A stretch of 64,000 bases of DNA from Kordiimonas sp. (GCA_002700365.1 PADB01000012.1:558001-622000); one strand, 5' to 3'; shown: positions 1 through 64,000, counted from the first letter of the stretch. Numbers and translations: made by a program. The notes: generated by a model not told the origin, from the letters alone.

Positions 1-649
1 ACAAAGCAGCCAGTAACGTAATCCCAAGCAGGGCTGGTAGAACATATTCGCGACGCACGCCAATGCGCTTAAAGGAGAATGTCGGAATACTGCTGATTGT
101 CAGGAAGGAAATCAGTGCTAAATGTACGGCACATAACACGGGGCTACGCAAGAACTCTGCGTCTATTTCAAAAGATAGGATAAGCGGCCATAAGGCCAAG
201 GCCGCAGCAGCTGGCATTGGTACACCAACAAAATAATCTGACCCAGGTTTGCGTTCATGGTCCCCGTCAATAGCCGTATTAAAACGTGCCAGGCGCAGGG
301 CACTACAGATAATAAATATCAACGCCATGACCCACCCCATGCCGCCGATTGTCTCTAAAGTCCACATATACAAAACCAGCGCGGGGGCAACACCAAAACT
401 AACCACATCCGACAATGAATCTAATTCAGCCCCGAATTTTGTTGCCCCTTTTAATAAACGGGCCACACGCCCATCAAGGCCATCAAAAATCCCCGCCACC
501 AGAATGGCTGCAACGGATGCTTCCCAGCGCCCCTCCATGGCAAAGCGAATAGCAGACATACCTGCGCATAAAGCCAGTACCGTCAGTACATTGGGTGCTA
601 AACTCCGGGCTGGCAACACTGGAAAACGGTATGAGCGTGGTGTCTTCAT
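1..649 (-). CDS. pssA: CDP-diacylglycerol-serine O-phosphatidyltransferase, 3' end cut by window edge
   Basis: Integral membrane enzyme that joins CDP-diacylglycerol and L-serine to give phosphatidylserine, the first committed step to phosphatidylethanolamine. I translated the minus strand from the ATG at 649; the frame stays open to base 1, so the C-terminus is missing. The CDP-alcohol phosphatidyltransferase signature DG-x2-AR-x8-G-x3-D-x3-D is complete (DGRVAR, then G-AEL-D-SLS-D), about residues 55-80. Hydrophobic membrane segments follow it. The next enzyme of the pathway, psd, lies immediately upstream (ends at 674), so the two are very probably one operon. A plus-strand open frame at 249-656 is its antisense shadow. 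Confidence 0.93.
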   Translation of the reverse strand, partial: MKTPRSYRFPVLPARSLAPNVLTVLALCAGMSAIRFAMEGRWEASVAAILVAGIFDGLDGRVARLLKGATKFGAELDSLSDVVSFGVAPALVLYMWTLETIGGMGWVMALIFIICSALRLARFNTAIDGDHERKPGSDYFVGVPMPAAAALALWPLILSFEIDAEFLRSPVLCAVHLALISFLTISSIPTFSFKRIGVRREYVLPALLGITLLAAL

Positions 650-673
650 ATTCTGACCTATAGTCATAATCCT

Positions 674-1369
674 TTAGCGAATGATGCCTTCTCTGGGGGG
701 AGCCTCACTACCATCCAAAGCAATAACCGTCTCACCGGCGATGGCTTTTTGTCCCACGCATACAATCGGGGTCATCCCCTCGTCCAAATATACATCAACA
801 CGACTACCAAACCGGATCAGGCCGAAACGTTCGCCCGCCTCTACCGGCTGATCATCAGACAGCCAACATAATATCCGACGTGCAACCAGGCCTGCTATTT
901 GTACAAAGGCAACGTCTTTACCGCTTTGCGTTGTCATGCGAACGGCCTGACGTTCATTATCAATGCTTGCTTTTTCCAACGATGCATTGAGAAATAGGCC
1001 CGGGGTATAAACCAGTTTTGTTACTGTCCCCGCAATAGGAATGCGATTTACATGAACATCAAAGACATTCATAAAAATACTGATCCGCATACGGGCAGCT
1101 TCTCCCATTTCTAACTCTGCTGGCGGCACAGCCAACCCTACGCTCTGCACCAACCCGTCCGCAGGACTTATCATTAGGTCGTCCTGGGTCGGTGTTACCC
1201 GGTCCGGATCACGGAAAAAATAGGCACACCACAGTGTTAAAATCACGCCAACCCACGCAAATGGTGTCCAGCCCAATAAAAAGAGCCCTAATGTGACAAG
1301 GGCAAATACAAATATGAATTTATGACCTTCACGGTGGATGGGCACAAAAATACTGGTGATCGTTTCCAT
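674..1369 (-). CDS. psd: Phosphatidylserine decarboxylase proenzyme
   Basis: Decarboxylates phosphatidylserine to phosphatidylethanolamine using a pyruvoyl group made by self-cleavage. The 231-residue protein has the size of the short alphaproteobacterial form. An N-terminal membrane hairpin lies at about residues 18-52. The motif MISPADG is at 66-72, the His-containing segment [11 protein letters not shown] at about 101-111, and the self-cleavage site FGSR at 187-190, where Ser189 should become the pyruvoyl group. pssA follows 24 bases downstream on the same strand, so both steps of phosphatidylethanolamine synthesis sit together. Confidence 0.95.
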
Positions 1370-1444
1370 TAATGGACCTCGGTTTACTCAATGCCTAATG
1401 CGCAGAAAAATATAATCTTCTTCTACCCGCCCTGCGCCGTTCTA

Positions 1445-3331
1445 TCAAACCTTTTTGGGCGTATCTTCCACGACAGTTTGCGGCATAGCATTTTCCAGGT
1501 CCGCAAGATGCTCACGCATAACAGCAGCTTCCTGTTGTTTTTTCCACATGGCCGCGTATTTTCCATCCAATGCCAATAACGCCTGATGCTTGCCGCGTTC
1601 AACCACTTGCCCTTTTTCCAGTACAAGTATTTCATTCGCATCCACCACAGTTGACAGTCGGTGCGCAATGACCAATGACGTTCTTTCCTTTGCGATGGAT
1701 TTAAGGGAAGATTGTATCTCTCGTTCCGTATGGGTGTCCAATGCGGATGTTGCTTCATCCAACAATAGAATACCTGGATTCTTCAATATGGTTCGGGCAA
1801 TGGCGACTCGTTGTTTTTCGCCTCCCGACAATTTCAGTCCCCGTTCTCCGACCATGGTCTCATATTGATCGGGTAATTGAGCCACAAATTCATGTATGTG
1901 CGCCATCTTGGCCGCACTTATTACTTCTTCATCGCTCGCATCGGGACGGCCATAGCGGATATTGTACATTATCGTATCGTTGAACAGCACTGTATCCTGA
2001 GGCACGATACCAATTGCCTGACGTAAGCTTGCCTGTGTGATATCACGGATATCCTGTCCATCCACCATGACCCGGCCGGCAGCAATATCATAAAAACGAT
2101 ACAGAATACGTGAGATTGTTGATTTCCCGGCCCCGCTCGCACCAACAATAGCCGTCATCGTACCTGCCGGGACTGTAAACGAAATATCTTTCAGAATCTG
2201 GCGATCTTTATCATAAAAGAAGTCCACATTCTCAAAACGCACCTCTGCGCCGCGCAGTTCCAGATCCGGAGCAGCTGCTTTATCCTCAACTTCTTCTTTT
2301 TGTTCCAACAGGGTGAACATTTTTTCCATATCCACCAGTGACTGTTTAATTTCGCGATAGACAAACCCTAAAAAATTTAAGGGCATATAAATTTGTATCA
2401 GCAGTGCGTTTGCTAATACAAAGTCCCCTATCGTCAACTGGCCTGTGGCAATTTCTGATGCCGCCATCAACATCACGGTAATCAAACCAACAGAAATTAT
2501 AAGCCCCTGTCCAATGTTTAAAAACGCCAGCGACGTCTGGCTTTTTATACCCGCTTCTTCATAGCGGCGCATGGCACTGTTAAAACGACTAACCTCGTGA
2601 TGCTCGTTATTAAAATATTTTACCGTCTCAAAATTAATCAAACTGTCGATGGCTTTGGTATTCGCTTCGTTATCCTCTCTGTTCATTTCCCGACGATATT
2701 TCAAACGCCAGTCCGTCACCTTAACTGTAAATAAGATATAGCCACTCAAAGAAACAAACGTCACAACAGCATACAAAACACCAAAATTAATCCAGAAGGC
2801 CACAGAAATAATCACCAGCTCCAATAGAGTTGGCAAGATATTGAACAACATGAACCGCAGAAGAAAATCAATACCCTTGGTCCCGCGCTCGATCACTCGG
2901 CTCAAACCCCCGGTCTGACGTTCCAGATGAAATCTCAGAGAAAGTTTATGTAAATGGTCAAAAACATTGATGGCAACTTCACGTAACGCATTTAACCCTA
3001 CACGCACGAAAACCGCATCACGCAATTCGCCAAAGGCCTGCGAAAGAACCCGCGCAATACCATAGGCAACGATCAATCCAACAGGCACGGCAATTGCTGT
3101 GGTGACGGCATCTAATTGTGGGGAAGGACTCAGCGCATTAACCGCATCCTTGAATAAAAACGGTACATAAACACCAATGACCTTTGCCAGCACCAGTAAT
3201 GTCAAAGAAATAACCACGCGCGCCTTCAGGTCTGATCGCCCGTGCGGCCACAGATAAGGGGCTAATGCGCGGATTGTTTGCCAGTGATTGTACTCACTAT
3301 CATGATCGGCATCGGCTTCTAATGATCTCAT
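1445..3331 (-). CDS. Atm1-type ABC transporter, fused permease and ATPase
   Basis: Half-size ABC exporter of 628 residues, expected to work as a homodimer in the inner membrane. Residues about 30-330 form the six-helix exporter domain. The ATPase domain follows with Walker A GASGAGKST, the signature LSGGEKQR and Walker B ILLLDEATSALD, then the switch histidine in VIAHRLST. The N-terminal part (HWQTIRALAPYLWPHG) and overall length match the Atm1/HMT1-like family, which exports glutathione-linked sulphur or metal compounds in mitochondria and alphaproteobacteria. That substrate is family knowledge; nothing local confirms it. The gene ends 76 bases before psd starts and could share its transcript. 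Confidence 0.88.
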   Translation of the reverse strand: MRSLEADADHDSEYNHWQTIRALAPYLWPHGRSDLKARVVISLTLLVLAKVIGVYVPFLFKDAVNALSPSPQLDAVTTAIAVPVGLIVAYGIARVLSQAFGELRDAVFVRVGLNALREVAINVFDHLHKLSLRFHLERQTGGLSRVIERGTKGIDFLLRFMLFNILPTLLELVIISVAFWINFGVLYAVVTFVSLSGYILFTVKVTDWRLKYRREMNREDNEANTKAIDSLINFETVKYFNNEHHEVSRFNSAMRRYEEAGIKSQTSLAFLNIGQGLIISVGLITVMLMAASEIATGQLTIGDFVLANALLIQIYMPLNFLGFVYREIKQSLVDMEKMFTLLEQKEEVEDKAAAPDLELRGAEVRFENVDFFYDKDRQILKDISFTVPAGTMTAIVGASGAGKSTISRILYRFYDIAAGRVMVDGQDIRDITQASLRQAIGIVPQDTVLFNDTIMYNIRYGRPDASDEEVISAAKMAHIHEFVAQLPDQYETMVGERGLKLSGGEKQRVAIARTILKNPGILLLDEATSALDTHTEREIQSSLKSIAKERTSLVIAHRLSTVVDANEILVLEKGQVVERGKHQALLALDGKYAAMWKKQQEAAVMREHLADLENAMPQTVVEDTPKKV

Positions 3332-3467
3332 TTTTTGCCTTTAAATATTATCCCGCAAAGCATTCTTTTCTTTATTATGATGTGCCTTAATTTTACGTAA
3401 TTTTAAGATGCCTTAGGTAACGTCAAATACATTCATTTATCTATAGTATTATCCGTTCTGAGGACGT

Positions 3468-3899
3468 ATGGCGACAAGTTATTATAAACTCGACACGATT
3501 CTTCGTGATGCCCGTAAAAGCCTCACGGAAACGGTCAAGAGTCCACCCTTTACATTGGATTTTATTTGGCAGAACCAATCTGTATACGCCGAATTCCGTC
3601 CCACAGATGACCCCGATCATGCCTTGCTAGATCTAAAAGTAGCCCTGGGGCCTCTACCCTACCGTGCAGAAAATGCACCATTACGCTTTCGTCTAAAACG
3701 ATTATTACTTAATCCTGCCTTAACGGACGATGGCCATTACCGTTGTAGCAACGATAACACTGTAATCTATCGCTGCCAGACAAAGGTCGAAAACCCAAAG
3801 TCCATAGGCGAAGTCATTCGAAGTATTTTGATTACACTTTACGCAACAAAAGAAAAAACATTAGACTTAATCGCAGAAACGGTTGCAGGACCCGTGTGA
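3468..3899 (+). CDS. Conserved-looking hypothetical protein, 143 residues
   Basis: Not recognised. A soluble, mixed-charge protein without signal peptide or membrane segment. It has two cysteines (YRCSND and YRCQTK) about 15 residues apart and a C-terminal helix rich in Ile/Leu/Thr. The ATG at 3468 follows the GAGG of 'tctgaggacgt' at about 7 bases. It is transcribed away from the ABC transporter across a 136-base AT-rich gap, which must hold both promoters. The convergent LysM gene ends 46 bases beyond its stop. Codon use resembles the neighbours, so I take it as a real gene; no function can be given. Confidence 0.7.
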   Translation: MATSYYKLDTILRDARKSLTETVKSPPFTLDFIWQNQSVYAEFRPTDDPDHALLDLKVALGPLPYRAENAPLRFRLKRLLLNPALTDDGHYRCSNDNTVIYRCQTKVENPKSIGEVIRSILITLYATKEKTLDLIAETVAGPV

Positions 3900-3945
3900 T
3901 TAAGTCTTTTTATTTCAGGCGCATAATTTAGGATTTTGCGTCTCA

Positions 3946-5025
3946 TTACAATTCAGGTTTGCGCGGCAAAGCAAATTTTTGACCAGGGAAGATCAGGTCC
4001 GGATCACGGATTGCCTCTCTGTTTGCCCCAAAAATCAAAGTATAATGAAATCCCGACCCGTATAGTTTTCTTGCAATCTGCCACAAACTATTTCCCGGGT
4101 TTACAACGATATGGCCTTCCACCTGTGACGGATCAATCACCTCACCACGATTAAATCGCTGCTCGATCCGTAGTTGCACATCATCATTATCGATTAATTG
4201 ATCCAGGCGTATTACGTGTTCACCTTTTGTAATCGCCACTCCTAATGGCAAAGACCAATACCCCTTATCATTGCTCACGGTCTCGCCCAGGTAATCATTG
4301 TCCAGATAGATGCGAATAGTGGAGCCAGCCAACGCCTTTCCGCTTGCTATTGCATTACCGTCCTGATCGTATTCCAAAGTTTCTAGCGCAAGACCACCAG
4401 TAAGATCACCAATTTCCGCAAATTTAGGTTTTTGCAACAGACGACTTGGCCCCTTGCCCGACCGTGGTGTCAAAAGGGCGACAACTCCCTCGGTCTCATC
4501 ATTTACAAAACGCTCTTCATCCCGCGCTGGTACAGCCACAACGACAATGTCCTTAGACAACACCACATCATGCCCAGATAACTGTGACCGAAGGCTCAAT
4601 TCCGTAGGGCCGCTCGGCAGCGGTTCTTCAAATAATAAAACCCACTCACCATTACGGTCAGCGACGGCTTGCCCGATCAGTTTTTCCCACGCATAAACAA
4701 AAACATCGCTGTTCGGTGCCGCACGGCCTGCGATAACCCCGGTCCCATTTCGGCTTACACGCACGACATCAAAACTTGGCAGGATAACCGTCACTTCCTG
4801 TGCCCCGGGCACTTCAGGAATAACTTCTTCCGTCACAAATTCTCTTGTCGCTGCCGTTTCTTTAGCCAATTGCTGCAATGGGGTCGTTCCATCCGCAAAG
4901 AACAGCACCCAAATAACAGCGACAACAGCCACAAACACCAATAAAGCCAGACTTAATTTTAAGCCTTTGTCATTACCTTTTGGGGGGTGTGCGCGTGTGC
5001 CTTCCGGCGGCAAAGCATTCAACAC
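3946..5025 (-). CDS. Membrane-anchored LysM-domain protein
   Basis: One hydrophobic segment near the N-terminus (LKLSLALLVFVAVVAVIWVL) anchors a periplasmic portion. That portion has two Ig-like or carboxypeptidase-regulatory-like stretches (VIAGRAAPNSDVFVY and ASGKALAGSTIRIYLDN) and ends in a LysM peptidoglycan-binding domain (NPGNSLWQIARKLYGSG to FPGQKFALP). This matches an alphaproteobacterial family of LysM proteins of unknown exact role. The frame has no ATG near its start. I chose the GTG at 5025, which has GGA about 6 bases upstream; a TTG at 5058 would add 11 residues and has no ribosome site. It diverges from the LOG gene. Confidence 0.82.
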   Translation of the reverse strand: MLNALPPEGTRAHPPKGNDKGLKLSLALLVFVAVVAVIWVLFFADGTTPLQQLAKETAATREFVTEEVIPEVPGAQEVTVILPSFDVVRVSRNGTGVIAGRAAPNSDVFVYAWEKLIGQAVADRNGEWVLLFEEPLPSGPTELSLRSQLSGHDVVLSKDIVVVAVPARDEERFVNDETEGVVALLTPRSGKGPSRLLQKPKFAEIGDLTGGLALETLEYDQDGNAIASGKALAGSTIRIYLDNDYLGETVSNDKGYWSLPLGVAITKGEHVIRLDQLIDNDDVQLRIEQRFNRGEVIDPSQVEGHIVVNPGNSLWQIARKLYGSGFHYTLIFGANREAIRDPDLIFPGQKFALPRKPEL

Positions 5026-5274
5026 AATTAATCCATTCCGAACCAGACCGTTTCTCAAACAGTATGAGAAAATAAGTTATACCAGCTTAAATCATAAAAA
5101 ACATTGTCATAAGGACTTAACACATTTCTTTTACCTTTCACGCAAAAGAAAATAAGCTTCTTATATGAACTGAGCCCGTTAAGCTCATACAATGAGAATT
5201 TGGCAATAATTTGACTTTTTTCTTAATAAAGTGACAAGCTAAAAAAAATCCTACCATTGTCCAAAGAGCATTGA

Positions 5275-5895
5275 ATGACTACAACAACACCCAAATCAGC
5301 CCACCATCCCGCCACACGCATAAACTCTATTTGCGTTTACTGTGGCTCAAAAGTTGGAAACGAACCAAAATTTCAGAAGCTTGCCGCGACACTTGGCACT
5401 ACATTAGCACAAAACAATATCCGTCTTGTCTATGGCGGTGGCAGTATCGGTCTGATGGGCATTATTGCGCGAGCAACACTCTCTGCCGGAGGCAACGTCA
5501 CGGGTGTTATCCCCGGGCATCTTGATCGTGTTGAAATCAGTCAGGATGGCTTAACGGAACTTCATGTCGTTCCCAATATGCATATCCGCAAACGCAAGAT
5601 GTTTGATCTATCCGATGCCTTTGTCATTCTCCCCGGCAGTATTGGCACTTTGGATGAAACCATTGAAGTCATCACATGGGCGCAATTAAACCTCCATGAC
5701 AAACCAATCATACTCGTCAATGTGGATAACTACTGGCAGCCTTTCCTTGATTTGCTGGAACATATTATCGGAAAAGGCTTTATGACGGAGAGTACATTGG
5801 ACCTTTTTCATGTGATAAATGATATCGAAACGTTGTTACCAACACTGAATACGCTTCCTTCCCCCCAAATAGATCCTAAAAATACACTTTTTTAG
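5275..5895 (+). CDS. LOG-family nucleotide 5'-monophosphate nucleosidase (TIGR00730)
   Basis: A 206-residue Rossmann-like protein of the LOG / TIGR00730 family, whose members hydrolyse cytokinin ribotides or other nucleoside monophosphates to base and ribose phosphate. The start ICVYCGSKVGNEP (about residues 19-31), the phosphate loop VYGGGSIGLMG (53-63) and the acidic helix are typical. The family signature PGGxGTxxE appears here as PGSIGTLDE, a Gly-to-Ser change in the second glycine, with the catalytic Glu kept. About 20 residues precede the usual family start. The bacterial role is probably salvage or detoxification, not hormone production. icd follows after 147 bases with its own ribosome site. 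Confidence 0.88.
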   Translation: MTTTTPKSAHHPATRINSICVYCGSKVGNEPKFQKLAATLGTTLAQNNIRLVYGGGSIGLMGIIARATLSAGGNVTGVIPGHLDRVEISQDGLTELHVVPNMHIRKRKMFDLSDAFVILPGSIGTLDETIEVITWAQLNLHDKPIILVNVDNYWQPFLDLLEHIIGKGFMTESTLDLFHVINDIETLLPTLNTLPSPQIDPKNTLF

Positions 5896-6042
5896 CATTT
5901 TTCCACCTTTGGGGGGGTTCACCTTAGCAGTCTACAGTGCTACTTTGCGGACGTTTAATCATCCTTGTTTTGCCACGGCGGCAGAACATCACAGCAAGAA
6001 AAATCTTGCGCAGTAGCTTCCACGCATTGTTAAGGGAATATG

Positions 6043-7263
6043 ATGGCGAAGATAAAAGTACAAAACCCAATCGTCGAACTCGACGGCGATGAAATGACAC
6101 GGATCATCTGGTCCTGGATTAAAGAGAAACTCATTCTTGAATATCTGGACGTAGATCTAAAATACTACGACTTGGGAATTGAAGCCCGCGACGCGACAGA
6201 TGACCAGATCACAGTAGATTCCGCAAACGCCATTAAAAAATACGGCGTAGGTGTTAAATGTGCGACCATTACACCTGACGAACAGCGCGTAGAAGAATTC
6301 GATCTGAAACGCATGTATCGTTCACCAAACGGCACCATCCGTAACATCCTGGGCGGCACCGTTTTCCGTGAGCCGATCACCTGCAGCAACATTCCACGTC
6401 TGGTGCCGGGCTGGACAGACCCGATTGTTATCGGCCGTCACGCTTTTGGTGACCAGTACCGCGCCACGGACTTTTTGGTGCCAGGTGCAGGTAAACTCTC
6501 AATGAAATTCGAACCAGAAGATGGCGGTGAAGCTATCGAACGTGAAATCTTTGATTTCCCGGCTGCTGGTGTTGCTATGGGCATGTACAACCTTGACGAA
6601 AGCATCCGTGATTTCGCCCGCGCTTGTATGAACTACGGTCTGGACCGTCGCTGGCCTGTATACCTGTCCACAAAGAACACTATCCTGAAAGCATATGACG
6701 GTCGCTTCAAAGACCTGTTCCAGGAAGTGTTCGAAACAGAATTCGAAGCTCAATTCAAAGATGCTGGAATTAGCTATGAGCACCGTCTGATTGATGACAT
6801 GGTTGCTTGTGCCCTCAAATGGAGCGGTCAATTCATCTGGGCCTGTAAGAACTATGATGGTGACGTACAGTCCGATACAGTTGCACAGGGCTTTGGTTCC
6901 CTAGGCCTGATGACATCTGTTCTGATGACTCCAGACGGAAAAACAGTAGAAGCTGAAGCGGCTCACGGTACAGTGACACGTCACTTCCGTCAGCACCAAG
7001 AGGGTAAAGAGACATCGACAAACCCAATCGCTTCTATCTTCGCATGGACACGTGGTCTGAAATTCCGCGGTAAAATGGACGAAACCCCAGATGTCGTGAA
7101 ATTCGCTGAAACTCTGGAAAAAGTTTGTGTTGATACTGTTGAAAGCGGCTTCATGACCAAAGATCTCGCCTTATTGGTTGGCCCAGATCAAGCATGGCTG
7201 ACATCCAAACAGTTCTTCGACAAGGTTGACCAGAACCTGCAGACAGCAATGTCTAACTGGTAG
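6043..7263 (+). CDS. icd: NADP-dependent isocitrate dehydrogenase
   Basis: Oxidative decarboxylation of isocitrate to 2-oxoglutarate in the citric acid cycle, producing NADPH. The protein (406 residues from the second of two tandem ATGs) belongs to the homodimeric eukaryote-like class common in alphaproteobacteria. It has [13 protein letters not shown] at the N-terminus, the substrate segment [17 protein letters not shown], and AAHGTVTRH followed by [11 protein letters not shown] near the C-terminus. I prefer the ATG at 6043 because AGGGA then lies about 5 bases away; from 6040 it would be only 2. Codon use is smoother and more C-rich than in neighbouring genes, as in a highly expressed gene. 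A strong terminator follows. Confidence 0.97.
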
Positions 7264-7285
7264 GGCTTAACGTCGTAACCAATAT

Positions 7286-7320
7286 AAAACGGCCTGGGTT
7301 TGCACCCTGGCCGTTTTTTT
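7286..7320 (+). terminator. Rho-independent terminator of icd
   Basis: The stem AAAACGGCC-T-GGG pairs with CCC-T-GGCCGTTTT (one T:T mismatch) around the loop TTTGCA, followed by a run of seven T. It begins 22 bases after the icd stop. Confidence 0.93.
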
Positions 7321-7387
7321 ATTGTCCTGATTAGAGTGCTCACTGACAGAACATCATCCAGCCTGCGGAGCTTAAATCATTTTCTTT

Positions 7388-10060
7388 TTAGGAAGCCAAT
7401 GCGGCTTTCACAGCCTCAATCGCGGCCGGGGCGTTGGCGCCATCCGGCCCACCCGCCTGTGCCATATCCGGGCGACCACCACCACCCTTGCCGCCTACAG
7501 CCGGCACCGCCGCACGGATCAGATCCACAGCACTGATCTGTTCTTTCAGATCATCGGTTACGGCAATCAGAATGGCGGCTTTACCGTCATTCACGGCCAC
7601 AAAGGTCACCACACCAGATGTCAGGGACTTCTTCGCCTCATCCGCCAGACCTCGCAGATCCTTACCTGACACACCATCCAGTACTTGGCCCAGGAAGTTG
7701 ATATCACCTACTTTTTCAGCTGAACTTGCCTGACCACCACTGGCACCGCCGCCCATGGCCAGCTGCTTGCGCATATCACTATTTTCTTTTTCTAAGGCCT
7801 TGCGATCGTCTATTAAAGTCTTCAGACGCTCTGCCAATTGTGTTGGTGTTGTCTTTAACAATGCTGTCGCATCAGCAAGGTGGCGGGACTGCTCAACCAT
7901 ATAAGACAGAGCTGCATCACCTGTCAGGGCCTCAATTCGGCGCACCCCGGCAGAAACTGCGCTCTCTCCGATAATCTTAAAGAAACCGATATCTCCAGTA
8001 CGGGCCGCATGGGTCCCGCCACAAAGTTCAACGGAATAATCAAGCGTATCCTGCACTCTGACATCTGCGGCCAATGTGCCCCCCAATGAAACCACACGGA
8101 CTTCATCTCCATATTTTTCACCAAACAGGGCCATGGCACCGGCCTCAATTGCCTCATCAGGTGACATAAGGCGTGTGACCACGTCACTATTATCGCGAAC
8201 AATACGATTTACATCAGCTTCCACTTGTTCAATTTCTTGCACGGTCAGGGCTTTAGGGTGACTAATATCAAAGCGCAAACGCTCTGCGGCGACTAATGAC
8301 CCCTTTTGCGTAACATGCTCCCCTAAAGCGCGACGTAAAGCCTCATGTAAAATATGTGTGGCAGTATGGTTAGCGCGCAGCTGATTACGTCTTTCAATGT
8401 CTACGGACATATTTAAGACATCACCCGTATTGCAAGAACCGCTTTCAACTATCCCCTGATGCACATGTAATGCCCCCAGTTTCTTCTGGGTGTCTGTAAT
8501 CTTTATCCGTCCACCATCCGGGCATTGCAAAACACCCGTATCGCCAGCCTGGCCACCAGACTCACCATAAAAAGGAGTCTGATTAGTCAACACAGAGACT
8601 TCATCCCCTTCCTTTGCAGAAGACACAACTTCACCATCAACAATCAGTGCCTGCACTACACCATCCGCTGTCGTGGCGCCATAGCCCACAAATTCAGTCG
8701 CGCCGTGTTGATCGCGAAGTTCATACCAAACAGTTTCAGTAGCAGCTTCACCGGATCCCGCCCATGACGCACGGGCCTTGGCCTTCTGTTCTTCCATCGC
8801 TGCATTAAAACCATTCACATCGACGCTACGTCCCTGCGCACGCAACGCATCCTGTGTCAAATCTAACGGGAAACCATAGGTGTCATATAACTTAAAGGCC
8901 ACATCACCGGGCAATTCCTGACCTGATGCCAAACTCTCCAATTCATCATCAAGCAACCGCAGTCCCTTATCCAATGTCTTCTTGAAACGGGTCTCTTCCA
9001 GTTTCAACATTTCAGTCATCAATGCTTCCGCACGATGTAATTCAGGATAGGCTTCCCCCATTTTGCTGATCAATGTGGGGACCAGTTGATACATCAAAGG
9101 CTCACGACAGCCTATCATATGCGCATGGCGCATCGCCCTGCGCATGATACGGCGCAAAACGTAACCACGCCCTTCGTTGGACGGCATCACACCATCCGCC
9201 AATAAAAAGCAACTTGAACGCAAATGGTCGGCAATAACACGGTGTGAAACATTATGCTCCCCATCCGCCTTGACATGGCTAAAGTCTGCCGAGGCTTCGA
9301 TCAATGTACGGAACAAGTCCGTCTCATAATTATCGTGCGTCCCCTGCATCACCGCGGTAATACGCTCTAAACCCATACCCGTATCAATACAGGGTTTCGG
9401 CAGCTCCAGGCGTTTACCTCCCGCCTGCTGATCATATTGCATAAAGACAAGGTTCCAGATTTCTACAAACCGGTCGCCGTCTTCTTCTGGTGTGCCCGGA
9501 GGACCACCCCAGATATGTTCACCGTGATCATAGAAGATTTCAGAACAGGGACCACATGGCCCTGTATCCCCCATAGACCAGAAATTATCAGAGGTCGCGA
9601 TTCGCACAATTCGCTCTTCCGGCAATCCCGCAATTTTGCGCCATAAATCATAGGCTACATCATCATCATGATAGACGGTCACCGTCAGTCTGTCTTTGTT
9701 CAGGCCAAATTCACCATGGACCAGGTCCCAGGCCATTTTAATGGCCTCTTCCTTGAAATAGTCCCCAAAAGAAAAATTCCCGAGCATCTCAAAAAACGTA
9801 TGATGGCGTGCCGTATAACCTACGTTATCCAGGTCATTATGTTTCCCCCCTGCCCGTACACATTTCTGGCTTGAAGCAGCACGGCTATAATCGCGCGTCT
9901 CCATGCCCGTAAACACATTTTTGAACGGGACCATGCCTGCATTGGTAAACATCAATGTCGGATCATTATGTGGCACCAAAGGGCTGCTGCTGACAACGCT
10001 GTGGTTGTGCTTGGCAAAAAAATCCAAAAAACTACGACGGATTTCATTGGTGGTTTTCAT
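7388..10060 (-). CDS. alaS: Alanyl-tRNA synthetase
   Basis: Class II synthetase that charges tRNA-Ala and edits mischarged Ser/Gly. At 890 residues it has full family length. The N-terminal catalytic core starts [16 protein letters not shown] and includes the motif 2 region ([15 protein letters not shown]). The editing domain has [13 protein letters not shown] and, near residue 670, CGGTHA, the two halves of the zinc-type editing site. The C-terminal Gly-rich tail [16 protein letters not shown] is the C-Ala domain. I start at the ATG at 10060 ([11 protein letters not shown]), with AGGA 11 bases upstream; the frame is open for 12 more codons without a better start. recA lies upstream on the same strand, separated by its own terminator. 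Confidence 0.96.
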
Positions 10061-10250
10061 CTTAACAATCCTGCATATTGCCTGGTCGCAACCCAATTAA
10101 ACAAAATACTTACGCCTGCAAATGCAAGGCCCATCATACATCACGGATAGAATATCCTTCGGCTGTTTTAGCCCCTCTCCATGGTCCTGTCTAGCCTAGA
10201 GGCAACAAAGCACAATCTATAATAATCTTTGAGCAGCAATGATATAAACA

Positions 10251-10283
10251 AAAAAGCGACACCTCGATAAGATGCCGCTTTTT
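10251..10283 (-). terminator. Rho-independent terminator of recA
   Basis: Read on the minus strand, AAAAAGCGGCATC pairs with GGTGTCGCTTTTT (two G-T wobbles) around the loop TTATCGA and ends in a T run. It lies 19 bases after the recA stop. Confidence 0.88.
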
Positions 10284-10301
10284 AACATTATAACATAAGG
10301 C

Positions 10302-11369
10302 CTATTCTTCGTCAGAACTGCCGGCCCCTTCTTTCAGAAGAACCTCATCCAATACCCCTGCGTTTTCCCTGATCGCTTTCTCCAGGGTAATCGCAATTTC
10401 CGGATTTTCTTTCAGAAAACGTTTGGAATTCTCACGCCCCTGACCGATACGTTGACTATCGTAGGAATACCAGGAACCTGACTTTTCTACGATACCAGCC
10501 TTCACCCCAAGATCTATCAGCTCTCCCATTTTGGAAATGCCCTGGCCATACATAATATCGAATTCCACCTGCTTAAATGGAGGGGCGACCTTATTCTTGA
10601 CAACCTTAACCCGGGTTTGGTTCCCTACCACTTCATCTTTTTCTTTGATAGCCCCAATACGCCGAATATCTAATCTTACCGAGGCATAAAATTTGAGAGC
10701 ATTTCCACCCGTTGTCGTTTCCGGACTGCCATACATCACGCCAATTTTCATGCGAATTTGGTTAATGAAAATGACCATACATTTTGATTTAGAAATCGAT
10801 CCGGTGAGTTTCCGCAAGGCCTGGCTCATCAAGCGGGCCTGAAGCCCCACATGGGATTCACCCATTTCCCCCTCAAGTTCAGCCCGAGGCGTCAATGCCG
10901 CCACACTATCTATAATCAATACATCAATTGCCCCGGAACGCACCAGCGTATCGGCAATCTCCAGGGACTGTTCACCCGTATCCGGTTGCGAAATTAAAAG
11001 CTCATCCAGATCCACACCCAATTTAGCTGCATAGACGGGATCCAGCGCATGCTCCGCATCCACAAACGCAGCAACACCGCCCTGTTTTTGCACTTCGGCT
11101 GCCACGTGCAATGCCATTGTCGTCTTACCTGAGCTTTCCGGGCCATAGATTTCAATAATCCGACCTTTTGGTAACCCCCCAATCCCCAAGGCAATATCCA
11201 AACCGAGAGAGCCTGTAGGGGTCGCTTCAACGTCTACCGTGCTATTCTGCCCTAATTTCATGATAGAGCCTTTACCAAAGGCTCTTTCAATCTGCCCTAA
11301 CGCGGCTTCCAATGCTTTTGTCTTATCCATAGACGAATCCTGACCAACCAGTTTTAATTGTGACGACAT
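10302..11369 (-). CDS. recA: Recombinase RecA
   Basis: DNA-strand-exchange ATPase and co-protease of the SOS response. At 355 residues it is close to family length. Walker [10 protein letters not shown], the E-containing [13 protein letters not shown], Walker [11 protein letters not shown] and loop 2 region [17 protein letters not shown] are all intact. The acidic tail ends GAGSSDEE. The ATG at 11369 is preceded by AGGGG ('aaaggggtagaaa' on the minus strand). An inverted GTTC-N8-GAAC lies about 60 bases upstream. The transcript ends at a clear terminator before alaS. Confidence 0.98.
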
Positions 11370-11429
11370 TTTCTACCCCTTTATTTCATAGGCATTGAAC
11401 AGATGCAACGCCCTTAATGTACACCATTT

Positions 11430-11445
11430 GTTCTTATTTGGGAAC
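11430..11445. promoter_or_regulatory. Inverted repeat upstream of recA, possible operator
   Basis: GTTC-TTATTTGG-GAAC, 61-76 bases before the recA start. The usual alphaproteobacterial LexA box is a direct GTTC-N7-GTTC. This one is inverted with an 8-base spacer, so assignment to LexA is uncertain. Confidence 0.3.
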
Positions 11446-11503
11446 CCCCTTATAATATACTGTTATTATTGAGTTTTTAATTTTTTGTGCTTTTTTTGTT
11501 CTT

Positions 11504-11544
11504 AAAAAAACAAACTAAGGGGGCATAATGACACTCGCCCCCTT
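11504..11544 (-). terminator. Terminator of the flgB-cckA operon
   Basis: On the minus strand AAGGGGGC pairs perfectly with GCCCCCTT across a 12-base loop. A short AGTTTG and a run of seven T follow. It is placed just after the cckA stop at 11563. Confidence 0.82.
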
Positions 11545-11562
11545 CTTGAAAAGATAAAGGGA

Positions 11563-14130
11563 CTAATCGCCTAATACTTCCTTCACTGTTTCCGCAAGTT
11601 GCTTCAGGCTAAAGGGCTTTGGCAGAAAACTGAAGTTTTCTTCATCACCTAAGTTTTTACGAAAAGCATCTTCTGCATATCCGGAAATAAAGATGATCTT
11701 CATATCATAACGACGTTTTCTTATTTCCTTGACCAATGTAGGTCCATCCATCTGCGGCATAACCACGTCACTCACAAGAAGATCGATTTCATCACTATGA
11801 GCATTAACAACCTCAAGTGCTGTTTCGCCACTATCTGCCTCAAGGACATTATAACCTTTGTTTTTCAAGGCGCGGCTTGCAAACATTCGTACCGCATCCT
11901 CATCTTCCACCAGTAAGATTGTCCCCTTACCAGTGAGGTCACGCACAGCTGGGGCCTCTGCCTCTTGCTGTATTTTTTCTGCTTCCGCCATCTCTTCTTC
12001 AGGGCTGCCCTGCTGATTTTCCTCATACACTGGCAGGTAAATTCTGAACGTTGTACCCTGGTTCACGATGCTATCTGGGAAGATAAAACCACCAGTCTGC
12101 TTCACAATTCCGTATACGGTTGAAAGGCCTAGACCCGTTCCCTTGCCCACTTCTTTTGTGCTGAAAAATGGTTCAAATATCTTGCCGATATTTTCTGCAG
12201 CAATCCCCGATCCAGTATCAGATACCTCAAGCAGAATATAATCGTTTGCAGGCATAAAGCTGTATCTCTGGCTCAATTCCGCGGATTCTTCTCGGCTGAT
12301 ATTTTCGGTGCGTATTGTCAGCGTTCCACCATCACCCATAGCATCACGGGCATTCACTGCCAGATTAATAATAACCTGTTCCAATTGCCCTTGATCCACT
12401 TTTACCGGCCCCAAATTCCGCCCGTGGTTCATGATTAATTCTATATTTTCACCGATCAAACGACGTAACAGATTTGATAATTCTGCTAACACGTCTGTAA
12501 CAATCAATACTTTAGGGCGTAGTGTCTGCTGTCGTGAAAACGCCAATAATTGCCTCACAAGATTTGCCGCGCGATTGGCATTCTGCTTAATCTGTATGAT
12601 ATCGGCGAAGGAATGATCCCCAGGACCATGTCGCACCAATAGCAGGTCACAAAAACCGGTAATCGCTGTCAGCAGGTTATTAAAGTCGTGGGCAATCCCC
12701 CCGGCCAGTTGCCCAACAGCCTGCATTTTCTGGGATTGGGCAAACTGTAACTCCAAATTTTTCTGATCTGTCGTATCAATCAGATACAGTACAGCAACCT
12801 GCCCGACATCCTTATAACAACGCCCAACACTATTGATATAAAGCTGTGCACGCCTGTCCGCATCGCCTTTAAAACGCACATCCACTGCACCTGAAGCCTC
12901 TATTTCCCCCTCACCGAGAGAAGAAAGAAGAACCGCTACATCTTTTGCTTCTTCATCCATCAAAAGTTCTGTCAGGCTTGTCACCATTGTTGGCTCCAAT
13001 CCCTTCATAAACCCTGAAAACTGGCGATTATATTCCAGAATATTTCCGTCAGCAGAAACCAGTGCAATGCCCACAGGGGCATGCATAAAGAAATCACGGA
13101 AGTGTTGCTCAAACTCTCCCGCCAATTCGATCTCTCCGCGCTCCGCTGCTATAAAGGCACCATCCTCTGCATTATGGACCGGGAACAGAACAAAGTCGCG
13201 CGCACCTTCTGCCGATGCTTCTGTGAAAAAAACAGGCTGCATAAAAAATATTCTTACGGAACCAGAGACTGTGGCCATCCCCTGCAGGGTCTTTTCCCCA
13301 ATCACCCCAACATTATCAACGAAGGCTGCAATCGGTCTTCCTATTAATTCGCTCTCACGTCTACCTAATGCCTCGGCTAGAAACTGATTGACTTTAACAA
13401 TCTTGTTTTCAGCACTCACCTGTAGGTAACCAGCATTTGCAGCGTTGATATCCCCTAATGTTACTGACTGCGATCTTGAATAAGCGGGGACACTTTCACG
13501 GGCCGTCGCAGATGAAAGGTCCCTAATCTGCCAATATAAATAAGGCGTTTCATTTTGCGCCTGCTGTACCGAAACCCGAACACTGTGTCGCAGACCATCA
13601 GATAGCCTTAATTGCACATCGGTCTCTGCACGTGGCATTCCCTGTTGCATCTTCTGCAGGAGCTCAGAAGTCTTTTCCTGACCGGAATTTTCAATTTTTG
13701 CCCATTCTGCGGGCGAAAGAACAACGCCGTCGGCATCACACATCAAAGCGCGATATGCTTTATTTGCATACACTAAATCCCCGTTTAACCCGGTAACGGC
13801 ACGACCATTTGCAGTAGCATCCAAGGCGTCAGATAACAGGGCATGCCCTTGTCGGGTGTAACGCCCCTTCTTACCCCGTTTAGTGATCTCATATGCTAAT
13901 AATAGAACGGATACGCCTAAACAAATTCCTGCAAGCCCAAACCCTAAGTCCCAATCTCCGAAACCACGGCCGATAAACAACGCTCCAATGGTTGATAAAA
14001 CCGCTATAGCTAATATTCCCGTGAGGAAACCACTTTCCAACACGTAGGGCCGCTGACTTTTTTCATAAGACTGCGCCTTTTTAAAAATTTCACTTAGACT
14101 ATCTGTTTGTGATCGTTCGCTAGACTGCAC
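11563..14130 (-). CDS. cckA: CckA-type hybrid sensor histidine kinase
   Basis: Hybrid kinase of 855 residues with the architecture of the cell-cycle kinase that passes phosphate through ChpT to CtrA and CpdR. Two membrane helices lie near residues 37-80. PAS-like segments follow, then the histidine box [14 protein letters not shown] (His about 470), the HATPase domain ([32 protein letters not shown]) and a receiver domain beginning [10 protein letters not shown] with phospho-acceptor in [20 protein letters not shown] and the exact kinase/receiver order are diagnostic of CckA. The start is GTG, with AGGGA upstream. It begins 17 bases after flhB ends, so it is probably co-transcribed with the flagellar export genes. 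Confidence 0.92.
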
Positions 14131-14147
14131 CTGTTTCCATCCCTACA

Positions 14148-15260
14148 TTATGTTTCTTCAGGCTCAATAGGTGACGTTGCCTTATAAGTCGCATGCTCAC
14201 CACGTTTCAGCTTCATAACATACCCAATAACTTCTGCTACGGCCTTATAATGACCCGGCAGAATTTCTTCTTCAATCTCTACTGTCCCATAAATAGCCCT
14301 GGCCAAGGGCGGGTTTTCCAAAAGTGGCACCTCATGCTCTAAAGCCAGTTGTCTCATCTTCAGTGCAATATTGTCTGCCCCTTTTGCCACAACCTTGGGT
14401 ACGCTCATCGTTTCAGGATCGTACTTCAACGCCACAGCATAGTGGGTCGGGTTCGTCACCACAACATCGGCCTCAGGGACAGCCGCCATCATGCGTTGGC
14501 GCGACCGTTCCAACCGGACTTGTCGCAGACGGGCCTTAATCTGGGGATCGCCCTCGGTCTGTTTATGCTCATCTTTAATTTCTTGCTTACTCATTCTCAA
14601 TCGTTGCGTAAATTGATACCGCTGAAAGAGATAATCCAGCCCGGCAATAATCGCCATAATTGCCAAAACGCCCCCCACCATCCGCAAAACCATTTCATGA
14701 ATCATCATCATCAAATCGCTCAGCGGATAGGACATTAACTGTTCAAGCCTGTTTTTTTCCGGCCAAACCAAAATGATGACCACTGCACTGACAATTACAA
14801 ATTTGGCAATTGTCTTTAAAAATTCCACAAAACTTCGTGCCGAAAACAGCCTTTTAAAACCAGCGATCGGGGATATCTTATTAAGTTTAGGAAGGATCTT
14901 TTCCGTTGTAAAAACCGGCTTATGCTGCAGCGTGGCCCCCGCAAGGCCACCAATTAATAATAACAACATAGGCAAGGCCATAACCACTCCCACATCCGCC
15001 ATCAAAGCGGATAGTATCTCGCGTACGTTATCGGCCTCCATGGTGAAAAGGTGAGAAAATTCAAAAAATTCTGCAAAGCGTATTTTCAATTTGCCCATCG
15101 CCGGGGCAGCAGACATCAACAACACCAAAGCAATGGCCAGCAGTACAAAAAAGTGGTTAACCTCCTGACTTTTGGCAACCTCACCTTTCTCAAAAGCATC
15201 ATCCAGTTTCTTCTGGGTTGGCTCTTCCGTTTTCTGTGACTGGTCCTGATCGTCTGCCAT
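14148..15260 (-). CDS. flhB: Flagellar export apparatus switch protein FlhB
   Basis: Component of the type III export gate that switches substrate class from rod/hook to filament. 370 residues: Lys/Glu-rich N-terminus (KTEEPTQKKLDDAFEKG), four membrane helices up to about residue 210, then a cytoplasmic domain. The self-cleavage NPTH motif is intact (VVTNPTHYAVAL, about residues 270-281). Twelve bases separate it from fliR upstream and 17 from cckA downstream. Confidence 0.97.
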   Translation of the reverse strand: MADDQDQSQKTEEPTQKKLDDAFEKGEVAKSQEVNHFFVLLAIALVLLMSAAPAMGKLKIRFAEFFEFSHLFTMEADNVREILSALMADVGVVMALPMLLLLIGGLAGATLQHKPVFTTEKILPKLNKISPIAGFKRLFSARSFVEFLKTIAKFVIVSAVVIILVWPEKNRLEQLMSYPLSDLMMMIHEMVLRMVGGVLAIMAIIAGLDYLFQRYQFTQRLRMSKQEIKDEHKQTEGDPQIKARLRQVRLERSRQRMMAAVPEADVVVTNPTHYAVALKYDPETMSVPKVVAKGADNIALKMRQLALEHEVPLLENPPLARAIYGTVEIEEEILPGHYKAVAEVIGYVMKLKRGEHATYKATSPIEPEET

Positions 15261-15272
15261 ACCTATTCGCCA

Positions 15273-16031
15273 TCACCGTACAAAAAGAGAAATATTCTCT
15301 TCCAAGGCCTGCACATACCACGCCATCATAGCCGCAATGACCAAAAGCATAATCACAAAACCCATTATTATGTTTAAGGGTAGCGCAATAAAGAACACCT
15401 GCAGTTGCGGCATTAATCGTGCCAGAAGACCTAACCCGACATTAAACAAAATGGCATAAACGATAAAGGGCGCAGATATTTGAACACCCAATAGAAAACT
15501 GCGCGCGACAACATCGATAATCAATTGGGCGAAGTCAGACATATTAACCGCCTGACCAATAGGAAAAAGATAATAGCTGTCATGCATCCCCGCGATCATC
15601 ATATGATGTAGATCCAGGACAAAAATCAACGTGGTTCCCATTAAAGTCAGAAATGTCCCCATAATCGCACTTTGGACCCCTTGTACAGGATCAAATGCCA
15701 TCGCCACGGCAAGTCCCGTATTCATCGCAATAATGTTACCTGCCACATGTAAGGCCGCTACAAATAAACGAATAGCTGTCCCGATCATAATGCCGACAAG
15801 CACTTCACCTATGATTACCATAAACAGGCCCACCACAGTTTCTGGCATGGAGGGCAGCAAAGAACGCACAACTATATAAATTAATAATGAAATAGATAAC
15901 GCAAGGACCAATCGCACACGCGGTGGAATAGCCGTCTCCCCCAAGGCAGGAAGCATCATTATGATGGCGCCAATTCGCGTAAAGACGATTAAATAACCAA
16001 AGATTTCTGCTGGCAGTGCCTGACTAAACAA
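15273..16031 (-). CDS. fliR: Flagellar biosynthesis protein FliR
   Basis: Export-gate membrane protein of 252 residues with about six hydrophobic segments, beginning AEIFGYLIVFTRIGAIIM, as usual for FliR. It joins FliP and FliQ in the gate. The best start is a TTG at 16031, overlapping the fliQ stop by 8 bases, with AGG just upstream; there is no ATG nearer than residue 25. The start is therefore less certain than the gene. Confidence 0.94.
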   Translation of the reverse strand: MFSQALPAEIFGYLIVFTRIGAIIMMLPALGETAIPPRVRLVLALSISLLIYIVVRSLLPSMPETVVGLFMVIIGEVLVGIMIGTAIRLFVAALHVAGNIIAMNTGLAVAMAFDPVQGVQSAIMGTFLTLMGTTLIFVLDLHHMMIAGMHDSYYLFPIGQAVNMSDFAQLIIDVVARSFLLGVQISAPFIVYAILFNVGLGLLARLMPQLQVFFIALPLNIIMGFVIMLLVIAAMMAWYVQALEENISLFVR

Positions 16032-16290
16032 GGCCTATTATCCGCTCAGAAAGCCGCTGCATTAACCCGGCCAGTGTTTCACCCATAAACGGCAGAAATA
16101 AAAACAGTGCCAGAAAGATCGCAATAATTTTAGGAACAAATGTCAGTGTCATTTCCTGAATTTGCGTCAATGCCTGGAACAGTGAAATCAATAGACCAAC
16201 AAGGAGGGCAATCACCATGACCGGCGCGGACACCTGAAGCAAGACCCATATTGCATCCCTTGCCACATCAATGACATCCACACCATCCAT
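16024..16290 (-). CDS. fliQ: Flagellar biosynthesis protein FliQ
   Basis: Small export-gate protein, 88 residues, two membrane helices (VLLQVSAPVMVIALLVGLL and KIIAIFLALFLFLPFMG) around the conserved SLFQALTQIQEMTLTFVPK loop. It overlaps fliR by 8 bases and follows fliE after 17. Confidence 0.96.
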   Translation of the reverse strand: MDGVDVIDVARDAIWVLLQVSAPVMVIALLVGLLISLFQALTQIQEMTLTFVPKIIAIFLALFLFLPFMGETLAGLMQRLSERIIGLV

Positions 16291-16307
16291 GTCTATCGTT
16301 CCATCAC

Positions 16308-16652
16308 TTAAATTGGCATTTTGATAATGTCTTGATAGGCAGAAATTACACGATCACGAACGGCTACAACAGTCTCTAAAACCATTTCTGCATTTTGCAC
16401 AGTCGTAATCACATCGACCAGCTCAGCTTCGTTATTCAATGCTTGAATGCCGGTTTTCTCTGTCGCCTTTACGGCCTCAGACGTACTGCCTATCACTTCC
16501 TTCAAGGCATCGCCAAAACTGTTCCCTGATGAGGCGTTGCCACCGTCAAGTGAACCAACCCCACCAATTCCATCTTCAAGGCTACTGGCAGAATCACGAT
16601 TCTTTAGAGCCTGACCATAAGCATTCGCGGCATCAACAGCTTTTAAATCCAT
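16308..16652 (-). CDS. fliE: Flagellar hook-basal body complex protein FliE
   Basis: Links the MS ring to the rod and is the first exported rod component. 114 residues. The C-terminal half, with VDVITTVQNAEMVLETVVAVRDRV followed by AYQDIIKMPI, is the conserved FliE helix pair (quoted in parts). The N-terminal third is Gly/Ser-rich and variable. It lies in the flgB-flgC-fliE order typical of alphaproteobacteria. Confidence 0.95.
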   Translation of the reverse strand: MDLKAVDAANAYGQALKNRDSASSLEDGIGGVGSLDGGNASSGNSFGDALKEVIGSTSEAVKATEKTGIQALNNEAELVDVITTVQNAEMVLETVVAVRDRVISAYQDIIKMPI

Positions 16653-16664
16653 GTGTCATTCTCC

Positions 16665-17072
16665 TTAGCGTAACATATCAATGGTACGCATCATCATCGT
16701 TTTGGTTACTTCTATGGAGTTCAGATTAGCCTCATAACTACGTTGTGCTTCCTTCATATCCATAGCCTCAACCAACCCGTTCACATTTGGCGTTTGAATA
16801 TAACCATTTTCGTCTGCAGCCGGGTGTCCAGGCTCATACCGCAGGCCAAATTTAGCTTGATCGAAAGAAACCTTGTTGACCTGCACACGGTAAACACCTG
16901 CCTCCCGGTCCAATTCATTCTTGAAAGAAACCACTTTCCGCCGATAAGGGTCTCCATCAGGTGTATTGGCAACAGAATTCTGGTTCGCAAGATTTTCTGA
17001 AATCACCCGCATACGCGTACTTTGTGCTTTCATTCCTGCCGCAGAAATCATCATTGCTTTTGATAAATCCAT
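16665..17072 (-). CDS. flgC: Proximal rod protein FlgC
   Basis: Rod subunit, 135 residues. The N-terminal helix has the rod/hook motif (MRVISENLANQNSVANTPDG) and the C-terminus YEANLNSIEVTKTMMMRTID, both needed for coiled-coil packing in the rod. It starts 21 bases after flgB. Confidence 0.97.
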   Translation of the reverse strand: MDLSKAMMISAAGMKAQSTRMRVISENLANQNSVANTPDGDPYRRKVVSFKNELDREAGVYRVQVNKVSFDQAKFGLRYEPGHPAADENGYIQTPNVNGLVEAMDMKEAQRSYEANLNSIEVTKTMMMRTIDMLR

Positions 17073-17093
17073 CTCTGTATCCTCTCAACGCCC

Positions 17094-17507
17094 TTACTTG
17101 CGGCCTAAAGCCGTTTTCAATAACGCTGTATGTTTGCGGTACAGATTGGTTACCATACTGTATTCAATCTGTGTTTCAGCCATTTTCGTCAATTCATCTT
17201 CCAATGAAACAGCATTGCCATTGGGCTTAAAAGAAGCTGCTTTCTGCAATTCCGGGGTCATGCTGTCCTGAAAGTCAATTTGGCCGGGCTTAACATGGCC
17301 TTTATCAGATGTGCGGAGCTGTAATGTCGGCCCGCCACCATTAAACTCATCTAGATGACTCTTGAAGGTAGGCTTTTTCAAATCTTTTGGACGGTATCCA
17401 GGCGTGTCCGCATTGGCAATATTTTCTGTCAGGACTTTCTGGCGTTCATTCAGCCAGCCCATTTTTTTACCCAAAGCAGAAAAAAGCGGTAAACTTGCCA
17501 GATCCAT
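17094..17507 (-). CDS. flgB: Proximal rod protein FlgB
   Basis: Rod subunit at the base of the flagellum, 137 residues. It carries the motif ERQKVLTENIANADTPGYRP near residues 21-40 and a C-terminal helix (MVTNLYRKHTALLKTALG). First gene of the minus-strand operon flgB-flgC-fliE-fliQ-fliR-flhB-cckA. The 233-base divergent gap to flhX carries a CtrA-type box. Confidence 0.96.
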   Translation of the reverse strand: MDLASLPLFSALGKKMGWLNERQKVLTENIANADTPGYRPKDLKKPTFKSHLDEFNGGGPTLQLRTSDKGHVKPGQIDFQDSMTPELQKAASFKPNGNAVSLEDELTKMAETQIEYSMVTNLYRKHTALLKTALGRK

Positions 17508-17709
17508 GATCCAACAGACTCCCTATAAAATTAAATCGTCAAATAGATATAAAAGTTACTGTAACGCTTATAGGCTACAAATTGAATAAAATTATGCGCA
17601 GCATTAACGTCATATTTGCCATTATGTCATTTTCCGCTTTGGCTATTAATAAATTGTAAACGATCTTAACTCTGTTGACTTGGCCGTTTACTTCACTGCT
17701 CTTTTCGAT

Positions 17710-17724
17710 TTAAGATCGGCTTAA
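17710..17724. promoter_or_regulatory. CtrA-type binding box in the divergent flgB/flhX promoter region
   Basis: TTAA-GATCGGC-TTAA followed by C, a perfect match to the CtrA consensus TTAA-N7-TTAA(C). It lies 17 bases before the flhX start and about 200 before flgB. The neighbouring operon ends in cckA, the kinase upstream of CtrA in alphaproteobacteria. Confidence 0.65.
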
Positions 17725-17740
17725 CTGGCTCTCAAAACTA

Positions 17741-18106
17741 ATGCTGAAAGTCTATAATCCAGCGGAAGAATATCAAAACAGAATGGCTGATAGAGAAGAT
17801 AACCGTACTTCAAATACACTCCCAAAGCGGCAAAAAGCGGTGGCCTTGCAACAGAATGTGTCCTCTGCCGACCGCCCACACATCACCGCTGTCGGCCACG
17901 GACATCAGGCCGAAAAAATTTTACAGCTTGCCTTCGATAACAATATAAAAGTACGTGAAGACGAAGATCTCGTAAACATACTCGCTAACTTTAACGAGGG
18001 CAGCCTGATTCCTGTCGAAGCCATTATGGCCGTCAGCGAAATACTATATTACGTCTATCAGGCCAACCAACACGGCCCACAACCGATAAAGCCACCCACG
18101 GAATGA
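17741..18106 (+). CDS. FlhX: stand-alone FlhB C-terminal-like protein
   Basis: 121-residue soluble protein. Its C-terminal 80 residues resemble the second half of the FlhB cytoplasmic domain (GHGHQAEKILQLAFDN, then VREDEDLVNILANF and IMAVSEILYYVYQAN). There are no membrane helices and no NPTH cleavage site. Such FlhB-like small proteins occur in flagellar loci and can substitute for the cleaved FlhB C-terminal fragment in some bacteria. The first 45 residues are charged and variable. The stop overlaps fliO by 4 bases (ATGA), so it is translationally coupled to fliO-fliP. Confidence 0.85.
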   Translation: MLKVYNPAEEYQNRMADREDNRTSNTLPKRQKAVALQQNVSSADRPHITAVGHGHQAEKILQLAFDNNIKVREDEDLVNILANFNEGSLIPVEAIMAVSEILYYVYQANQHGPQPIKPPTE

Positions 18107-18414
18107 GCACCTCTAACCTTCTCCAAATGTTAATTGCCCTGCTGGTTGTATTAGCCTTGATCGGCCTACTGGCATTACTCGCCCGCCGATTAGGCTTTAC
18201 AGCACAGACGACCATTGGCAAGGCAGGTTCTGATAAACGCCGCCTTCATATTGTCGAAGTGCTGCCTGTGGATGCGAAACGGCGGCTTGTATTGTTGCGG
18301 TGCGATCAGAAAGAACACCTTATTATGCTGGGCGCAGAACGTGACTTATTGATACAAGAAGATATCAACACGCCCCCGGCTCATCATAGCGATCAGATGA
18401 AGGACCCACAATGA
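18103..18414 (+). CDS. fliO: Flagellar biosynthetic protein FliO
   Basis: Short 103-residue FliO: one membrane helix (LLQMLIALLVVLALIGLLALLARRLG, seen as two hydrophobic runs) and a small basic cytoplasmic domain (IVEVLPVDAKRRLVLLRCD, then HLIMLG) typical of the FliO/FliZ family. It helps FliP assemble. It overlaps flhX and fliP by 4 bases on each side. Confidence 0.9.
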   Translation: MSTSNLLQMLIALLVVLALIGLLALLARRLGFTAQTTIGKAGSDKRRLHIVEVLPVDAKRRLVLLRCDQKEHLIMLGAERDLLIQEDINTPPAHHSDQMKDPQ

Positions 18415-19220
18415 TAACGACTACACCTCCTTCATTGAACCGTACAAAACTCCATAAGCTAGCATGCGGTAATAGATGGGCCATATTCGCCTGTATCACC
18501 CTTTTTATTGGCGGGCTAACATTATGGGGAACATCAACTGCAGAAGCCCAGGAATTCACCTTAAATCTTGGCGAGGAAGGCAGTCTCAGCGGACGCATTG
18601 TACAGCTGTTAATGCTCATGACTGTGCTAAGTTTGGCGCCCTCCATTTTGATCGTTGTCACGTCCTTCACACGCCTGGTTGTCGTGCTCTCCCTGTTACG
18701 AAGTGCCTTGGGAACACAACAAACACCCCCCAATATCGTCTTAATAAGCTTAGCTCTCTTTCTCACCGGCTTTATCATGGCCCCGACATTTGAGACGGCT
18801 TACAAGGATGGCATTTCGCCCTTGGTGAATGAAGAAATCTCTGAAGAAGAAGCCTTCGATAAAGTCAGCCGCCCCTTCCACACGTTCATGATGAAACATG
18901 TGCGGGAAAAAGACCTGACTCTGTTTATCAACTTATCTAACGCAGAAGAACCTGAAACCAAGGCAGAAACACCTCTGCACATTCTTGTGCCTGCATTTAT
19001 GATCAGTGAACTCAGACGAGCCTTTGAAATTGGCTTTCTCCTCTTCATTCCCTTTATAGTAATCGACTTGGTTGTCTCTTCTATTTTGATGTCTATGGGG
19101 ATGATGATGTTACCGCCCGTTATGATATCATTACCTTTTAAACTTATCTTTTTTGTACTTGTTGATGGCTGGAATCTGGTCGCAGGAAGCCTTATCCAAA
19201 GCTTTGCACTTGGAACCTAA
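18411..19220 (+). CDS. fliP: Flagellar biosynthetic protein FliP
   Basis: Core of the export gate, 269 residues. A signal-like N-terminus (to about residue 47, ending EAQE) precedes the conserved SIVVVTSF-type helix (ILIVVTSFTRLVVVLSLLRSA), QQTPPNIVLISLALFLTGF, and the C-terminal LVVSSILMSMGMMMLPPV and LVDGWNLVAGSL motifs. The N-terminal extension of about 35 residues before the processed part is longer than the minimum. It is convergent with the TPR gene; no clear terminator is seen in the 90-base gap. Confidence 0.96.
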   Translation: MITTTPPSLNRTKLHKLACGNRWAIFACITLFIGGLTLWGTSTAEAQEFTLNLGEEGSLSGRIVQLLMLMTVLSLAPSILIVVTSFTRLVVVLSLLRSALGTQQTPPNIVLISLALFLTGFIMAPTFETAYKDGISPLVNEEISEEEAFDKVSRPFHTFMMKHVREKDLTLFINLSNAEEPETKAETPLHILVPAFMISELRRAFEIGFLLFIPFIVIDLVVSSILMSMGMMMLPPVMISLPFKLIFFVLVDGWNLVAGSLIQSFALGT

Positions 19221-19310
19221 CAGCCACACAACTCACTCATAAGAATTCGCGTTGATAATACACCCTTCGCTCACCCGTATGGGCGCATAAGATCAGCGTA
19301 TAAGGCGTTA

Positions 19311-22229
19311 TCAAAGACCTGCATTGAATTCGTTTTTATAACTTTCCATAAAGCCTTCAAGCTTATCCACAGAAGCAATACTTTCAGTCAAAATACGTAC
19401 ATTCTGCGGCCCTTCTTCGGGTTTTGATGTAATCAAATCAAATGCTTCCGCATATAGGCCACCTTGCATCAACGGCCAATAACGTTGTCGCAGCTGGCGT
19501 AAACCCGGTGAGTTTTCATCCAGGGCCATCGCCACGGCTTCACGCATCAACGTACGGCGTTCATCTTGGCTTAGGTCTCTATTCTTATTGTCGCGCGAAG
19601 ACAGAAGCTTCTCAGCATTACGCACAACTTCCGACCAGTTCTCAGCTCCCCAATAAATATCCGCGCGCAACAGCTCCACGTCCCGGCCCTGCTTTTCTTC
19701 CAGAAGGATTTCTGCCTCCTCATAACGCCCCAGCTCAATCAAGGCACGCGCCTCAATAAGGTCTCTGCGATGTGCCACATCGTTTGGAATTTGTTGATGA
19801 CGTGTTGCCATCAATATACCCAAAGCCTTGTCAGGCTTTGAATCCAGAATATAAATCATTGCCAAACGGCTGGCGATATCAGCCTGCGCCACACCTTTCA
19901 AACGATGCTTAACCTGATGTTCTAATAACCCTGCCGCACGCTCCAACAGATCCACAGCAACCAGACGATCCGCAAGCCGACGGATCATTTTATCGCCATC
20001 TGCCCCCAAAGGCGTTAATTCGCGAAAATCGTAATATAAAGCCATCGCCTTTACAGGCGGTAAGATATCCGCCTGACCATCAAGAAACAAATCCCGGTAA
20101 ATATCCGACATCAGCTTGGTAATATCTCGCGTTTTGGAGGACTTGGCAAAATAGGTCGCTGCCTGACGTAATGTTTCGAAACCTGTCCGAAATTCTTTTT
20201 CTTCGATATACAATTCACCCAAACGATAAAGGAGATCCAGTTCAAATCGGTCTCCACGCCACGCAAACCGCAATCTTTCCATCTGGTCAATTGCATCTAG
20301 AGACGATAATTCATCCCGTAAATGTTGAGCATTAATCATCGTATATTGAGCCAAGGCCGCTGTTTGCCTCTCGCCGGCCCGTACAACCTTTTCCAGCAAT
20401 TCACTGGCACGGTCCCAATCGCCTTCTTGTTGATACAACCGCGCCCGCCAATATTCCACCTGCGTATATTGATCGTTAGGCAACGGCATCTGTTCCAGAA
20501 CACTCAGTTCTTGTTGCATTAATTCGGCATTTCCGGCCGCGTAAGCGGCCCGCAAAGCTGCCAATTGAAATGCGGCCCGCTGGCGTATCGGATATAACGA
20601 CAGGATGTCTACACCGCGCTCATAAGACAGTAAGGCCTGTGGATATTGCCCCATCGCTTCATAAGCAATAGTCTTCCATAAATACGCATCCAGCTCCGCA
20701 TTCAATCGCTGATGACTTAGCAATTTTAAAGCACTGTCATAACGGCGCAGGTGGACCTGAGCGATGGCCAAAACGGCACGGTATTCTGGGCTGTCTTCTA
20801 ATTCCGGGTCATCTTCACGCATCAACATTAATGGCCCCAAGGCATCCGCAGCAAAACCATGCCCAAGATAAAAACGCGCCAAATTCCACCGTGATTGATT
20901 ACGTTCTTCTTCGGTGGCGATCGCTAGTCGATATAATAATTCATGCTTATTTTCAGTAAAATCACCATCCGGCAAGGGGCCACGCTTCCACGCTTCCAGA
21001 TCAATTAAACGGCCACTCCCTGCGTAATCGTTCTGCCCATCTTCACCTTCCGCAGCAAATCGATTTGACAATTTGCCTTTTGTGACCGCCAGTTCCCCTG
21101 CACTGGCCAATCCAACCCCGTTACGGTAGTGATTAGCACTAATATCGTCTGCCAATAACTGTAAGGCGATACCCTGCGCCGTACTTAGAATTGTAAACTG
21201 ACTATATTGTCGGGGGCGAACAACACCCTGACTGCTATTTCCTAGCGGTACGACCGTCAACTCGTCGCCAATGTCTGGGTCGGTAATCTTTATAACCTGC
21301 CCCACTTTATTTGCTGACAAAAAGAATTGATCCCCCTGGCCGCTGCCGCGCTGCAAACCGACCGGCACGGGCACACGTGGCACCGTCAAATTCTTTTTAA
21401 TCTCAAAATGCCATCCTTGATCCTTTAACGCCGCCTGAAGGTGATGGCCCTTTTTTACATGATAGCGCAGCACAGTTGCATTTTCATGCTCCACCTGACG
21501 CGCTTCTATAATTGGCCCGTCGTCAATTTTCTCGACCTGCGTCTGATCCACAGAAAACAGTTTATCAAACACGATCCAGATATGCTCTCCGCGCATGAAA
21601 GCCGCGGCAGAACCTGTATAAGGAAAATCCAAAGACAAAATTTCCCCACTTTTTGATACTGCCATTGGCATAGGCAGCAAATCATCTTTCTTTAGTTGAT
21701 CCCCAGCCAGGACCCTTGCCGCTCTTTCAATTTTTTGCGCTTTTTGGTCTAACGTTTCTGTAGCCCTTTTGGGCTGTGCGGCCAAAGCCTGCGGGACAGT
21801 TTTTTCAATAAGGTCAACTGCAATCTTGGTCCCATCCCGAAAATGTTTTAGGCGCGAAGGCTCCCGGACCTCAAGAGCGACAACCACCTCCTGCCCTTCT
21901 ATCTTTGCCGTCGGGGATCCGAAAAAGCGCAAAGGTCGTTGCGTTAACCGGCCAAAATTGAACGATGCTGCCCTATCAAAACGAATAATCAACTCAGTGC
22001 CGTTTAATTCAGTGCTGTAGGGAATAATTTCCTGCCAATCAAAAACAATACGGCTGAAAGTTGGGTGGTCTGCAGAACGTACATTTACACTTTCCCCGGA
22101 TTGCTGGGCATTTGCCGAGCTGAATATTACTGACAGCGCGATAAAGCTGGCCAGACACAGTAATAATCCTGACTTTATGGTGAGCCCCAGCTTATCAAAG
22201 ACAATATATAACGGCTGTAAAGACAGCAT
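19311..22229 (-). CDS. Large periplasmic TPR protein of the flagellar motor block
   Basis: 972 residues with a signal peptide (hydrophobic core about residues 18-38, cleavage near SANAQQ). Residues 45-145 form a beta-rich domain (SRIVFDWQEIIPYS, ELIIRFDRAASFNFGRL), reminiscent of AMIN-like wall or secretin-associated domains. From about 420 to 960 the protein is helical with TPR-type repeats (for example LARFYLGHGFAADALGPL, AIAQVHLRRYDSALKLL and TIAYEAMGQYPQALLSYE). It follows the two MotB-like genes by 13 bases, so a job at the motor-wall interface is likely. That is inference from position; I know no characterised member. Confidence 0.78.
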   Translation of the reverse strand: MLSLQPLYIVFDKLGLTIKSGLLLCLASFIALSVIFSSANAQQSGESVNVRSADHPTFSRIVFDWQEIIPYSTELNGTELIIRFDRAASFNFGRLTQRPLRFFGSPTAKIEGQEVVVALEVREPSRLKHFRDGTKIAVDLIEKTVPQALAAQPKRATETLDQKAQKIERAARVLAGDQLKKDDLLPMPMAVSKSGEILSLDFPYTGSAAAFMRGEHIWIVFDKLFSVDQTQVEKIDDGPIIEARQVEHENATVLRYHVKKGHHLQAALKDQGWHFEIKKNLTVPRVPVPVGLQRGSGQGDQFFLSANKVGQVIKITDPDIGDELTVVPLGNSSQGVVRPRQYSQFTILSTAQGIALQLLADDISANHYRNGVGLASAGELAVTKGKLSNRFAAEGEDGQNDYAGSGRLIDLEAWKRGPLPDGDFTENKHELLYRLAIATEEERNQSRWNLARFYLGHGFAADALGPLMLMREDDPELEDSPEYRAVLAIAQVHLRRYDSALKLLSHQRLNAELDAYLWKTIAYEAMGQYPQALLSYERGVDILSLYPIRQRAAFQLAALRAAYAAGNAELMQQELSVLEQMPLPNDQYTQVEYWRARLYQQEGDWDRASELLEKVVRAGERQTAALAQYTMINAQHLRDELSSLDAIDQMERLRFAWRGDRFELDLLYRLGELYIEEKEFRTGFETLRQAATYFAKSSKTRDITKLMSDIYRDLFLDGQADILPPVKAMALYYDFRELTPLGADGDKMIRRLADRLVAVDLLERAAGLLEHQVKHRLKGVAQADIASRLAMIYILDSKPDKALGILMATRHQQIPNDVAHRRDLIEARALIELGRYEEAEILLEEKQGRDVELLRADIYWGAENWSEVVRNAEKLLSSRDNKNRDLSQDERRTLMREAVAMALDENSPGLRQLRQRYWPLMQGGLYAEAFDLITSKPEEGPQNVRILTESIASVDKLEGFMESYKNEFNAGL

Positions 22230-22242
22230 AATGCACTACTCT

Positions 22243-22983
22243 CTATTGCAGGATCGGGGCCTTGACAGCCTTACCACTTCGCTGGCTATCCTGCACGATA
22301 ATATCCACACGCCGCCCAAGTAAATACCGTTTGTGCAAGGGAATGTCCTCACTGAGCTCGTCAAAACGTGACGAACCATAGCCAAAGGCCTTTATCTCTG
22401 ACGGATAGCCTGACTTTTTAAGAATATCAGCAACGATAATGGCTCGCGCCAATGAAAGCTCCCAGTTGGACGGATATCTATCGTCTTGGGGTAAGGACGG
22501 ATCAGAATGCCCTCCAACAGAAACTTCATTACGTAAAAAGCGCAAACTTTCCCCCAGCTCCCTCAAGGCATCATGTGCCTCCTCCGATAATGCCGTTGTC
22601 CCTTCTTTGAAAACCAAATCCGCAGGCAACGATATCGTCAAAGAGTCGCCTTTATTTTCCAATGTCGCCCGTTGCAGCAACCCATTATATTCCAGTTTTT
22701 CTTGTAGAACGCTGTAGAGATATTCAAGGCTTAAACCCTTTTCCTGAGGAATAAGCGATGTATCATATTTCTTCCATTCCTTTTCCGATACAAAGGAACG
22801 TTCTGGGTTCAAATGCTCACTCAAGGCTGTCACAACGCTTTCCCATTGTGATACCTGTACGCTATTCATGGAAAACATTAGCACGAAGAACGTTAACATC
22901 AACGCCAGCAGATCCGCAAAAATCACGAGCCAGCTTGTGGTCGTTTTTTTCTCTTCTTGCGGCGGGCTAAAGCCTGTGCTCAT
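22243..22983 (-). CDS. MotB-like stator protein with intact aspartate
   Basis: 246 residues. A single membrane helix near residues 17-39 reads WLVIFADLLALMLTFFVLMF. The Asp (about residue 24) matches the proton-carrying Asp of MotB. The C-terminal OmpA/MotB peptidoglycan-binding domain is complete (VGGHSDPSL, NWELSLARAIIVADIL, GYGSSRF and GRRVDIIV). It overlaps the second MotB-like gene by 4 bases. No MotA is present in the window, so its channel partner must be encoded elsewhere or be unconventional. Confidence 0.87.
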   Translation of the reverse strand: MSTGFSPPQEEKKTTTSWLVIFADLLALMLTFFVLMFSMNSVQVSQWESVVTALSEHLNPERSFVSEKEWKKYDTSLIPQEKGLSLEYLYSVLQEKLEYNGLLQRATLENKGDSLTISLPADLVFKEGTTALSEEAHDALRELGESLRFLRNEVSVGGHSDPSLPQDDRYPSNWELSLARAIIVADILKKSGYPSEIKAFGYGSSRFDELSEDIPLHKRYLLGRRVDIIVQDSQRSGKAVKAPILQ

Positions 22984-23846
22984 TTCAGCCCTCCCACAGT
23001 TTTTAAGCCTGTACTGGCGACCTGTGCAGGGGAACGTGCCTTTTCAGCAAAATCCCGATCACCCAGCTCTGGCTGTTGTGAATCGGAAATGTAAAAGTCT
23101 CTCACGGCACGCTCTGAAACATCATTTTCAGGTTGACTGCTCTCCTGCTCTGCAGGCAGGTCCTGTAAAGCAACGGCTTTACTCATAAATGTCATGGACA
23201 AACGACGCCGTGGCCCCTTGCCTACACCAATCGTCAGCACATCTTCCGCAATACCTTGTTTTTGCAAGTAAGCAATAAGCGCACCCGAACGTTGAATAAT
23301 AAAATTATCCCAATATTTCGGGCCTTGAGGCAAAGTATCTCCTGTATATAGTAAGATACTTAATTCGCGCCTTTCATTTTTTCGCCCGCCCTTCAGAAAC
23401 GTTGTCAGGTTCCGTAAAAACTCATCCTGATCCGGACGTAATGCTATTGTTCCTTCATAAAACAGATCGTCTGTGGAAAATTCAATCCGCAGCACATCAC
23501 CGCCTGTTTCTGGGAAGCGTCCCTCAAACCCAATCAGACTGGCAAAAACACCTTTCAACTGATCGTAAAATTCATCATTAGGGGCAATTGCATCTGCGCT
23601 TGCCTGCACATCAACAAAATCCGCCTTTGGTTCGTGTTCATGCTTGAAGGCGCGCGTCACACTCTCGGTCGCAGCCGCAACCCTATTTTTTTCCTGATTT
23701 GATATGGAATTCAGAACTACAAAAAAAGCTAATAAAATAAGGTATAATGACACTAACGTACCATTGATATTTCCAGCACCACCATGATTGTCTTCACTCT
23801 GCGGCGAAGACCCCCACTTTTTATCCTGAAAATCGTTCCCTAGCAC
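22980..23846 (-). CDS. Divergent MotB-like protein lacking the proton-carrying Asp
   Basis: 288 residues with the MotB layout: a short N-terminus, one helix (NINGTLVSLYLILLAFFVVL, about residues 27-46), a periplasmic part and an OmpA-like domain. The key positions are lost: the helix has no Asp, GHTD of the OmpA domain is replaced by LYTGDTL, and the last 80 residues are an unstructured Gln/Glu-rich tail. The start is a GTG with a weak ribosome site. It overlaps the intact MotB-like gene by 4 bases, so the two are probably made together and may form a heteromeric complex. Inference only. Confidence 0.75.
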   Translation of the reverse strand: MLGNDFQDKKWGSSPQSEDNHGGAGNINGTLVSLYLILLAFFVVLNSISNQEKNRVAAATESVTRAFKHEHEPKADFVDVQASADAIAPNDEFYDQLKGVFASLIGFEGRFPETGGDVLRIEFSTDDLFYEGTIALRPDQDEFLRNLTTFLKGGRKNERRELSILLYTGDTLPQGPKYWDNFIIQRSGALIAYLQKQGIAEDVLTIGVGKGPRRRLSMTFMSKAVALQDLPAEQESSQPENDVSERAVRDFYISDSQQPELGDRDFAEKARSPAQVASTGLKTVGGLK

Positions 23847-23886
23847 CTGTTGTCACTTTCTTCTTCCCGCCTGATTTCAGCAAGGA

Positions 23887-24501
23887 TTAATCAAAACTCG
23901 CTAAAAGGGCATCAATGTCTTCCTGCGAATTACCCTGGCCTTCTAGCTGTGGCCCGTGGAGAAGATCTTCGTTTGACATTTCTTCTGGAGCTACGCCGCT
24001 TTCGGCCTGCTCTAGTTCTGTGTCCCCGACCATATTCGCCAGACCGGACATCTGTTCCATCAAACGTTCTAATAGTTCCGTAACCTTTTTAATTCTTTGG
24101 CCCGTGATATCTTGAAACGACGATGCTTCAAAAATCTGTGTTGACAAGGTCATAAGCTGTTCGCTGCTCTGCCCGTTCTCAGAAGACGACATATCTCCTA
24201 ATGTCTCGGCCACGCTCATCATTGTGCCGGCCGCCTCTTCTGTTGCGGAGACGACTGCAGATAATTCTTCCAGCGCATTTGGAATATCAACGGACGCCGC
24301 TTGGAAGCTATGCATTTGCAGCAAGTCTGTTTTCAGTGCGTCAAAAAGAGATAGAACCTCCAGAGCCTGTGACTCCTTGTCAGGTTGCCCCTGCACTAAA
24401 GCATCCACATAGCTTTCACTGATAACAGCAATATCATCCACACTTATTTTTTCATCTGTCTCTTGCAAATAAGCCGCCCTGTTTGTTAGTGCTGTCACCA
24501 T
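23887..24501 (-). CDS. cheZ: CheZ-like chemotaxis phosphatase
   Basis: 204-residue all-helical protein. The CheZ catalytic segment is clear: FEASSFQDITGQRIKKVTEL, where the Gln of QDITGQ dephosphorylates CheY-P. The C-terminus (EDIDALLASFD) resembles the CheY-P binding tail of CheZ. It lies 40 bases upstream of the MotB-like pair and 118 bases downstream of motE in the motor block. Confidence 0.88.
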   Translation of the reverse strand: MVTALTNRAAYLQETDEKISVDDIAVISESYVDALVQGQPDKESQALEVLSLFDALKTDLLQMHSFQAASVDIPNALEELSAVVSATEEAAGTMMSVAETLGDMSSSENGQSSEQLMTLSTQIFEASSFQDITGQRIKKVTELLERLMEQMSGLANMVGDTELEQAESGVAPEEMSNEDLLHGPQLEGQGNSQEDIDALLASFD

Positions 24502-24619
24502 TGCATTCCCCGATGCTTTTTCTCAATTCTCACGTCCATACGATAAACATATAAAGAGCACACACTATGAACACATAAAGAGAATGTAACTGAAACAGAT
24601 TAATGCCCTGTAAACGTCA

Positions 24620-25312
24620 CTAACCTTCAAATTCAGGTAATTTTTTTCTGGTGGCTAACTCAACCGTTAGTGCCTTCGCCGCGCCCGAAGACATTTTTGC
24701 CAAAATGGGGGCAACTTTCTTTTCCTGCATCCGCTCAATGACGCTAATCAAAATATCCAGCTCTAATTCATTAAAAATGCGGGCCGCATCCTTGGGTTTC
24801 ATGTTGGAATACACTTTCACCAGACTATCCAGCTGTGCCTTTTCCTTTTGGTCATGTTGATTAACCAACGTCTGTATGCGTGTCTCGATATTTTTCAGAC
24901 TGGCGATTTTATCATCCAGACGCTTTTCCGTTGCCCGCAGCAACCTCTCCCTCATATCAAGATCTTTTGCTCTACGGTCTAACTGTTCTCGACGTAAAGA
25001 CAGATCTTGCAGCAATTCGATCTCAGAACGGCTTAATAACGGCGGCATAGACTGCCTTTTTTCAGTCGATACATCCACATCCGGCTCAGCCGATGACGTC
25101 TCGCTTTCTCCTTCAGACGCCACACTGTCTCCCTCTCCCGCCGGGGTCGTCGCCGCAACCTGGTCCGCAACGGTTTCAGTATCCCCCTTTTGCGCCGCAC
25201 GGGCATCTTGCAGTACTGTGTTTATCCCCAATGTCACATCCACCGCTTTTAAAGTGAAAAGCAATCCTGCACATATCAGCAATGTCGGCAAAAGACGGAA
25301 ACGCACTAACAT
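24620..25312 (-). CDS. MotE-family protein (MgtE N-domain-like)
   Basis: 230 residues from the ATG at 25312. A signal anchor at about residues 5-27 is followed by a low-complexity acidic stretch, a long coiled coil (about 95-165, SLRREQLDRRAKDLDMRERL) and an MgtE-N-like helical domain at the C-terminus (NMKPKDAARIFNELELDI, then MSSGAAKALTVELA). This layout marks the MotE/FlbB-like periplasmic proteins found in alphaproteobacterial flagellar loci, thought to act with stators. The start ATG overlaps the stop of the upstream DUF6468 gene by one base (TGATG). Confidence 0.85.
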   Translation of the reverse strand: MLVRFRLLPTLLICAGLLFTLKAVDVTLGINTVLQDARAAQKGDTETVADQVAATTPAGEGDSVASEGESETSSAEPDVDVSTEKRQSMPPLLSRSEIELLQDLSLRREQLDRRAKDLDMRERLLRATEKRLDDKIASLKNIETRIQTLVNQHDQKEKAQLDSLVKVYSNMKPKDAARIFNELELDILISVIERMQEKKVAPILAKMSSGAAKALTVELATRKKLPEFEG

Positions 25313-25851
25313 CAACGCGCCCCCCTCAGAGCTTTAAGCACCTCATTATCATCCCCCTCTTGCGCCTCCATAGCACCGCCTTTATTGATGGCATCCTCTC
25401 CCACATCAACACCGTCTGTTCTCACATCTTCTGCCGCTGTAGAAGTGATCTCATCCAAAGACAATTTACGGCCAAGCCCTTTCTTTACTGTGCTTGTTTT
25501 CTCGCTTACATCATCAGCCCCTGCTGACGTGCCACCGCCCACCAGTCCCTGCTCTATACGGTCGGCTAAGTTGGCACCAGCTTCGGTTATAAAAGACAAT
25601 TCATCACTTAATGCGCGCGCCTTGATGATCTCATCTCGCAAATTTTTCTCTGCAGCCCCTGCAGCAGACCTTAACTGACTAATCCCTTGTTGTGCGCGCG
25701 TAATTGCTTCGTTTAGCGAGGCAATCTGTGATGCCATTTCCTCACGTGTGTTACGAAAAGCTGTTAATTTACGATTTAAAACCAGACAATAACCAATCAT
25801 CACGACCAGCAAGACGGCCACCACAGCTTCGAGTATCAAACCTGCTCCCAT
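25312..25851 (-). CDS. DUF6468 protein of the fliM-motE block
   Basis: 179 residues: a membrane helix at about residues 5-26 (ILEAVVAVLLVVMIGYCLVL), then a coiled coil (RNTREEMASQIASLNEAITR) and a disordered acidic tail. Proteins of this form (DUF6468) regularly sit between fliM and motE in alphaproteobacteria; their exact job is not known. It starts 3 bases after fliM ends and overlaps motE by one base. Confidence 0.83.
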   Translation of the reverse strand: MGAGLILEAVVAVLLVVMIGYCLVLNRKLTAFRNTREEMASQIASLNEAITRAQQGISQLRSAAGAAEKNLRDEIIKARALSDELSFITEAGANLADRIEQGLVGGGTSAGADDVSEKTSTVKKGLGRKLSLDEITSTAAEDVRTDGVDVGEDAINKGGAMEAQEGDDNEVLKALRGAR

Positions 25852-25854
25852 GTC

Positions 25855-26964
25855 TTATTCCTCCGGCTCGTCCATGCTTTCGATTTTCACCGCGACATAT
25901 TTACCGACCCGGCCCATTTTTCCGGTCATCATCGCAATACCGGAACACCGCAAATGCACATCCGCATCCGGTGCTGTATTCAAAAGTAACGTCTGGCCGA
26001 CTTCCAAGCCCATAACCTCCCCAAGAGACATGGTTTGTTCGTCCAACACCGCATCCACGGGTACTTCTGTATGCCACAGTTCATTTGCCAGATGGTTTTC
26101 CCAAATGCTATCGCGACCAAACTTTTCCCCCATAAATCGCTGTAAAAGCAATTCGCGAACGGGCTCAATCGTCGCATAGGGCAATATCATTTCCAGACGT
26201 CCGCCCCGCTCTTCCATATCAGCACGCATTTTTACAAGTAAGGCTGCATTTGTGGCCTGTGCAATGCTGGCAAAACGGGGATTGGTCTCTAACCGGTCTA
26301 ACGTAAACGTCACAGGCGACAAAGGTTCAAAGGCCGCGCTGAGATCTTTCAATATCAACGCGATCATCCTTTCCACCAATGTCTGCTCTATGGTGGTATA
26401 AGGACGCCCTTCGATACGCATCGGGGCTGTACCGCGCCGCCCCCCCAGCAAAGCATCAACAACCGAATAAATGAGATTGCTGTCAATGGTCATCAAGCCA
26501 TAGTTATCCCACTCCTCGGCACGGAATACAGCTAACATTGCGGGTAAGGGTATAGAATTCAGATAATCGCCGAAACGAATAGACGTCATATTATCGGTGG
26601 AAATTTCAATATTATCAGATGTAAAGTTACGCAAAGATGTAGACATCATCCTTACAAAACGATCAAAAATAATATCCAACATAGGCAGACGTTCATAGGC
26701 AACGAGACCGCTGTTTATCAATGCCTGTATACCAGATCGGCTCTGGCCATCATCATCCGCGCCATCAAAACCGAGAAGACTATCAATCTCAGTCTGGTCC
26801 AGAACTCTTTCGTTCTGGCCCATATCATCAGCCTCTATGCCATCATCAGCCGCAATATCGTCTGCAACAGCTGCAAGTGGGTCATCATCATCCAGATCCC
26901 CACCTGCCATTGCCGCCCATTCTGCCGCGACGGCATCGTCATCAATTTCTTCTTCGTCTGCCAT
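25855..26964 (-). CDS. fliM: Flagellar motor switch protein FliM
   Basis: C-ring protein that binds CheY-P and sets rotation. 369 residues. An acidic N-terminus (MADEEEIDDD) is followed by the CheY-binding-type segment LDQTEIDSLLGF, the middle domain (LPMLDIIFDRFVRMMSTSLR) and the SpoA-like C-terminal domain (LGLEVGQTLLLN-type segment). It follows fliL after 17 bases. The acidic extension before LDQTEIDSLL is longer than in enteric FliM, as in other alphaproteobacteria. Confidence 0.95.
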   Translation of the reverse strand: MADEEEIDDDAVAAEWAAMAGGDLDDDDPLAAVADDIAADDGIEADDMGQNERVLDQTEIDSLLGFDGADDDGQSRSGIQALINSGLVAYERLPMLDIIFDRFVRMMSTSLRNFTSDNIEISTDNMTSIRFGDYLNSIPLPAMLAVFRAEEWDNYGLMTIDSNLIYSVVDALLGGRRGTAPMRIEGRPYTTIEQTLVERMIALILKDLSAAFEPLSPVTFTLDRLETNPRFASIAQATNAALLVKMRADMEERGGRLEMILPYATIEPVRELLLQRFMGEKFGRDSIWENHLANELWHTEVPVDAVLDEQTMSLGEVMGLEVGQTLLLNTAPDADVHLRCSGIAMMTGKMGRVGKYVAVKIESMDEPEE

Positions 26965-26981
26965 CTTCGCTCTATTTCGTC

Positions 26982-27524
26982 CTAATTGATGAGCATTTCT
27001 TTAAACAACACATCATGTACGCGTGTTGGGTAGACCGCTTCGTTGACGCGGATTAATAATTCCTCTTTGAGCCGGAACATACCTGCGGATCCGTTCAGGT
27101 CTTCCAAACGTAATTCCCGAAGATAAACCTGAAAATTGTCGATCACCCTTGGCATTTTTGCCTCAAGGTCGGCCATCGCACTTTGCTTATCAACTTCCAA
27201 CGCCACCTGTAATTTCAGATAACTTGATTTATCACCAGCCGTATTTAGGTTTACTAAAATCGGTTCCAATTCCATGAACAACAGTTCGGTTGGCTCATTT
27301 GCCGATGTGCCGTCATTATTTCCACCTTCTGCCTCCATTGCGGCGGTTTCTGCTTGGCTTTCCGGCGTGTCATCACCACCGGTCATCAACATCACACCAA
27401 TACCAGCCCCGATCAGCAATAGCACAGGTAAGACGATAAACAGGATTATCTTCTTACCCCCGAACTTCTTTTTATCCAGACCTTCCACTAGGTCATCAGT
27501 TTGATCGTCTGCCTCTTCGCTCAT
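26982..27524 (-). CDS. fliL: Flagellar basal body-associated protein FliL
   Basis: 180 residues: a basic cytoplasmic start, one membrane helix (IILFIVLPVLLLIGAGIGVML, seen in two parts), a disordered acidic linker, then the conserved periplasmic domain (MELEPILVNLN to FKEMLIN). It supports the stator around the motor. First gene of the minus-strand motor block fliL-fliM-DUF6468-motE. Confidence 0.95.
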   Translation of the reverse strand: MSEEADDQTDDLVEGLDKKKFGGKKIILFIVLPVLLLIGAGIGVMLMTGGDDTPESQAETAAMEAEGGNNDGTSANEPTELLFMELEPILVNLNTAGDKSSYLKLQVALEVDKQSAMADLEAKMPRVIDNFQVYLRELRLEDLNGSAGMFRLKEELLIRVNEAVYPTRVHDVLFKEMLIN

Positions 27525-28011
27525 TATCCTTACCCATCCGATTTTTTATGTCTTCGGATTATTTATTTTTATTCTTCACCGACGCCTGCTCACACAACAT
27601 CCCATTATCAGTTCAATCATCCACGACGTAAAAAGGCCCATATATATGGCTCCCTACAGTCACGGAACTCTTAACAGAATGTAAACCCTGTTCGTTAACA
27701 AGACGTTGCCAACAGCTTACTATGTTTCTGTATTTATGGTTAACAAAATTGCCGGCATTGTGAAAGAGATAATGGTGATACAGACCATACTACCTCCTTT
27801 GCCCCAACTGACATAAAATATCATAGGGCAAGCCTTGCCGGGTAAGTCATGCCTCCTTCAAGGCATAAAATCACTTCTAACTCGCAATAAAATAAATACT
27901 TATTTCACATATACCATTGATATAACATAACTTTTTACGAAACTTATGTTTCTGGCACACCTTCTGCATTAAGACATTCGGGATCAATCGAATGGCCAGA
28001 AGGACCACGAG
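27525..28011. other. Divergent intergenic region between fliL and flgF
   Basis: 487 bases without a gene. It holds a sigma-54 promoter for flgF at its right end and a small hairpin (ATGCCT, loop CCTTCA, AGGCAT at 27849-27866). No clear promoter for fliL could be read by eye. Confidence 0.8.
27953..27968 (+). promoter_or_regulatory. Sigma-54 promoter of the flgF operon
   Basis: TGGCAC-ACCTT-CTGCA. GG and GC are separated by exactly 10 bases, as required at -24/-12, with one deviation (C for T) in the -12 element. It lies 44 bases before the flgF ATG. Confidence 0.8.
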
Positions 28012-28752
28012 ATGGACACGACATTATATGTAGGACTATCACATCAAGTCGCGATGCGCCGACAAATGGACATCATCGCAAATAACATTGCCAACGTGAA
28101 TACGGCGGCTTTCAAACGCGAAAGTGTTATGTTCCGGGAATATATAAAAGACCTGGAAGGGAATAGCACCAATGCGCTGGACAAAGTAGCGTTCGTTCAG
28201 GATTACGGGGTACATCGCCGTATGACCGAAGGAAAACTGAATGTCACAGACAATCCGCTTGATGTCGCCATAGGCGGCGATGGCTTGCTGGTTGTCGAAA
28301 GGCAAGACGGCAGCAAAGCTTATACCCGAAACGGACATCTTCAACTGTCTGAGGATGGCATACTAAGCTCATCCAGCGGTCATGCTATTTTAGATAACAG
28401 CGGCCAGAAAATACAATTTCCACCTGAAACGACAAACATTAAAATCGCCGAAGACGGCAGCATATCCACAAAAGAGTCAGGTTTCGTTGCCCGGTTAGAT
28501 GTCGTTGTTTTTGACGATTACAGCCAACTAAAAAAGGCTGGGGATAGTTTGTATACAACAACAGAACAACCCAAACCGTCTGAAAATTATAAAATTGCCC
28601 AAGGACTTACAGAAACATCAAACGTGGCCCCGATCGTTGAGATCGCCGCGATGATTAATGTCAGTCGTAGTTATATGTCAATGGCACGAACCTTGGAAAA
28701 TCTACAAAAATCGCAAAGCCAGGCTATTAACCGTCTGGCGAATTTCAGCTAA
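28012..28752 (+). CDS. flgF: Flagellar basal-body rod protein FlgF
   Basis: Distal-rod component, 246 residues. It opens with the rod motif (MDIIANNIANVNTAAFKRES) and ends with the matching helix (SRSYMSMARTLENLQKSQSQ). The central beta domain has NPLDVAIGGDGLLVVE and AYTRNGHLQLSEDG. AAGGA lies 7 bases before the ATG. First gene of flgF-flgG-flgA-flgH under a sigma-54 promoter. Confidence 0.96.
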   Translation: MDTTLYVGLSHQVAMRRQMDIIANNIANVNTAAFKRESVMFREYIKDLEGNSTNALDKVAFVQDYGVHRRMTEGKLNVTDNPLDVAIGGDGLLVVERQDGSKAYTRNGHLQLSEDGILSSSSGHAILDNSGQKIQFPPETTNIKIAEDGSISTKESGFVARLDVVVFDDYSQLKKAGDSLYTTTEQPKPSENYKIAQGLTETSNVAPIVEIAAMINVSRSYMSMARTLENLQKSQSQAINRLANFS

Positions 28753-28774
28753 CGAGGATAAAGGGAACAATATA

Positions 28775-29560
28775 ATGAAAGCCCTGAGTATCGCAGCAAC
28801 CGGAATGCTCGCCCAACAGTTAAATGTTGAGGTCATCTCCAATAATATTGCCAATATGAATACAACAGGTTTTAAGCGTCAACGCGCCGAGTTCCAGGAC
28901 CTTCTATACCAGAATATTGAACGTGTCGGCGCGGCTTCATCTGATACAGGCACCGTTACACCCACAGGGATCCAGGTTGGCGTTGGGGTCAAAGCCGGCA
29001 CCGTATATCGTGTCACCTCGCAGGGCAGCCTTACCAATACGGACACCCCCTTTGACCTTGCTATTAATGGTACTGGCTATTTCCGCATTCAATTACCCTC
29101 TGGTGAAGATGCCTACACACGCGCCGGGTCGTTTCAGTTAAGCCCGGACGGGCAAATTGTAACGCCTGAAGGCTATACTGTATCGCCAGGCATTACCATT
29201 CCACAGGAAGCTATTGATATTTCCATCAATCCTGAAGGCGAGGTCCTGGTTAAACTGGAAGGGCAGATTGATCCACAAAATGTTGGTCGTCTGGAAGCCG
29301 CCATATTCCCAAACCCGCCAGGACTAGAAGCTATCGGCACAAATCTATTCTTGGAAACACCGGCCTCTGGTAATGCCAATATCGGCCTGCCTAACACAGT
29401 AGGCTTCGGCTCTATCGTACAGGGTTTTCTGGAAACATCTAATGTCAATTCTGTCAGTGAAATCACATCCCTGATCACCGCACAGCGTGCTTATGAAATG
29501 AATTCAAAAGTCATCAGCACTGCGGACGAGATGCTCAGTGTCACTTCTAATCTGAGGTAA
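28775..29560 (+). CDS. flgG: Flagellar basal-body rod protein FlgG
   Basis: Distal rod, 261 residues, the family length. It carries VEVISNNIANMNTTGFKRQR at the N-terminus, the central TPFDLAINGTGYFRIQ and the C-terminal ITAQRAYEMNSKVISTADEM. The frame is open further upstream inside flgF, but the ATG at 28775 begins with the conserved MKALSIAATGM and has GAGG and AAGGG ahead of it, so it is the correct start. Confidence 0.97.
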   Translation: MKALSIAATGMLAQQLNVEVISNNIANMNTTGFKRQRAEFQDLLYQNIERVGAASSDTGTVTPTGIQVGVGVKAGTVYRVTSQGSLTNTDTPFDLAINGTGYFRIQLPSGEDAYTRAGSFQLSPDGQIVTPEGYTVSPGITIPQEAIDISINPEGEVLVKLEGQIDPQNVGRLEAAIFPNPPGLEAIGTNLFLETPASGNANIGLPNTVGFGSIVQGFLETSNVNSVSEITSLITAQRAYEMNSKVISTADEMLSVTSNLR

Positions 29561-29575
29561 TATGAGGAGGATGAC

Positions 29576-30586
29576 ATGACGCCATTATTCAGTAGCATGA
29601 CAACCTCGCGCAACAGGCCTGGGGTCACCGCGGCATTGTGCATCGCCGTAGCCTTGGTTATGGCCTTGACGGATAAAACCGCTGCTTTTGCTGCCCCGCA
29701 ACTGCAATCCCACAGCATCGTAGACCAAAACATCATCACCTTAGGCGATGTTTTTGCCGGACTGGAAAAAGGTCAGAATGTGTGGGTTGCTGATGCGCCT
29801 ATTCCCGGGCGTCACGTTACCCTTCCTGTAAAATATATCGCAGCCATTACCCGACGCCACGGGATTGCTTGGCGCAATCATCAAGGGTTGCGTCATATCC
29901 GTGTGGAACGAGATGGCTATATCGTCCCCAGAACGGCACTAAAAAATATGGTGCATACGCAATTACAAAACGATGGACGCCCTGGAAATTTTCAGGTGAG
30001 TTTGCATCAAAATAACATCCATCTATATTTGCTCCCCGGACAAAGCGAAACAGATGTAACATTAACTCGCCTAGATCAACGTCGTAATGGTCTGTTTAAG
30101 GCTACTTTTTCAGCCCCGAGCGGCAAAAGTGGCAGCCTGCAACATATCACCCTTAGTGGGCAGGTCACGGAAGTCGTCAGCATCCCGGCGTTAAAAACGA
30201 TGAAAGCCCCAGGAGAAACCATTACGCGCGCCGATGTGGTGTGGATTACAATTCCTAAAGCCCGCATGTCCCACAGCATCATTCGCCAACAGGGAAATTT
30301 AATCGGCCAAACACCGCGTCGCCCACTTCAAGCGCGCACCGCCTTGCGTGACAGTGATGTCCAACCCCCTGTCCTCGTCCGTAAAGGCAGTAATGTTACG
30401 ATGACCATTCAAGCACCCGGTATGATGTTAAGTACCATTGGGCGCGCCTTACAAAATGGCGGTATGGGCGATGTGATTAAATTGCTTAATAGCACGTCAC
30501 ACCAAACCGTTATGGCACAGGTTACAGGATTAAATGAAGTCCGCGTTTTATCTCATAAACCGCAGTTAATGGCCTATACCCAATAA
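29576..30586 (+). CDS. flgA: P-ring assembly chaperone FlgA
   Basis: Periplasmic chaperone for FlgI. 336 residues: a hydrophobic signal near residues 17-40 (ending TAAFAAPQ), then the SAF-type C-terminal domain (TRADVVWITIPKARM, GQTPRRPLQARTALRDSDV and VRKGSNVTMTIQAPGM). The ribosome site GAGGAGG precedes the ATG. It is longer than enteric FlgA because of an extra N-terminal domain, as in related bacteria. Confidence 0.92.
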   Translation: MTPLFSSMTTSRNRPGVTAALCIAVALVMALTDKTAAFAAPQLQSHSIVDQNIITLGDVFAGLEKGQNVWVADAPIPGRHVTLPVKYIAAITRRHGIAWRNHQGLRHIRVERDGYIVPRTALKNMVHTQLQNDGRPGNFQVSLHQNNIHLYLLPGQSETDVTLTRLDQRRNGLFKATFSAPSGKSGSLQHITLSGQVTEVVSIPALKTMKAPGETITRADVVWITIPKARMSHSIIRQQGNLIGQTPRRPLQARTALRDSDVQPPVLVRKGSNVTMTIQAPGMMLSTIGRALQNGGMGDVIKLLNSTSHQTVMAQVTGLNEVRVLSHKPQLMAYTQ

Positions 30587-30609
30587 GCCAAAAACAAAAA
30601 GGATATGTT

Positions 30610-31416
30610 ATGTCTGCAAAGAAATCGTCACTAATACAGCCCCGCTTTTTAATGACAGGGCTTATCACCGGCGTTTTCGGCCTATTATTGAGCGGCTGCG
30701 GCGCAGGTGAACGCATTGCAAATATCGGAAAACCTCCTGCCCTCAGCCCCATTGAGGCTGCTCAGGTCTACCCACAGGCCAGCCCCTCTCAACTGGCCCT
30801 GCTAAATCCTGAACCCGGCACACAGCACGTCACTGTACAAAGGAACACCCCCCATCAGCAAAGTTCTTTATGGCAAACCGGGTCCAAACATTTCTTCAAA
30901 GACCAGCGGGCTGGAAAAGTCGGTGATATCGTTACCGTACAAATTTCCATTGACGACAAAGCCGCCATTGATAACAGCACCACACGCACACGCAGTAATT
31001 CAGACACCGCCAGTATGCCTAACTTCTTGGGGTTAGAAACACAATTAGATAAAGTGCTTCCCAATGCTGTCACCCCGGACAGCTTAGTCGATATGGGAAG
31101 CACAACGTCTAATGTAGGTACTGGAAAAGTTGACCGCAGCGAAAGCATTACGCTGACCATTGCCGCTGTTGTGACTCAGGTTTTGCCGAACGGCAATCTC
31201 GTCATTCAAGGTAAACAGGAGGTCCGGGTCAATTTCGAAGTCCGCGAACTAACCATTGCCGGCGTTGCCCGTCCCGAAGACATCAGTTCCAGCAATACAA
31301 TCGAACATTCACAAATTGCCGAGGCCCGTATTTCCTACGGTGGTCGTGGCCAATTGACGGATGTACAACAGGCCCGCTACGGCCAACAGCTCTATGATAT
31401 CCTCTTCCCCTTTTAA
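30610..31416 (+). CDS. flgH: Flagellar L-ring lipoprotein FlgH
   Basis: Outer-membrane ring protein, 268 residues. The lipobox LLLSGC (Cys about residue 28) follows a hydrophobic signal. Conserved FlgH segments are SLWQTGSKHFFKDQRAGKVG, DIVTVQISIDDKAAIDNST and NGNLVIQGKQEVRVNFE; the C-terminus is ARISYGGRGQLTDVQQ. Last gene of the flgF operon before a strong shared terminator. Confidence 0.96.
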   Translation: MSAKKSSLIQPRFLMTGLITGVFGLLLSGCGAGERIANIGKPPALSPIEAAQVYPQASPSQLALLNPEPGTQHVTVQRNTPHQQSSLWQTGSKHFFKDQRAGKVGDIVTVQISIDDKAAIDNSTTRTRSNSDTASMPNFLGLETQLDKVLPNAVTPDSLVDMGSTTSNVGTGKVDRSESITLTIAAVVTQVLPNGNLVIQGKQEVRVNFEVRELTIAGVARPEDISSSNTIEHSQIAEARISYGGRGQLTDVQQARYGQQLYDILFPF

Positions 31417-31557
31417 ATCATCAAAAGGCTGACATCACAATAGCTTCCGCCTTAAACAAAATAGTTTGCATTTAAGAACATAGGGGTTTTGTCGTGCCCC
31501 CTGGAAAGGAAACAGCCTGATCGACTGTATCCCTTCTATACAAGCATGATCCCATCT

Positions 31558-31592
31558 AAAAAAAACCGCCCCAGAATAGGGCGGTTTTTTCT
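31558..31592. terminator. Bidirectional terminator between flgH and dksA
   Basis: AAAAAACCGCCC pairs with GGGCGGTTTTTT around a short loop; A and T runs flank both sides, so it can end both converging transcripts. Confidence 0.9.
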
Positions 31593-31622
31593 TATCCAGT
31601 AAAAAATAAAACCAGAGGCTCT

Positions 31623-32042
31623 TTAATCGTCGCGGTGAACTTTTTCTTTGCGTTCATGCATTTCCTGTGCTTCCAAGGTCATCGTGGCAATTGGGCGTGC
31701 ATCTAAACGTTCTAAGCTAATGGGGTCACCTGTAACTTCACAATAACCGTACTCACCTGTCTCAATACGATTTAAGGCAGCATCAATTTTTAATACTAAT
31801 TTACGCTGGCGATCTCGCGTGCGTAATTCCACAGACCAGTCTGTTTCAGATGAGGCACGATCCGCTATATCCGGCTCCCGAAGATTACCTTCCTGCAAAT
31901 GCACCAAGGTTTCATGGGATTCCCGAATAATATCCGCTTTCCAGGATTCCAGCTTTTCACGGAAGTAAGCCAATTGGCGTTCTCCCATAAAAGGTTCATC
32001 ATAATGCGGTTTATATTCCTCTGGCACTTTATCTGCGCTCAT
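31623..32042 (-). CDS. dksA: DksA-type RNA polymerase-binding transcription factor
   Basis: 139 residues. Coiled-coil arms carry the acidic tip (EPDIADRASSETD) that enters the polymerase secondary channel. The C-terminal zinc-finger fold is the single-cysteine form of alphaproteobacteria (GEYGYCEVTGDPISLERL, then ARPIATMTLEAQEMHER). The ATG at 32042 has GAGG 7 bases upstream, which fixes the start over a TTG three bases earlier. Its position inside the flagellar genes, convergent to flgH, suggests linkage of flagellar output to ppGpp-type control; inference. Confidence 0.93.
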   Translation of the reverse strand: MSADKVPEEYKPHYDEPFMGERQLAYFREKLESWKADIIRESHETLVHLQEGNLREPDIADRASSETDWSVELRTRDRQRKLVLKIDAALNRIETGEYGYCEVTGDPISLERLDARPIATMTLEAQEMHERKEKVHRDD

Positions 32043-32238
32043 CAAACTACCTCAAAAGCCTCTCTTGTCTTTTGTAATGGATTTTTGACCATTACACATG
32101 GGTTTCCATCAGGAATACCCCCCAATTTTCGCTCGACAATATAATTAAGAAGCACTAAGAGTTAAAGGAATAAAATCACAGGACTTTGTTTTTCAAAAAA
32201 ATAACTCTATATCAACAGATTAGCATCCATAATCTCTA

Positions 32239-32664
32239 TTATAATTGGCCCAGCTTTGCCAATTCCACCTTGGCCCGCAATTCAATTTCATCCAAAACTG
32301 CCCCCAAACGCGGGTCTGTAACATACTGACGTTGTTCACGCACAGTTTGGGACAATGCATGCAACTTTGCCCTTGGTATCATGCCCAATAATAAACCGTG
32401 ACGGATTTCTTCCATCCGATCCAATATATTATTTCCATGTTGCAGCCCTTTTGATCGCCCCTGGTCGCTGGTGGGCACCTCCTGTAAAGACAACAGCGCA
32501 TCAACAGCTGCCAGTGGTGCCGTCCCCGACAGGGCAGAAGCCGCCGCACTTTCTGTCTCCCCCGCATTTAGGGCTTTGCCAAACTCGCCACGCTCCGCAG
32601 CTTTTTTCTTCTCTGTGCGTTTGACATTTGGTGTATTAACCTGCCCTGGGCCTGTTACTTTCAT
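32239..32664 (-). CDS. fliX: Flagellar assembly regulator FliX
   Basis: 141-residue alphaproteobacterial regulator. In Caulobacter FliX senses early basal-body assembly and controls the sigma-54 activator FlbD. The recognisable C-terminal half has MEEIRHGLLLGMIPRAKLHA and AVLDEIELRAKVELAKL; the N-terminal half is low-complexity Ala/Gly/Ser. It diverges from flgI, which has a sigma-54 promoter. Confidence 0.9.
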   Translation of the reverse strand: MKVTGPGQVNTPNVKRTEKKKAAERGEFGKALNAGETESAAASALSGTAPLAAVDALLSLQEVPTSDQGRSKGLQHGNNILDRMEEIRHGLLLGMIPRAKLHALSQTVREQRQYVTDPRLGAVLDEIELRAKVELAKLGQL

Positions 32665-32856
32665 CTCTAATCCAATCGCCTTTTAAGCACATGTATATTG
32701 CGCGGCATTATCTGCACATTAATCATTCTCGTAACCCGGCAATGCTTGCCATATCCCGGTAATATTTACAGCATCGCCACCCTTTCAGCAATGCCCCGTC
32801 ACAGTTATTTTTTACACTCTTCTTTATTTTCAATAACTTAGGGCTGACAAACTATT

Positions 32857-32872
32857 TGGCACGCTTTTCGCT
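32857..32872 (+). promoter_or_regulatory. Sigma-54 promoter of the flgI operon
   Basis: TGGCACG-CTTT-TCGCT. GG and GC are separated by 10 bases; the -24 element is perfect. It lies 45 bases before the flgI start. Confidence 0.75.
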
Positions 32873-32916
32873 TTGCTAACGGAGAGTTTATTTCTTCAGC
32901 AGAAGTTCTGAGGCAA

Positions 32917-34062
32917 ATGTCAATGTCACAATTATTGCGCCCTGTCTATAAAACAGCCTTTCGGTTTTTGTTTCCGTTACTGTTAGCCATGTCTATGGCT
33001 ACGGATCCGGTCTATGCCGCCTCACGGATCAAAGATATCGTTAGCATAGAAGGCGTTCGCAATAATATGTTGGTGGGATATGGTTTGGTTGTCGGGCTGA
33101 ACGGCACGGGGGATTCCTTACGAAACTCTCCTTTCACCAAACAAAGCCTGGAGGCAATGCTGGAACGTCTGGGTGTCAATACGCGTAACAGCAGCATGAA
33201 TACAGATAACGTTGCCGCAGTTATGGTCACCGCGGACCTTGCCGCTTACGCTCGCAAAGGCAACCGCATTGACGTCAGTATCAGCTCTCTTGGTGATGCC
33301 GAAGACCTGCGGGGCGGTACTTTGCTGGTCACACCTTTGATGGCTGCAGACGGCGAAGTCTATGCCATTGCCCAAGGCTCATTGCAAATTGCCGGTTTCA
33401 GCGCGGGCGGTGACGGGGCTTCCATTACACAAGGCGTGCCCACAGCAGGGCGTATCCCGAACGGTGCCATTGTAGAAAAGGAAATAAAATATAATCTGAC
33501 GAAAATGCCCAGTCTGCATCTTTCACTTCAGAATCCGGACTTTACGACAGCACGGCGTATCGCCACGGCGATCAATAACAAAATGGGCAGCTCCACTGCG
33601 ACTCCTCTTGATCCCGGCACTGTATTGTTTGTCCCTCCTCAGAACAGCCCCAAAAACATGGTGCAACTTGTCACAGAAATTGAACAGCTTTACGTGGAAC
33701 CGGACCAGAAAGCGCGTGTAGTGATTGATGAACGATCCGGTATCATTGTTATCGGACAAGACGTCCGCGTCAGCGAAGTGGCCATCGCTCAGGGCAATCT
33801 GACTATCCGGGTGACAGAAACGCCGCAAGTCTCTCAACCATCACCCTTTGCTGAACAAGGCGAAACCGTTGTTGTTCCCCGCACAGAACTGGAAGTTGAT
33901 GATGGTAGTGCGGAGAAACTCGCAGTCTTAAAACCTGGCATCAGTTTGCAGGAACTCGTTGATGGCCTCAACGCATTAGGCATTGGACCGCGTGATATGA
34001 TTGCAATATTGCAGGCCTTAAAACTTTCCGGTGCTCTACAAGCCGAAATAGAGGTCATGTAA
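32917..34062 (+). CDS. flgI: Flagellar P-ring protein FlgI
   Basis: Periplasmic ring around the rod, 381 residues. A signal peptide ends near YAASRIKD, followed by the strictly conserved opening of mature FlgI (IVSIEGVRNNMLVGYGLVVG) and NGTGDSL. The C-terminus holds GISLQELVDGLNALGIGPRD. Two ATGs (32917, 32923) share one ribosome site (GAGG); the second has the better spacing of about 9, so the true protein may be two residues shorter. flgJ begins 2 bases after its stop. Confidence 0.97.
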   Translation: MSMSQLLRPVYKTAFRFLFPLLLAMSMATDPVYAASRIKDIVSIEGVRNNMLVGYGLVVGLNGTGDSLRNSPFTKQSLEAMLERLGVNTRNSSMNTDNVAAVMVTADLAAYARKGNRIDVSISSLGDAEDLRGGTLLVTPLMAADGEVYAIAQGSLQIAGFSAGGDGASITQGVPTAGRIPNGAIVEKEIKYNLTKMPSLHLSLQNPDFTTARRIATAINNKMGSSTATPLDPGTVLFVPPQNSPKNMVQLVTEIEQLYVEPDQKARVVIDERSGIIVIGQDVRVSEVAIAQGNLTIRVTETPQVSQPSPFAEQGETVVVPRTELEVDDGSAEKLAVLKPGISLQELVDGLNALGIGPRDMIAILQALKLSGALQAEIEVM

Positions 34063-34063
34063 C

Positions 34064-34411
34064 ATGGACTTAACGATCATCAATATGCAACACGGCAGCA
34101 CCGCCGCATTGCCTGCCCCCAAAGCCCCCCAAACGGCTTTTGAACATCAGGCCCGTAAAGCCGCTGATAATTTCGAAGCACTGTTCTTAGCTCAATACCT
34201 AAATACAATGTCCGCAGGCATTAAAAATGACGGCCCTTTTAACGGTGGCCATAGCGAAGAAATGTTTCAAAGCGTGTTGAATGAGGAAATGGCAACGTCC
34301 ATTACCCGTCGCGGGGGCATTGGCTTGTCCGACATGGTCTATAGAGAAATTTTAAAAACACAAGAAGCAGAACATTCTGCTCCACTCCTTTCTCCCTCAC
34401 AGATTAAATAG
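34064..34411 (+). CDS. flgJ: Rod-binding protein, FlgJ N-domain only
   Basis: 115 residues matching only the rod-capping half of FlgJ (KAADNFEALFLAQYLNTMSA, GGHSEEMFQSVLNEEMA). The peptidoglycan-hydrolase half of enteric FlgJ is absent, as is normal in alphaproteobacteria (there also called CheL). It sits between flgI and flgN. Confidence 0.92.
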   Translation: MDLTIINMQHGSTAALPAPKAPQTAFEHQARKAADNFEALFLAQYLNTMSAGIKNDGPFNGGHSEEMFQSVLNEEMATSITRRGGIGLSDMVYREILKTQEAEHSAPLLSPSQIK

Positions 34412-34424
34412 AGGAGCAATACCT

Positions 34425-34871
34425 ATGTCCTCACCCTCATCTTATCCTTCTGCTATCGCACTACTCGCGATCACACAAAAGCTGACCGCATTGATGGATC
34501 AGGAGAACACCCTGATGAAAACCCATCGGCCCTCGCAAATAAAAGATATTATTGACCAAAAAGCGGCACTTACCGAAGCCTATAATGGCGAAATGCAGTC
34601 TCTCCAGGCGGCGGGTGGTATAAAACAAATTACCGATGCGCAGTTACTGCGTCAGTTAAAGCAGGAAACAGACAAATTTCAAAACCGTCTTAAAAAACAG
34701 CACCGCTTGATACAGACCGCAAAGGACGTATCAGAGCGTATGATCAAAGCCATAGGAAACGAAGTCGCCCGACAAGCCCAACCCGTACAAAATTATGGCC
34801 CCAAGGCACAACTTAAAGCCCAAAGTCAAAGTAGCACCCCCACGCCCATTACGCTCAACCAGACGATATAG
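34425..34871 (+). CDS. flgN: FlgN-like flagellar export chaperone
   Basis: 148-residue, highly helical, Gln/Lys-rich protein with the FlgN pattern (ITQKLTALMDQENTLMKTHR, IKDIIDQKAALTEAYNGEM). FlgN proteins escort hook-filament junction proteins. Identification rests on the helical pattern and on the place after flgI-flgJ; sequence alone is weak. A terminator follows. Confidence 0.75.
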   Translation: MSSPSSYPSAIALLAITQKLTALMDQENTLMKTHRPSQIKDIIDQKAALTEAYNGEMQSLQAAGGIKQITDAQLLRQLKQETDKFQNRLKKQHRLIQTAKDVSERMIKAIGNEVARQAQPVQNYGPKAQLKAQSQSSTPTPITLNQTI

Positions 34872-34903
34872 TCTTTATAATCTACTGACAGTTTTTAACA
34901 GGC

Positions 34904-34931
34904 AGGGAGGCATAATCAGCCTCCCTTTTTC
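34904..34931 (+). terminator. Terminator of the flgI-flgJ-flgN operon
   Basis: AGGGAGGC pairs with GCCTCCCT around the loop ATAATCA, followed by five T. Confidence 0.9.
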
Positions 34932-35092
34932 CTATATTCTTTCCTATCCGCCCTCCCAATGGCGGAATCATTTTCCCCTCTTCAATACATTTAAAAGGCA
35001 ACTTTTTCCCCGCCCGCGGCCCCCATCATCTTAAAAAAAATCATACGTGTTTTTTTTGTTTATTTTCAATAGCTTGCGCATATAGCTTCTGT

Positions 35093-35108
35093 TGGCACAG
35101 GCCTTGCT
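35093..35108 (+). promoter_or_regulatory. Sigma-54 promoter of flagellin
   Basis: TGGCAC-AGGCC-TTGCT, a perfect consensus with GG-N10-GC. It lies 71 bases before the flagellin ATG; the A/T-rich tract with T8 just upstream could favour bending. Confidence 0.9.
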
Positions 35109-35178
35109 TATACGTTGTTAGGTCTTTCTGTAATGAAAGATTGGAACCTACGAATGCAGTCAACAAAGGAGAGCTAAA

Positions 35179-36009
35179 ATGGCTTTCTCAGTCAATACAA
35201 ATGCCAGCGCATTATCCGCGCTCCAAAATCTAAATCTGACGACTTCAGATTTAGAAAGAACACAGACCCGTATTAATACTGGTCTGGAAATCTCCACCGC
35301 AAAAGATAATGCGGCTATTTTCTCTATTGCCCAGCAATTACGTGCTGACCTACGTGGCTACAATGCCGTTAAACAAAGTCTGGACCGTGCAGTCAGTTCA
35401 ACAGACATTGCCTTGGCCGCCGCGGGTTCAATTTCAGACCTTTTGATCGAAATGAAAGAAAAGGCTGTCGCTGCCGCAGATCTTGGACTTGATGCCAGCA
35501 GCCGCAGTGCCCTCGCAGAAGACTTCCAAGCTTTGCGCGATCAGGTTACCACAATCGTTGCCAATGCAGAATTTAATGGTACTAACCTGATTGACAGTGG
35601 TACCGATCAAATTGTAGCCATTACCAATCCAAACGCCACACAAACCATCACTATTGCCCACCAGAACTTGACCTTGGGCGGTGGCAACATTCTTATCACT
35701 GCCACCCAGACCATCGCTACCGCGACAACTGCTGCCGCTGCAGTGACAGCGATTGAAACCTCATTTACAAATGTTAACTCGGTCCTGACAAAATTAGGGG
35801 CTGGGGCCAAATCGCTGGAATCACAGCGTGTCTTCGCAGATAAAATCTCAGACACGTTAGAAGTCGGCATTGGTAATCTTGTAGATGCGGATTTGGCCAA
35901 AGAAAGCGCCAATTTACAATCTCTGCAGGTAAAACAACAGTTAGGTGTGCAGGCACTATCTATCGCCAACAGTGCCCCTCAATCAATTCTCAGTCTATTT
36001 AACAGCTAA
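35179..36009 (+). CDS. Flagellin
   Basis: Filament subunit, 276 residues, essentially the D0/D1 core with almost no variable outer domain. The N-terminus has the conserved NTNASALSALQNL and INTGLEISTAKDNAAIFSIA; the C-terminus ends LGVQALSIANSAPQSILSLF. The ribosome site AAAGGAGAG precedes the ATG. Transcribed alone from a sigma-54 promoter; only one flagellin is in the window. Confidence 0.97.
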   Translation: MAFSVNTNASALSALQNLNLTTSDLERTQTRINTGLEISTAKDNAAIFSIAQQLRADLRGYNAVKQSLDRAVSSTDIALAAAGSISDLLIEMKEKAVAAADLGLDASSRSALAEDFQALRDQVTTIVANAEFNGTNLIDSGTDQIVAITNPNATQTITIAHQNLTLGGGNILITATQTIATATTAAAAVTAIETSFTNVNSVLTKLGAGAKSLESQRVFADKISDTLEVGIGNLVDADLAKESANLQSLQVKQQLGVQALSIANSAPQSILSLFNS

Positions 36010-36033
36010 TTAGATGAGTTAAGACTGCATTCC

Positions 36034-36078
36034 GGGATATGGGCTGGCCACAGAATATCGCCAGCCCCCCTTCCCGCA
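36034..36078 (+). other. Stem-loop after flagellin
   Basis: GGGCTGGC pairs with GCCAGCCC across an 11-base loop, extended by CGGGA/TCCCG outside. There is no T run, so it may stabilise the mRNA 3' end or be a weak terminator. Confidence 0.55.
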
Positions 36079-36145
36079 AGTTAATAATGCAGTTGTAAAG
36101 TAAAGCCTGGGCACAATCATGGCCGTGTGGATAGTTAATGTCCGG

Positions 36146-37489
36146 CTATGTTATTAGCCCCTGCATGAACGCCTCTAGTCGTTCAAACTGTGTATTTCGT
36201 GAATACTGGTGACGGGCCGCCGCTGGTGGTGCGGCAATTTGTCCGGACTGCTTCTGTACCAGACAGTCTTCTAAATAACGAACGATGTCATCTGCATTGT
36301 TCGACACAACACCAAAATGCTGGTCGCGAATAATATCCGCGGCTTCACCTTCTGTGCTGCCAATAGATAAGATCGGGCGGCACGCCCCGATATATTCAAA
36401 TAATTTACCCGCGATCACACCATTCTCACCCGGGTGGTCCCAGCGCAATAACATCAATAAATCGCTGCGCTTCATAATCTCTAACGCTTCGCTAAACGGT
36501 ACAAGCGGACGCGCATCTACGCAGTGCTCAACTTTATATTTTGATGCCATCTGTATGACCGTATCCGGATTTGGCACATGGAAACGCACGACAAAGTTTC
36601 GGGCTTTTTCACCCATTTGGCCTAATGCGGCAAACAGCGCCGAAGGATCGCGTTTCCCTTCATATAGGACCCCGGCATACGTAATCGTAATCACATCATC
36701 ATTTAAAGGCCGAAAGGGACCTTCTTGAAAATCATCCGGGTCAAAACCGTTCATGACAAATTCAACTGGTAGTTGCCGCTTTTCACGCAGTAAATCTGCC
36801 CATGTTTGTGTTACCGTGACAAGACCTGCACAATTTCGCAAAATACGGCCTTCCAAAAAGCGGTCAACAACCTCGCGGCACTTACCCTCGCTATAATAGG
36901 GGTGGTCAGACCATAAATCTCGATATTCACAAACCCACGGTGCCTTCATGACCCGGCTTATTTTTGAAGCCACTAGTAATGTGGTATGCGGGGGGGCCGT
37001 TGCAAAAATAATATCCGGCTGCCACGCCGCACGTAATCTACGCGCGGCACGTATAGCATGCGGATACCATCCCACGATATTATCTGGCACATTGGTAAGC
37101 GCCATATAGACGCGACTAATGAAAGACGGAGACCAATTATCCTCGTCTGCGCCGGGCATTGCGGCTGACGAAGCATTTCCAGGATTCCCCTGCCCTGTCG
37201 TCCCGGCAAGGTCATCGTTTTGATTCTCTGTCGCTGACGCCCCTTTCAATATCCGCTTTATGCCATTAATAACCCGCTCCGGAAACTGATTGATATCGTC
37301 ATAATCCGTATAAATAATATGCTTATCATCTATTTCTGGCTCTAGGATTGGCGGATAGGCCTGATTACGCGGTGCCAAAACTTTCACATCATGACCACGG
37401 GCTAATAAATACTTGGATAGCTTATTAACGCGAATAGCCGAATTTGGGGAATATGGGGGAAAATATCCAGCTACAATAAGAATTTTCAT
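36146..37489 (-). CDS. Glycosyltransferase family 4 protein
   Basis: 447 residues with the GT-B fold. The N-domain opens VAGYFPPYSPNSAIRVNKLS and carries a low-complexity insert (about residues 90-120). The C-domain has FVMNGFDPDDF and the donor-site GENGVIAGKLFEYIGACRPI with the conserved Glu of the EX7E pattern. WbuB-like family; the sugar is unknown. I use the ATG at 37489; an in-frame TTG nine bases earlier has no better ribosome site. It lies convergent to flagellin and could serve either flagellin glycosylation or the exopolysaccharide genes that follow; the second is more likely. Confidence 0.85.
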   Translation of the reverse strand: MKILIVAGYFPPYSPNSAIRVNKLSKYLLARGHDVKVLAPRNQAYPPILEPEIDDKHIIYTDYDDINQFPERVINGIKRILKGASATENQNDDLAGTTGQGNPGNASSAAMPGADEDNWSPSFISRVYMALTNVPDNIVGWYPHAIRAARRLRAAWQPDIIFATAPPHTTLLVASKISRVMKAPWVCEYRDLWSDHPYYSEGKCREVVDRFLEGRILRNCAGLVTVTQTWADLLREKRQLPVEFVMNGFDPDDFQEGPFRPLNDDVITITYAGVLYEGKRDPSALFAALGQMGEKARNFVVRFHVPNPDTVIQMASKYKVEHCVDARPLVPFSEALEIMKRSDLLMLLRWDHPGENGVIAGKLFEYIGACRPILSIGSTEGEAADIIRDQHFGVVSNNADDIVRYLEDCLVQKQSGQIAAPPAAARHQYSRNTQFERLEAFMQGLIT

Positions 37490-37640
37490 TATTGACAAAC
37501 CATTATAACAATAGGTGAAACCGCAGTCTTCATGAATATAATATAGGTCTTATTATAGGAAGGTTATCAAGAATATGTTAAAACTCCTGTGAGAAGAATA
37601 TATTTCACCTAGTTCCTTATTCGCAAATTAGTAGATCCAT

Positions 37641-38546
37641 ATGACTGTGCATTCATCCGCTACTTCGCATATTTTGAATATCTTCAAAGATCCGGCGCCA
37701 AAATATTTCCTCCAACATTTATGTTTAGCCCTGTTGTTATGGCTATTGTCTACCGCCAATAGCCAAGCAGAAAATGACACAGTAAAGCTAAAAACTGCTG
37801 TCGATGCAGTACGTTCTACGGCTACGGTTGGCAATCAGCAGACCGAAGCCTCCGTCTCTGCTGAAACAGACAATGATAGTAATGCACAAAAAAACAGCAC
37901 AGACGACAGTGCCGATACAAATCAAAAAATCGCTATAGAAAAAAGCAATAAACAAGAAAAGAAAGAAAACACAGAAGGTGGAACAGAAGGTGAGAAGGAC
38001 GTATCTGCTGCACCAACAGCGGCTCCTGTCGCGACAACACCGCCCGCACCTAAATTACCCACCATTGCAACATCAGACAAAGTTTTATCCGGACCATATT
38101 ACAATCCTAAAACCAAAAGCTATTTTGCAATGCTACAGATGCCTAGTCACTACGCCAATAACCGCTGGCAGAATGCAGAAGCTAAGGCTCGTTCTTCAAC
38201 ATTAATGGGAACTCCAGGACATCTGGCCATTATTAAAACCTATGACACGCATGCGTTTATCCGCGACAATCTAAAACCGGTGAAAGCCAGCTGGATTGGC
38301 ATGAAATACGATTGTGGCAGTAAAACTCTTTCTTGGGTCGATGGCAGCGACGGGTCAAAACAACGCTTTAAAGCCTGGCACGCCAGATGGCATCGGACTA
38401 ACATCACCTGCACCACACAACACATCCCCTTTATGCCAGTATATTACCTGCCTTTACATGACGGCTTCCGCTGGCAGGCTTCTGGTCCTTCGAAAGAGTT
38501 TTTTGAATATATGGTGGAATACCCAACCGGCAAAAAAGTCCATTAA
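37641..38546 (+). CDS. Secreted protein with a C-type-lectin-like domain
   Basis: 301 residues. A hydrophobic signal lies near residues 24-38 (LQHLCLALLLWLLSTANSQA). A long acidic Asn/Ser/Thr/Lys-rich linker runs to about residue 150. The last 150 residues read as a C-type-lectin-like fold: YNPKTKSYFAML, NNRWQNAEAKARSS, GHLAIIKTYDTHAFI, SWIGMKYDCG, WVDGSDGS, and the final strand FEYMVEYP with the W before it. A disulphide pair (MKYDCG and NITCTT) is possible. Such domains can bind glycans or proteins. It stands directly before two exosortase-associated glycosyltransferases. The fold call is by eye. Confidence 0.65.
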   Translation: MTVHSSATSHILNIFKDPAPKYFLQHLCLALLLWLLSTANSQAENDTVKLKTAVDAVRSTATVGNQQTEASVSAETDNDSNAQKNSTDDSADTNQKIAIEKSNKQEKKENTEGGTEGEKDVSAAPTAAPVATTPPAPKLPTIATSDKVLSGPYYNPKTKSYFAMLQMPSHYANNRWQNAEAKARSSTLMGTPGHLAIIKTYDTHAFIRDNLKPVKASWIGMKYDCGSKTLSWVDGSDGSKQRFKAWHARWHRTNITCTTQHIPFMPVYYLPLHDGFRWQASGPSKEFFEYMVEYPTGKKVH

Positions 38547-38661
38547 ATATGTGGCGGCAAAAAACATTCATTGGTGTCGCCTCAACCTCACCGTCTTAAT
38601 AAAATATTCTTCTTTCTGTGTTTCAAATACAGCAAGACGTCAATAATTACATGATGGGTTT

Positions 38662-39870
38662 ATGCAGGCCGTGAAAATCCTTTTTTTATGTCATCGAGTT
38701 CCTTTTCCGCCGAACGAAGGGGGAAAAATACGATCTTTTAACATGATCCGACATCTCCACGATCAAGGGCATCAGGTTACTGTCGCCAGCATGGCCCGTA
38801 ACGATCCGGAAATGGCTGATGCACAAGGCCTACGTGCTTATTGCCACGACCTTATGCTTGCACAGGTTAATGAGCTTAGCCAAAAAATAAAAATGGTTGC
38901 ACGCTTATTCTGTCTGGATCCCTCCTCCATGGGATATTTCCATTCAGCCCCGTTGATCCGGGAAGTAAATGACCGCATTAAACATGAAAACTTTGACCTG
39001 ATCATCGTGCATTGCTCATCCGTGGCCCCCTATGTCGCTGATGTAACGGATATTCCCAAACTGCTGGACTTTGCCGACATGGACAGCCAAAAATGGCTGA
39101 TCTACAGCAAAATAAAAAAATGGCCGCTCAGTTGGGGATATTGGTTAGAAGGCAGCAAGTTACTTCGGGCTGAAAAAAAACAGTCCCTGCAATACGACAT
39201 GTGTACCACAACCACTGAGGCGGAAACTGACACGCTGGATGATTACAACACCGGCGCGGCTAGCGGCTGGTTCCCCAACGGGGTGGACACTGATTATTTT
39301 AGCCCGGACGATACAGCTCACAATCCCTATGAAATCAGTTTTGTTGGGAAGATGAACTATTACCCGAATGAAGAGGCCGTTGTTTTTTTCTGTGATGAAG
39401 TCCTCCCTCGATTACGCGACAAAAATAAGCGGATCAGCTTTACTATTATTGGTGCCAGACCATCCCCGACAGTACAAAAACTGGGGGAGCGTGAAGGCGT
39501 CACCGTCACAGGTTTTGTCGAAGATGTCCGCGATTACTTACGTCAATCCGCTCTTATGGTCGCCCCGCTCAATATTGCCCGTGGGGTACAAAATAAAATT
39601 TTGGAAGCCATGTCTTTAGGTATACCCGTTGTCTCAAGCGTATTGGCTGGCAAAGGCGTTGACTGTGTACCGGAAGAACATTTCCTTACCGCCGATAGTC
39701 CCGCTGAATACGTTACACAAATAATGCGGATTCTGGATGACCCATTGTTACATCGACAACTGGCTGAAGCAGGACGCGCTCGTATGCTTAGCCACCACCG
39801 CTGGCCTAGTGCTATGGCAAAAATGGATCGCCTGATCGACGCCGCTATTGATAATCACAAAAACAGATAA
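38662..39870 (+). CDS. PEP-CTERM/exosortase-associated sugar transferase (TIGR03087-like)
   Basis: 402-residue GT-B glycosyltransferase. Start FLCHRVPFPPNEGGKIRSFN, middle VHCSSVAPYVAD and LLDFADMDSQKW, then FPNGVDTDYF and ISFVGKMNYYPNEEAVVFF match the Stp1 group of transferases that occur only with EpsH/XrtA-type exosortase clusters. The C-domain carries the donor site (KILEAMSLGIPVV). It likely adds a sugar to the lipid-linked exopolysaccharide repeat on the cytoplasmic side. It lies 12 bases upstream of the next transferase, in one operon. Confidence 0.9.
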   Translation: MQAVKILFLCHRVPFPPNEGGKIRSFNMIRHLHDQGHQVTVASMARNDPEMADAQGLRAYCHDLMLAQVNELSQKIKMVARLFCLDPSSMGYFHSAPLIREVNDRIKHENFDLIIVHCSSVAPYVADVTDIPKLLDFADMDSQKWLIYSKIKKWPLSWGYWLEGSKLLRAEKKQSLQYDMCTTTTEAETDTLDDYNTGAASGWFPNGVDTDYFSPDDTAHNPYEISFVGKMNYYPNEEAVVFFCDEVLPRLRDKNKRISFTIIGARPSPTVQKLGEREGVTVTGFVEDVRDYLRQSALMVAPLNIARGVQNKILEAMSLGIPVVSSVLAGKGVDCVPEEHFLTADSPAEYVTQIMRILDDPLLHRQLAEAGRARMLSHHRWPSAMAKMDRLIDAAIDNHKNR

Positions 39871-39882
39871 GTCAGCATTGCA

Positions 39883-41094
39883 ATGAAAGTCTTACACGTA
39901 TTTGATCATTCAATTCCCCTTCACAGCGGTTATACATTTCGCTCTCTGCATATTTTGCGCGAACAACATAAGCTTGGTATCGACACCCTTCATGTTACTG
40001 GCCGAAAGCATTTGGACCCGAAAGGAGAGATAGAAACTGTTGATGGGTTAGACTTTTTTCGGACGACCGTCGCACCAGGGTGGATTGAAAAATTGCCCGC
40101 AGGCGATCAGATCAGCGTGATTACGACCTTAAGACAACGCATAGAAGATATCCTTCTTCATGAAAAAGTAGATATCATCCATGCTCACTCCCCGGCCCTG
40201 AATGGTATGGCAGCCGTCATGGCGGCAAAGGCCTTTGGCATTCCTGTACTTTATGAAGTCAGGGCATTTTGGGAGGACGCCGCCGTGAGCCATGGCACCG
40301 CTAAGGAAGGCGGCCTGCGCTATAAACTGACCCGATGGTTGGAAAGTTATGTTCTAAAAAAAGCGGACGCCGTAACCTGTATTTGTGAAGGTCTACGCCA
40401 GGATATTATAGATCGCGGTATTCCAGCTGAAAAAATTACGGTTATTCCCAATGCCGTTGATATCAGCAAATTTTCCGGTCCTCACGATGCAGATCCAGAC
40501 CTACAAACCAAGCTAGGGTTAGCGGGACAAAAAGTCATCGGTTTTATCGGCTCCTTTTATGATTATGAGGGACTTGATATCCTCATGGCCAGCATGCCTC
40601 TGGTGATCCAAAGAATGCCCGACACTAAATTATTAATGGTGGGCGGCGGGCCACAAGAAGAAGCTCTCCGTGCGCAAGTAAGCACGCTGGGTCTCAATGA
40701 CCACGTGATCTTTACAGGCCGCGTCCCACATACAGAGGTTCAGCTTTACTATAACCTCGTAGATGTATTCGCCTACCCGCGAAAAAAAATCCGTCTTACA
40801 GATTTGGTCACTCCCCTCAAACCGCTTGAAGCCATGGCCCAACATAAATTAGTTGCAGCGTCTGATATTGGTGGCCATAACGAGCTTATTGAAAATGGCG
40901 TCAACGGTGTGCTGTTCAAAGCCGATAACCCACAAAGTCTCGCCGACACACTTGTGGATCTATTGGGGCGTCCTGAAAGCTGGCCCGCTTTCCATCAGGC
41001 CGGGCGTCATTATGTAGAAAACGTCCGCAACTGGGAAAATAGCGTATCACGATATCCTGCCATATACGAAAAGCTGAAAAGCCATAAAAAATGA
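39883..41094 (+). CDS. Exosortase A-associated glycosyltransferase (TIGR04063-like)
   Basis: 403 residues. The opening VLHVFDHSIPLHSGYTFRSL is the hallmark of the Daro_2409/Stp3 group tied to exosortase clusters. Further GT4 features: HAHSPALNGMAAVMA, VIPNAVDISKF, FIGSFYDYEGLDIL and PLKPLEAMAQHKLV. It follows the TIGR03087-like gene after 12 bases and converges on the next glycosyltransferase pair; the 67-base gap holds a small T-less hairpin (GCCATC/GATGGC). Confidence 0.92.
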   Translation: MKVLHVFDHSIPLHSGYTFRSLHILREQHKLGIDTLHVTGRKHLDPKGEIETVDGLDFFRTTVAPGWIEKLPAGDQISVITTLRQRIEDILLHEKVDIIHAHSPALNGMAAVMAAKAFGIPVLYEVRAFWEDAAVSHGTAKEGGLRYKLTRWLESYVLKKADAVTCICEGLRQDIIDRGIPAEKITVIPNAVDISKFSGPHDADPDLQTKLGLAGQKVIGFIGSFYDYEGLDILMASMPLVIQRMPDTKLLMVGGGPQEEALRAQVSTLGLNDHVIFTGRVPHTEVQLYYNLVDVFAYPRKKIRLTDLVTPLKPLEAMAQHKLVAASDIGGHNELIENGVNGVLFKADNPQSLADTLVDLLGRPESWPAFHQAGRHYVENVRNWENSVSRYPAIYEKLKSHKK

Positions 41095-41161
41095 TCCAGC
41101 CATCAAAGATGGCATGTCTAACTGATGGGTAGCGGAAGTTTACAACTGGTCGCTCGCTGCT

Positions 41162-42346
41162 CTATTTCTGGCCCTGCTGCTTGATAATATCCCGGAATAA
41201 ATCGATTTGGCCGCGCGTTGTCGTTGCCCAATCAAACTTCTCACCATAATGCCGCACTGCCTCCCGGTCCGGAAGATCTGCATACAAATCACGCACCGCC
41301 TGCGCCAAGAAAACTGGATCGCGTGAAGCCATTAATCGTCCAGCCACGGGGTCGCCGATTACTTCTGTCATGCCGGGAATGTCCGATGCGACGATAGGTG
41401 TTCCACATGCCAAACTTTCCAGCAGAACGTTGGCCATACCCTCCCGTGCCGAAGCCAGCACCAATATATCCGCTGCATTGTAGTATGCCACCAGTTGTTC
41501 CTGATCCTGACGCCCTAAAAAATGCACGCGTTCGGCAACTCCCAACCGCACCGCCTGCTGCCGCAGCGCCTCTTCTTCAGGACCACTCCCCGCAAGATAA
41601 AGTCGCACATCCGGAAGTTGCGTTAACGCAGAAATCGTAAGGTCGTGACCTTTCTCACGGACCAAATTTCCCACAGACAAAAGACACAACCCCTGCATTC
41701 GTAATGCATGACGTTTTTTTTCTTTGTCTTTAAGGCAAAATATCTTCTGATCCACGCCATTACGCAGTACCCGAATTTTTTCTACATCCCCCCCCAATGT
41801 CAGAATTTTATCCTTTAACGCGGCGGAGACCGTAATTATCCCATCACTTTCTCTGATAGCCCAACGCAACCAACGACGGGGTATGGCAAAATCAGGAAAT
41901 AAATTTATATCTGTGCCTCGGGCCGTAACAACCACAGGCTTTTTCAATGCCCGCGCGAGTAAAACCGCCGCCACCCCGTCCGGATAAAAATAATGGGCAT
42001 CAATAAGGTCAAAATCTTCCCCCGCACGGATCATGTTCTTCACATGGGGCAGCACCCCCCGGTACAGCCCATAGGGGGCAAGCGACATACCAATCTTGGG
42101 GATTAATGGATAGCGGGGATGATCGACCTTAAGGCCTTCATAATCTTCTTGCGGCAAAATACCCGCATATTGCGCATAAGCCCCGAGACCTGCAGCTTTG
42201 GCCGGGAACCATGGCACGGGGGCAACCACCCGCGCGGAAACCTCCCCACTGGCCACTAATTTCTTTAATCGGGTGCCAACAAAAATACCATGTCCCGGGC
42301 GTAAGTGATTGGGAAATAAAGTTGAAAAAGTTAAGATACGCATCAT
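41162..42346 (-). CDS. Glycosyltransferase family 4 protein
   Basis: 394 residues. The N-domain starts ILTFSTLFPNHLRPGHGIFV; acceptor-side signature DAHYFYPDGVAA and TARGTDINL; C-domain LRNGVDQKIF and the donor site EGMANVLLESLACGTPIVAS with both Glu of EX7E. I start at the ATG at 42346, ahead of a second ATG three bases on, because GAGG lies about 8 bases upstream and the gene then follows its neighbour by 10 bases without overlap. Longer starts inside the neighbour lack a ribosome site. Sugar unknown; context says exopolysaccharide. Confidence 0.9.
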   Translation of the reverse strand: MMRILTFSTLFPNHLRPGHGIFVGTRLKKLVASGEVSARVVAPVPWFPAKAAGLGAYAQYAGILPQEDYEGLKVDHPRYPLIPKIGMSLAPYGLYRGVLPHVKNMIRAGEDFDLIDAHYFYPDGVAAVLLARALKKPVVVTARGTDINLFPDFAIPRRWLRWAIRESDGIITVSAALKDKILTLGGDVEKIRVLRNGVDQKIFCLKDKEKKRHALRMQGLCLLSVGNLVREKGHDLTISALTQLPDVRLYLAGSGPEEEALRQQAVRLGVAERVHFLGRQDQEQLVAYYNAADILVLASAREGMANVLLESLACGTPIVASDIPGMTEVIGDPVAGRLMASRDPVFLAQAVRDLYADLPDREAVRHYGEKFDWATTTRGQIDLFRDIIKQQGQK

Positions 42347-42356
42347 GATACAGCCT

Positions 42357-43484
42357 CTATACCCCAGATAAACCCCATACCTTCGCATAACCCTCATACA
42401 TAAAGGCCTGATCGTATGTCGCTTTTACATGTGCCTGATTTTCCGCACCAATTTCCTCACGCTTTAATTTGTCACGAACCATCATAATCGTCTTTTGCGT
42501 AAAGGCCTCTTCATCCCCTGCAGGCACAATAAACGGTTTATTCACTGCGGAAACGATATGACGTACATCACCCACTGCCAAACCGACAACAGGCAACCCT
42601 GCCGCCATGGCCTGATTAACACTATTTGGCATTTGTTCCGTATCTGACGAAATAAGATATATATCCAGCCAGCCAAGGGCCTGAGCTGGCTGATCAATAT
42701 GCCCCGCCAGCAAAACACGGTCCTGCAACCCCAATGCCGCAATTTGACGTTCAAGTGCCGCCCGCTCCTGACCTTCCCCCATAATCACCAGGCGCAATTT
42801 ATAATTCGGGCAGGCCTCCGCACAGGCAGCGAAAGACCGAATCATGCGCGGTAAGTTTTTTTCGGCCCTAAGTGGTGTCATTGTACCTAGCGTTATTTCC
42901 CCAGCTTGCTTTTCGAAATTGGGCATAATGCCCGGCACTGGCGACACCGCATATTTTTCACAATCCACGCCGTTGGGTAAATAATTGATTTTTTCGTTTG
43001 GAATTTTCCAAATATCGCGCGCAATCGAGACAAGGCTCTGTGAAGGCACGACTAACTGTTCAACATTCCCAAGTGCCAATCGCCGCATCCAGACACGTCT
43101 AGGTATTTGCTTTACAGCCTCTTCCGGGCCGAAACCACTTTCTAAATGAATATGTCGCGCCAACGGAAAAAAACGATTGGCTAAAGCGACCTCAACTGAC
43201 CCCCATTGATAGGTCAGTAATACATCAGGGCTCACATCGCGAATTAATGCCAGCGCGCTTGTAACCCGTTGCCATAAGCTCCCTGAAATGCGCACATCCT
43301 CCAAAAACTTAATATCAACATGATCTGTCAGCCGGGACCTGCAGCTGTAATCCCCGTTCATAGACAGCAAAGTATGGCGCGCAGCCGTCCCAAAATGGTT
43401 CACCAGATAGGAAATACGAATCGGTACTCCCCCATGTGCAAAACTGGGAATGACATGAAAAAGATGCGGTTTTGGGGATGGCAT
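42357..43484 (-). CDS. Glycosyltransferase family 4 protein, possibly Stp2-like
   Basis: 375 residues, GT-B fold. The opening HVIPSFAHGGVPIRISYLV (a Gly-Gly loop), then VVPSQSLVSIARDIW, LPNGVDCEKY, TLGTMTPLRAEKNLPRMI and SDTEQMPNSVNQAMAAGLPV are typical of GT4. The last has the donor-site Glu. It resembles the Stp2 group of exosortase loci in length and order, but I cannot fix that family by eye. First gene of a two-gene minus-strand unit. Confidence 0.85.
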   Translation of the reverse strand: MPSPKPHLFHVIPSFAHGGVPIRISYLVNHFGTAARHTLLSMNGDYSCRSRLTDHVDIKFLEDVRISGSLWQRVTSALALIRDVSPDVLLTYQWGSVEVALANRFFPLARHIHLESGFGPEEAVKQIPRRVWMRRLALGNVEQLVVPSQSLVSIARDIWKIPNEKINYLPNGVDCEKYAVSPVPGIMPNFEKQAGEITLGTMTPLRAEKNLPRMIRSFAACAEACPNYKLRLVIMGEGQERAALERQIAALGLQDRVLLAGHIDQPAQALGWLDIYLISSDTEQMPNSVNQAMAAGLPVVGLAVGDVRHIVSAVNKPFIVPAGDEEAFTQKTIMMVRDKLKREEIGAENQAHVKATYDQAFMYEGYAKVWGLSGV

Positions 43485-43707
43485 GCAGGTTATTATCCTT
43501 GTGGCAGGAACGGCAAAAAAAGATATCTATTCCCTAACATCCTAAAATGTCAGTTTTTTATCGTTGATAATCTCACATAGAGTGACTGAATATTCATAAA
43601 AAATTGATAACACTATGACATAAAAAAACACTTACGACTAAACTGTCATGTAGACCTGCTCCATTGTAGCGGGCATGACCATAACATTGTGAACAAAGGG
43701 ACTTATC

Positions 43708-45426
43708 GTGCTGCGCTTTCTGGCTTACCTGCTTGCCTTTACCTTATCGGCCTGTATCGCTTATCTGATCTACCCCATGGTGCCGGCACTCATTGCCGAT
43801 ATCATTGATACCCCCCTGTCACAAGACATGTATCAGACCCTGAAAAAGAATACTTTGGTCAACGCTGCAGGGCACACTAGCCTTACACTTCTGGTCTTCA
43901 GTCTTTTTGCATATCTCCTTCCCGCCTTTATCGAAGCAATTTACATCGGCATCGCCCAAAACAGGCTTGAGGATCTACCACCTTCATCCAGTGAACACCG
44001 GAAAACCAGCATCAAAGAATTCCTGCATGTATTTTCCGATTTAGGTTTCCTGTATCAGGAGGCCCAAATGTATTCCGGCTACCTGTTTCAGGACAACGAA
44101 CAATCCGCAGTAAAAAATGTTGAGAAGTCGGCCAATACCACAAAACCCGCAAATATTCTGAAAGCACGACAGCACAAGGAAGGAAATACGGCACCTGTTT
44201 ATGCTTCTGCGCCGGCAGAAATCGTTTTCGGAAAAGAACAGCTGGTAATCGGCCGTCTTCCTTGGTGGCTATTTTCCAATCTTTCGAAATTTCTCATTGG
44301 CTTGGGGGCGTTGCTCGCAATTTTTTCACTTACGGGAGAAGTGCTGGACGCACGACCTGCTGCGGGCACAGCTACTTCTATCTTAAGTATTGAACCCGCC
44401 CTGTTGGCTCTCGCCTTTTGTCTCAGTTGCAGCATTGTAATTTTTCTGACCTGTCATCTCACCACGGACTTTATGAAGGCCCAGGTCCAGAACCTCTGTA
44501 TTCAAATCGACAACCTGTTCTTCCATTATGAGAATGACGAGCATCTGCGGCAGCTGTCAAAACAATCACTAAGTGATGGTGAAACATTTCATAATATAAT
44601 GAACGAACAAACATCAAAAATCACCGCCCTCCTTCGTGAAGAACGTCGCCAGTCACTTGACCAGACCAAACAAGCTATAGAAACTTTATCTTCATCTCTG
44701 CAGAAGGCCATTCAGCCTACCCTGAAGGAACTACAGAATAGTAGTAAGACTATTGCCACGAGCCAGCAAAAACAGACAGAAAAGGCTTTAGAGTTGGCCT
44801 TGCAAAACTTCACAAAAAACATGCACGAGCATTATGGTCAACAAGCCCGCGAAATCAGTGCCATTTTAAATGCCAGTGCTGAACTGGTTCATAAAATGGA
44901 AAAAAATCTGACGAAGTCGGGACAAGAGCTTAACACCCAAGTCAGCAAGCATCATAAAGACTTAAACACCCAGTTTGAAAAAACGCTAAAAAATCTGGAA
45001 AATGCTGAAAAGAAAAATCAGACCGCCGCTCTGCAAAGCCTCGATAAATTCGTTTCGACATTACAGTCAGAATTAGCAAGTAATAGCCAAAGCACTCGGG
45101 ATGCCCTTGAACAGAACAGTAAGGTTCTGGTGGATAGCCAGAAGAAATTGACCAGCACCCTAGAGAAAAGCATAACGAGCCTAAGTGGATTTGGTCGTGT
45201 CGCAAATGATATCAAAGCTATTACAAACGGAAGCCGTGATGCTGTCGATAGTCTGGCCCTACTGACAGCCCACCTTCAGCAACTAGAAAATAATCTAACA
45301 CCAAGACATAACAATGGGCAGGCCCGCACAACCTTTGCAGCGGGCCCAGAAGTCATCAGTGCTTTGGATGACTTACGCAAAGAAAACAGTCGTAAAATTG
45401 CGGCTTTGCCGGTCCTGGAAATTTAA
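43708..45426 (+). CDS. Four-helix membrane protein with long coiled-coil tail, MotA/ZorA-like topology
   Basis: 572 residues. Hydrophobic helices lie near 4-29, 57-81, 188-210 and 228-250. A cytoplasmic loop of about 100 residues separates helices 2 and 3. After helix 4 comes QVQNLCIQIDNLF, then about 280 residues of Gln/Lys/Ser-rich coiled coil (for example SQQKQTEKALELALQNFTKN). The pattern of two plus two helices, a loop between and a long coiled tail recalls MotA and especially ZorA of Zorya defence, but no ZorB/MotB-like gene is adjacent and key motifs are not clear. GTG start with AAGGG 8 bases upstream. Function unknown; it stands alone between exopolysaccharide genes. Confidence 0.7.
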   Translation: MLRFLAYLLAFTLSACIAYLIYPMVPALIADIIDTPLSQDMYQTLKKNTLVNAAGHTSLTLLVFSLFAYLLPAFIEAIYIGIAQNRLEDLPPSSSEHRKTSIKEFLHVFSDLGFLYQEAQMYSGYLFQDNEQSAVKNVEKSANTTKPANILKARQHKEGNTAPVYASAPAEIVFGKEQLVIGRLPWWLFSNLSKFLIGLGALLAIFSLTGEVLDARPAAGTATSILSIEPALLALAFCLSCSIVIFLTCHLTTDFMKAQVQNLCIQIDNLFFHYENDEHLRQLSKQSLSDGETFHNIMNEQTSKITALLREERRQSLDQTKQAIETLSSSLQKAIQPTLKELQNSSKTIATSQQKQTEKALELALQNFTKNMHEHYGQQAREISAILNASAELVHKMEKNLTKSGQELNTQVSKHHKDLNTQFEKTLKNLENAEKKNQTAALQSLDKFVSTLQSELASNSQSTRDALEQNSKVLVDSQKKLTSTLEKSITSLSGFGRVANDIKAITNGSRDAVDSLALLTAHLQQLENNLTPRHNNGQARTTFAAGPEVISALDDLRKENSRKIAALPVLEI

Positions 45427-45544
45427 CAAGGATTTTCTGCAATCCCATCAACACCCTAACGCCGGATATCTGGAAAGCGTCGTATAACGCATCATATATA
45501 TATTCTTTTCAGATCAGCGGATAATTGCAGAATTCCAACATAAT

Positions 45545-45570
45545 AAAAGGCGACCATATGGCCGCCTTTT
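45545..45570. terminator. Shared terminator of prsT and the coiled-coil gene
   Basis: AAAAGGCGACCAT pairs with ATGGCCGCCTTTT (one wobble) and has A and T runs at its two sides, so it can act on both converging transcripts. Confidence 0.85.
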
Positions 45571-45595
45571 ATGAGTTTTCGACTTTATAAAAAAG

Positions 45596-48421
45596 TTATT
45601 TTTTGATTTTCTTCAGCAATTCCATGGCGTCTTTATCACCATTAAAGCTAATGCCCTGAGACAAAATCGCCTCCAGCTCGCTTTGTGCCGCTCTATCATT
45701 GCCATTCTCATGTAATGCTACAGCCAAGTGATAACGAATTTCCGGATTGCTGCCAGCCAGTGCGGCGGCCTTCTGTAAAATTTTCAGTGCCGCGTCCACT
45801 TGGCCATCTTGAAGAAGTAACCAGCCATATGTATCCATGATAGCAGGATTTTCTTTTGCCAGCCCATATGCGGCTTGTGCCGTTGATAAAGCTTTTGCAT
45901 TGCCAACTTGCGAATAAATCCACGCCAGATTATTCAGTGCCAGCGCGTCTTGCTCATTGGCTGATACAATTTTCTCATAGGCATCTGCCGCATACTCATA
46001 CTTACCCATTTGCAAATAGATAGACGCAATGGAATGACGGGCCATCAAATCTTCAGGGTGCTTATCCAACCAGGCAAAAAGTGTTTTTTCTGCTGTATTG
46101 ATATCACCTGTTGCCTGCTGGGTGCGGGCCAATTCAATAATAAACTGCGTGCCTGTCGCACCGCGCTTCTGCCCATCAAGATATGCAGACAATGCCGCCG
46201 CATTATTATTTTCAGCCGCATGAACGCGGCCACGCAGAACTGGCCCAGCAGGACTATTCGGGTTTAAGGCTTCGGCCTGTTTTGCATATTCTAATGCTTT
46301 TGCATATTGTTTTTGTGATACCTCCAGCCGGCTGAGGTCAGCAAGCATTTCAATTTGCAATGATTTATTATCGGCCTCATTTGCCAGCGCAAACGCCTTG
46401 GACAAAGACTTCCTTGCCCCTGCGATATCTTCACTGGCCCACTGCGCCCGCCCTAATAATTGGTATGCCCCCGGGTTATCAGCCAGAATGACCGAAAGCT
46501 GCTGAAAATTAACAACAGCACCTTTATTATCGCCCATCAGCATATTGATTTTACCAAGGGCCTCGTATCCTGCCGCCTGATCTGAAAAATCCTGCGTCAA
46601 TTGTTGCGCCACCCCTTTGGCCTTTTCATTTTCCTGAAGGCCCAAATAGGTTTCCGACAACTTAATACGCGTATCAATGCGGCTTGGGTCCGCAGATATG
46701 GCCCGCTCTAAATAAGAAACACTTTCGTCTAGCTTTTCCTGTTTGTGCAACAAATTGACCATGCCCATTAAGGCCATAACGTTTTCTTTATCCTGTGAAA
46801 GGATATTTTCATAACGTCCGCGCGCCGCGTCTACTTTACCTTCACGCAAATCAACTTGTGCCAAATTCATCATCGCTGAATAAAAGTCAGCCTTGACATC
46901 TAGTGCAGCGGAAAACGCCTGTCGCGCGCCCACCAGATCTTCTTTGCCGATCAATGCTGCACCCTTAAGGTTGTAGCCAATAGGGTTGTCCTTATTTTGC
47001 TCAATAAGGCGGCTAGCCTGCATCAGGGCTTCGTCAAATTTCTGTTCTCGTAAGGCAATTAGTGACAACAGGACACCGGCCTGTTGTGCATCGGGGCTAT
47101 CCCCTACAACACCTTCCAGTTCGGATGTGGCTCCCGCCGTATCACCCTTGGCTAATTTACTAATTGCTAATTGGGTTTTTAACGTATCAACGCTCGGTTC
47201 CATTTCAACGGCACGGGCATAATATTCACTGCCCTTATTATAATCACCCAATTGCATATGGGCACTACCCATTAGCGCAAAAATCTTACCATCATCAAGG
47301 CCTGCCTTGACCAATGGTGTCATGGCGTCGATTGCCTGTCGTGGTTCGCCCTGCCGCAATAGTGCAGCTCCCAGAACCCGACGTGCCGCAACATGGCCGG
47401 GCATAATGTCCACCAGACGCGACAGGAAATAGACCGATTGAGCATAATTTTCCTGTGCATAATTGATAACCCCTTTAAGCAACAAAGCTGGCACAAAATT
47501 GTCCAGAGCGGGGCCTGCCTTATCCAGGAGATTAATGGCTTGGGCATTATTATTGTTACGGGTTTCGATAACTGCGGAAAAATATAATGCTAATGGATGT
47601 TTAGGAACTCGCGCATAGATCTTTTCCAGTGCTGCCCGGGCTTCATCATCACGCTGTAGTTCTACCAGTGACGCGGCATATTCCAACAATGCCGTCAGGT
47701 TCTCCGGTTCCTGCTCTAGGGCCGCCTCGAAATAAGATACAGACCCTTTTACATCGCCGTTTGCACGTACCTGTTCGCCCTTGACAATCAAGGCACCAAC
47801 ATTCGCAGGGGCAATCGCCAAAGCCTCCCCAACTTTTTGTTCTGCCAGCTCCATCTCCCCTTTAGAGAGATAAATACGTGCCAGCCCTACCTTAATTTGT
47901 GGGTCTTCGGGGCGCAGTACCTCCCCGGCCAGGTAATTTTCCATTGCCGCAGCATCATCACCTTGCCCTTTAAAAGCGTCCCCCACAATCAAATGGGCTT
48001 CGGCCTTATCATCCCCACGGACTTTATCCAGCAATGACATTTTCTGGATATCTGTAAACTTGCTTTGTAAAAGATATGCTTTACCTAATCGCACCAGTAG
48101 GTCAGCATCAGCAACACCCAATTTACGGGCATACTCAAATTCTTTTTCCGCGGACGCCCCATTACCCACTTTCAAATAGGCATCGCCGAGAAGCAGGCGG
48201 GCTTCCTTTAATGATGGATCCGCCTTCAGCGCATTTTTAAGCTCAATGATAGCGGCTTGTAGTTTTCCGTCATCGTAATAATTCTGCGCTTCGACTAGCA
48301 GATCATTACCTTTTCCATCCCCTAATCCCGCATGTGCCTCTGGGACAATCGCCATCACAGACAAAGACAGGATACTCGCAGATACAAGCATTTTAAGCTT
48401 TGTATTTTCAATTCCGAACAT
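45596..48421 (-). CDS. prsT: PEP-CTERM-system TPR protein PrsT, periplasmic form
   Basis: 941 residues. A Sec signal (MLVSASILSLSVMAIVPEAHA) ends with AHA before Gly, with no lipobox. The rest is some 20 TPR-type helix pairs, such as DGKLQAAIIELKNALKADPS and AQNYYDDGKL at the start. The ELKNAL-ADPSLKEARLLLGDAYL opening (seen in parts) is diagnostic for the PrsT family (TIGR02917) of exosortase loci. It probably acts as a periplasmic scaffold for export or sorting. It lies 42 bases after prsR and is the last gene of prsK-prsR-prsT. Confidence 0.93.
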   Translation of the reverse strand: MFGIENTKLKMLVSASILSLSVMAIVPEAHAGLGDGKGNDLLVEAQNYYDDGKLQAAIIELKNALKADPSLKEARLLLGDAYLKVGNGASAEKEFEYARKLGVADADLLVRLGKAYLLQSKFTDIQKMSLLDKVRGDDKAEAHLIVGDAFKGQGDDAAAMENYLAGEVLRPEDPQIKVGLARIYLSKGEMELAEQKVGEALAIAPANVGALIVKGEQVRANGDVKGSVSYFEAALEQEPENLTALLEYAASLVELQRDDEARAALEKIYARVPKHPLALYFSAVIETRNNNNAQAINLLDKAGPALDNFVPALLLKGVINYAQENYAQSVYFLSRLVDIMPGHVAARRVLGAALLRQGEPRQAIDAMTPLVKAGLDDGKIFALMGSAHMQLGDYNKGSEYYARAVEMEPSVDTLKTQLAISKLAKGDTAGATSELEGVVGDSPDAQQAGVLLSLIALREQKFDEALMQASRLIEQNKDNPIGYNLKGAALIGKEDLVGARQAFSAALDVKADFYSAMMNLAQVDLREGKVDAARGRYENILSQDKENVMALMGMVNLLHKQEKLDESVSYLERAISADPSRIDTRIKLSETYLGLQENEKAKGVAQQLTQDFSDQAAGYEALGKINMLMGDNKGAVVNFQQLSVILADNPGAYQLLGRAQWASEDIAGARKSLSKAFALANEADNKSLQIEMLADLSRLEVSQKQYAKALEYAKQAEALNPNSPAGPVLRGRVHAAENNNAAALSAYLDGQKRGATGTQFIIELARTQQATGDINTAEKTLFAWLDKHPEDLMARHSIASIYLQMGKYEYAADAYEKIVSANEQDALALNNLAWIYSQVGNAKALSTAQAAYGLAKENPAIMDTYGWLLLQDGQVDAALKILQKAAALAGSNPEIRYHLAVALHENGNDRAAQSELEAILSQGISFNGDKDAMELLKKIKK

Positions 48422-48463
48422 TGGATGCCCCCTTCAGGTTTTTATGCACTGATCTTCGTGTTT

Positions 48464-49816
48464 CTACAGTGTAATATCATATTGTTTCAGTAATCCGTAA
48501 AAAGTCGGACGACTTACGCCTAATAATTTGGCCGCTTGACTGATATTACCATCGGCCGTTGCAATTGCCCGCTTCAAAGCGCGTTTATCCGCCTGTTCGC
48601 GCACTTGCTTCAAATTTAATACTTCCGGTTCAATATCACCGGTATCCATATCCAAATCTTCGGCCGAAATTCTTTTACCGTCACACATAATAACAGCACG
48701 CTTTACCCGGTTTTCCAACTCCCGGACATTACCCGGCCAACTATGCGCCGACATGGCCGCCAATGCATCTTGTGAAAATCCCCGAATATTACGTTTATGT
48801 TCGGCATTAAACTTGTTCATAAAATGATGCGCCAGCAATGCCGGATCGCCGTCCCGTTCCCCCAGAGAGGGTATATTAATCGCAATTTCACTTAAACGGT
48901 AGTACAAGTCTTCGCGGAACCCACCATCAGCAATAAGCTGTTCAAGGTTCTGGTGCGTGGCACACACAATACGCACATCCACAGCAATTTCCTTACGCCC
49001 ACCGATACGTTCAATCACCCGTTCCTGCAAGAAGCGCAGCAACTTTACCTGTAAAGGAAACGGCAAGTCGCCAATTTCATCAAGGAACAAGGTGCCCCCT
49101 TGTGCCATTTCAATCTTACCTGGTGTCGTCTTAACCGCCCCTGTAAAGGCGCCCTTCTCATAACCAAACAATTCACTTTCCAGCAAATTTTCTGGAATAG
49201 CCGCGCAATTAATGGCAATGAATGCCTCTTTTTTACGTGGACTGTTATCATGAACCGCCCGGGCCAATAATTCTTTACCCGTACCGCTGGCCCCTAATAA
49301 CAATACACTCACATCAGCAGGCGCGACCCGTTCAATCATCTGACAGACTTTTAACATGGCTGTGCTACCGGTCACCAAACCGCCAAGCGTTTTGCCACTA
49401 CCGTTTTCTAAAAGGCGTCTATTTTCGGCCTCTAATTCATAAAGATTAAATGCCCTGCTAACAATTAATCCCAACGTATCCGGATCTACAGGCTTCTGAT
49501 AAAAGTCATAGGCTCCCATGGAAATAGCCTTTAAGGCACTCTCCCGTGCTCCATGACCGGATGCCACAATAACTTTAGTTTGCGGCGCCAATTTTAAAAT
49601 TTCATCTAATGTCGCAAAACCTTCAGACGTACCGTCCGGGTCCGGTGGCAATCCTAAATCCAAAGTCACGACCTTGGGTGTTTCCGCCCGAAGCATTTCA
49701 ATGGCCTCTTTACGGCTTCCCGCAATCAGAACCTCATAATCTTCGAAATTCCATTTATACTGCCGCTGAAGTCCAGGGTCGTCTTCAACAACCAGTAGCT
49801 TTTCTACATTGCTCAT
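48464..49816 (-). CDS. prsR: Sigma-54-dependent response regulator PrsR
   Basis: 450 residues: receiver domain (LLVVEDDPGLQRQYKW, phospho-acceptor in VVTLDLGLPPDPDG), AAA+ domain with Walker A GASGTGKE, the sigma-54-contacting loop GAFTGA and Walker B GGTLFLDEIGDL, then a Fis-type helix-turn-helix (NISQAAKLLGVSRPTFYGLL). The unusual long loop DPDGTSEGFATLDEIL in the receiver is typical of PrsR (TIGR02915). It should activate sigma-54 promoters such as the one before the PEP-CTERM gene at 56318. Ten bases separate it from prsK. Confidence 0.95.
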   Translation of the reverse strand: MSNVEKLLVVEDDPGLQRQYKWNFEDYEVLIAGSRKEAIEMLRAETPKVVTLDLGLPPDPDGTSEGFATLDEILKLAPQTKVIVASGHGARESALKAISMGAYDFYQKPVDPDTLGLIVSRAFNLYELEAENRRLLENGSGKTLGGLVTGSTAMLKVCQMIERVAPADVSVLLLGASGTGKELLARAVHDNSPRKKEAFIAINCAAIPENLLESELFGYEKGAFTGAVKTTPGKIEMAQGGTLFLDEIGDLPFPLQVKLLRFLQERVIERIGGRKEIAVDVRIVCATHQNLEQLIADGGFREDLYYRLSEIAINIPSLGERDGDPALLAHHFMNKFNAEHKRNIRGFSQDALAAMSAHSWPGNVRELENRVKRAVIMCDGKRISAEDLDMDTGDIEPEVLNLKQVREQADKRALKRAIATADGNISQAAKLLGVSRPTFYGLLKQYDITL

Positions 49817-49825
49817 TTTCTTATG

Positions 49826-51922
49826 CTACCTGACTGCTTTCTGCGTTATATTTTGCGGCGCGGCGTGATGCGATAGAAATATCGTGATCGCAGTCCCCTC
49901 GCCTTCTTTACTTTTTACATCCATACGTCCCCCCATTTTACGTATCATTTCCCGGCTCTCATAAGCCCCGATCCCATATCCCCCCGCTTTGGTCGAACGG
50001 AAGGGGCGATAGAGTTCGTTGCGGATAAAATCAGCACTCATTCCTTCACCATCATCACGAACTCTGATAATGGCAAATCCATCCTCTTCTTTAAGGCGGA
50101 CTTCAACCCGGCCAATGTCTTCTTCCGTTGCATCAATGGCATTTTGGACAATATGCATAATGACCGTTTGTAATTGTTCCTGATCTATATCCAATTCCAG
50201 CTTCTCAACATCACATCGAAAAGTTAATTTCCGGTTTGCAGTCTGTCTTTCTGCAACCATTTTTTTCAACAAAGGAACCAGATCGACTTGTTCGGCATTC
50301 TTCGTGGCGGCCACTTTTTCCGCTGGTTCTTTTACAACACTCAGCCGTGCGAGAAGATTATTCATCTTATCCACAGCCTCGCTCACGGTAATAACCATAT
50401 CTTTTTGAAAATCCGGATTAGACGCATGCTTTTCGGCATTACGCACTAATAAGGATAATTGACTGGCTAAATTCTTAATATCGTGCATCACAAAGGCAAA
50501 TTTCTGATTGAACGCTTCAAATTCACGGGCATCCGCCAATGCCTGTTCTGCACTTTGTTCAGCCAGATAACTGGCGACCTGCCGACCAACCGTTTTCAAT
50601 AAGTCTAGCGTTTCCCAATCCAGGTTTTTTGCAGCACGCGGCGTTTGAATAACCATAAATCCGATCATGCGCCCATGATGGATCAGAGGTAACAGCAACC
50701 ATGCCTGCGGATCTTCTTTCAACCAGTTCGGAACATCCACTCCCTTTTCACGTTCGTCACCCGTTCGGTCTTCACGCAGGTCTACAATCCATTCTTCCTG
50801 TTCCAGAAGGCGCGCAAACGCCCCGTCTGTTGCCAATTCACCGGAGGGAATGTTGTTGTAATTCCAATGCGCCACATGACTATAAAGATCAGGTTGTTCA
50901 CGCAACCATAAGGCACCACCGGGACTATCCAAAATATCTGCCACCGCCTGGATAACTCGGACCCGAAGCTCCAGATGCTTTTCACTGGTCGACACCGTAT
51001 TAATAAAGCGCAGCCATTCTTCACGATAATCGAAATGGTAATGGAAGAAATGTTTTAAAATCTTAACCCTGAGCCAAGCGCGCATTTGCCCGGACGACAG
51101 CAACACGACGAATAGCAATAAAGCAGAGAAAATAAAGGTTCCCTGTAATAAAGGTCCCCAACGCCCGCCAAAATATTGCAAGTAGTAACCTGCCGCCGCC
51201 ATCCCAATCAGGTAGGCCCCGCTGGCAATAAGTGAAATACTGTGAAAAATTACCCGACGGGAGACAAAAACCTGCAACGACCAGCTAGGGTTTCGGCTGG
51301 CCGAAATCGCAATCAAGGGCACCACCAGCACATTGGCAATGGCGCGCGCCTCGTACAGGCGTGAGGCATAACCGCCGAATAACACAGTATCCGCATAAAA
51401 AATAAAATCGAAAATATAAACAGCCCCAAGGCCTAGACAAAAGAGGCGAATACCCCAACGATTTTCCGGGTCTGTATTACGGTATAGGTTCTCCACAAGC
51501 AGCAGAACCGTTACAATCATCACCAGCTTGCTTAGAAAAACCGGATCGTCACCCATCCAGTTGTAGAACAGGCCTATTTCGTCCAAAGCATAGATTAAGT
51601 CCATGCCCAACATGGCCCCAACCATTAATCCAAAGAGGATATAGGCCCGCACCATGGTTCGCTCATTGCCCCGGCCTTGCCAGATTTGTACTAACACCAC
51701 CAAAAGAAATAAAACCCAACCGGCACTGCGTATGGTTTCAAACAAAGGTAAGAAGGGTTGAAGTTCAGGAAAACTGTCGCTGGCTAGGACATGTGATATA
51801 GCCCAGAGTAAACTGGTCGACGCTGCAATGATAAGCCAGCTTCCCGGTCCCTTATCTGTACGCCAGACAAAAAGCAACAGGATCAAGGCTACAAATGCCC
51901 CCGCCGCAACGCCATATGTCAC
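49826..51922 (-). CDS. prsK: PEP-CTERM-system histidine kinase PrsK
   Basis: 698 residues. About eight to nine membrane helices fill the first 280 residues, with no large periplasmic sensor. A GAF domain (about 300-460) and the kinase core follow: phospho-His in FVMHDIKNLASQLSLL, N-box QNAIDATEEDIG, DDGEGM and the G2 box TKAGGYGIGAYESREMI. This matches PrsK (TIGR02916). It should phosphorylate PrsR. GTG start; first gene of prsK-prsR-prsT, 53 bases after the sugar transferase. Confidence 0.94.
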   Translation of the reverse strand: MTYGVAAGAFVALILLLFVWRTDKGPGSWLIIAASTSLLWAISHVLASDSFPELQPFLPLFETIRSAGWVLFLLVVLVQIWQGRGNERTMVRAYILFGLMVGAMLGMDLIYALDEIGLFYNWMGDDPVFLSKLVMIVTVLLLVENLYRNTDPENRWGIRLFCLGLGAVYIFDFIFYADTVLFGGYASRLYEARAIANVLVVPLIAISASRNPSWSLQVFVSRRVIFHSISLIASGAYLIGMAAAGYYLQYFGGRWGPLLQGTFIFSALLLFVVLLSSGQMRAWLRVKILKHFFHYHFDYREEWLRFINTVSTSEKHLELRVRVIQAVADILDSPGGALWLREQPDLYSHVAHWNYNNIPSGELATDGAFARLLEQEEWIVDLREDRTGDEREKGVDVPNWLKEDPQAWLLLPLIHHGRMIGFMVIQTPRAAKNLDWETLDLLKTVGRQVASYLAEQSAEQALADAREFEAFNQKFAFVMHDIKNLASQLSLLVRNAEKHASNPDFQKDMVITVSEAVDKMNNLLARLSVVKEPAEKVAATKNAEQVDLVPLLKKMVAERQTANRKLTFRCDVEKLELDIDQEQLQTVIMHIVQNAIDATEEDIGRVEVRLKEEDGFAIIRVRDDGEGMSADFIRNELYRPFRSTKAGGYGIGAYESREMIRKMGGRMDVKSKEGEGTAITIFLSHHAAPQNITQKAVR

Positions 51923-51975
51923 TATACTGATATTAGTAATATCCTACCTCCGGCCACTTTGATAATTGCAAAGTA

Positions 51976-53364
51976 TTAACGAACACCATCGGGCCATAAC
52001 ACTACACGTACCGTCTGAATCAGGATAAGAAAATCCAGAAACAGAGAATAGTTTTTAATATAATAGAGATCATATTCCAGTTTGCGCCGGGAATCTTCTG
52101 TTGAGGCTCCATAGGGGTAATTAATTTGTGCCCACCCGGTAATACCCGGCTTTACCCGATGACGTTCGCTGTAATAGGGAATTTCCTGATCTAATTGCTC
52201 TACGAAAAACGGTCTTTCGGGGCGCGGCCCCACAAAACTCATATCACCGCGCAACACATTGACAATCTGTGGAATTTCATCAATTCGTGTCGTCCGGATA
52301 ATCCGGCCAATAGTCGTAACGCGATCATCGTTCTTTTTTGCCCATTGCGGCTTCCCTGCGGCTTCCGCATCCGTGCGCATGCTGCGGAATTTCATCACCT
52401 CAAACGGTTCTCCGTTTAGCCCAACGCGCTCCTGACGGTAGAACATAGGCCCCTTACTGGTGGCGACAATAAGCAATCCCGTCACAATAAGAATGGGCAA
52501 CGTTAAAAATAACAACAGCAGGCTGACAGAAACATCAAACAACCGCTTCATATAAAGTTCGTATTCCTTACCGCCACCAAAACCATCTGAAAAAATCAAC
52601 CAGCTCGGGTTGACAGATGCAAGGTTAACAGCCCCCGTCTGTTGTTCAATAAATGACGGGCCATCAGCCACCGCACAACCATTCATGCGACAATCCAGCA
52701 GGTCATCTACTGGCAACGTGCCGCGCCGTTCTTCAATGGCGATAACAATTTCCTCAGCGGCCTTATCTTCAAGAAATTTCGACAATGACGGTAATGCCTT
52801 ATAATCTATGGCATCGTCTATGGCCTGTTCATTATCCGCCATGCGTAAAAAACCGACGAATGTCACAGCCGCTTTTTCGTCATTCGCCAATTCACGGACC
52901 TTTGCTGCCCGCGTTCCCGCCCCCAGCACGACAACACGTTTATTAAACCGCTTCAGATTGACAACTTTAGAGAACGTATAACGGCTCAACAGAATGAAAA
53001 GAATTGAAAAGGATAAGGAGAGGATAATCACACTGCGCCAGATATCCACGTCAGGGATCAGGTAAAACACCACGGCCATGCCGACCACCGCAATAACAAG
53101 ACTTGCGACAAGACGGATCAATGTCACCCTAAGGTCACGGCATGTCTCAAGCTCATATAACCCTGCGGCCAGCATTGAAACATAAACAATTCCGACAAAA
53201 GACCATATCTCAATCAAATGTTCGCTAAAAACAGGTGTACCGATACCAATCTGGGCAAAACGCAAATGCATCGCGGCCCAAATCGCTGCAATCAGTGCCA
53301 AACATTCAATAAGCCCCAAAACAAAAACAGATTTCGGGATATAATGCTTAAATACCCTAACCAT
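51976..53364 (-). CDS. Exosortase-associated initiating sugar transferase (EpsB-like, TIGR03013)
   Basis: 462 residues. Four N-terminal membrane helices, a CoA-binding-like nucleotide domain (VVVLGAGTRAAKVRELAND), then a fifth helix (LLLLFLTLPILIVTGLLIVA) and the catalytic phosphoglycosyl transferase domain (FYRQERVGLNGEPFEVMKFR, MRTDAE, TRIDEIPQIVNVLRGDMSFV and GPRPERPFFV). It starts the repeat unit by moving a sugar phosphate to undecaprenyl phosphate. Members in this architecture are linked to exosortase loci. It precedes prsK on the same strand. Confidence 0.92.
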   Translation of the reverse strand: MVRVFKHYIPKSVFVLGLIECLALIAAIWAAMHLRFAQIGIGTPVFSEHLIEIWSFVGIVYVSMLAAGLYELETCRDLRVTLIRLVASLVIAVVGMAVVFYLIPDVDIWRSVIILSLSFSILFILLSRYTFSKVVNLKRFNKRVVVLGAGTRAAKVRELANDEKAAVTFVGFLRMADNEQAIDDAIDYKALPSLSKFLEDKAAEEIVIAIEERRGTLPVDDLLDCRMNGCAVADGPSFIEQQTGAVNLASVNPSWLIFSDGFGGGKEYELYMKRLFDVSVSLLLLFLTLPILIVTGLLIVATSKGPMFYRQERVGLNGEPFEVMKFRSMRTDAEAAGKPQWAKKNDDRVTTIGRIIRTTRIDEIPQIVNVLRGDMSFVGPRPERPFFVEQLDQEIPYYSERHRVKPGITGWAQINYPYGASTEDSRRKLEYDLYYIKNYSLFLDFLILIQTVRVVLWPDGVR

Positions 53365-53602
53365 TTTCTAAATGATCTCTTCTTCTCTTACTTTATGCAG
53401 GGCTTTCTGTTCGCGACAACAGCCGTCCTAAGCTTGTCCTAAACCCTTTATAATTGCCAATTATGACGGCTTTACGAATAAATTAATCACCCTATCACAC
53501 CGGATATTCACACCACACAGAGCAACAATCTACTCAGCCAATATGGTTAATTATCGATCACCATACAGAGAAAGTATGAAAAAAGACTTTATTTTCCACA
53601 CC

Positions 53603-54712
53603 TTATCTTAACGTTGTCAAAAAACGGCGTAATAATAATGGCAAAAACGTGAAATCATATATTAACGCTGCAAAAATCATTAGCGAAGACAACACGCCCA
53701 TACTCCAACTGGGCTCAAATCCTGACAATAATAACGCCATAAAGCCGGTTACAAGGACAATAGTCGTCGTCAAAAGCGCGTTACCAACTTTATAGAAGGC
53801 CGATGACATCGCGGCAACGGAATCCCCACCATTCCGTTTTAAAGCCGAAATGTATTTTGTAATGAAATGAATACTATCATCAACAACAATACCAAAGGCA
53901 ATGGCCGCGACAATGGTCACGGCAATCCCCGCTTGTCCAAAGAAAATACCCCACAAACCAAATCCTACCAAAATAGGTAAGACATTGACTGTAAGACTGA
54001 TCAGGCCCACACGCAGGCTTCTAAAACAGACCGTTAACAAAGCCGATACCAACAACAAGGCAACAGTAATTCCCCACAACATAGAATTAATGTTCTGTCG
54101 CGACATATTGGCAAACATAATGGTAATACCTGCCCCTTCTGCCTCCGAGGATGCCATCCCCTGATTGCGCAGCCACGTACTCACACGGCGGTCAAATTCA
54201 CGAATTTCAACAGACGTCATGGCCTTTGTCGTGACGCTAATACGCATTGTTTCTTTATTAACATCCATGCGATTATTCAGGTCCTGTCCCAAAGGCAATG
54301 ACATCTCATATAACAACAAATATTGCGCGGCCAACTCAGCAGATTCCGGTAGCCGATAGAATGCCTGATCCCCGCCATTTAGGTTCTTATTCAGTTTTTT
54401 AAATAAAGGCACCAGACTTGATACATGCGTGACCTCTTCTTGGCTTGATACCCACGTTGTAAAGCCTTCCACTTTTTTCAAAAAATCTGGCTGATAGATC
54501 CCTTCTGGCTCCCCCGCATGCAAGGCATAATCAATAACATCCATCCCCGTCAGATTATCAATGACGAATTCCGCATCACCTCGAAAAGCGTAACGATGGT
54601 CAAAATACGTCACCCAATCGTCATCCAGCTCTATACGCCCCATACCCGCGATCAATACAACCGACAATAATGCTACCCCCCCCCCATTAGTTTCATCCGT
54701 CGGAACAACCAT
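53603..54712 (-). pseudogene. RND-superfamily exporter, C-terminal half (out of frame with the N half)
   Basis: 369 residues from an internal ATG. After the poly-Gly bridge it begins with the seventh helix of an RND transporter (VALLSVVLIAGMGRIELDDD), has a large periplasmic loop and five further helices (WGITVALLLVSALLTVCF, AIAFGIVVDDSIHFITKYIS). The conserved FGIVVDDSIHF is the RND/MMPL channel segment. It overlaps the N half by 40 bases and has no plausible own start or ribosome site. It is read in frame only if the G tract at 54676-54685 has 8 or 11 G instead of 10. See the tract entry. Confidence 0.8.
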
Positions 54713-55869
54713 GGTCCTACGACCGAGAGCATACGCCCACTGGGCAATTCCCTTGGAGTACCCACAGGTAAAGCAAGAATAAACGCCGGCAAGAATAACA
54801 AAGACAGCCAGTAGCTACTGAAAATACCAAACGCCACCAAATTACCCAGATCCCTAAAGGGCGGTGCTTCACTGGCATTCATACTTAAAAAACCGATTAT
54901 TGTCGTAATTGTCGTCAGCGTAATTGGCAGTACATTTTCGCGTAATGCCATCTGCATGGCTGGCCTTTTCTCCAATCCATCTTGACGATATCCCAGAAAA
55001 GACATCAGCAAATGCATACTGTCCGCGACCGCCAGCGTCAGCACAATAGTCGGGGCCGCCGCGGATCCACTTGTTAAAACTATCCCCGCAACACTCCCAA
55101 ATCCCAATGTCATCAAACCCGATAACATTATCACCAGGATAACCCCGACAGCCGCCACAAGATTGCGTAAAAACAGAAAACTAAAAAACGCCATAATCAC
55201 GAGGACTATGGGAAATAAAGTCATAATATCGTCCTGTGACGCGGTTCCAAATGTCGCAGACAGCGCAATATCACCCACATAATAGGCATCAAACGCCGCA
55301 AAAGACTGCTGTACAAGCGCTATAGTATTCCGCGCTTCTTCCATCACTTCAAAAGCTGCATTGGGGTTTTCCGGCGGCAAAACAAACGTAATCTGCAACG
55401 CCGTTACATGCCCCATTTCTGAAACCAATTGTCCCGCCAAGTCATTTTCATTTTCTGCAATTTGACGAACTGTTTCAGCCTGACGCTGTGTAATTGGGAC
55501 AGTTGTCACCAGACTCTCTATAATAATATCGTCGTCTTCTGCGCGAATATGTTGATAATTCGACAGTGAATTCACCCGCGTAACATAAGGGAGCTGCCAC
55601 ATTTTCTCCGTGAGATCATATATCACTGCAAGAAAATCAGGATTGTAGATATCCCCTTCACGTGGGGCCAGGGCAATCATCAGCGTATTGCGCTTTGAAA
55701 ATCGGGCTTCTAATTCCTCTAGCGAAACACGAAACGGATCGTCTTTATCGAAAAACGCCCTTTCGTCCACACTAAATTGAAGCTGCGGAAGCTGTATCAG
55801 GAAAAAAGCGGCCGTAACCACAGTCATGACCAGCCACATCCACCTAAACCGCAAGATTTCTGCCCACAT
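54673..55869 (-). CDS. RND-superfamily exporter, N-terminal half (interrupted)
   Basis: 398 residues: helix 1 (WLVMTVVTAAFFLIQLPQL), a periplasmic loop of about 180 residues, then helices 2-6 (VLVIMAFFSFLFLRNL, LVAAVGVILVIMLSGLMTL, and TLAVADSMHLLMSFLGY for the channel). The protein ends ...FRRMKLMGGG and a TAG directly after the G10 run. An intact member of the family (predicted RND exporters, COG1033) would be about twice as long and continue into the next frame. It lies alone between the EpsB-like gene and the PEP-CTERM gene and might export a lipid or a matrix component; inference. Confidence 0.85.
   Translation of the reverse strand: MWAEILRFRWMWLVMTVVTAAFFLIQLPQLQFSVDERAFFDKDDPFRVSLEELEARFSKRNTLMIALAPREGDIYNPDFLAVIYDLTEKMWQLPYVTRVNSLSNYQHIRAEDDDIIIESLVTTVPITQRQAETVRQIAENENDLAGQLVSEMGHVTALQITFVLPPENPNAAFEVMEEARNTIALVQQSFAAFDAYYVGDIALSATFGTASQDDIMTLFPIVLVIMAFFSFLFLRNLVAAVGVILVIMLSGLMTLGFGSVAGIVLTSGSAAAPTIVLTLAVADSMHLLMSFLGYRQDGLEKRPAMQMALRENVLPITLTTITTIIGFLSMNASEAPPFRDLGNLVAFGIFSSYWLSLLFLPAFILALPVGTPRELPSGRMLSVVGPWLFRRMKLMGGG
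54676..54685 (-). repeat. Homopolymer tract G10 (C10 on the plus strand) inside the RND gene
   Basis: Ten G follow AT on the coding strand. With ten, the reading ATG-GGG-GGG-GGG-TAG stops. With eleven or eight, translation runs on as GTA-GCA into the second half. The tract sits exactly at the junction between the halves. Confidence 0.92.
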
Positions 55870-56317
55870 TACGACGATACCCTATATTGCGCATTATTCA
55901 TGATGAAATACATGGTTAGGCAATATCATAAATAGGTTAAGAGCCAGTAACAATCAGCAGTGTCAGCATTTTTTACAATCAAAAAAATTTCTTGTTTTAT
56001 ACAACAATATTTATACCAACATATTGATATTTAATGTTTTTTTATAGTTTTGCAGAAAAAGTATTATTCCCGGATACCACGCACTGCTCTTTCCCTGCAT
56101 TGCCCTGTCAGCTTTTTTTACAATTACGCTATTTCTTTTGCTGCCTCACCATGATATACAACACTACATAACAAGTAACCAATTGTTTTAATTATATATT
56201 TTGTGGTTTGGCACGGTGAGTGCATAGTATAGGCCGAAAGCTGTTCCACTAACGTAATTCTCCGGTACAGCCAAGTTGTTAAAGATTTACGATTGCGATT
56301 AACAAAGGAATATGAAA
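55870..56317. other. Intergenic region between the RND gene and the PEP-CTERM gene
   Basis: 448 bases, AT-rich, no gene seen. It carries the sigma-54 promoter for the PEP-CTERM gene and, presumably upstream of it, sites for an activator. The minus-strand promoter of the RND gene must also lie here; none could be read. Confidence 0.75.
56209..56224 (+). promoter_or_regulatory. Sigma-54 promoter of the PEP-CTERM gene
   Basis: TGGCACG-GTGA-GTGCA with GG-N10-GC; the -24 element is perfect and the -12 element has one change (G for T). About 94 bases separate it from the start codon, giving a 5' leader of about 80 bases. The sigma-54 activator PrsR is encoded 6.4 kb to the left. Confidence 0.82.
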
Positions 56318-57115
56318 ATGAAAAAGCTTCTTGCTACTAGCTCTATCGCCCTGGCATTGGGCCTTGCAGCAGCACCAGCCAACGCCTTTATCGTTGACGG
56401 TATCGAAGTAGACGCAGGCGCCACTCTGGCCGTTGCTGATGTTTACGAAGATACAGTTCTGGCTGTTGGTGACACACTGTCCGGTATCGGTCAGGTTGGT
56501 TTCATTAAAAACAAATTCGGTGCCTTCACATGGTTGTCAGGTGACAACGGTCGTGAGCTGACATTTGCGTTCGACGGTTTCATTCTGGAAACAGTTGTTC
56601 CGACAACACAAGGTGCTGATCTGTACTTCTCTGGCGGTCATGCTGAATTTTATTCAGATGCGACACCTGATTTCTCTATCAATCAGGGTCAGGCAGCAAA
56701 CCTTGCCAACGCAACTGACGGTGACCTGTGGTTGGGCGTAACTGCCGCTGCATCTTACGGCACTTGTGGCATTCTGCCTATCGCTGGTACATGTCTGAAC
56801 GGTGACGCCACGGGCATTACACTGATCAGCTCAGTAAACAGCGCAAACCTGGCTGCTGTATCAGGCGGTGACGGTGCAGCATTCTTCGATGCCGTATCTG
56901 GTAGCGCACTGAACAACTTCGACACAGACGGTGTTGGTGGTCTTTATGACTTTGACGCAAGCTTCGACTTTGATGATTTCCCTCCAACAGGCGATTATGA
57001 CCTGTCTGGTTCTGCGGACTTCAAAGCTGCCCCAATTGCTGAGCCAGTAAGCCTGGGTCTGATGGGTGCTGGTCTGGCTGGTCTGGGTCTGCTGGGTCGC
57101 CGCAAGAAAGCCTAA
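56318..57115 (+). CDS. PEP-CTERM sorted extracellular protein
   Basis: 265 residues. A Sec signal (LLATSSIALALGLAAAPANA) is followed by an acidic, Gly/Ala/Asp-rich beta-type body of unknown function with one possible disulphide (YGTCGI and GTCLNG). The C-terminus has the sorting signal: AEP, a hydrophobic stretch (VSLGLMGAGLAGLGLLG) and RRKKA, so AEP stands for PEP. Exosortase cuts there. I chose the second ATG (56318): AAGGA is 8 bases away, against 2 for the ATG at 56312. Codon use is C-rich and uniform, like icd, suggesting very high expression. A sigma-54 promoter lies upstream and a terminator downstream. Confidence 0.93.
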   Translation: MKKLLATSSIALALGLAAAPANAFIVDGIEVDAGATLAVADVYEDTVLAVGDTLSGIGQVGFIKNKFGAFTWLSGDNGRELTFAFDGFILETVVPTTQGADLYFSGGHAEFYSDATPDFSINQGQAANLANATDGDLWLGVTAAASYGTCGILPIAGTCLNGDATGITLISSVNSANLAAVSGGDGAAFFDAVSGSALNNFDTDGVGGLYDFDASFDFDDFPPTGDYDLSGSADFKAAPIAEPVSLGLMGAGLAGLGLLGRRKKA

Positions 57116-57142
57116 CGGCTTTCCACCGATAATCGCAATCAC

Positions 57143-57174
57143 AACCCCCTTCGCAGTATGCGGAGGGGGTTTTT
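57143..57174 (+). terminator. Terminator of the PEP-CTERM gene
   Basis: AACCCCCTTCGCA pairs with TGCGGAGGGGGTT (one wobble) around the loop GTA, then T5. Confidence 0.93.
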
Positions 57175-57277
57175 GCGTGTCCTGCTAATAATAAAAAATG
57201 ATGCGTAAAATACCGCTGATAAAATAACACATAAACCGCTTCCCCCTATTTACGGGCAAGGTTACGATTTTTACTTT

Positions 57278-59329
57278 TTATGGTGCTGTTTTAATCAACC
57301 TTTTCAGGGTTAAGCGTGCTGACCTTGCGGCAAGTGGCTTTCGTGCAGGATATCCTATACGCCCCATGAACAGAATGTCTTCTGGCGGGGCATTGAAAAC
57401 CGGCTGGAAATGCCCCGCTAGCTTCTGCGCCTTCTCTTTTTCAACTTGCGATGATGTAAAATCATCACCACGTGCACCATAAGTCCCAAAACAAAGCGGT
57501 GCCAGATTAGGTTGCATTGCCAAACCGTAACGGCTGGCTTTTAACCAAAAACGGCCTAAGTGACGCCCGGCTTCCAACAATTCCTGTACTGTCATCTCTT
57601 GCGGCTTCACGCCCGCCACTGGCCGGATTGTAAAATGTGCCCCACATCCCAACCCCGGCTTTATATCCATCAACAAACGCGCCAACACAGTCCCACCAAA
57701 AAAACGATTAATCACATGTGTCCGCTTCCAACTCTTCATTGCCCATTTCATGACTTTTATCGTCACTGCATCAAGGCCTAAGTTCGTCACAGGAATTCCC
57801 GATGGACTATCACCAGAAGACCAATCCAAAGTCTTTCTATGAACTTCATATGTTTCAGGAATTTGCAAACGTATATCGGTTGCTTCCGCGCTAATCTGTG
57901 AAATTTTCCACCGTTCACCCAATGGGTCATGCCAAAAAACTTTAAGACTATCGCCCAATGTTTTGCTTAGTTCCGCCTTTATTGCAGACGGTATCGATGT
58001 TGTTTGATAGGCCCGTCGGTCCGTTTTTCGCAATTGAATATAATCGGCTAATGGATCAGGTTCAGGTGTCGCGTCCATCAATTTCACATTCAGGATAAGC
58101 TGATCTGCGCTGTGCTCTACAACAAAATAGCGCATATCGCAGCCTCTCACCCCGGCCGCCAGGCAGATATTTTCCAATAACATCCCTGCAGATAAAATAG
58201 TCGGCTGCCCCTTATTGTACTCATAGACATTTTTGCCTCCACTCAGGGTCACGTGAATTTCTACTTCATCGTGATTTTTAAGCACAAAACGCCACGGCTG
58301 GGAATTATCACCGCTTGGCGTCCAACGCGCCTGCGCCAATACCTGCTCTATCAGCGATGCCGAAACAAGATCTGCTGGGTTCCCGGCCTCCAAACCTTCC
58401 GCCGCCCGGCCAATTCTTTTGGCTAAGCTCTTCCCAATGAGGCATTTCAATCTCTGGATCGGGTTTCTGTTCCCAAAAGGCATAAAGCCCCGCACAAATT
58501 TACCACGGTAAATATCATACTGCTGATAATAAGGGGCCGGCCAAATTTTTCCTCTGCCCAGAAGAACTTTCAACGCCTCTCCCACTAATACCCCTGTGCA
58601 TAGCTCTACCGCAATAATGGTAGATGGTCCCTTTTTTCGGCTCAGGTCCACACGGCGGTCATCCATTAGATAAGGGCGTTGTAACAACCGGGGGGCCAAA
58701 CCAAATAGGAAATTCACGTATTGTTGCAGTTCATCTTTACCATCAATTTGAAAGTACTCTTCAAAGGTCATCTTTCCCGGTAAGAACGTTAAATAAGCTG
58801 TCCCCATACCTAACGGTGCAGCGGTAATTGCCGCAATACCCTTTTCCGCGCAGGCCTTGAAGACCTGTGCCCGAATATCCATAACAAAAAAATCCAGTCC
58901 ATCAACATATAGATCTACATCAGCTAAGAACCCATCTACAGTTTCCGGCTGCACCCCTTCAGGAAAACAGGTGACTTCCGCCTCGGGGTTAATATCCCGG
59001 ACCATTTCAGCCAGAACATCAACCTTTGAACGCCCTAAGGTGGAAACTTTTGCCCCCACCTGACGATTAAAATTCGCGAGATCAAAATCATCCATATCAG
59101 CGATATGAAATTTACAAACGCCTAACCGTGCCAGGGTCATAAGGTGACTTCCACCTACCCCCCCCATACCGGCAATCGCCACTTTCTTTGTCTTGAGCAG
59201 AAGTTGTTCTTCTTCTGTAACCCAACCAATATTCCGTGAAAATGCCGTATTGTAATCAAACGTCGCCGTTAATGACGATTCTGAAAGTTCTTTTGATCTG
59301 GACGTATTGTTCATATTTTCAACAATCAT
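57278..59329 (-). CDS. ThiF/MoeB-type adenylyltransferase fused to a nitroreductase-like domain
   Basis: 683 residues. Residues about 25-290 are an E1-like ThiF domain: AIAGMGGVGGSHLMTLARLG (ATP loop), ADMDDFDLANFNRQ, DGLDFFVMDIR and the late CTGVLVGEALKVLLG. I see no Cys-x2-Cys zinc pairs and no obvious catalytic Cys. Residues about 325-670 are a flavin-dependent nitroreductase fold: RWTPSGDNSQPWRF, the mid-part GCGAHFTIRP and FMGRIGYPARKP. The same fusion occurs in a group that includes mycobacterial Rv1355c, whose reaction is unknown. An ATP-activating step followed by a redox step on one substrate is suggested. It is followed convergently by the PEP-CTERM gene and lies next to prsT2 and the acyltransferase. 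Confidence 0.87.
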   Translation of the reverse strand: MIVENMNNTSRSKELSESSLTATFDYNTAFSRNIGWVTEEEQLLLKTKKVAIAGMGGVGGSHLMTLARLGVCKFHIADMDDFDLANFNRQVGAKVSTLGRSKVDVLAEMVRDINPEAEVTCFPEGVQPETVDGFLADVDLYVDGLDFFVMDIRAQVFKACAEKGIAAITAAPLGMGTAYLTFLPGKMTFEEYFQIDGKDELQQYVNFLFGLAPRLLQRPYLMDDRRVDLSRKKGPSTIIAVELCTGVLVGEALKVLLGRGKIWPAPYYQQYDIYRGKFVRGFMPFGNRNPIQRLKCLIGKSLAKRIGRAAEGLEAGNPADLVSASLIEQVLAQARWTPSGDNSQPWRFVLKNHDEVEIHVTLSGGKNVYEYNKGQPTILSAGMLLENICLAAGVRGCDMRYFVVEHSADQLILNVKLMDATPEPDPLADYIQLRKTDRRAYQTTSIPSAIKAELSKTLGDSLKVFWHDPLGERWKISQISAEATDIRLQIPETYEVHRKTLDWSSGDSPSGIPVTNLGLDAVTIKVMKWAMKSWKRTHVINRFFGGTVLARLLMDIKPGLGCGAHFTIRPVAGVKPQEMTVQELLEAGRHLGRFWLKASRYGLAMQPNLAPLCFGTYGARGDDFTSSQVEKEKAQKLAGHFQPVFNAPPEDILFMGRIGYPARKPLAARSARLTLKRLIKTAP

Positions 59330-59373
59330 CTCTATTTTGGCCCTGGCCTATAAGTCCACTTAATAAAGAAGAC

Positions 59374-59402
59374 AAAAAATAGGCTGGAAGAAATTCCAGC
59401 CC
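59374..59402 (-). terminator. Terminator of the prsT2 gene
   Basis: Minus strand: GGGCTGGAA pairs perfectly with TTCCAGCC around the loop TTTC, then TATTTTTT. It stands 42 bases after the prsT2 stop and before the ThiF gene, which thus has its own transcript or depends on read-through. Confidence 0.88.
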
Positions 59403-59443
59403 ATTGTAACGACAATTTATTGCCACTTCCTAAAGCAATTAAT

Positions 59444-62263
59444 TTATTTTTCTAATTCATCCAGAAGCTGTTGCGCAGAGGCACTTTCCTGCCCCTGTTT
59501 CAGTAACGCTGCCTTCCGTAACATTTCACGCCCCGTCACCTCATCACCATTGGCTAATAACGCCTTCGCATGGTTGAACAAGATCCGGGCATCGGGTTCT
59601 ATGCTGGCCTCCAGTGCTGTTGTTGAAAGGCGCACGGCTTCTTCGACTTTACCCGCGCCCAAAGCCGCGGCCGCAGCCGTATCAAGTGCCACGGCATTCG
59701 TCGGGGCCTTCTTCGCTAACTTCCGCGCGTTCTCCCAGGCTTCTGCCGTCTCGCCCAATTGTGTCTGTAGCCCCGTCAAATTATTGAGGACGGTAATATT
59801 TTCAGGCTGCGCCTGCAGCAGGGCTGCATATAGATCACGGGCTTTCGTATAGTCTTCATCTTGCAAATAGACCGCGCCCAACGTCAATCCTGTCAAAAAG
59901 TCTTGTGGGTGTGAAGCCCGCCAGCTTTCCAATTCTGACACGACTTCTTTCGTGTCGCCTTGGCGCATTTCTGAAACAGCAAGCTTTCTAAGGACACGGA
60001 CATCTTCTTGTGCGACAAAAATTGCCCGGTAGCTATCCGCCGCCATACTGTAATCCTGTTTGTTAAAGGCGATATCCGCATATACCTCATCAATATACCA
60101 GACGGATACATTTTTACGCTCCACCTGTTCCAGTATAGCCAATGCTTTACCTTCTTCCCCAGTCAGTGCGTAAGCCCGACTAAGCATTAATTGTGCGTTG
60201 ACGTTCGCTGGCTCTAGCCTCAAACCGCGACGAATATTGTTAACGACACGCCCCCAATCACGTAACGCCTCATACGCCTCAGCGAGATAAAAATGCGACA
60301 TCGATCTATCAGGGGCCAATTCCGTAAGGCGGGTAAAAGAATTCACCGCATTTGCCACCTGTCCGGCGTTCAATTCCGCAAGGCCTACTATTTCATATCC
60401 TGCAGGGTTAACAGGTGCCATTTCAATAACCTTGCGCCCAAGCGGCAAAGCCCGTGCATATTCATCATGTGCCACATAATGGCGCGCCAATAAATAATTT
60501 GCCGCCATGACATCGGGATTGTTTGCCAAACAACGCTCTAATATACTGGTTAAATTGTCCTCCCGCCCTTGCTGTTGTTCAAGTCGGTACAGTTCCAGAT
60601 AAGAACGGATATCTTGCGGGAAATGCTCTATGACATTTTCCAGTAATGATCTTACTTCATCCCACTTCTCATCCGCAGCGGCATATGTCATCAAATAACG
60701 GGAGGCATCGGGATGGCCTGGTGCAATTTGCAATGCTTCATTGAATTTTTCAATTGCAGCAGCCTGTTCTTTCTTGGCCGCCAACGCGACACCTTCCATC
60801 AAAACAGGTTCCGGCTTATCCGCAAAAGATTGCTGAATCTCTTGTGCAAGAACAATCCCTTCATCCAGCATATTTGATCGAATATAACTTTCCAGTAAAA
60901 CCAGTTGCTTTACATATGAAGTGGGGTCCATCCGCACAGCTTCTTGCAACGTATCAATACCTGCCGCCTTATCCCCCATTTCATATTGAGTCCGCCCTAA
61001 TTGCGCGACGACCATGGCGTTATCAGGTGCGGAAAGTCTGGTTTTTTCAAGAAAATCTCGGCCCTTATTCAAATCACCTTTTTGCAATGCCGTCTGTGCA
61101 ATTAAGGAAAGTAGCTCAGGGTCTGTCTCATTATCACGCAGTACAGATTCCAAACCGGAAAGGGCCTGATCGATCTGCCCCAAACGAATTTGGACTTTGG
61201 CGTATAATTTACGCCCTGCAACATCACCAGGATACGCCGCAACATATTTCGTAAGATAACTATAGGCCTGTTCATATTCGCCCAGGGCATAGGCCGCAGC
61301 CCCGCCTAACAAGGCGGAACCCCATTGTGTATCACGTTCATTAAAGGCAATATCCGCGTGATTACGCGCCGTTTCAAAATCCTGCTGATGATAATTCACT
61401 GCCGCTTTAATATGATTAGCAATGGGATTTCTTTCGCTAACCGATAACACCATATCGATATGTTTCTCAGCCAAATCATATTTTTTATTCTGTGACTGAA
61501 CCCAAGCCAAATATGACCGATAAAACAAACTTCCGGGCCTTTTATCCACCAACGCCTGAAAAGCGGCTTCAGCCTCATCCAGATTACCCAATTCCCGATT
61601 TAATTCACCGCGAAGTTTTAAAACTTTTTCATGGCTTTCAAAGCCTTCACTGGCACGGGCAAGGTATGACTTTGCCTCATCAATGTGTTGACGACGTAAA
61701 TTGACATATCCCATACCGACAAGCGCGTGTACAGAACGAGGGGCCTGCGCCAATACCTCCTGGTATAAATTTTCCGCCGTGATGACATCTCCCACCCCCA
61801 GGGCCGCCTCACCTTTCAATGCCTTAAGTGTTAACTGAACCGAAAGTGGCAACTCTGCATCAACCACAACATTTTCTTGAACCTTTTCAAATTCGCGCTG
61901 CAGTAACCAGGCTTCTGCCAGAAGCGGTAAAATCTTGGAATCTTCAACGCCATTTGTACGGGCATAATCCAATTCTTTTTCCGCCGATTTTCCATCCCCC
62001 ACCGCAACATATAGTTCCCCTAACAAATAACGTGCCGTAGTGTTGTCAGGGCTTTGACGTAAGACGTTCTTTAATTCAATGACAGCAGCACCCAGATTTC
62101 CTGCTATCTTAAATTCTACAGCACGATCAATACGTTGTTCTGTTGTAAAGTCTGTTTTGCCCTCACACCCCCCAAGAGCCAACAACGTGACCAAGGCAGT
62201 TGTCGTCACCAGCTTTTTAAACACTTTAGCCCGACCGCCTATATTCTTTAGTTCATTACCCAT
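59444..62263 (-). CDS. prsT: PEP-CTERM-system TPR lipoprotein PrsT, second copy
   Basis: 939 residues. A signal (VFKKLVTTTALVTLLALGGC) ends in the lipobox LALGGC, so this paralogue should be a lipoprotein. Then TPR repeats run to the end, opening with GNLGAAVIELKNVLRQSPDN and LGELYVAVGDGKSAEKELDY. It is homologous over its length to the protein at 45596-48421, which has no lipobox. The two could work in different compartments: one free in the periplasm, one lipid-anchored. It starts 137 bases after the acyltransferase, past a strong terminator, and ends at its own. Confidence 0.93.
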   Translation of the reverse strand: MGNELKNIGGRAKVFKKLVTTTALVTLLALGGCEGKTDFTTEQRIDRAVEFKIAGNLGAAVIELKNVLRQSPDNTTARYLLGELYVAVGDGKSAEKELDYARTNGVEDSKILPLLAEAWLLQREFEKVQENVVVDAELPLSVQLTLKALKGEAALGVGDVITAENLYQEVLAQAPRSVHALVGMGYVNLRRQHIDEAKSYLARASEGFESHEKVLKLRGELNRELGNLDEAEAAFQALVDKRPGSLFYRSYLAWVQSQNKKYDLAEKHIDMVLSVSERNPIANHIKAAVNYHQQDFETARNHADIAFNERDTQWGSALLGGAAAYALGEYEQAYSYLTKYVAAYPGDVAGRKLYAKVQIRLGQIDQALSGLESVLRDNETDPELLSLIAQTALQKGDLNKGRDFLEKTRLSAPDNAMVVAQLGRTQYEMGDKAAGIDTLQEAVRMDPTSYVKQLVLLESYIRSNMLDEGIVLAQEIQQSFADKPEPVLMEGVALAAKKEQAAAIEKFNEALQIAPGHPDASRYLMTYAAADEKWDEVRSLLENVIEHFPQDIRSYLELYRLEQQQGREDNLTSILERCLANNPDVMAANYLLARHYVAHDEYARALPLGRKVIEMAPVNPAGYEIVGLAELNAGQVANAVNSFTRLTELAPDRSMSHFYLAEAYEALRDWGRVVNNIRRGLRLEPANVNAQLMLSRAYALTGEEGKALAILEQVERKNVSVWYIDEVYADIAFNKQDYSMAADSYRAIFVAQEDVRVLRKLAVSEMRQGDTKEVVSELESWRASHPQDFLTGLTLGAVYLQDEDYTKARDLYAALLQAQPENITVLNNLTGLQTQLGETAEAWENARKLAKKAPTNAVALDTAAAAALGAGKVEEAVRLSTTALEASIEPDARILFNHAKALLANGDEVTGREMLRKAALLKQGQESASAQQLLDELEK

Positions 62264-62297
62264 TCTTACCGCGCCCCTGCCTTCGCTAAAAAATTAT

Positions 62298-62336
62298 AAA
62301 AAAACCGCTAACATTCCCATCACGAAATCTTAGCGG
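62298..62336 (-). terminator. Terminator of the acyltransferase gene
   Basis: Minus strand: CCGCTAAGATTTC pairs with GGAATGTTAGCGG (one G:G mismatch, one wobble) around the loop GTGATG, then seven T. It lies 65 bases after the stop of the acyltransferase. Confidence 0.9.
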
Positions 62337-62400
62337 CACAAAATAATCAAAAATCACGGTTGGAATGCAACATGAAACACGTCGCCTCCCCCCTTTTACT

Positions 62401-63243
62401 TTAACCTACATGCGCCACAGCTGATGGCTCAGCCTGAAATGCCTCACCACCCCATAGCTGCCCGCATTCCGTGACCACTTCCCAGACATCCCGCTGCTCT
62501 TCATGCATGCGCGCCAGCAATGTATCAACATCACTGTAAAATGCCCGGCGGCGACCATGGAAATTCAAAATCGGACCAACGGGTGTGAGATGTATTCCCA
62601 TACGGCGCAGCAAACGCTCCAGAGCCGGCTCCATCAAAACTGCCAGATGCGTCATATTATGTTCAACACCTACCCGCAGTGCCGCTGTCATTAAACCTAA
62701 TGTAATGTGCGGAATAATCCGACGTTCATCGATTTTATTGTGTACATCAGTATAGGCAGGAATATGTGTATCCCCCTGACGCATCCGGAACTGTTTAGAT
62801 ATTGAAAAACGCGAAATTTCTGCTGTTGTTGCTTTCGGCAATTCTTTTTCATCCAAAAGCTGCACATCAGGAGAGACAATCCGTGCAGGAATAGTCTGCC
62901 CATTAACCGCGCCCTCTGGATCCGGCAAAATAACGCGCACCGTTCCCGCCACGAGACCCGATGGTTTATGGATCAAGAGGCTGGAAACTGAATGGGTATC
63001 AAAATGATCCCGTTCCATTCCATCAGGAAAGGCGTCTTTGTCTTCAAAACCCGTTTCCAGGCAATAAACCTGATAACGTAACCGAAAACATTCTTCCAAT
63101 CGTTGTGGAGTATCCGCAGGCAGAATTTGAAACAATTTATTATAATATTCCACTAACTTTTCGCCTTCATAATCTGACGCAGACTTTTGGGGCGTGTTAG
63201 TCTCTATATTTCCTGTATTGTGCTTATGATCAGCAACAGCCAT
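62401..63243 (-). CDS. PEP-CTERM/exosortase-associated acyltransferase (N-acyl amino acid synthase superfamily)
   Basis: 280 residues, GNAT-like fold related to FeeM and LuxI-type synthases. The pattern LEECFRLRYQVYCLETGFED with Arg-Tyr/Val-Tyr-Cys-x2-Glu, ERDHFDTHSVSSLLIHKPSG, VAGTVRVILPD and TAEISRFSISKQFRMR is the signature of the group TIGR03694. Members linked to exosortase clusters have been reported to make long-chain N-acyl amino acids from acyl-ACP and an amino acid. Substrate here is unknown. The ATG at 63243 has GGAG 6 bases upstream, better than the TTG at 63255. It is divergent from the partial gene at the right edge. Confidence 0.9.
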   Translation of the reverse strand: MAVADHKHNTGNIETNTPQKSASDYEGEKLVEYYNKLFQILPADTPQRLEECFRLRYQVYCLETGFEDKDAFPDGMERDHFDTHSVSSLLIHKPSGLVAGTVRVILPDPEGAVNGQTIPARIVSPDVQLLDEKELPKATTAEISRFSISKQFRMRQGDTHIPAYTDVHNKIDERRIIPHITLGLMTAALRVGVEHNMTHLAVLMEPALERLLRRMGIHLTPVGPILNFHGRRRAFYSDVDTLLARMHEEQRDVWEVVTECGQLWGGEAFQAEPSAVAHVG

Positions 63244-63612
63244 TTGGTTCTCCAACTATAAACCATACTCGGTTCTTAAGGGCTATTGCATGAGGTTAAA
63301 GATGAAAGGTTTATCTATCCTTAATTTAAGTTCCCCTTTATTGGTTTTCTTTCTGTTCTTAATAAGGCACTCAGAAAAAACATCTTGAAGCTTGAGCGTT
63401 AAAGTATATCGGAATGATGGTAGAGCAACCAGTCTCAATTCTTTTTTTTATAATTCTGTAAACGGATTTTAACTTTTTGTCCAATAAGCTGTTATAACTA
63501 TTAAGCTCTTATTCTCGTTTAAAGATTAATTACAATTTTTGATGTATACGTCCACACGGACATTAACCATAATAGACAAAATATTTTGCAACCAACGCCA
63601 CAGAATCACCTG
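63244..63612. other. Divergent intergenic region left of the right-edge gene
   Basis: 369 AT-rich bases between the acyltransferase and the partial gene. A small hairpin (GTCC-ACAC-GGAC, about 63552-63563) is visible. No sigma-54 site or CtrA box was found. Confidence 0.7.
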
Positions 63613-64000
63613 ATGCATATTTACACTGTGACCACAGAACGGTTGTTAAAAATCAATATATGCGCTTGCATTTTAATGCTGGCTGTAAGTTTTTGTGCTG
63701 TCTACACGCCAACTGCATACGCGGCTGTCCTCGCCCCTCTGGATCAACAACCTTCACGTGAAAGATTGGTCGAATCTGCCTTCAAAGCGGCGCCTCAAAC
63801 AACAGACAAATTAAACATGCAAGGTGGACGCGGGTTAAGCTATATAGACGCCGATATAAGTCAGGCGGGCGGCTCTCTCAGCAGTTATTCACAGCAACAA
63901 AAACGGCTGAGTTCCAATTTTGGGGCAGATCAATATCAGGACCATCTTCTGGATAGTATTTATCATGATACCCTATCCCCTAATAATACAAAGGCCGCCA
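63613..64000 (+). CDS. Secreted protein of unknown function, 3' end beyond the window
   Basis: An open frame from the ATG at 63613 to the right edge, about 129 codons visible. A hydrophobic signal runs from about residue 14 to 36 (CACILMLAVSFCAVYTPTAY, with AYA before Ala-Val). After it the protein is polar, Gln/Ser/Asp-rich (LDQQPSRERLVESAF, SYIDADISQAGGSLSSYSQQ). No ribosome site stands out. It diverges from the acyltransferase, at the side where the exosortase or other exported proteins might lie. Not recognised. Confidence 0.65.
   Translation, partial: MHIYTVTTERLLKINICACILMLAVSFCAVYTPTAYAAVLAPLDQQPSRERLVESAFKAAPQTTDKLNMQGGRGLSYIDADISQAGGSLSSYSQQQKRLSSNFGADQYQDHLLDSIYHDTLSPNNTKAA

Follow-up and report, generated by a model that had tools for sequence, protein, structure and literature searches.

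Putative acyl-oxazolone lipid genes beside an exosortase-type (XrtA) regulatory locus in Kordiimonas

Introduction

An acyltransferase gene, a lipoprotein gene and a gene for a ThiF–nitroreductase fusion follow one another in a 64,000-nucleotide stretch of DNA from Kordiimonas sp. (GCA_002700365.1, PADB01000012.1:558001-622000), hereafter the window. Do they serve one pathway, and what would it make? An earlier note had suggested that the acyltransferase makes an acyl-amino acid, whose carboxyl group the ThiF domain activates and which the nitroreductase-like domain oxidises. This core idea is strongly supported by the gene neighbourhood, a triple fusion, homology to the kyonggic acid cluster and published biochemistry (PMC12856293, PMC10404671). 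The note had treated the chemistry as open; it was in fact published between 2021 and 2025.

Results

Identity of the three genes

ORF reading and profile matches placed all three genes on the minus strand at window positions 57278-63255. Their ORFs are not the product of chance, and the names given in the earlier note proved right (matches to TIGR03694, TIGR02917 and ThiF-nitroreductase profiles). The acyltransferase starts with a TTG at 63255; the 63243 of the note is an in-frame ATG. The features of the region are as follows.

62401..63255, minus strand: predicted acyltransferase of the N-acyl amino acid synthase type (TIGR03694, LuxI/FeeM fold), from profile, Pfam and model
59444..62263, minus strand: PrsT-type TPR protein with a lipobox, XrtA/PEP-CTERM associated (TIGR02917)
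59378..59405, minus strand: terminator-like hairpin between PrsT and the fusion, 12 pairs and a T run
57278..59329, minus strand: OxzB/TrzS-type fusion of a ThiF cyclase and a flavin-dependent oxidase, from profiles, residues and model
58421..59266, minus strand: ThiF domain of the fusion, aa 22-303 (NF006077, identity to Massilia kyonggiensis, invariant ATP-site residues)
57278..58375, minus strand: nitroreductase-superfamily domain of the fusion, aa 319-683 (identity to M. kyonggiensis, NF005901, Acg 2YMV)
56312..57115, plus strand: putative PEP-CTERM surface protein, PepA-like (weak NF033554 match below cut-off; PEP-CTERM-like tail in the translation)
56209..56224, plus strand: sigma-54-like -24/-12 site before the PEP-CTERM gene (pattern match)
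53603..55869, minus strand: MMPL/RND transporter, two ORFs in different frames (profiles)
45596..53364, minus strand: XrtA regulatory/EPS neighbours, comprising a PrsT paralogue, PrsR, PrsK and a TIGR03013 glycosyltransferase (profiles)

The acyltransferase scored above the cut-off of the TIGR03694 exosortase-associated acyltransferase family (239 bits, cut-off 112, E = 5e-71) and matched the Pfam families Autoind_synth, Acetyltransf_5 and FeeM. Its AlphaFold model resembles AHL synthases as closely as it does FeeM (2G0B). Residues R60, E81, D86, R107, E146 and R149 are invariant among 26 homologues, in the spacing known from LuxI-type synthases; these charged residues and the fold are compatible with both FeeM and LuxI-type synthases. 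BLAST found no useful similarity between the window acyltransferase and the FeeM-type synthase of M. kyonggiensis. The protein is predicted to carry out the first step of the pathway, in which an amino acid is acylated at its nitrogen. Because the protein is of the TIGR03694 rather than the FeeM type and its fold lies as near to AHL synthases, its type does not fix the amino-acid substrate, which by analogy with known members is probably aromatic.

The fusion protein (683 aa) joins a ThiF domain (Pfam, residues 31-279, E = 7e-41) and a nitroreductase-superfamily domain (Pfam Nitroreductase, residues 321-355, E = 4e-8) in one chain, the architecture of OxzB and TrzS. Against the ThiF family NF006077/PRK08223 it scored above the cut-off, with 411 bits over residues 22-303 (cut-off 266). 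It fell below the cut-offs of the ThiF-nitroreductase subfamily NF011424/PRK14851, a partial match of 411.9 bits over residues 7-610 (cut-off 1170), and of the Rv1355c (TrzS) equivalog NF005901, with 145.6 bits (cut-off 476) and the best stretch in the C-terminal half. A search of control genomes with the NF005901 profile gave no match above cut-off, and no TrzS-type protein was among the plasmid matches listed. Both halves have counterparts in M. kyonggiensis (locus L039), at 57% identity over 298 aa to its ThiF protein and 35% over 360 aa to its nitroreductase.

The AlphaFold model of the fusion (mean pLDDT 87.8) resembles two structures with which TrzS has been compared as well (PMC12856293): ThiF of E. 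coli (1ZFN) and Acg, a nitroreductase homologue (2YMV). The solved sequences nearest to the ThiF half were TcdA and ThiF, and Acg was the solved structure nearest to the other half. TcdA activates and cyclises the carboxylate of N-carbamoyl threonine, a chemistry close to oxazolone formation. Across 35 fusions, the ATP-site residues G54, G56, G57, G59, D78, R89, K102, D146 and R153 are invariant or nearly so, with GxGGVG (54-59), D78, R89, K102 and D146 invariant and aligned with TcdA. The flavin-domain motif W336-x-P-S-G-D-N-x-Q344 is likewise invariant or nearly so. R487 and Q606, possible counterparts of R540 and Q651 near the FMN of TrzS, are invariant in the same set and lie at a similar distance (119 residues, against 111 in TrzS); D217, R540 and Q651 of TrzS were mapped onto the fusion indirectly.

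Linkage between synthase, ThiF and exosortase

A genome scan yielded 71 loci, 70 of them with a usable ThiF. A synthase was located within 10 kb in 60 of these 70 loci and within 1.5 kb in 47; within 10 kb, TIGR03694 was present in 39 loci and FeeM, Pfam-checked on examples, in 22. Among the fused loci, a synthase was found within 10 kb in 21 of 25, and three more were recognised by other evidence, namely a FeeM-CRP protein adjoining the fusion (L010, L025) and an acyltransferase fragment at the contig edge (L016). The FeeM-CRP proteins (L010 8747-9967, L025 8438-9676; Sedimenticola hydrogenitrophicus) are FeeM-type synthases fused to a cyclic-nucleotide-binding, CRP-like domain, and their genes stand directly before the fusion (Pfam on L010). 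At the Massilia-type ThiF loci L041, L046, L055, L063, L066, L072 and L135, which have no nitroreductase nearby, the opposite strand carries a further gene of the FeeM type some 1.9-2.0 kb downstream.

The same association emerged at the level of genomes. The fusion occurs in 12 of 41 relatives; the acyltransferase is present in all 12, compared with 7 of the 29 lacking the fusion (Fisher 6e-6). In a phylum sample of 398 genomes, 17 carry the NF006077 ThiF, 15 of these together with TIGR03694 and the other two (G240, G296) with FeeM. Exosortase accompanies ThiF in 15 of the 17, as against 73 of the 381 genomes without it (Fisher 5e-9, kinship ignored). All 37 examined fusion-bearing genomes have an exosortase, against 22% of the phylum sample; as the 37 were retrieved through their resemblance to the fusion of the window, they describe its relatives and not all ThiF-nitroreductase fusions. 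By the standard of the earlier note, a fusion occurring mostly in genomes without exosortase or acyltransferase would have spoken against its idea; with exosortase in 37/37 and a nearby synthase in 21/25 fused loci, the reverse was found.

Exosortase A is also present in the window's own genome, about 310 kb from the three-gene group on the same contig (TIGR03109, 306.7 bits, cut-off 208; G000:C1:243-245 kb), among other XrtA genes. No exosortase was detected in the genomes G115 and G296, which carry a synthase and ThiF, and therefore the link between the enzymes is the more general one. The G115 locus (L131 8908-10661), from a genome of the same class as the window, has an acyltransferase adjoining a ThiF that stands alone, the stretch holding no nitroreductase.

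The clearest sign that all three activities belong to one pathway is a protein encoded on plasmid pDVUL01 of Nitratidesulfovibrio vulgaris DP4. The 989-aa DVUL_RS15680 carries FeeM (43-198), ThiF (316-565) and Nitroreductase (609-638) domains in one chain, and is flanked on one side by an XrtA operon for exopolysaccharide, which includes a TPR protein, and on the other by PEP-CTERM genes. For the part read, this TPR protein scored 306.8 bits against TIGR02917, just under the cut-off of 312.

A single origin of the fusion was rejected, as the ThiF tree does not accommodate one fused clade: it requires 16 changes between fused and separate forms, at least 5 of them forced, although frameshift artefacts may account for some of the separate forms seen in draft genomes.

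Proposed pathway

We propose, with a probability of about 0.85, that the acyltransferase and the fusion together make acyl-oxazolone lipids by a pathway like those of OxzAB and TrzAS. The observations on which we build are domain identities, residues, gene linkage and co-occurrence; from these we infer the substrates, product, order of steps and cellular role. Proteins with the OxzB/TrzS architecture combine an ATP-dependent ThiF cyclase with an FMN-dependent, O2-using desaturase and convert N-acyl amino acids to acyl-oxazolones; OxzB is a ThiF-nitroreductase fusion acting on Tyr/Phe, and TyzB/TyzC are separate versions (PMC12856293, PMC10404671). By this scheme, the acyltransferase would acylate the amino nitrogen of an amino acid with a fatty acyl group. 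The ThiF domain would then use ATP to adenylate the free carboxyl, which the amide oxygen would attack, closing the oxazolone ring. A 2,3 double bond would then be added by the domain of nitroreductase fold, using FMN and O2. The ring could stay closed, or water could open it to an N-acyl dehydro-amino acid like the kyonggic or thalassotalic acids.

Several known systems invite comparison. By published description, the window resembles OxzA/OxzB of Pseudoalteromonas rubra, an acyltransferase gene with one ThiF-nitroreductase protein, whose products are acyl-oxazolones of Tyr/Phe (PMC10404671, PMC12856293); the window differs in the PrsT gene between the two enzymes and in its setting beside an XrtA regulatory locus. 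TrzA/TrzS (Rv1356c/Rv1355c and homologues) share the fusion of a ThiF cyclase to a flavin-dependent oxidase, and NF005901 matches the window protein, albeit far below its cut-off; their amino acid is Trp, and their main hosts are mycolic-acid bacteria. The clusters for kyonggic acids, thalassotalic acids and stieleriacines contain the same enzyme set, but with separate ThiF and nitroreductase and, in Massilia, a FeeM-type synthase, whereas the window has a fused protein and a TIGR03694-type synthase (PMC12479983). DVUL_RS15680 (NF011425/PRK14852) likewise has ThiF and nitroreductase domains beside PEP-CTERM genes and an XrtA locus; it differs in holding the synthase within the same chain, and its annotation is ThiF family only.

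Since kyonggic and thalassotalic acid producers showed no oxazolones (PMC12479983), the pathway could instead end in the open dehydro compound: the ThiF domain would supply a short-lived activated or cyclic intermediate on which desaturation depends, and hydrolysis would follow. This is a variant of the acyl-oxazolone explanation, compatible with its first steps, and we consider it possible but rather unlikely. The M. kyonggiensis cluster has been proposed to make the kyonggic acids, which include N-acyl dehydro-amino acids. ThiF and nitroreductase genes are present in the producers of kyonggic acids, thalassotalic acids and stieleriacines, in which no oxazolone was seen (PMC12479983). The tryptazolone ring is hydrolysed by acid (PMC12856293). 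Against this variant, oxazolones were detectable with TrzS and TyzBC, and in other studies the ring may have been lost during work-up with acid or methanol (PMC12856293).

Two rival readings were weighed. Protein activators exist in the ThiF/E1 superfamily and PEP-CTERM proteins adjoin the locus, so that the ThiF domain might activate the C-terminus of a protein or peptide, such as a ubiquitin-like protein or a PEP-CTERM tail, with the fusion modifying an envelope protein instead of a lipid. This is very improbable: the linked partners are N-acyl amino acid synthases, even in G115 and G296 and in the triple fusion, and the members studied experimentally use N-acyl amino acids (PMC12856293, PMC10404671). 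That the acyltransferase and the fusion are unrelated neighbours, both merely belonging to an XrtA region, is already contradicted. Exosortase loci do collect many envelope genes, and PrsT and terminator-like hairpins separate the two in the window; however, many lineages have the two directly adjoining, frequently only 0-50 bp apart, adjacency is also seen in G115 and G296, which lack a detected exosortase, and their activities are joined in the triple fusion and by the 12/12 co-occurrence in relatives.

Relation to the exosortase system

The enzyme pathway itself is already known; what is new is the strength of its association with exosortase, the gene order containing PrsT and the location of a triple fusion next to an XrtA locus. 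A link between N-acyl amino acid synthases and PEP-CTERM/exosortase genes was reported by Craig et al. (2011), as cited in PMC7293339 and PMC4897644, and the window shares this arrangement; the passages of these two papers citing that work do not mention a ThiF-nitroreductase partner. Our literature search, which covered co-mentions in part, found no paper joining acyl-oxazolones with exosortase, and the close linkage of acyl-oxazolone genes to this system has apparently not been reported before.

The role of acyl-oxazolones has been called a major unresolved question (PMC12856293). Tentatively, and with the odds against it, the exosortase/PEP-CTERM envelope system of Pseudomonadota and at least one desulfovibrio might include acyl-oxazolone (or N-acyl dehydro-amino acid) synthesis as one of its functions. 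The lipid would then help to assemble surface polymers or proteins, or take part in sensing, with PrsT participating at the envelope. The candidate acyl-oxazolone genes lie beside surface protein-sorting machinery here as in dozens of other bacteria. Exosortase in every examined fusion genome, a conserved PrsT order in one family and a three-enzyme protein by an XrtA locus in another phylum give the acyl-oxazolone and exosortase questions a shared, testable lead, and proteins listed as 'hypothetical' or 'ThiF family' can now receive a probable function.

PrsT and gene order

PrsT scored well above the cut-off of TIGR02917 (584 bits, cut-off 312) and is a predicted lipoprotein, with the lipobox LALGGC in its translation. 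A paralogue lies at 45596-48421 after PrsR (TIGR02917, 660 bits). By eye, no signal peptide is visible in the acyltransferase or the fusion, and both enzymes appear to be cytosolic. The suggestion in the earlier note that PrsT holds or passes on the product thus fared poorly: given a lipoprotein between enzymes without signal peptides, a direct carrier role seems unlikely, and order-level relatives lack PrsT between the enzymes.

The order acyltransferase-PrsT-fusion was found in six genomes of the window's family, the genes being separated by 51-102 and then 6-26 bp. For a seventh member (G765) the contig ends inside PrsT and only PrsT-fusion is visible. PrsK/PrsR/TIGR03013 genes are present at most loci of this family. 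In four order-level relatives (G768, G771, G774, G775) and one class member (G708), the acyltransferase directly precedes the fusion. Thus the intervening PrsT is, on this comparison of gene orders, a lineage-specific gain or loss. We also rejected PrsT as a fixed component of the pathway, given these relatives and G769, which keeps PrsT without the fusion. There (L137 9579-15108), acyltransferase and PrsT are followed by a 534-aa FAD-binding oxidase where the fusion would be.

The earlier note had each gene terminated separately. This is right in part: in the window, the 12-pair hairpin with its T run lies between PrsT and the fusion and a longer-looped repeat, identified by eye, between the acyltransferase and PrsT. 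The PrsT-to-fusion gap of 6-26 bp in relatives makes the group look operon-like there, and loosely spaced in the window.

Regulation and neighbouring genes

The sigma-54-like site, which lies 103-141 bp before the PEP-CTERM gene, is conserved in four relatives (L119, L120, L121, L123). It is absent before the three genes, and counted over the whole window the -24/-12 pattern does not exceed chance frequency. The idea that sigma-54 jointly regulates the PEP-CTERM gene and the three genes was accordingly discarded, the site standing only before the former, and the earlier caution that the sequence does not establish co-regulation was justified.

The MMPL/RND transporter of the window is a possible exporter, possibly broken: its relatives have a single ORF of 760-880 aa, and its two frames reflect a frame break or a sequencing error. 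Among relatives without the fusion, a diverged acyltransferase adjoins a full-length RND transporter at L136 (7370-10591), L140 (2288-5509) and L141 (7285-10527), and two of these three alternative cassettes lie at the XrtA regulatory locus.
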